IMG/VR virus record: IMGVR_UViG_3300023192_001544
Coordinates: 1-24,893 of that record
Reading direction: 5' to 3' (one strand)
DNA length: 24,893 bases
DNA from: a virus
Every line of letters starts with the position of its first letter. Position 1 is the stretch's first letter. Below, in pieces: positions 1 to 24,893 of the stretch. The notes beneath the pieces were generated by a model that saw only the letters and a list, made by a program, of their open reading frames with translations, was not told the DNA's origin and did no database searches. Both the position numbers and the translations under genes were made by a program.

Positions 1-1617
1 AACTTACCTAAGGACATTCCGTTTATTTCTGCGAAATCGGATTTTCAGAAACTTTTGCCCTCTACTCTTAGCGATACACAGAAAAAAGCCTTAATTAATT
101 ATGCGTCTACCGACTTCGGTAGCTTGCGTGAGTCTTTGATCGCTTATATTAGAGCGGCGTACACGGATGATTATCAAAACATTGCTGAGTCTGATTTTGG
201 GATGATGTTCACTGAGCTAGTAGCTTATATGGGATCGGTGCTTTCTTTTAAAGCCGATGCGTTAGCTAATGAAAACTTTTTACCTACTGCAAGAACGAGG
301 AGGAATGTTAAAAAGTTATTAGAGCTTATTGGTATTAGGATGAAGGGTCCTACTTCTGCGGGGGCAACTGCTCAACTCACTTTAACTATTCCTATAGTCC
401 CGGAAGGAGATCCAGACGATGGCCCTTCGGAGATTGTTATCCCCGCACAGCAAAGAAGCTATGTAGTTACCTCTCCTTTAGATGGAGGAGCATTGACCTA
501 TACTCTGTACAAAGTACGGAGTGGTAAGATAACCTCTCTTAATACAAATTCCACCGACATAGAGTTACTCCCTAGTGAAGTTTCTAATGATGCCAGTACT
601 GTGTGGACTAACCTAGCCTTGTTAGAAGGTTCGTTAGTAGAGGAGAGTGGTACGTTTGATGATACGGAGATATTTAAAACAATTAACTTAACTCAAGGAC
701 CAGTCATTGAGAATAGCGTACAGGTTTTTGTTAACTCTATTGAGCCTTTATCAGGAACGTATTACCAAGTAGACAATATTTTTTCTGCTTCAGGGGCTAG
801 TGATCAAATTTTTGAGGCCATATATGATAATTCTTATAATGCTTTCCTAAGATTTGGAGATGGAAAAGTGGGAGCTTCCCCTCCTAACTCTTCAAGTTAT
901 AGAGTCCTATATCGTGTAGGTGGGGGAAGTAGAGGAAATTTATTAAGTACTACTATTACTTCTCCTATTGAAACGGTCTGGAGTCCCGGCGTTGTTCAAA
1001 GTACTAGTGTTGCTACTGGAGGGGTTGATGCTGAAACTGTAGACCAAGCAAAGCTTTCGGGGCCATTAGTCTTTAAGCAACAAGATAGACTAGTCACGTT
1101 AGGAGATTATACATCATTCGTTGCTCGTTTTAGAAGCCCTACTGGCGGGAGTGCTATTGGAACAGCGTCTACGAGAAAAGCATTTTCTTCGGCAAATATA
1201 ATTGATGTGTTTGTTCTTCAGAAAGCGACCAATCTTCAATTACAAAAAGCTACTTTAGATTATAAGGCTCATCTATTGGAAGCTATGGAACAAAAGAAAA
1301 TGCTTACGGATGAACTTGTTATAGTAGATGGTCTTGTTAGAACTCTCGATATTTTAGTTACTGTGTATGTAGATCTTTCTTTAATTGATTACGAGGAAAC
1401 TATTAAGGCCGAAGCCACACAAACTATTCAAGGATTTTTTGCTTATGATCGTTTAGGTTTTGGTAACTCTTTTATTCCTGAAGAGTTAAATAGAAATCTC
1501 TTTAATATTAATAAAGTACGTTACTCTACTATTGATAATGTGAAAGACACTATCACCCCAGAATTCAATGAAGTAATTCAGTTAAATAACCTAACAATTA
1601 ATGTAGCTTATATTTAA
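1..1617 (+). CDS. Baseplate wedge protein, T4 gp6 / P2 gpJ family (5'-truncated)
   Basis: The frame is open from base 1 with no stop, so the gene runs in from the left. The TTG at 55 is only an internal codon. At least 538 residues are present. The N-terminal part carries the typical gp6/gpJ segment: an acidic DFGMMFTELVAYMG stretch, then a LANENFLPTARTRRNVKKL stretch and a short GIR. Further in, an FGDGKVG loop is followed by YRVGGGSRGN, the hallmark of the Baseplate_J core, and then RLVTLGDYTSFVARF, which matches the conserved region before the C-terminal domain. In contractile tails this protein forms the ring of wedge dimers around the hub and pairs with gp7/gpI, which fits the next gene. 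The stop is immediately followed by that gene's ATG (TAAATG), which suggests translational coupling. Family assignment is firm. The exact orthology to gp6 rather than gpJ is inferred from the T4-like protease elsewhere in the window. Confidence 0.9.
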   Translation, partial: NLPKDIPFISAKSDFQKLLPSTLSDTQKKALINYASTDFGSLRESLIAYIRAAYTDDYQNIAESDFGMMFTELVAYMGSVLSFKADALANENFLPTARTRRNVKKLLELIGIRMKGPTSAGATAQLTLTIPIVPEGDPDDGPSEIVIPAQQRSYVVTSPLDGGALTYTLYKVRSGKITSLNTNSTDIELLPSEVSNDASTVWTNLALLEGSLVEESGTFDDTEIFKTINLTQGPVIENSVQVFVNSIEPLSGTYYQVDNIFSASGASDQIFEAIYDNSYNAFLRFGDGKVGASPPNSSSYRVLYRVGGGSRGNLLSTTITSPIETVWSPGVVQSTSVATGGVDAETVDQAKLSGPLVFKQQDRLVTLGDYTSFVARFRSPTGGSAIGTASTRKAFSSANIIDVFVLQKATNLQLQKATLDYKAHLLEAMEQKKMLTDELVIVDGLVRTLDILVTVYVDLSLIDYEETIKAEATQTIQGFFAYDRLGFGNSFIPEELNRNLFNINKVRYSTIDNVKDTITPEFNEVIQLNNLTINVAYI

Positions 1618-4600
1618 ATGGCAAGAAAGTATTCAAAATCTAATTTCGTTGATGCAGTAAAGATTATTACTCCAGACATTTATCTTGAGGAAGATTTAGC
1701 AGTTGGTGGTCAGAAAATTAAATATACTGATCAAGTCATCAACAGCCATTTGGTGGGTATTAACTCCATTTCAACAGCAAATGATTCTCCCATTGGGGGA
1801 CAGTCTCCCTTTTTGCATTTAAGTTCTATCCCTAATAATGTATCTTATAGTTCTATTGATACTCCTGAAGGCTTTTCTAGATATTTTATCAAACAAAATA
1901 ATTTAACTAATCTTAGCCCTCAGGATTTTGATAAAAGAATTTTAACGAAGTTAAATACTGCTCTTAAAAATTATGATTCGTCTAGTGATTTTGCAGCCTA
2001 CGTAAGCTCTACTCTTTTACCTAAGTTTACTTTAAACTCTTCTTCTTTATTGGCCGATAATTCAGGAGTATACGGAAGCACTCTTTCGGGAATTCATGAT
2101 TATTTCATCACCAATTTAGGGTGGCTATATTTCTTAAATACTAGTGGCCCAATCTTTGACCCCTCTTCTTTAGTTTTAGACACATTGGTAAACACTATTT
2201 ATGGAGGAACCAGTTATAGACTAAATGATGCTATAAAAGATTATCAGACCTACGTATGGAAAAACTACTACGATTATACAGCTTCTGATCCTGCTTACCC
2301 AGATGATATAACCTATAACACAACTGCAGGATTCAATACCTTAAATGCTGGGCTTATTCCTGCTCCTTTTGCTTCTTCTACAGGAACTTTTACTAGTGGC
2401 ACCCAAAATTTAGAAAAACTAAATACCTTTATTGATATTGTTTATTCTCCTCTTTATATTGATCGGGAAGATAACATCGTACAAAGAGCTATTGAGGAGT
2501 TTTTATCTGCTAATTCAAAGCTCTCTTCTATGGAATCGGCAGGACCTTTCTCTCGTTACCTTCAAGCAGTTTCTTATCTCCTTCGTGATCTGGATAACGA
2601 AGTAGAGTCCCTGGAAACTCTTTTATCTATTCAAGATTGTCCTGTAGATTTTCTGCCGTACTTAGCAAGTCTTATCGGGTGGAATTTATATGGAGTAAAT
2701 GAGGTTTCATGGAGAAATCAGTTATCTAATGCGGTAAGGCTCTATAAAAAGAGAGGAACTAAAGCGGGGTTAGAAGAAGCTTTAGATACTATCATTGTTC
2801 AGAATCCACTTAATACTAGTGGTAGTATAATTACTGAATTATATGAGTCTTATATTCCGAACCTCCTTTATTACCTTCTTTTAACAGATTCTCCATTATT
2901 TAACTTTGAATATTATACTCCTGAAGTAGCTCAAGCCTTAGGTGTAGACTCTTATGATTCTGCTAATATGGATGTTAATATTAGAGCAGCGGTAGATTCT
3001 ATTATAAAAAGTGCTATAGAAGAATTTCCACACCTCTTTATTAATCGTAATGAGCCATTTAGAATAAACTTACTTGCAAATGGTCGGGGGTGGTTTGGGG
3101 ATATTCTGAAGGATCCTCGCTTCGAAGATCAATATATGAATCCCGAAGGGATTCCTGTTGCTATAAAAGCTGATCCTAATTTTGTATTTAATTATCGAAC
3201 CCCCAACCATGTAACTCAAGTCCCCCCTTGGGAGGAAGAGAAGTTTTATAAAAATTGTGGAGTCACCTCTGATCTCCTTAACTTTTACGCTAATCGCTTA
3301 GGAGCTTTCTGTGTTAGTCTAAAATATAGGAACTCTTTTGTAGATTATGTAACAGAGTTTGTTTTGGATATTACCGATACCGACCTTTATCTTGGGAACT
3401 CTTATGTCTTTTTTACGTCCGCTCAAGAATACTCCCCCAATCATGATCATATTCTTACTACTTACCAGACATCTTCCTATGATGCTTTAAGTTTGTGGAA
3501 TGGAAAGTCCTCTACTTTTGACCTAACTATTGGAGCAGGTTCTTTTTCTAGTACCTTTTTCCAAAATGTATCAGGGCAGTATACAGTCCAACAAATTGTT
3601 GACACCTTACGGATTGTAGATGATTTTAGTCCTGCTAAAGCCATCCCAAGAACACGCCTATACCTAACTCAAGAAGAGCATTTAAGTGGTATTGATTTTA
3701 TGTGTCCTAGCATTCGTTGGGGAATAGCAGATGTCCCTCCTGTCTCAGGTCCTTGGTCGAATACCGAAATATCGGGGGTAAATGATAGGGGTACGGGATT
3801 CGCTTTAGGATATGATATACATCCAGGTTATGATGATAGTCGGAGTACCGTATCTCATGAATTTGCTCCCTGTTTTCATCGGAAGGGATCTGAATACTCT
3901 AATAATATTGTAAGATCTGTAGTAAATACTTCATCAATTGTTCCCGAAAGTATTAGTAGGAATACAGTGCGGAGAAGAGATTTCTATAACACTTTAAATA
4001 AAAAAAGTTGGTATGATAGGACTGGTTGGAACATGCCTAGTTTCTACAATGCTGCAAGCTCTATTGTAGATTACTATCCTTTGGGTTTTATTCCATCGTC
4101 CTTTAGTTTTGCTGATGGAAGTCCCCATAATTTATCGGGCGTTTATTCCAAGGACTGTAATACCAGTGGTTCAAACCGAACATATTTTGGGGTTCCTGTT
4201 AGCTCGGCTTTCTTAGTTAGAGGGAATACTGGAATTACCTTCTCTTCTTGTGATTCTTATGTAAGAAGAAATATAACCCCTCCTGAGATTATACTATTTT
4301 TTAATTTAGAAGAGAAGAAGAAGAAGGCGTTAGCTAATGCTACTTATAAGTATAATGAATCCTTATTAACTACTTCGGCTGCATGGCTTAATTTTACTGA
4401 TTCTTTAGCCAATCGAATGGACGATTTGAGTGAGAACAAATATCAAGGTCCTATTCTAGACAGGAGAAGAGCAAGTGTAGATTCGTCGGGAGGAGTGCAG
4501 TCCGTCTATAACGATTATAATAAGTTCTTTGGAACTTCTGTTTCCTTTAGCTCTCTCCCTGAGAATTTAGTACAAAAACATAAACATGGAGGTGCTAATA

Positions 4601-7600
4601 TATTGTCTCATGTTTACGGGCCTATTTATAGAAATGCTGATTTTTACTATGATGGAAGTGCGGTTTTAAATACAAGTTCCAATCTTGTTAATAGAACTTT
4701 CGCGGACCCCTTTGCATTAAATCTCGCTTTGAGTGGAGCTAATTACACCAGTATTGGTGTAGCCCCCTACTTTGCTTCCGCCATTCACAGCGAATCTCCT
4801 TATTTTGGATTTCCTGAGTATAGAACTCAGTTTGTTTTAAGTGGTGTAAACTTTATTGATAGTTCCTCTCTCTACGGCACTCCTGCTAATGAATTTTTAG
4901 TTTATAAGTTAGGAGATTTGGTTAAATCCACCGTGCCTAGCGATGATAATTATCTTATTAATAATAAGTGTTTGATGCTGAAGAAAAAATCTCATGGACT
5001 GCCTAGATTTTCTATTGATTTACGTGGAAGTGAGGATCTGAAGAATATTTTAATTCCTGAACATGATTTTGAGCTTTCAGTAGATTATCTTATAGGGAAT
5101 CAAGAAGAGAGATCTTTTGGGGGTGGGGGGATTGGAGTTATTCTCCGAACAAAAGTAGAGCCCGTTAGAGGGGGAGGTTACGTGTTCTTTGTATGGACTC
5201 CACAACAAGAGTGGAAAATGGTTAATGTTAATGATGTAACTAACGGTTACACCAGTATTGATACTCTTATCAATAACTACACACATATATTTTCTGGGGG
5301 GGATACTTCTACTGTTAGTATTCCTAATGATTGCCCCCAACTGTCCGTGGGTAACTTATTATCACGGGTAAATAAAAATACTTTCAAGCAAGGGAAATTT
5401 AGGTTCCATACGAGAAACATGATAACTAAACTTCCTATTGAATATGCTACTTATCGTCAAACAGGAGCCGCCGCAGAAGTTTATAATGGGCGGTCTGTTC
5501 AATTACATAGAGCATTCATTAGTCAGAGTGCGAAGACACAAAATTATTTTATAGAGGTTTTCCCTCTTCCTACTAACTCTGATAAACAGTTTGCATTATT
5601 CGATAAAATTAATGTAGTTGATACTACTCTTAATGAGGCAGCGTGTATTCCTTATAGCGGAAATATAGTAAATCTTAATCGTAAATTAGATACGGTAGAT
5701 AGGACCACTTTCTATACCTCTAAAGGAGATACATTAGATTTCCAACCTGTTATTGTTGGTTCGTGGAATGATGAGGCTACTGCGGATATATTTACCATTA
5801 ATCCTCGCCTATGGCAAACAGGAAACACTTCTGTATGGAATGACCTTCCTCAAGACGCTACGCTATTCCAACCCTGGGCAATTGCTAATTCTTCACAGCT
5901 TCTTAAAAAACAGTTTTTGCTTAATTACCCTTTGGCTGGATCAACTAAGTCTTTATGGGGGACAGATGATGCTCCTTGGGGAAGAATACCTTTTACAGGA
6001 TTAGTAAATGTTACATGGACAACTACTCCTACAGGATTTACTAATTCGGAGACTACCGCCGCCGTTGTTGGCGAGGATAATCTTACTTTTGCCGCTAAGA
6101 CTGAAATACTTAAACGGTATTGGGATGATCGAAAAGGGTTTTTGGCTGTTAATGATTGGAGCGAATATATTACTGTAGGGGAGAGGGTTATTGGCTTTGC
6201 TCCTAATGAGCTTGGGCCAGGAGTATATGGTAGTGATGGGGGAGTTAGTTGGTGGCATCTTGGTGGCCCAATCGGTTCTACAATAGTCCCTATAAGACCT
6301 TTGTTGGGTGTAGCACGATCTGGTCATTCTTATAGCGAACAAAATAAGGGAACTAAAGCTGTTGCTAACCCCTTTGGAAGAATTCCTAGTGAAGAATTTA
6401 TTCCTAGTGAAATCTTGAACGGGGTTCCTGGGGTAGTTTCGGTAGGTGCGACTCAAGAAGTAGACTTTACTTCTAGACGGAGGGGGGATAGTGGTGTTTG
6501 GAGTGCGGTGGATCCTCTTCTTCCCACAATCATAGACCCTTTAGGATATGTAACTTCATCTACAGCGTTTAAAAATTTAATTAATATTCCCTTGGATAAG
6601 GATCCAACGAGCGACCCCTTCGTTTGGGAAACGTCTAGTATTTGGGTTGATGAGGGTCATGCTATTACGTTCCCACCACTATCGGTTTATAGAGATATCA
6701 AAAGGGATAGATTAATTCATGGTAAAGAATATACCTTCGCTATGCATGTGGCTTCTCCTGGATCATATATCTCTAATTACGCAGATAGAATTGGATTCGC
6801 TACTTCTGCTATTTTGACAATTGCCCCTATAGGATCTGCTGAAAGTTATACTAGGCTTACCTTACGCCTTCCTAGAGATGGGACTACTACTGACCCCTTT
6901 GTGGCTAGTTCTATTCAAACTAACGGGCACACTTTAACAGGGGGCGCTGCTGCTCGTATAACGGTTAGTGCAGTTAATCCTTTAGGAGGATACCCTACTA
7001 CTGGAGGTGATAATTTAATGTGGTATAGAATGGAAGTTACTATTCCTTATGACAGCCAGGAGTTAGATTCTACTGATAAAACTAATTTAGGGTTGCGATG
7101 TTCTCTACAGGCATATAATGATTATTGGGATGAGGCGTTTTCAACTGGACACCCGCCTGCCAACTTAAGCTATGAATACTACCCTTGTAGGCTATGGACT
7201 TGGGGGCCATCTTTTCATGCTGAAGCTAGTGGATTAAGTTTTACTCGATATCCTCAAGTGGTTTATGCCATTTCTAGAGTTAATGGGGGCCATTGGGGAG
7301 CGTGGCAAGATACGTATGCAACGGCTAATACTATGGTTTATAATAGTATTAATAATATTTTGGAGGAGGAAACGTTATTTCCTAAAGAAGTATACAACAA
7401 AGATGATGAGCTTTATATGTATAACAAAGAAGCCTCAGGACTTTCAAAGTTAACTGTAGCCCAAGACGTTGCAAATAATACTCTTTTTGCATCTAAGCTT
7501 TTTAGTAAAGTTCAATTGTTTGATAGTAGCGGGAATTTATATAATGGGGATATTACTCTTAGCCCTGACCAGTATTTGATTAGGGAAAAATATGGAGATG

Positions 7601-7917
7601 AAGAATCTAGTGAGTTTGGTCGGAGGCTTACCGTGTCGGGAACACAAGAGGGTACGAATATTTTAAAATCAGTGGTGGGGAAGATTTTATTAGAACCTAG
7701 AGAACTTATACATCTTTTCCAGTACTTTAATAAGTTAGGAAAGCAGTGTGCTGGTCCTGCTCTAAACACTAGAGTTGGCAGTGATGCGGCTGCTATTCAT
7801 GACTTGAGTGGAGGGAGCAGATTAACATATAGAATTAATCCCGATAATCATTTAGTATCCTTGGACGGGACAAACGAAGACTTTGGAAATTATACAATAC
7901 TGGATGTAAATAATTAA
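1618..7917 (+). CDS. Giant baseplate/tail protein with a P2 gpI (T4 gp7-like) domain, 2099 aa
   Basis: The ATG directly abuts the preceding stop, with no recognisable Shine-Dalgarno. Residues about 308-392 match the phage tail protein I pattern: FSRYLQAVSYLLRDLDNEVE, then a DCPVDFLPYLASLIGW segment, then RLYKKRGTKAGLEEAL. This family partners gpJ/gp6 in wedges, and T4 gp7 is the T4 counterpart, so gene order and domain agree. At 2099 aa it is about twice T4 gp7 (1032 aa). The rest is Ser/Asn/Tyr-rich and beta-strand-like. Residues about 1140-1260 look like a beta-sandwich. Residues about 1700-1880 resemble a carbohydrate-binding jelly roll, with HGKEYTFAMHV, then MWYRMEV, then LWTWGPSFHAEASG, and echo the insert in the next gene. 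No transmembrane segment or signal peptide is seen. The gpI domain call is solid; the roles of the remaining roughly 1,700 residues, probably host contact or cell-surface binding, are inference. Confidence 0.8.
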   Translation: MARKYSKSNFVDAVKIITPDIYLEEDLAVGGQKIKYTDQVINSHLVGINSISTANDSPIGGQSPFLHLSSIPNNVSYSSIDTPEGFSRYFIKQNNLTNLSPQDFDKRILTKLNTALKNYDSSSDFAAYVSSTLLPKFTLNSSSLLADNSGVYGSTLSGIHDYFITNLGWLYFLNTSGPIFDPSSLVLDTLVNTIYGGTSYRLNDAIKDYQTYVWKNYYDYTASDPAYPDDITYNTTAGFNTLNAGLIPAPFASSTGTFTSGTQNLEKLNTFIDIVYSPLYIDREDNIVQRAIEEFLSANSKLSSMESAGPFSRYLQAVSYLLRDLDNEVESLETLLSIQDCPVDFLPYLASLIGWNLYGVNEVSWRNQLSNAVRLYKKRGTKAGLEEALDTIIVQNPLNTSGSIITELYESYIPNLLYYLLLTDSPLFNFEYYTPEVAQALGVDSYDSANMDVNIRAAVDSIIKSAIEEFPHLFINRNEPFRINLLANGRGWFGDILKDPRFEDQYMNPEGIPVAIKADPNFVFNYRTPNHVTQVPPWEEEKFYKNCGVTSDLLNFYANRLGAFCVSLKYRNSFVDYVTEFVLDITDTDLYLGNSYVFFTSAQEYSPNHDHILTTYQTSSYDALSLWNGKSSTFDLTIGAGSFSSTFFQNVSGQYTVQQIVDTLRIVDDFSPAKAIPRTRLYLTQEEHLSGIDFMCPSIRWGIADVPPVSGPWSNTEISGVNDRGTGFALGYDIHPGYDDSRSTVSHEFAPCFHRKGSEYSNNIVRSVVNTSSIVPESISRNTVRRRDFYNTLNKKSWYDRTGWNMPSFYNAASSIVDYYPLGFIPSSFSFADGSPHNLSGVYSKDCNTSGSNRTYFGVPVSSAFLVRGNTGITFSSCDSYVRRNITPPEIILFFNLEEKKKKALANATYKYNESLLTTSAAWLNFTDSLANRMDDLSENKYQGPILDRRRASVDSSGGVQSVYNDYNKFFGTSVSFSSLPENLVQKHKHGGANILSHVYGPIYRNADFYYDGSAVLNTSSNLVNRTFADPFALNLALSGANYTSIGVAPYFASAIHSESPYFGFPEYRTQFVLSGVNFIDSSSLYGTPANEFLVYKLGDLVKSTVPSDDNYLINNKCLMLKKKSHGLPRFSIDLRGSEDLKNILIPEHDFELSVDYLIGNQEERSFGGGGIGVILRTKVEPVRGGGYVFFVWTPQQEWKMVNVNDVTNGYTSIDTLINNYTHIFSGGDTSTVSIPNDCPQLSVGNLLSRVNKNTFKQGKFRFHTRNMITKLPIEYATYRQTGAAAEVYNGRSVQLHRAFISQSAKTQNYFIEVFPLPTNSDKQFALFDKINVVDTTLNEAACIPYSGNIVNLNRKLDTVDRTTFYTSKGDTLDFQPVIVGSWNDEATADIFTINPRLWQTGNTSVWNDLPQDATLFQPWAIANSSQLLKKQFLLNYPLAGSTKSLWGTDDAPWGRIPFTGLVNVTWTTTPTGFTNSETTAAVVGEDNLTFAAKTEILKRYWDDRKGFLAVNDWSEYITVGERVIGFAPNELGPGVYGSDGGVSWWHLGGPIGSTIVPIRPLLGVARSGHSYSEQNKGTKAVANPFGRIPSEEFIPSEILNGVPGVVSVGATQEVDFTSRRRGDSGVWSAVDPLLPTIIDPLGYVTSSTAFKNLINIPLDKDPTSDPFVWETSSIWVDEGHAITFPPLSVYRDIKRDRLIHGKEYTFAMHVASPGSYISNYADRIGFATSAILTIAPIGSAESYTRLTLRLPRDGTTTDPFVASSIQTNGHTLTGGAAARITVSAVNPLGGYPTTGGDNLMWYRMEVTIPYDSQELDSTDKTNLGLRCSLQAYNDYWDEAFSTGHPPANLSYEYYPCRLWTWGPSFHAEASGLSFTRYPQVVYAISRVNGGHWGAWQDTYATANTMVYNSINNILEEETLFPKEVYNKDDELYMYNKEASGLSKLTVAQDVANNTLFASKLFSKVQLFDSSGNLYNGDITLSPDQYLIREKYGDEESSEFGRRLTVSGTQEGTNILKSVVGKILLEPRELIHLFQYFNKLGKQCAGPALNTRVGSDAAAIHDLSGGSRLTYRINPDNHLVSLDGTNEDFGNYTILDVNN

Positions 7918-9768
7918 ATGATTGGAACAGTAGAAATTTATAGAGCTTTTGGTACTCCTCGACAAGAATTATTGTACGAGGAGAATAACCTTATTGTTAA
8001 TGGAGGAGGCCAAGCTATATGCGATATTTTAACTACTCCTTCAGGAGTCGCTTCAGCCCTCCCCTTCCAAGGATCTTCTCTCACTGATTCTTCAAACTTT
8101 ACTGTTCAAGCTATTTCTTTTGGGAAATCTTCAGAGGCGTATAGAAATAATACTCACTTCTATCCTTTTGATCTTTCCTCTTATGTTGGGGTGGGGGAGT
8201 ACGAATCTTATATTAATCTTGTAAAAGCGGATAAAGTAATTAGAGCCGTATCTCTTATTGATGAAAACATAGATTCTACTCTACATTCTTATGATCCTAA
8301 GCGAGATCCTGGGGCCACTCCTAATGTTAACGACACTCAATTAGAACCTAACACTCGTTGCGGTATTGATTTGGTATCAGGACAGTACCATTCAATGGGG
8401 GATAAGTTAATGCAGGGACGGTCTCATTCTGTCGGGCACAATTTGAATAGGGTTCAAAGTAATACTAATCCCAACTTATTATCTTACACAGAGAACCCCA
8501 ACAGCGATCCCAACGCTGGTTCTGGGCCTGACATGGCGAACCAAACGGTGTGGACCTCTAGCACAGGGGTTGCAAAAATCACCCTTTTGGATGAAACTAC
8601 AGGCCCCTTTTCAAATACCTCTGCGATTTTGGTTAGTGGGACGGGAGTTGGGGTTGCTGTCCTTAGGCAAGAGAATCCCCTGCAAAAAACCTATTTTCAT
8701 CCTAATCTAGATCATACTTTCAGTCTTTACGCTAAACTTCCTGATGTAAATCCTGCATCAAGTTTAACTCTTAATATTAGCGACAGAACAGCAAACACAG
8801 TAAGTCATTCAGTAACATATTCTTTTTCAGGAGTAGATACTAGCACTATATCAGACCCTGTGATAGTAAATACTCTCAACGGAGCCACAGGACATATCAC
8901 CCCTAGCGCAGGTGTGGATGGTTCAGGAGGTTGGTATAGATTAGAGTGTCGCTTAGAAAATTTAGGCACGGTAAGCGTTAGTACTGTATTGGTAGATGAT
9001 TTAAATGTGCGAGCTACGCTTGGGACTCATAAGTTGCTATCGGACGATCCAGCCGCTATTTATTTCTATGGGTGGCAGTTAGAGGAGAGTGCGGTTGCTA
9101 CTGAATTTAATAAAGTTGAAGGGTTAAATCCTACAGACGCAGAAGGGGGTTTAGGAGGAGACTTATTTTTGGGGTGTTGGCCTCCTACCAAACAAGCGGA
9201 CTTTGCTATAGTTTCTAGTATTTCTAACCTATTAACTCCACAAGATAATATCTATGTAAGTGGTAGTTACCCCACCAGCACTACAGGTCATTATTTTAAC
9301 TCCTCTGGAATTAGATCTATGGATAGAAATGGATATGTAAAAGCATTATATGGATTACATGGAGATGCGTATACTAAAAATGATCCTGTCTCTGGTTTAG
9401 TGGTATCAGCATCCCATCTAGGAGACTTCTCTTCTACAGGAGAGGTTATGTACGTATGTACAATTTCATCAGGAGATTTAGGGTATGCTAATATGTACGG
9501 GGGACTATTTAAAGTGGGGCTATGGACTATTGATTTAGCTGAAACTCTAAAAAGCGTAGACCCTGAGGGTAATCCCAAAGGGGTTCCTGGGTTCCCGTTA
9601 AGATTTACTGCAGGCTATAATAAATTAGTATATAAGTTATTCGCGGAGAAGAGCTTTACTAAAAATATAGCAGCCATTAAAGATGATGGGGCTAAGGATG
9701 GATGCACAGCGTATGACGATCTTACGCTTATCTGGAAAATAAAATTTACGGGGGGAGATTTACCATGA
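7918..9768 (+). CDS. Tail fibre-like protein: adaptor module split by a jelly-roll insert, 616 aa
   Basis: The start abuts the previous stop (TAAATG) without a clear ribosome binding site. Residues 1-75 (start MIGTVEIYRAF, then EENNLIVNGGG) align with the N-termini of the next two proteins. The C-terminus (GLW, then YKLFAEKSFTKN, then LTLIWKIKF) aligns with the end of their shared module. Between these halves lies extra sequence. Residues about 185-402 look like a lectin/carbohydrate-binding beta-sandwich of the kind common in tail fibres: a TENPN start, HTFSLYAKL, GGWYRLEC and a closing YFYGWQLEESAVATEF. The whole is best read as a virion adaptor carrying an inserted glycan-binding domain. 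I do not recognise a named family for the module. The stop overlaps the sulfatase gene start by four bases (ATGA), so the two are probably made together. Structural role is likely; ligand is unknown. Confidence 0.65.
   Translation: MIGTVEIYRAFGTPRQELLYEENNLIVNGGGQAICDILTTPSGVASALPFQGSSLTDSSNFTVQAISFGKSSEAYRNNTHFYPFDLSSYVGVGEYESYINLVKADKVIRAVSLIDENIDSTLHSYDPKRDPGATPNVNDTQLEPNTRCGIDLVSGQYHSMGDKLMQGRSHSVGHNLNRVQSNTNPNLLSYTENPNSDPNAGSGPDMANQTVWTSSTGVAKITLLDETTGPFSNTSAILVSGTGVGVAVLRQENPLQKTYFHPNLDHTFSLYAKLPDVNPASSLTLNISDRTANTVSHSVTYSFSGVDTSTISDPVIVNTLNGATGHITPSAGVDGSGGWYRLECRLENLGTVSVSTVLVDDLNVRATLGTHKLLSDDPAAIYFYGWQLEESAVATEFNKVEGLNPTDAEGGLGGDLFLGCWPPTKQADFAIVSSISNLLTPQDNIYVSGSYPTSTTGHYFNSSGIRSMDRNGYVKALYGLHGDAYTKNDPVSGLVVSASHLGDFSSTGEVMYVCTISSGDLGYANMYGGLFKVGLWTIDLAETLKSVDPEGNPKGVPGFPLRFTAGYNKLVYKLFAEKSFTKNIAAIKDDGAKDGCTAYDDLTLIWKIKFTGGDLP
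9750..9757 (+). promoter_or_regulatory. Strong Shine-Dalgarno for the sulfatase gene
   Basis: A GGGGGGAG run ends 7 nt before the ATG at 9765, inside the 3' end of the upstream gene. It supports the chosen start. It is one of the few clear ribosome binding sites in the tail block, where most other starts have none and seem to rely on stop-start coupling. Confidence 0.7.
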
Positions 9769-12700
9769 AGGGAAGTGTAACAGTTAATAAAGTTTTTTCT
9801 GATGGAACCAAAGAATTGGTTTGTCATGACGATAATGTTTTAACTGATGGTATGGGGTATGGAATTATTAATATTTTTACCGACACTGGATCTAAAAACA
9901 TTGCAGACCATTTGGTAGGATATTTTCAAGTGGGGATTGGTAGATTAAATCCTGATCTCCAGCCAGCAGATAAGAGAAAATATATAAGTACCTTAAAAAC
10001 ACCTCTGACAGAGGGAAGCTATGGTAAGAATCCTGAGGTTGAAATAAATTATCACCCTCTTAAAAAACTTCATAAAACAAACTTTAGTCCTTCTATTCAT
10101 GAGGAAGTCGAGAACTCTAACTTTGTCATTTTACCTGATGCGTATAGTACTCAGCTTATAGAGGGGGTAGTTCATTATCGACTTCATATTGGAGAAGAAA
10201 TAGCTAATGGTTTAAATATTTCTGAGTTTGGGTTATTTCTTAGAAATCCCGATGGGGCTATTAATACAGAGAATTCTATATTAGTAGCTTATAAGAATTT
10301 TCCTGTTGACGAAACCATTACTAAAAATAAGAATTTTTCTCTGGAAATTGATTGGCAAGTTAAGTTTATAGACGAAGTTAATACTGAGATTGAGCCTTTA
10401 AGCTCTACCGCTTTAAATGTAGTATTTATCATGATTGATGACGTGGGGTTTGATTACCTAGGCCTGTATGATGATGTAAATCCTTATGATTTATCTTGTA
10501 CAGGAGAGTTTACAGCCGATGGTCTCGTTAATCCAGATTGCAATCCTTATAGCCAGATAGATGACCCTGTAAATGGGAGTGGAATATACCCACATACCCC
10601 CTGTTTGAGTGCTTTAGCGGCTGCTGGAATCTTGTTTAAAAATGTAAGGGCTATGCCTACTTGTAGTCCAACTAGGTCTTCAGTTATTACAGGAAAGTAT
10701 AACTTTAGTTGTAAAAACAGTAACCAAGGAGGTCCCCCTGGTCCCGCTATTTGGGGTCCTGGAATAGGATCCGTCCCTAGTCCTGTAGGTAGACGGGCGC
10801 GGGGTGGTCTAAAAGGATTAAACAGATCTTATACTCTTTTACCTGCCTTTAATGCTACAGATCAAACACCTAGACCTTTTGAATATTTAGTTAGAGGAGG
10901 ACAAGGAGAAGAAAGCGGGATCGCTAACCAGAAAGTTTTTGCAGAGTATATGCGAGACAGAGGGTATAGCTCCTCCTTCTTTGGGAAATGGCATTTAGCT
11001 CATTGGGAAGAGAAGTTAGTTTATTGTGAGGATGGATCGGATCAAGTTTATGGAGAGGGCTGGAATAACATTGGAGAAGTAGGTAAGTGGGATCACTACG
11101 TTGCCACTTGGGCTAACTTAAGAAATGACACCCCGATACCTGGAAAAGCATTTGATAGTGGCTGGGTTGCTTGGCAGGGCTCCCATCCCGACGATCCTCA
11201 AGAAGGGTGGCCTAATTTTGGAAACGTTCCAGCCGATCCGTTCTATTTGAAGGGGGATGAGATGGGGTATGTTAATTTCTTTGATGTTTCAGGAAATAAT
11301 GATCCTGCTAATATTGATAGTTACATAGTAGAAACTGTTTCAGATACGGGGTATGTTCCTCCTATGTTGTCGGCTTCAGCGTCCCCAGTATCTTATGCTC
11401 AAGGATCTCCCACTAACTTTGCTACTACGCATATTTTTGAAAAGGCTACACAACATTTTGGTTCTTCAGCTATAAACCCAGAGCCCTTCTTTCAGTATAT
11501 CACTCCCAACCTACCACATGATCCTTGGACTTTCCCACCCGAAAAAGGGGTTTATAATCCCTACTATAAAGCTAATCATATTCAGATACTCCTGCAGGAT
11601 GGTAATCCTATATTGTTTGGTGGCACGGAAGGGGCTACATCGGCTAGTTGGATGACAGTAAATTCTCAGCTTGAACACTTTGATTATACTTTAAGTGCGT
11701 TCATGGACTCTATAGATCAAGAGGTAAAAAAGAGAACCCTTTTTATTATTACTTCGGATAATGGTTCTGTACCTACTGATCTGAATAAACGAGCAAACTT
11801 TTGTGTTTCTACGGTAGGCTCGAATTACTTAGGGACTACCTTTAGTAGCATGTTGAATTTAGAAGACCATTGTGCTGCACAGTTTGCTGCGGATCTAGTT
11901 GGATCTGAAGAGCCTGTTCGTAGAGGAGGGCAGAATAATTCTGCAAACCAGTTTAAAGGCTCTTTATATGAAACGGGAGTGAAGGTTCCAATGATTGCTT
12001 ATGGACCCAAAGTAGGAGTTTTATCTGGCGTAACATCAAATGCGTTTATTGATCTTGTTGATATATTAGCAACTGTGGTAGATGGGGCTAGTACCCAGAA
12101 GTTACGAGGTCATGATATTCCTAGCGACTCCATATCCTTTTTAGATATTCTTACTGGAGCTACTGATGCGTCAAGCCATCCCCGACAATTCTCTTATTCT
12201 GAAGACTTTTTTCCTATAGGATCTAGTTTTGGAAATCCAGAAGGAGCGGGGTCTAATACAAGTAAGGCCCTTCAATGTCTAGGGGGGAATAACATTGATA
12301 TTGGGTTTGGAGATCCTGTTGTTCCCTCAAAACGTAGAAGTTGTATGTTGGTAAGACATGCTGCGTCAGAATATGCTGTACGACCCGCGCCCTTAATTGC
12401 TCAATTAGTATTTAATGAAATAGGTTTCACTGGATCCTATGCCGGGGACGGAAATAGTGATCCTGAGGGTATTCCTGATGCTAGTGGAGGAACATGGAAA
12501 ATAATAAGGCCAGCAGGGGGTACGGTTGATGAAGGTACAGATGATGAGAGGTACCTAAAAGGATCTCTTTATGATGAGCTATATCAGATTCAAAAAGATG
12601 ATTTTAGTAATGTGGATACTTTTGAATTATATGATTATATTCCTGAGGAGTGGAAGGGAGAGCTTCCTGCAGGGCAGCCAGGAGAAGTTGGACCCTTTAT

Positions 12701-12905
12701 TTTAAGTGGGCTCATAGCATCTGCAGTAAATGTCGTTGGCAGCACAGGGCACCTAGATAATACAGTACATTATTGGAACTTAGCTAGAATCTATGAAGTG
12801 CTTCGAACTGAGTTATCATATTTCTTACAATACCGACGAGATCCCTCAACAAGTGTTTTAGGTATAGAAAATTCTACAGTTGATATAGAGTTAGATGGAA
12901 CGTAA
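9765..12905 (+). CDS. Virion adaptor module fused to a formylglycine-type (S1) sulfatase, 1046 aa
   Basis: Residues 1-205 are the module shared with the flanking genes, ending in FSLEIDWQVKF. From about 216 a full sulfatase of the alkaline phosphatase superfamily follows. Metal ligands D225-D226 sit in MIDDVGFDYLGLY. The active-site signature is C300-S-P-T-R304 with TG at 309-310, where C300 would become formylglycine. K408 and H410 lie in FFGKWHL, H585 in LPHDPW, D665-N666 in TSDNGS and K731 in FKGSLYETGVKVP. The C-terminal subdomain with TWKII (910-914) and an LYDYIPEEW-type strand reaches about 1026. All expected catalytic residues are present. The domain is about 800 aa, longer than the usual 450-550, with insertions around 312-390 and 412-560. 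There is no signal peptide, as expected for a protein built into virions. It would hydrolyse sulfate esters, probably on glycans; the substrate cannot be told. Activation needs a host formylglycine-generating enzyme or anaerobic maturase, since none is in view. Confidence 0.9.
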   Translation: MKGSVTVNKVFSDGTKELVCHDDNVLTDGMGYGIINIFTDTGSKNIADHLVGYFQVGIGRLNPDLQPADKRKYISTLKTPLTEGSYGKNPEVEINYHPLKKLHKTNFSPSIHEEVENSNFVILPDAYSTQLIEGVVHYRLHIGEEIANGLNISEFGLFLRNPDGAINTENSILVAYKNFPVDETITKNKNFSLEIDWQVKFIDEVNTEIEPLSSTALNVVFIMIDDVGFDYLGLYDDVNPYDLSCTGEFTADGLVNPDCNPYSQIDDPVNGSGIYPHTPCLSALAAAGILFKNVRAMPTCSPTRSSVITGKYNFSCKNSNQGGPPGPAIWGPGIGSVPSPVGRRARGGLKGLNRSYTLLPAFNATDQTPRPFEYLVRGGQGEESGIANQKVFAEYMRDRGYSSSFFGKWHLAHWEEKLVYCEDGSDQVYGEGWNNIGEVGKWDHYVATWANLRNDTPIPGKAFDSGWVAWQGSHPDDPQEGWPNFGNVPADPFYLKGDEMGYVNFFDVSGNNDPANIDSYIVETVSDTGYVPPMLSASASPVSYAQGSPTNFATTHIFEKATQHFGSSAINPEPFFQYITPNLPHDPWTFPPEKGVYNPYYKANHIQILLQDGNPILFGGTEGATSASWMTVNSQLEHFDYTLSAFMDSIDQEVKKRTLFIITSDNGSVPTDLNKRANFCVSTVGSNYLGTTFSSMLNLEDHCAAQFAADLVGSEEPVRRGGQNNSANQFKGSLYETGVKVPMIAYGPKVGVLSGVTSNAFIDLVDILATVVDGASTQKLRGHDIPSDSISFLDILTGATDASSHPRQFSYSEDFFPIGSSFGNPEGAGSNTSKALQCLGGNNIDIGFGDPVVPSKRRSCMLVRHAASEYAVRPAPLIAQLVFNEIGFTGSYAGDGNSDPEGIPDASGGTWKIIRPAGGTVDEGTDDERYLKGSLYDELYQIQKDDFSNVDTFELYDYIPEEWKGELPAGQPGEVGPFILSGLIASAVNVVGSTGHLDNTVHYWNLARIYEVLRTELSYFLQYRRDPSTSVLGIENSTVDIELDGT

Positions 12906-12907
12906 TT

Positions 12908-13489
12908 ATGGAAAAATTTAAGCCCACAGGACATTTACAAATAATAAAAATTTATGAGGATGGAGCCGAAGAGGTCCATTTTGATGAAAATAATATGATT
13001 GTATCGGGATTGGGGGTAGGTTTAGCACATTTATATGCCGGGTCGGGAGCTTCTCAAATATCTGACTATCAAGTAATTAATTTTCAAGTAGGGGTAAGTG
13101 GCGATGAATTAGACTATGGAACCTCTACGTTTAAGTTAGTATCTCCATGCACCGCTTCTCAGTATTTGTCTACTGGAAGTGAGAATTTTGTTGAAAACTT
13201 AAAACCCATTCAAAATGGGGTAGTAGTAACCGATACACAAACCTTTATTCGCTTTCCGTTTAATAACATTCAAAAAGTAGATAAAAATACAGTTCGCTTT
13301 AATTTATTCTTAGATAAATATACCCTAAACGGGTTAGGGAACCCCTTAGACGAGGTAGGGTTGTTTATGAGAAATCCTAGAGGAGTTATTCCACTCCCCA
13401 ACCCTATTTTAATAGCGTACAGACCTTTTACTAGTTTAATAAAAACTAGCACTTTCTCCCTTTTATTCAGGTGGACACTTAATTTCTAA
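12908..13489 (+). CDS. Stand-alone tail adaptor module, 193 aa
   Basis: This short protein is essentially only the module found at the N-terminus of the sulfatase protein. Shared landmarks are a G-x-x-x-I-x-K-x-[YF]-x-D-G start, DENNMIVSGLG (sulfatase gene: DDNVLTDGMG), ISDYQVINFQVGVSG (IADHLVGYFQVGIGR), DEVGLFMRNPRG (SEFGLFLRNPDG), NPILIAYRPF (NSILVAYKNF) and a terminal FSLLFRWTLNF. It ends just where the sulfatase begins in its neighbour, so it defines the domain boundary. The start follows the upstream stop by two bases (TAATTATG) and lacks a Shine-Dalgarno. It is likely a virion component that competes with or co-assembles with the two longer paralogues. I recognise no named family, and the role as an attachment domain is inferred from context. 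Confidence 0.7.
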   Translation: MEKFKPTGHLQIIKIYEDGAEEVHFDENNMIVSGLGVGLAHLYAGSGASQISDYQVINFQVGVSGDELDYGTSTFKLVSPCTASQYLSTGSENFVENLKPIQNGVVVTDTQTFIRFPFNNIQKVDKNTVRFNLFLDKYTLNGLGNPLDEVGLFMRNPRGVIPLPNPILIAYRPFTSLIKTSTFSLLFRWTLNF

Positions 13490-13491
13490 TT

Positions 13492-16400
13492 ATGGCATTT
13501 ATTTCTAACGACCTTTATTCTTCCAGCGCAGGAACCGAGCTTTTTAATTATTGGAATCCTTTCGTTACCAAATTTGACAGCCAATCTTTTTATAATTTTG
13601 AGCAAGATAATCAACCTCTTTATGATTTAGAAGAGAGGACAATGCAACTTTGGGAAAAGTCTACAGGCTATGCTCCCTCCTCTTTAAATGGAATGCCTTT
13701 AGTTGTGTCAGGGGTATTAGATTCCGATAATAGAAATGTTTTTCTTAATCTTCAAGAAGCTTTAGATGCTCTTCCTAATGTTATTAGGACTCCTACCCTT
13801 ATTGAGGTGGCTCGATCAGGGTATTTGGGGGGCTTACATTTAAATAATATTAAGATAATTGAGGATGGAGTTTTGGAAATTGTTAACCGAGGTTTTGCTA
13901 AAGTTTATAGTGGAGCAGGAAACCCTGATGCAATCATAGCAGGTGCTTGTAGTTCCATAGGAAAACAAACACTTAATAGCAATTTTAAAAACTCAGGATT
14001 AATTAATACCCTTTCTTCACTAGATTTGAGTTCTACTATTCATAATACTTCTGCTCTTTCTGTAAGATGTAATGTTTCTTCGTTGTTCTACCAGCCATTT
14101 AACAGAACCTTTGTACAAGTAATTAACTTTGCTTCAAATAAGGAAAGAAATGGTAAGATTTCTGCTGGGTATATTGATGATCACTCAGGCAGAGCTATTG
14201 CTACTAACTTTCCGCAAGGAGGGACAACAGAAGGGGCGGACACAGACACATTCTTATTACCTGTGTGGGAAGCTTCTGCCTACAATAGTACAACTTATAA
14301 TATTGTGGACTTTACTTGTTCTACTACTGATGTTTCAGCAGTTAGGGGAGACTGGAGACCCTTTGGGGGAAATTATGATAAAACAGCACAATATTTATGG
14401 AGGAACGGAACATTCGGATCAAAATATTATAACAATAGTCCAAACCCCGATGGTGCAAGACAGCTTACAGGTATGTCTTATGCGAACTCGTTGTCCGCAA
14501 TTGAAATTCAAAACTGTACAGGACCGCTTTACATTCGAGGGTTCTGTGTAGAAAGTGTAAGTGGTGCTGATTTACAAGCCCTAGCTTCTCCAGCTTATAA
14601 AGGAGATGTAGGGATTAAAGTTGTTAATTCTAATGCAGTTATTGAGAACTGTACAGTTATAAGAGCCACTACTACAGGAGCCAAGTTTGTTAATTCAGAT
14701 GTTGAACTTAAGCGAGGCTTCTTCGCGTACCGAAATTATGAACTTATTGCTCCTGGGTTTAGTAGAGGGCCAAACAAAACTGCTGGAATTCATGCTATAA
14801 ACAGCACCGTTAATTTGGCAATTGATCCCGTGTACGCCTCTGGAGCCGACTACGCTTTTAATACTCAACATCATGATTACGGTATAATTTTAGAAAACAG
14901 CGTTCTTATTGGAGGACAAAGCCGACCCCTAACCTCTTTACAGGATACAGCATTAGCTTTCTCTTATAATGATGTTGGTATTAAGGCTGTCAATTCTACC
15001 ATTGATGTTAGCGGCAATCTAGATGTGTACAATAATAATACGGGAATGCAGTTAATAAACTCGTATGTTTCTACAGACAGGCTCACGGTAGAAAATCATA
15101 CCTTTGCTGGTATAGAGGCTGAAAACTCAGTGATTAAATATAATAACAGCCAAGTGAGGAGAATTTATGATAATGATGTTAGTGGTTATAGAATGACCCA
15201 AAGCCTTTTCCATAGAAATGGAACGCATCTAAACCTAAAAAATAATAGTATCTTTACTTACTATATTGAGCCCTCTACAATCGACATCCCCCTTTACTAT
15301 GGAGGACTACGCTTTTCAGACTCTCATGGTACTGCAAACATTACGGCTGATATTACCGCTTCTGCTGCTCTTCCTGCTGTATTCTTAAACAATTCTCAAG
15401 CAGACTTATTACACTGTAGGCTTGTCTGTAGTTCTACACCAGTCGCTGCGCCAGGGGTTATTGGGGCGGGAATTAAAGCCATCAATTCCTCTGAGGTAAA
15501 GTTGTTGGGGACCGCAAACGGAGCATCTATTATTCAAGGAGAAAATGGAACTCCTAAGGGGGTGGTTGGAATTGCCGCTCAAGATAATTCTAAAATTAGT
15601 TTCCGTGGGCCTACTATTATTGCACAGTTTGGTTTGGGGGTACTTGCGGAAAACGGTTCAACTGTTGAGTTTGTTCCTCATAGAAAAGAGGATAACAGTA
15701 TAGACGTTAGTGGGTTTAACCTCTCTAAGGACACAGGAAATCATACTTCGGTTGAGATCCATACCACAGGAGATACTTGCATTGGAGCTTTAAACAATTC
15801 TAGAATCATTATGGAAGATCTCGGAGCCCCTGAAACATCTTACTACAAAGTAGGTTTTGAAGGTGCTGATACGGGACTTCATGATACGTCTACTACTTGG
15901 ATTCCAAGTGATTACGACAACGGTGATACTTCTGCTTTTGTGCAAGCGGGATCCATGCAGTTTTATCCTAATCCTGCCTACGGTCCTTATGTAGGAGATA
16001 GATTTAATTTAGCTAATAATGGTCTTCTTAATGATGGTGCTATGTCCAACGATATAATGGCTAAGGGAACCTATCCAGCTAGTCAGGATTATAATTATTA
16101 TCTTACTGATTACTATGATTATACGGTAGCGGACACTACTCAACAAGCAATCATGCAAACTCTTTCCATTGGAGGTTTCTGTGTAAGGATTGTAGGCAAT
16201 AGTGAATGTAGAGTAAACAGTGTAAACTTCCCTTGTGGGTGGTTTAATACTAATGGCAGCTACTTTGATTCTAGTGCAACAATGGCTGGTTGTAACCAAC
16301 TTAGAATGTGGAATGTAGCCGATAGCTCTAAATTGAGTGTGGCCCATACTTCGGTGAGCGCACAGCAACCCATGTATGCTTCAGGGTATCATGGTCCTAG

Positions 16401-17190
16401 AGCGGTCTTTTTCTCGGCACAAGAGGGTGGTGGAGGACCAGAGTTTGGAAAATATGCAGACTTTAATGATTCTTCGGCAACTTACTATGGAGCATGGTCA
16501 GGAACGCCAGATACTAGTACTATTAGCCTGCTAGATTGGTATGGTTTGGGTGTGGATACCTCCTCTGGCGTAGTTCAGGATAATATAGCTGCCTTAGATG
16601 AAGCCTTAACGGGGAAAGCGGAGAGAGTGGGGAGATTAACACAAGAGAACCTTGGCCCGTTCCGACTATTCTTTGGAGCTAATGATGCTATGAGGTATGT
16701 TGGTTATATTTCAGGAACGGCTATAGATGATCCTAAACACTTTGCATTTGGAGATACCAAGCCTATGCAACATATTGCACAAGGGTATAGTTTATCAGCA
16801 GTGGCGGGTATCCCTTACGGAAGACTTGGAAATACAACAGCCAGTAGTCTTCATATTAATCTTCTAAAAATAGCGCCTTGGTATTCGGACACGCTGGGTA
16901 TACCTGTTGCGGAAGCTTCGGGGTATTATTATGGGTCTGCAATGCTCAGTGAAGATAATGGAACCCATGTATACTTGGATGAGAATTCAGCCTGTATTTT
17001 TGCTAATGCTAAGAACTGTGCTATGCCTCCCTTGTCGGGTAGAGCGTCCCCCAAAGTAACTATATATAGATCTACGACAGCATGGGGGCCTGGAGTAGGC
17101 TTTACGGGGGTGGATGCTCAAGCCTTTGGTTACGCTTTAGGAGCAGGCTTCCTATCAGTAGGTATAATGGATCCTAGGAGAAGAATCTAA
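13492..17190 (+). CDS. Tail spike/fibre-like protein with right-handed beta-helix repeats, 1232 aa
   Basis: The N-terminus (residues 32-58) carries FYNFEQDNQPLYDLEERTMQ, a segment shared with the next protein and probably used to dock to the tail. A pectate-lyase-like stretch follows (FLNLQEALDALPNVI). From about residue 337 to 900 there is a ladder of about 16 short repeats of the form G-[IVA]-x-[AVLF]-x-N-[SN]-x-[VI] (for example GIKVVNSNAVI, GIHAINSTVNL, GIKAVNSTIDV, GIEAENSVIKY), typical of a parallel right-handed beta-helix. Such folds form trimeric spikes that bind or cut surface polysaccharide. I see no catalytic residue set I can name, so binding versus cleavage stays open. Residues about 980-1232 are a non-repetitive Gly/Ala/Tyr-rich end that may be the trimer tip. 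The start (TAATTATG junction) has no Shine-Dalgarno, and the stop overlaps the next ATG by one base. Confidence 0.75.
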   Translation: MAFISNDLYSSSAGTELFNYWNPFVTKFDSQSFYNFEQDNQPLYDLEERTMQLWEKSTGYAPSSLNGMPLVVSGVLDSDNRNVFLNLQEALDALPNVIRTPTLIEVARSGYLGGLHLNNIKIIEDGVLEIVNRGFAKVYSGAGNPDAIIAGACSSIGKQTLNSNFKNSGLINTLSSLDLSSTIHNTSALSVRCNVSSLFYQPFNRTFVQVINFASNKERNGKISAGYIDDHSGRAIATNFPQGGTTEGADTDTFLLPVWEASAYNSTTYNIVDFTCSTTDVSAVRGDWRPFGGNYDKTAQYLWRNGTFGSKYYNNSPNPDGARQLTGMSYANSLSAIEIQNCTGPLYIRGFCVESVSGADLQALASPAYKGDVGIKVVNSNAVIENCTVIRATTTGAKFVNSDVELKRGFFAYRNYELIAPGFSRGPNKTAGIHAINSTVNLAIDPVYASGADYAFNTQHHDYGIILENSVLIGGQSRPLTSLQDTALAFSYNDVGIKAVNSTIDVSGNLDVYNNNTGMQLINSYVSTDRLTVENHTFAGIEAENSVIKYNNSQVRRIYDNDVSGYRMTQSLFHRNGTHLNLKNNSIFTYYIEPSTIDIPLYYGGLRFSDSHGTANITADITASAALPAVFLNNSQADLLHCRLVCSSTPVAAPGVIGAGIKAINSSEVKLLGTANGASIIQGENGTPKGVVGIAAQDNSKISFRGPTIIAQFGLGVLAENGSTVEFVPHRKEDNSIDVSGFNLSKDTGNHTSVEIHTTGDTCIGALNNSRIIMEDLGAPETSYYKVGFEGADTGLHDTSTTWIPSDYDNGDTSAFVQAGSMQFYPNPAYGPYVGDRFNLANNGLLNDGAMSNDIMAKGTYPASQDYNYYLTDYYDYTVADTTQQAIMQTLSIGGFCVRIVGNSECRVNSVNFPCGWFNTNGSYFDSSATMAGCNQLRMWNVADSSKLSVAHTSVSAQQPMYASGYHGPRAVFFSAQEGGGGPEFGKYADFNDSSATYYGAWSGTPDTSTISLLDWYGLGVDTSSGVVQDNIAALDEALTGKAERVGRLTQENLGPFRLFFGANDAMRYVGYISGTAIDDPKHFAFGDTKPMQHIAQGYSLSAVAGIPYGRLGNTTASSLHINLLKIAPWYSDTLGIPVAEASGYYYGSAMLSEDNGTHVYLDENSACIFANAKNCAMPPLSGRASPKVTIYRSTTAWGPGVGFTGVDAQAFGYALGAGFLSVGIMDPRRRI
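14500..16215 (+). repeat. Protein-level beta-helix repeat ladder
   Basis: About 16 degenerate repeats, each with a short hydrophobic strand followed by an Asn-Ser turn (NS, NNS or DNS), run through residues about 337-905 of the spike-like protein. Spacing ranges from roughly 20 to 60 residues because of loops. DNA identity between units is low, so this is an old structural repeat rather than a recent tandem duplication. Confidence 0.6.
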
Positions 17191-19352
17191 TGTTTGATTA
17201 TAATAATTATGTTTGTATGCAGTATAACGGAGGCACCGGAGATGGTGGTGGAGGAGGAGACCCTGCTGTTACGGTAGGATCCACAGACCCTTCTCCTCAG
17301 TTTACTTTTGTTCCCTCTAACTATCAATTTACGGACCCCCCTCGCTACTTTAAAGCTAATGATCCCTACTATTATGAAGTAGATAATATACCACTTAAAC
17401 AACTTCATGAAAACTGCCTCTGGTTAAGAGATCAGATGACGGGAATAGAATTAAATGTAACGGGGGTTCCACTTTCCCAAGTTATAGATTTACAACCCGT
17501 GGTTAATAATGCTGACCGGGTAGTAACTGTTCGCCCTGGTAGGTTTACGGCAAGGATTAATGATGCTTATGGATCCACTGAATTCTTTTCTACTCAAGAG
17601 AGTGGGCAGCCATTAGTTGATATTGCCCGAACTCCAGTTTACTTACTATCCCCTATTATTGCTAGTAATCCAGTTTTCCAAACTATTATGGGGGCTACAC
17701 TTGAAAATTTATTTTATGGAAATGGATTATATAATGAGCTTCAGCATCATGCAGCCAAGATAGAGCTAACCAACCCAACTTCAGATTCTTATCCTCTTCA
17801 AATTACATTTAATCCTACGTATTTGAACTCTGGGGATCTAGATTTAACTGATCTTCCTAAAATAAAACACGCTGTTTGGAAGCAGATTAGTTCTCAGCCT
17901 GATTTACAGCAAAGGGCGGTTGATTTTACAAGAAGGTGGCAGGGGGTTAGTAGGACTGCCGTAGTAAATGTCCCTAATGATTTATCCGTAGAAATTCCAC
18001 CCTTCAGTGCTGATGATTTCTTAGATGTAGATACTAATGAGTATGATCCTCAAGTTAGAATTGATTTAGTCTTTTTATATTCTCACCCTATTGATTCTGC
18101 TATAACTTACATAGCTAAAAAAACAGACCTAGGGAGTCCAGAATCCATCGTAACTCCTAGAATAGGGGTGGTAAAAGGAGCAGGTGCTTTATTAGGGCCT
18201 CGTAATGGTGCCCTTAATATAACAGGAGGAGAGGGTATTGGTGATTCGGGGTGGATTAATCAGCAGTCCCAGAGTGATAAATTCTATGATACTTCGGGGG
18301 CTTTAGAACCTGGAGTGGACTTGGCTATACAAGCTCCTATGTCTGATCAGGCAATGTTGGGTGTAACTAATCCTCCCTTCCCAGGTAAAACTACAGGGCT
18401 AAGTTTTCCCTCACCTGACGATTTACTCAATTTAGCTCCTATTATTTCTGAAGAGGCTCTTCAACATAGCTTAGTAACTATTGGACAATCGGTTCTACCT
18501 ATTTGCTATGTTATTGTAAAGAAGGATGCTCCTATCATTTTTGACGTAGACATTATTGATATTCGACCTTTCCTAAGAACAACTGAATTAGCCTATAACG
18601 AACGAGCAGGTATCGGGGCAGCTAACCCTCCACTATCTCTCGCAAACCCCCCTACAGGAAAGGCAGAAGTATATGCAGCCATTCAACAATTAAGAGAATT
18701 ATTAGAGGATAGATTCCAGGGAATTTTAGATAGTGTAAATGATAGTCTTGACGGAATTCCAATGCCTCTTCCTTATTTTACAGCCCAGTACTATAAGTAT
18801 AGCGGGTATGGTTCTCCTACTGCGTTAACTATGCAAACGTATTCCACTGCTAATAACCCGCCTGAAGGCGTTGGCACAGGACTTTATACTGGATTAAACG
18901 GTGGAGCAGTATATTTGCCAGGAGGGACTGATTATGTGGATATTATTCCAGGTAAATACTTAATAGAAGGTACTGTAGACGGGATGATGGGTGCCAACGG
19001 TGCAGGCTACGGGCAGTATAATGTGGCCCTATATGATGATGGGGTGAAATTATGGCCTGACGAGCAGAGTGTTGAATCCGCTGTTAGGTTTCAGACGTTT
19101 AGATATGAATCTGACGATAACTTTAGACAGTCTAATGGTAGTATTAGTTTCAGTACTATATTAACCCTATTTCCCGCCCCAGAAGGAGATCCAGTAACAA
19201 CAAGGCTTATGTTAAAGGTAGATGAAATAGGAACAGGAGCCTCCATTTATGCTAGAGGAACTCTTAAGATTGAGAGAATAGGGAATGCTGATGGAACTAC
19301 TGGTATGTTCCCTGGGGAAGAGGATGATCCGGGTCCAGATCCTTTCGGATGA
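17190..19352 (+). CDS. Fibre-like virion protein with shared docking segment and beta-sandwich-like C-terminus, 720 aa
   Basis: The start overlaps the previous stop (TAATG), and an AGGAG at 17176-17180 lies 9 nt upstream. Residues 13-25 form a Gly/Asp-rich linker. Residues 60-84 (YYYEVDNIPLKQLHE, then LWLRDQMTG) align with residues 34-59 of the preceding spike protein, with about 11 of 26 positions identical. The middle, rich in Pro and Leu, is unrecognised. Residues about 525-705 look like a compact beta-sandwich head (PGKYLIEGTVDG, YNVALYDDG, YARGTLKIERI), reminiscent of C1q/TNF-like fibre tips; this is a pattern impression only. The C-terminus is acidic and proline-rich (GEEDDPGPDPFG). Likely a short tail fibre or baseplate appendage paired with the spike gene; its exact counterpart in T4 is not clear. 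Confidence 0.6.
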   Translation: MFDYNNYVCMQYNGGTGDGGGGGDPAVTVGSTDPSPQFTFVPSNYQFTDPPRYFKANDPYYYEVDNIPLKQLHENCLWLRDQMTGIELNVTGVPLSQVIDLQPVVNNADRVVTVRPGRFTARINDAYGSTEFFSTQESGQPLVDIARTPVYLLSPIIASNPVFQTIMGATLENLFYGNGLYNELQHHAAKIELTNPTSDSYPLQITFNPTYLNSGDLDLTDLPKIKHAVWKQISSQPDLQQRAVDFTRRWQGVSRTAVVNVPNDLSVEIPPFSADDFLDVDTNEYDPQVRIDLVFLYSHPIDSAITYIAKKTDLGSPESIVTPRIGVVKGAGALLGPRNGALNITGGEGIGDSGWINQQSQSDKFYDTSGALEPGVDLAIQAPMSDQAMLGVTNPPFPGKTTGLSFPSPDDLLNLAPIISEEALQHSLVTIGQSVLPICYVIVKKDAPIIFDVDIIDIRPFLRTTELAYNERAGIGAANPPLSLANPPTGKAEVYAAIQQLRELLEDRFQGILDSVNDSLDGIPMPLPYFTAQYYKYSGYGSPTALTMQTYSTANNPPEGVGTGLYTGLNGGAVYLPGGTDYVDIIPGKYLIEGTVDGMMGANGAGYGQYNVALYDDGVKLWPDEQSVESAVRFQTFRYESDDNFRQSNGSISFSTILTLFPAPEGDPVTTRLMLKVDEIGTGASIYARGTLKIERIGNADGTTGMFPGEEDDPGPDPFG

Positions 19353-19408
19353 GGATGATGGCTAATGATGGACCTTCTGATCCTTGAGGTATAATTAGTT
19401 AGATTATT

Positions 19409-22063
19409 ATGGTTAGTCCTATAAACTGCGTAGTTGCTGGGGTTGGGGAGTTTGAAGACCCAGATGACGAGCCGAATCCCTGGGATGGAACCGGCTGGAC
19501 TGGGGATGAGTGGGATGATGATTGGGAGCCCGTCGATCCCAACGATCCCGACTTTCCTAATTTAACTTGGAGCCCCCCTCCCCGAATAACAGCTTCTGAT
19601 TTTAATGTGAGATCTTCTGGGGGTGGGGTTATTACTCCTCCCATGGATCTACTGGTGGCAGGGGGGAGTGTTGCTGATCCAAGAATTATTTTTATTGATC
19701 CTCAAAGTACTCTTGAAACTCCCATTAATACTCTTTCTCTCACCGTTACAGGACAACTCCAAACGGCTCTCCAAAAAAATAACTTGGGGAAGATTGAAGC
19801 TAAATTAACTAATTTAGATCAGGCAACAACGCAAAGAAATGGAGGAAGAGGAAAGATTGTAGTTACTTTCCCAGAGGGTGAGGAAGCACAGAAACTTTAT
19901 AAAGCTAATCCTAATATGTTAACTAATATTCCTTTAGAGGGGACTTATACTTTAGTTTATTTTGCCCGAATCTCTCCTGATAATTATATGGAGTATCAAC
20001 GGTTTAGGGGAACTTTTTTGGTACGATTTTCTATCAATTTATATGAAGGAGATAGTGATTACAATACAAATACCTCTATGGAATCTGGGGTCTATACTTC
20101 TCAGCCAAAAAGAGCAGGGTATCAAAATTACCACAGTATTATATCGTTACCTATGAGTAGCAAAAATCAGGCTACCAGACTATATTACGCAGAATATTTT
20201 AATGGTATCGAAAACAATAAGTATACTTTCTATAACAATATAACCCCCACGCCTCCTCTTAAACTTAGTTATCCTTACAGTGAGTTAACGCCCTTTGATC
20301 ATTTAATAGATTCTACTATGGTGGATATATTAAAGATTAATGATTTGGTGTTAGAGATGTCTGATTATCCTTATAATGCGCTAACTACAGATAAAGTTAT
20401 AAACTCTTTTCCACAAAATATTAAGGATTCTCTCTCTACTGCGTATACTTTAGGAGGCACACCTCTTCTTCCTAAAATTGGAATAGCCGTTAGAAAGTCT
20501 ATTATTCTTAATGAAGTTTCTAATTTTTCTAAGAAGGGGCTTGAGAATCTTAAATCTTCAACTACGAATAAACAGCCCACTTTTTTTTATGATTCCATTG
20601 TAGAAAATAATATTGCTGCGGTTGATATTATTCTTCAGGATAATGTTTCTATTGATCCTATGGGCACTTCAAATATAAAATTAAAAAATAGGTTGTTTAA
20701 TTGGCAGCCCCTTCCCGAAGATATAAACCAACGAGTAATTTTTAAGGATGCAGCAGCGGTAGAGACTCCAATTTATTTAACGAATCAAGAGGAGTCTATA
20801 ACGGTTATTAACTTTGAGGGAACTAGATCAACCCTTCAAATGCAAGTCGGTAATTACTTTATGGCAGAGTCTGTGGATGGGGAGAACCGCTTAACAGTAT
20901 GGTCTGATATTGATAAAGCAGTGATACTACCTACAATTAGTAAAGCTAAAGCAGCCGCTCTACTTAAAGCTGATCTGTCAATGATACTTGATGTAAGTTC
21001 AGATACCGCTTCCTTGACCGAGTTGAATGTGGATACTACTAGTCTACGTCAGGATGGCTACTTTTTAAAATTAGATAAATCTACCATCACCGATATTCCT
21101 AACGACTCTTTTTTAATACGTAGTACTAAAGCAACATATGATTATATTACTACAGGAATAGATGATTATGTTCAGCATCGTGCTTTTCCTTATGCAGTTA
21201 TTTATTTGCGTTATGATGATATGATTTTTAATCATTTAGAGGTTAGTTTAAAAGCTACTATTACCCACAGAGATTTTAGTTTGGACTTTATATCTCCTGA
21301 ACTAGAAAAGATTTTGGTAAGAGAATTACCGCAACATATTTTATTAGTTCCTACTAATAATTTAAGTAGAACATATACTCAAGTTAGATCTAAGTTACCT
21401 ACATTTAATACTCGTTCTATTCGTCTTTCTCCTTCTCCCTTTCAAGACCATTCAAAGTTATCTAATCCTGCGTATCTAACCTCCGTTTATGATCAGGTGA
21501 ATATTGTTAACTTTACTCAGGATTTTACGAAGGGGTGGATATGGAATGAAAAATTACGGTATGAGTATTCTACTAGTAAGGTAAGTTTGTTGCCTGAATA
21601 CAAGGATTCCACTCAACCTACTCCTAGAAAAGTTCTTCCTACTTCTAAACTCTTTCAAACCCTTAACAACCTTAAAACAGTATACTCTTTAGGGGATCGA
21701 GATTCTGTAAATACTTTTGATCTTTATAGTAGAATGAAGCCCGAGGATTTTAGGGGACTAAATTTGGATCAACCATATGGATCTCAATGGAGAGGGAAGC
21801 TTAGACTAAATAAAATTACAGACACTGCGGGAATAAATAAAGAAAGATTTGTTGCGGTAAAAACTATATCTTCAATTGATGGTGCTCCTCCTACTTTCTT
21901 ACCTCCTAATCCTTTGGCTTCACGGTATATACTAAATAAAGTTTTTATAGGAACAGCCGCTGAAATCGACCGATGGCCCACCACTTCTCCAGGTGCTCCA
22001 ACTAGGGATAAACCGGAGGGGGTAACTGGTGGAGGAGGAGGAGAAAATGGGGCGGGCTATTGA
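19409..22063 (+). CDS. Unrecognised large virion protein, 884 aa
   Basis: I do not recognise this protein. The ATG at 19409 is the first start after an in-frame TAG at 19400. The nearest GAGG (19386-19389) is 19 nt away, too far to be a normal ribosome binding site. The first 53 residues are strikingly acidic and Trp/Pro-rich (DPDDEPNPWDGTGWTGDEWD, then DPNDPDFP) and are probably disordered or an interaction arm. The rest is a normal globular mix with many Tyr, Asn and Ser and no transmembrane segment. Its tail is glycine-rich (GGGGGENGAGY). Position after the fibre genes, size and same-strand packing make a structural virion protein likely. It is the last gene before the intergenic gap that precedes the prohead genes. 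Confidence 0.55.
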   Translation: MVSPINCVVAGVGEFEDPDDEPNPWDGTGWTGDEWDDDWEPVDPNDPDFPNLTWSPPPRITASDFNVRSSGGGVITPPMDLLVAGGSVADPRIIFIDPQSTLETPINTLSLTVTGQLQTALQKNNLGKIEAKLTNLDQATTQRNGGRGKIVVTFPEGEEAQKLYKANPNMLTNIPLEGTYTLVYFARISPDNYMEYQRFRGTFLVRFSINLYEGDSDYNTNTSMESGVYTSQPKRAGYQNYHSIISLPMSSKNQATRLYYAEYFNGIENNKYTFYNNITPTPPLKLSYPYSELTPFDHLIDSTMVDILKINDLVLEMSDYPYNALTTDKVINSFPQNIKDSLSTAYTLGGTPLLPKIGIAVRKSIILNEVSNFSKKGLENLKSSTTNKQPTFFYDSIVENNIAAVDIILQDNVSIDPMGTSNIKLKNRLFNWQPLPEDINQRVIFKDAAAVETPIYLTNQEESITVINFEGTRSTLQMQVGNYFMAESVDGENRLTVWSDIDKAVILPTISKAKAAALLKADLSMILDVSSDTASLTELNVDTTSLRQDGYFLKLDKSTITDIPNDSFLIRSTKATYDYITTGIDDYVQHRAFPYAVIYLRYDDMIFNHLEVSLKATITHRDFSLDFISPELEKILVRELPQHILLVPTNNLSRTYTQVRSKLPTFNTRSIRLSPSPFQDHSKLSNPAYLTSVYDQVNIVNFTQDFTKGWIWNEKLRYEYSTSKVSLLPEYKDSTQPTPRKVLPTSKLFQTLNNLKTVYSLGDRDSVNTFDLYSRMKPEDFRGLNLDQPYGSQWRGKLRLNKITDTAGINKERFVAVKTISSIDGAPPTFLPPNPLASRYILNKVFIGTAAEIDRWPTTSPGAPTRDKPEGVTGGGGGENGAGY

Positions 22064-22073
22064 AAATTTTAAC

Positions 22074-22101
22074 TTTACAAAAATAATTTATTTTGTGTAA
22101 A
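22074..22101. repeat. Short inverted repeat overlapping the candidate promoter
   Basis: TTTACA (22074-22079) and TGTAAA (22096-22101) are perfect inverted arms, with a further AAA/TTT pairing inside after one mismatch. It could be an operator-like site or a weak AT-rich hairpin after the 884-aa gene. It has no GC-rich stem, so I do not call it a terminator. Confidence 0.35.
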
Positions 22102-22103
22102 AT
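22074..22103 (+). promoter_or_regulatory. Candidate sigma70-type promoter for the prohead genes
   Basis: The gap 22064-22171 contains TTTACA at 22074-22079, an 18-nt spacer and TAAAAT at 22098-22103. Each hexamer matches the sigma70 consensus at five of six bases. This would give a leader of about 60 nt before the ATG at 22172. The gap is very AT-rich, so chance matches are likely. Confidence 0.4.
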
Positions 22104-22127
22104 ACTATAGCTTCTGTAAATACTCGT

Positions 22128-22144
22128 AGAGGGTTTTTTCCTCT
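22128..22144. other. Small hairpin in the leader of the prohead genes
   Basis: AGAGG (22128-22132) pairs with CCTCT (22140-22144) around a G plus six-T loop. The stem is only five base pairs and no T-run follows it, so it is a poor terminator. It lies between the candidate promoter and the GGAG ribosome binding site and could shape the leader of the mRNA. Confidence 0.3.
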
Positions 22145-22171
22145 TTAAATAAATATATCGGAGATATAACT

Positions 22172-22570
22172 ATGAATTTTAATGAAAGTGTAGATAAGGA
22201 TTTCGTCGATCTTGTTCTTGAAAGTTCTCTTTGGTCAAAGGCTAATATTAAGGTGAACAGAGACGCGGCTATCAATGAGTCTGAGGATGAGGGCGATATA
22301 GGAATTATCCCCGAGTATGAAAATGGTGTTGTTAACGAATTCGAAGAGCCTACGGATATGGACGTACAGTATGCTGAAGCAGAAGAAGTTTCTTTCACTC
22401 TTGATGATCTTCAACTAGTTCTTGATAATCTTGATGACGATTCCCTTATGGAACACGCCATGAATATGCTTGACGTTTTTGACGTTGCTTATGATACTCT
22501 TAATGAGGGTGGTGATGACGATGATGAGGATGAGGAAGAAGAAGAATCTGAAGTCGAAGCTAAAGCATGA
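22172..22570 (+). CDS. Acidic prohead core-like protein (T4 gp67-like in position), 132 aa
   Basis: A GGAG at 22160-22163 lies 8 nt before the ATG. The protein is extremely acidic, ending in a GGDDDDEDEEEEE run at residues 113-125. Residues 10-28 (DFVDLVLE, then WSKANIKV) form a motif repeated in the next protein. Sites resembling the T4 gp21 cleavage rule ([IL]-x-E) occur at I34-N35-E36 and L110-N111-E112, and a near match (V15-L16-E17) sits inside the shared motif. In T4 the small acidic core protein gp67 lies between the portal and the gp21 protease genes; this gene holds a similar place before the protease. The core/scaffold role is inferred from charge, size, position and putative cleavage sites, not from recognisable sequence similarity. 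Confidence 0.55.
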   Translation: MNFNESVDKDFVDLVLESSLWSKANIKVNRDAAINESEDEGDIGIIPEYENGVVNEFEEPTDMDVQYAEAEEVSFTLDDLQLVLDNLDDDSLMEHAMNMLDVFDVAYDTLNEGGDDDDEDEEEEESEVEAKA

Positions 22571-23022
22571 AAGAAATTGACATTGCGGCTTTCGCAGAGT
22601 CCCTGCTTACTGAACGCATAGAATCAGGAAAGCCTGTTCAATTTGCTGCTGAACAGTCTCCCGATGCTCCTGATGTTTCAGATGTAGAAGTCTCTCATGA
22701 TTTTACTTCTCAGATATTAAATGAGGGGTATTGGGATAAGGCAGATATTAAAGTAATTGTCCCCACAAGAAGGGTTTTACGCAAAAGACCAGTTGAATTA
22801 ACTAAGTCTTCTGATTTAAGTGAAGAAGTTCAGGTACGTAAACAGCTTTTTGGGGAGTATAGAAATAAACTTAAAGAGCTTGATGAAATTGTTCAAGAAA
22901 TGACCACAGTAGGGATGCTTGGAGTGGGGTCAGGAGCCGTTGTGGCCTCTGGAATGACAGTATCCTCTAAAAAGAAAAAGAAAAAACATGCTAATGCCCG
23001 TACTCGTAGATTTAATCGCTGA
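22567..23022 (+). CDS. Small prohead core/internal protein candidate, 151 aa
   Basis: The start overlaps the previous stop by four bases (ATGA). The N-terminus, MKEIDIAAFAESLLTE, is an amphipathic segment ending in L-T-E at residues 14-16, much like the capsid-targeting peptides of T4 internal proteins. Residues 45-63 (DFTSQILNE, then GYWDKADIKV) repeat the motif of the upstream gene, and L51-N52-E53 within it matches the gp21-type cleavage rule. After a charged helical region (about 80-112) comes a Gly-rich hydrophobic stretch (residues 115-131) and a KKKKKK run followed by a basic tail. T4 gp68 is a positional parallel, but I see no direct similarity. The end overlaps the next gene by 35 nt. 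Confidence 0.55.
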   Translation: MKEIDIAAFAESLLTERIESGKPVQFAAEQSPDAPDVSDVEVSHDFTSQILNEGYWDKADIKVIVPTRRVLRKRPVELTKSSDLSEEVQVRKQLFGEYRNKLKELDEIVQEMTTVGMLGVGSGAVVASGMTVSSKKKKKKHANARTRRFNR

Positions 23023-23413
23023 AGAAAACTCTCGGCCTAAAAGTAGAGGAGACTACCATACTTTGAAGGATGGTCCTGTAACCGCTAAAAAATCTAAAGT
23101 AAAAAATTATCCTAGTATTAAGATTGCTTTACGGAGAGGTTATCCTGGGCAAATTTTTTCTACAAAGGGTGCCGCTAGGCTTTATGTTGTTAGTAATGCC
23201 GGGTGGGGGAAAAAGAGTTCGGGACGTATTGCAAAAGGGTTCACCCCCGGATCCGCAACGCCCTCGGCTAATTGGGATAGTATCAAAGGCCATGCAGTCA
23301 GGACTATGAAAAAACACGGGAAACAAAAGACCCGAAGATTCGAAGACTATAAAGATAAAGATAAGGATAAGGATAAGGATAAGGATAAAGTTCGTGGACG
23401 CGAACGAGACTAA
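22988..23413 (+). CDS. Basic internal/head protein candidate, 141 aa
   Basis: The ATG at 22988 overlaps the upstream gene by 35 nt. A second in-frame ATG at 22994 is equally possible, and neither has a Shine-Dalgarno beyond A-rich sequence. The N-terminus MLMPVLVDLIAE ends in I-A-E at residues 10-12, closely like the T4 internal-protein targeting peptide, which also ends in IAE at its cleavage site. The remainder is strongly basic (many Lys and Arg, KKSKVK, RTMKKHGKQKTRR) and ends in a KD repeat (residues 122-133) and VRGRERD. A mature, DNA-binding internal head protein is the natural reading. Residues about 41-85 (from YPSIKIALRRGYPGQ on) look folded. No family is recognised, so an injected host-takeover protein is also possible. 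Confidence 0.55.
   Translation: MLMPVLVDLIAEENSRPKSRGDYHTLKDGPVTAKKSKVKNYPSIKIALRRGYPGQIFSTKGAARLYVVSNAGWGKKSSGRIAKGFTPGSATPSANWDSIKGHAVRTMKKHGKQKTRRFEDYKDKDKDKDKDKDKVRGRERD
23351..23386 (+). repeat. Hexanucleotide repeat, six units
   Basis: Six in-frame copies of AARGAT (two AAAGAT then four AAGGAT) encode alternating Lys-Asp at residues 122-133 of the 141-aa basic protein. Such a tract can change length by slippage without shifting the frame. Confidence 0.85.
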
Positions 23414-23415
23414 AT

Positions 23416-24837
23416 ATGATTTTAACAGACACTTTTATTGTAGAAAATGCCGAGTTGTTAATTGAGCAACGAAACGGGAAAACAATTAGACGCTTAAGAG
23501 GAATCTTTGGTCGTTGTGATGAAAAAAATAATAACGGTAGGGTTTACTCTAAGACCCTTCTTGAACGAGAAGTTAAGCGTATTTCTGAGGCTATGTTCGA
23601 TAGACGTTTACTTGGTGAGCTTGATCACCCCACTCATGATGCTATTAAATTAAGTAATGTTTCTCACTTGATTACTAACTTAGATTTTAATGGAAAAGAC
23701 CTTGTTGGAGAGTGCGAACTACTTGATACCCCTGCTGGTAAAGTTGCACAAGCTTTAATTGAAGGAGGTGTTAGGATTGGTATCTCCTCTAGAGGTATGG
23801 GAACTCTTTCAGAACACGCAGACGGATCCAAGCATGTTAATGAGGATTTTAAGCTTGTTACTTTTGATTTAGTAGCTGATCCTTCCACTAGAGGAGCATT
23901 CCCAGACATTACTGAGTCTGCTTTAATTGAAGAAATCGTAAAGGATACTTTAGAAAAGGCAGCGAAAGAGAAAGTGTTTACTACCATGCTAAAAGATAAA
24001 TTACGAGAAAGAATTGCGGGAGAAGGAACTCAAAGTGCAAAATGGACCAAGGATACTGTATCACAGCTTCAAAAGAAAGCCGTTAAGAAAAATCCTAAAA
24101 AGCCCACAGTCAAGGAGCCTTTTAAAAATTGGGAGTACTGGTATGGTTGGAACCTTGGGAAGCCAAGAGTGAAGAAAACAAGAAGCTACCCCGATGCGGA
24201 ATCTGTTACTGCTCCAGCGGAAGTTACGGAGAATAAATTTTATCTCTTAAAGGATATCATCCTTGAAGAAAACGGGTCCTTCGGGGTTCTTTTGCAAATC
24301 TTGGAAGCATTAATCAAAAGTAAAGGGGCCTCTTTTAGAGCCGCTAAAAGAACTGTTAGGCGACCTGGGGCTATCAAGACTGCCCTTGCAGGAGCAGCAG
24401 AAAAAGTAGGGCGTAAATTAGTAGGGGGTGAAGGTGAAGCTGGGGGCGTTGCGGGAAAACTTAGACAACTTAAAAGAAAAATCCAACATAGGAGCCCTGG
24501 TTCTAGTTATCAGCAGCGTTATGATGCAGAGAAGCATGGTTCAGGGGGCGCACAGAAGCATGTTGCTGCTCTAAAGGATAAAGCAACAAAACCAGAAGCA
24601 CCTAAGGTTGACCGACTTGCTGCCACTAAAAGAAAGATTGTTGCCGCGAGTAAGAGGTTAAAGGCTAAGGAAACAGTAGTAGCGTCCGATAAAGGGGGCT
24701 CTCAGACCCATAGACCTAACACTAGAGCCGTTCGACAAAAAGCTAAGGAAGAGTGGAGAACATCCCAGTCTGCTAGAGGAAGAAAGAGTTCCCATACCTC
24801 TAGAGGAGATACCAATCCTAACACCTCCTTCAATTAA
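23416..24837 (+). CDS. Prohead maturation protease, T4 gp21 family, with long basic extension; 3' end chimeric
   Basis: Residues about 20-165 match the gp21/prohead protease pattern: NNNGRVYSKTLLEREV, then LLGELDHP with likely catalytic H71, then VSHLITNLDFNG, then DTPAGKVAQALIEGG, then GISSRGMG with nucleophile candidate S124 or S125, then LVADPS with D155. In T4 this serine protease sits in the prohead core and cuts core, scaffold and capsid proteins after [IL]-x-E. Similar sites in its own sequence are LIE17, LIE172 (just past the catalytic domain) and ILE284, suggesting self-processing. T4 gp21 is 212 aa; here about 250 extra residues, very rich in Lys/Arg/Ala, follow and may be a fused core or DNA-binding part. 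The window sequence is trustworthy only to 24781. Residues 456-473 come from the inverted copy of this same gene and should be discarded, so the true C-terminus is missing. Confidence 0.88.
   Translation: MILTDTFIVENAELLIEQRNGKTIRRLRGIFGRCDEKNNNGRVYSKTLLEREVKRISEAMFDRRLLGELDHPTHDAIKLSNVSHLITNLDFNGKDLVGECELLDTPAGKVAQALIEGGVRIGISSRGMGTLSEHADGSKHVNEDFKLVTFDLVADPSTRGAFPDITESALIEEIVKDTLEKAAKEKVFTTMLKDKLRERIAGEGTQSAKWTKDTVSQLQKKAVKKNPKKPTVKEPFKNWEYWYGWNLGKPRVKKTRSYPDAESVTAPAEVTENKFYLLKDIILEENGSFGVLLQILEALIKSKGASFRAAKRTVRRPGAIKTALAGAAEKVGRKLVGGEGEAGGVAGKLRQLKRKIQHRSPGSSYQQRYDAEKHGSGGAQKHVAALKDKATKPEAPKVDRLAATKRKIVAASKRLKAKETVVASDKGGSQTHRPNTRAVRQKAKEEWRTSQSARGRKSSHTSRGDTNPNTSFN
23699..23810 (+). repeat. 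Left arm of a 112-bp perfect inverted repeat, inside the protease gene
   Basis: This stretch encodes the conserved DTPAGKVAQALIEGG to GISSRGMG part of the protease, so it is the original copy. Its exact reverse complement forms the last 112 bases of the window. Confidence 0.97.
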
Positions 24838-24893
24838 AGCTTGTGCAACTTTACCAGCAGGGGTATCAAGTAGTTCGCACTCTCCAACAAGGT
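24782..24893 (-). repeat. Right arm of the 112-bp inverted repeat, at the window end
   Basis: Base for base this is the reverse complement of 23699-23810, with a 971-bp spacer between the arms. Pairing stops at 24781/23811. It replaces the real 3' end of the protease gene and runs to the last base, the usual look of a fold-back chimera at a contig end. Confidence 0.97.

What the first reader, a model, noticed from the sequence alone, without database searches (positions are those of the whole stretch)
22172..23466. Four adjacent head genes each carry an N-terminal hydrophobic-x-Glu candidate leader
Near the N-terminus of each product lies a short amphipathic or hydrophobic stretch ending in a gp21-like P3-P1 triplet: VLE17 (acidic protein, near-consensus), LTE16, IAE12 and LIE17 (the protease). 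T4 internal proteins use such a leader (ending in IAE) to enter the prohead core and are then cut there. Together with the protease gene this suggests a self-contained set of targeted, processed core/internal proteins, two of them (basic 141-aa and mixed 151-aa) without known relatives to me.
Basis: partly seen in the sequence, partly recalled or inferred. Interest (0 to 1): 0.7.

Follow-up and report, generated by a model that had tools for sequence, protein, structure and literature searches.

The report
Marine T4-like prohead core leader cassette
Next to its head protease, an uncultivated marine relative of phage T4 carries small core-protein genes with conserved cut sites for that protease, and its close relatives use the same kind of leader on tandem sets of up to ten or more unrelated basic proteins, probably an expanded set of proteins packed in the head and injected into the host.

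Summary
The four genes and triplets are present as described. The protease is a T4 gp21 relative (Pfam Peptidase_S77, 8e-23). Gene order resembles T4 67-68-21-22-23, with an extra gene (p141). Against relatives: VLE17 (acidic protein) is kept in 10/10 near but only some far relatives; IAE12 of p141 is kept in every complete homolog and is its only invariant Glu in the near clade; LIE17 (protease) is kept throughout; LTE16 of p151 is absent from the far clade, whereas its LNE53|G is conserved. All six invariant Glu of the three small proteins sit in h-x-E, against 8 of 35 variable Glu (p=0.0007). An embedded leader, NKFYLLKDIILE284, precedes a basic tail in the protease. The suggested genome-wide scan paid off: near relatives carry tandem arrays (about 11 leader starts in 4.2 kb at most) of small basic proteins sharing MN(S/T)Y(E/D)(R/K)IYNLL(V/T)E| with otherwise unrelated bodies, resembling an expanded T4 internal-protein set. 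Cleavage, packaging and injection are inferred, not shown. The last 112 nt of the contig are an inverted copy of its own protease gene, probably an assembly artefact.

The parts
22172..22570 (+). acidic core protein, 132 aa (gp67/Pip-like by position and acidic tail)
   Evidence: no Pfam or PHROG match; homologs precede p151 in the related loci
22172..22222 (+). N-terminal element of the acidic protein ending in VLE17|S
   Evidence: E17 invariant in 10/10 near relatives, present in 8/14 far sequences
22505..22507 (+). codon of E112, LNE|G just before the poly-acidic tail
   Evidence: L-x-E|G/A/S/D in 10/10 near relatives
22567..23022 (+). p151, mixed protein with basic C-terminus (gp68-like by position)
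   Evidence: no family match above cut-off
   Evidence: h-x-E at residues 13-19 in 9/10 near but 0/8 far homologs
22723..22725 (+). codon of E53, ILNE|G, the conserved site of p151 inside a motif shared with the acidic protein
   Evidence: E53 invariant in 10/10 near relatives; F..(I/L).E|G/S also in most far homologs and in G015 and G009; profile match to acidic protein residues 6-31, 26 columns, E 2.9e-5
22822..22824 (+). codon of E86, LSE|E, second conserved h-x-E of p151
   Evidence: 10/10 near relatives
22988..23413 (+). p141, basic protein with conserved domain (about residues 35-115); start may be 22994
   Evidence: no Pfam, PHROG, PDB-sequence or named-phage match; AlphaFold2 pLDDT 67, helix 5-14, no fold match
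22988..23023 (+). leader of p141 ending in IAE12|E
   Evidence: leader ending in h-x-E in 22/22 complete homologs plus G015 and G009; E12 the only invariant Glu of p141 in the near clade
23416..24837 (+). gp21-like prohead protease (Peptidase_S77) with long C-terminal extension; the last ~18 codons lie in the palindromic contig end
   Evidence: Pfam S77 8.3e-23, PHROG_207 4.9e-51
23416..23466 (+). N-terminus of the protease ending in LIE17
   Evidence: h-x-E with E17 in 11/11 near relatives; aligned Glu also in P-HM2, HTVC008M and T4
23626..23628 (+). codon of H71 in GELDHP, predicted catalytic His
   Evidence: alignment with T4 gp21 GELNHP
23785..23790 (+). codons of S124-S125 in ISSRG, predicted nucleophile region
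   Evidence: alignment with T4 gp21 VSSRG
23914..23916 (+). codon of E167, ITE|S at the end of the protease domain
   Evidence: (L/I)(S/A/T)E|S in 11/11 near relatives; near T4 gp21 ITE|S in the alignment
24232..24267 (+). embedded leader NKFYLLKDIILE284|E in the protease extension
   Evidence: [YF]..[ILVM]..hh.E in 12/13 related extensions, mean 0.06 (max 2) after shuffling; 5.54 vs 0.21 per 1000 aa in other proteins
24268..24781 (+). basic tail after the embedded leader, inferred fused internal-protein cargo
   Evidence: variable in sequence and length among relatives
24782..24893 (-). 112-nt perfect inverted copy of 23699-23810 at the contig end, probable assembly artefact

Best explanation
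This is the prohead core cassette of an uncultivated marine T4-like phage. The acidic protein, p151 and p141 enter the growing prohead core, and the adjacent gp21-type serine protease, also in the core, then cuts after Glu in (I/L/V)-x-E. The cuts would remove the N-terminal targeting segment of p141, fragment the acidic protein (after E17 and E112) and p151 (after E53 and probably E86), and trim the protease (E17, E167). The protease extension carries a second leader (to E284) and a basic tail, so the protease appears fused to a cargo protein. A leader of the same type heads tandem arrays of small basic proteins elsewhere in near relatives, matching the T4 arrangement in which a capsid-targeting sequence loads unrelated basic internal proteins that are later ejected into the host. 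Shown: gene content and order, S77 membership, conservation of the triplets, shared leaders on unrelated bodies. Inferred: packaging, cleavage, injection, cargo function.
For: S77/PHROG head maturation protease. Same gene set across two clades of marine contigs. Scaffold and major capsid genes follow, and the capsid protein has L/V-x-E in 10/10 near relatives around the place of the T4 gp23 cut (T4 sequence). All six invariant Glu of the three small proteins are in h-x-E, versus 8/35 variable Glu (p=0.0007) and 14/42 invariant Glu of tail and neck controls (p=0.003). p141 leader ends in h-x-E in 22/22 complete homologs. Embedded leader in 12/13 protease extensions, shuffled mean 0.06. Leader arrays: 44 leader-starting ORFs at score >=6 versus 1 from shuffled N-termini; 41 genes in 26 body clusters; 95% of candidates net basic. 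Arrays and an S77 protease lie on one contig in G001, G009 and G015. T4 precedents: L/I-X-E specificity, gp67/gp68/gp22 fragmentation, 10-residue CTS with determinants at residues 4 and 7 (PMC9026906, PMC5694885); in the array leader Y4 and I7 are nearly constant.
Against: No virion proteomics. Far-clade acidic proteins often lack the P1 Glu while keeping the rest of the element (K/N/Q), so it must do something besides cleavage. Protease E17 lies just before the conserved first part of the protease domain and may be kept for the fold. Orthologs are not independent. The embedded-leader pattern was widened after seeing the extensions, and a matrix trained on array leaders alone gives only modest scores for core proteins and the extension. 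G009's protease extension lacks the motif and G015's has only a variant. No sequence homology to T4 gp67 or gp68 was detected.
Confidence: 0.78

Rival explanations
1. The N-terminal triplets are mostly coincidence: glutamate and aliphatic residues are common, and four neighbouring proteins having one each means little.
For: Background rate 27% per protein; per-protein shuffle rates 0.17-0.35; LTE16 is not kept in the far clade.
Against: Three of the four Glu are invariant in the near clade, and in p141 it is the only invariant Glu; p141 leaders end in h-x-E in every complete homolog.
Confidence: 0.1
2. The conserved elements are docking helices for core or scaffold assembly that are never cut; the Glu is part of the binding face.
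For: The F(V/A)..(I/L)(L).E..W.KA.I.V element is shared by the acidic protein and p151; far-clade acidic proteins keep it without the Glu.
Against: Other sites are at typical processing boundaries (before the acidic tail, at the end of the protease domain, near the capsid-protein cut); the P1 Glu is kept while neighbours vary. Docking and cutting are not exclusive: the T4 CTS does both (PMC9026906).
Confidence: 0.25
3. p141 is an enzyme or nucleic-acid-binding protein of the capsid with no leader function; its short N-terminus is only a helix.
For: p141 has a conserved core (30 invariant columns across two clades), unlike the variable T4 IPs.
Against: The leader is separated from the core by a variable, poorly modelled linker, yet its (I/L)xE is kept in all complete homologs.
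Confidence: 0.12

Closest known systems
Phage T4 prohead core genes 67-68-21-22-23
   Same: Acidic small gene, small gene with basic C-terminus, S77 protease, scaffold and capsid protein in the same order; L/I-x-E sites; ITE|S near the protease C-terminus
   Different: An extra conserved basic gene (p141) before the protease; long protease extension with an embedded leader; acidic protein and p151 share an element; no detectable homology to gp67 or gp68; the genes follow tail genes rather than the portal gene
T4 internal proteins IPI, IPII, IPIII with capsid-targeting sequence
   Same: Short leader with aromatic at 4 and hydrophobic at 7 followed by small, mostly basic, unrelated bodies; IPII and IPIII begin MKTYQEFIAE|A
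   Different: Leader 13 rather than 10 residues; up to about 11 leader starts in 4.2 kb, some inside longer fused ORFs; of ten bodies tested none matches PHROGs or reaches a Pfam cut-off; the array of G001 has no nucleotide match in 50,697 phage records
gp21 of cyanophages and Pelagibacter phage HTVC008M
   Same: 36-47% identical S77 protease domain
   Different: The gp21s examined (P-HM2, HTVC008M) have no comparable extension; p141, p151 and the acidic protein have no match in named phages
phiKZ/SPN3US prohead proteases and ejection proteins
   Same: Cleavage after x-x-E with several processed internal proteins (PMC5694885)
   Different: Those propeptides are mostly far longer; a different phage lineage

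Membership tests
Peptidase_S77 (T4 gp21 prohead protease) | profile match above the curated cut-off | tested here: met
   81.3 bits vs cut-off 27, E 8.3e-23
Peptidase_S77 (T4 gp21 prohead protease) | conserved GEL-x-HP and VSSRG/ISSRG motifs | tested here: met
   H71 and S124-S125 align with T4 gp21
Peptidase_S77 (T4 gp21 prohead protease) | proteolysis after L/I-x-E in the prohead | not testable with these tools
   only conservation of candidate sites
T4 gp67 (Pip) | small protein with poly-acidic C-terminus near the 5' end of the core block | tested here: met
T4 gp67 (Pip) | sequence homology | tested here: not met
   hhalign probability 2.8%
T4 gp68 | sequence homology | tested here: not met
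   hhalign probability 0.6%
T4 gp68 | small core gene with basic C-terminus between the acidic gene and the protease gene | tested here: met
   (with p141 in between here)
T4 internal proteins (CTS-bearing) | short leader ending in h-x-E on a basic body (p141) | tested here: met
T4 internal proteins (CTS-bearing) | one leader shared by several unrelated basic bodies in one genome (arrays of relatives) | tested here: met
T4 internal proteins (CTS-bearing) | packaging into the head, removal of the leader, injection | not testable with these tools
   needs virions
T4 internal proteins (CTS-bearing) | presence of an array in the window's own virus | tested here: inconclusive
   the 24.9-kb fragment shows no leader-headed array; only the embedded leader in the protease was found

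The most novel reading that the evidence does not exclude
This marine T4-like clade packs a large, rapidly exchanged set of ten or more different basic proteins into each head through one interchangeable 13-residue leader, partly as polyproteins with internal leaders, and has fused one such cargo to the head protease itself, which frees it by self-cleavage; the cargo serves host takeover or anti-defence on injection.
Probability: 0.5. Interest if true: 0.78.

Novelty: new variant of a known kind. Interest (0 to 1): 0.62.

Why it matters
T4 has three internal proteins; its IP1-3 inhibit type IV restriction enzymes (PMC12373910). If the arrays found here are the same kind of system, uncultivated ocean phages related to T4 carry a much larger set of candidate injected proteins, recognisable by one short leader, none of which (ten tested) matches a known family. 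The leader motif gives a direct way to list them in metagenomes and to test capsid targeting. The cassette also suggests what the little-understood small core genes beside gp21 do, and adds a conserved new core protein (p141).

Tried and rejected
LTE16 as p151's processing site: weak; E53 preferred. Matching the acidic protein to gp67 and p151 to gp68 by sequence: no signal. Identifying p141 by Pfam, PHROGs, PDB sequences, Foldseek on PDB and BFVD: nothing; the model is of moderate confidence (pLDDT 67). A matrix trained on array leaders does not pick out p141's shorter leader and scores core proteins only modestly, so I do not claim one uniform leader for all of them. Shared-leader gene families in far-clade contigs G002-G005: none found. 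psbA as a cyanophage marker: absent from the seven contigs searched. PMC395341 (Repoila et al. 1994) was not held. Two region requests and one annotation request failed on size limits. The regular expression for p151 site 53 also caught the N-terminal FAESL..E in several near homologs, so for the near clade I rely on alignment A3 instead.

Full report
Observation. The position alone is therefore weak evidence; comparison with relatives was needed.

Identity. The fourth gene is an S77 prohead protease (Pfam 8.3e-23, PHROG_207 4.9e-51), 36-47% identical over its matched part to gp21 of the best-matching cyanophages and Pelagibacter phages. The window is a 24.9-kb IMG/VR fragment. Forty-three IMG/VR loci carry relatives of the protease. 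They fall into a near clade (L001-L010, 70-80% identity) and a far clade (55-66%). Where the contigs reach far enough they keep the order acidic protein, p151, p141, protease, and then scaffold and major capsid genes. T4 has 67-68-21-22-23. The acidic protein, p151 and p141 have no match among 50,697 named phage records.

Which sites are conserved. In the near clade the invariant Glu of the three small proteins are E17, E94 and E112 (acidic), E53 and E86 (p151) and E12 (p141). All six lie in [LIVM]xE, against 8 of 35 variable Glu (p=0.0007) and 14 of 42 invariant Glu in tail and neck control proteins (p=0.003). E12 is p141's only invariant Glu, and a leader ending in h-x-E is present in 22/22 complete homologs plus two more contigs. 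p151's conserved site is ILNE53|G (10/10 near), inside an element shared with the acidic protein (26 columns, E 2.9e-5), also seen in most far homologs (L020 has ILGG instead). The acidic protein's L-x-E112 sits right before its acidic tail in 10/10. In the protease, E17 is kept throughout, and (L/I)(S/A/T)E167|S closes the domain in 11/11, close in the alignment to T4 gp21's ITE|S. T4 gp21 is expected to be processed at its C-terminus, and a review notes that its N-terminal LIE9 fits the logo (PMC9026906). The capsid protein has L/V-x-E around the place of the T4 gp23 cut in 10/10.

Protease extension. Near-clade proteases have extensions of variable length. Twelve of 13 contain [YF]xx[ILVM]xx-h-h-x-E, for example ENKYAFLKSVLSE|N and, in the window, ENKFYLLKDIILE284|E, followed by a variable, often basic tail. 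Shuffling the extensions gives 0.06 on average, and other proteins of the clade have 0.21 per 1000 aa against 5.54 here. The pattern was fitted after viewing, so this supports but does not prove the point. In L002, L004 and L009 a separate short basic gene with a similar start (MNNFSTLRVLLE, MNLFKNLRLILE, MSPFSKLKILLE) follows the protease.

Leader arrays. Scanning the 75-kb contig of L001 showed neighbouring genes starting MN(T/S)Y..I..LL.E followed by unrelated basic bodies. A back-translated pattern found further arrays in IMG/VR, with about eleven leader starts in 4.2 kb of L080, some of them inside longer ORFs that look like polyproteins. Forty-four ORFs score at least 6 against one from shuffled N-termini; 95% of candidates are net basic, median 116 aa. 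Forty-one genes form 26 body clusters. Ten representatives match no PHROG and no Pfam family above its cut-off. The body of one array gene (MKAYEKIYRFLTE|DTPSKTE...) is 53% identical to that of the L004 gene after the protease, which has a different leader, so bodies and leaders appear to be exchanged. Arrays and an S77 protease lie together on G001, G009 and G015. G015 has the length of, and by its match appears to be, contig QCKN01000003.1 of the single-cell genome Prochlorococcus sp. AG-409-P03, a host lead only; psbA was not found. The far-clade contigs, whose proteases mostly lack the extension, showed no shared-leader family.

Mechanism. T4 precedent: gp21 cuts after L/I-X-E; gp22, gp67 and gp68 are fragmented; the IPs enter through a 10-residue CTS whose targeting depends mainly on residues 4 and 7 and whose processing depends on residues 8 and 10 (PMC9026906, PMC5694885). 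T4 IPII and IPIII begin MKTYQEFIAE. The array leader keeps the aromatic at 4 and the hydrophobic at 7 and ends in L-x-E at 13. I therefore read the window as the core cassette of such a phage, p141 as a leader-bearing core or internal protein of unknown fold, and the protease extension as a fused cargo. Packaging, cutting and injection are inferences.

Caveat. The last 112 nt of the contig are a perfect inverted copy of 23699-23810, so about the last 18 residues of the 473-aa ORF are probably not real and the gene's true end is unknown.

Noticed in passing
window 23699-23810 and 24782-24893: Perfect 112-nt inverted repeat at the contig end: probable assembly artefact; the 473-aa ORF runs into it and the 77-aa open minus-strand ORF there is the inverted protease gene.
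   Followed up: yes
L078 (G001) complement 7452-10060; L080 25-4240; L084 1913-4212; L077 899-2249; G015 121647-129379; G009 103763-110620: Tandem arrays of small basic genes sharing a 13-residue leader with unrelated bodies, some fused into longer ORFs with internal leaders.
   Followed up: partly
window 22187-22264 and 22687-22764: Acidic protein and p151 share a 26-residue element ending in W.KA.I.V: duplicated docking or processing module.
   Followed up: partly
far-clade acidic proteins, e.g. L033 6580-7107, L024 3891-4328: Far-clade acidic proteins carry a conserved CPLCE motif absent from the near clade; possible metal site, second half not identified.
   Followed up: no
L102 / G015 (QCKN01000003.1): A 130.6-kb contig of this phage group sits in a Prochlorococcus single-cell genome; host link or co-sorted virus undecided, psbA absent.
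   Followed up: partly
L012 2272-2610, L033 6111-6482, L036 6113-6463: A small gene with repeated V-x-V-x-G-x-G-x-x-R-x-G-D-like stretches, PAAR-like in look, lies just upstream of the core cassette in several relatives but was not seen in the window.
   Followed up: no
L043 144-1040: One protease extension contains a collagen-like G-x-y stretch after the embedded leader.
   Followed up: no
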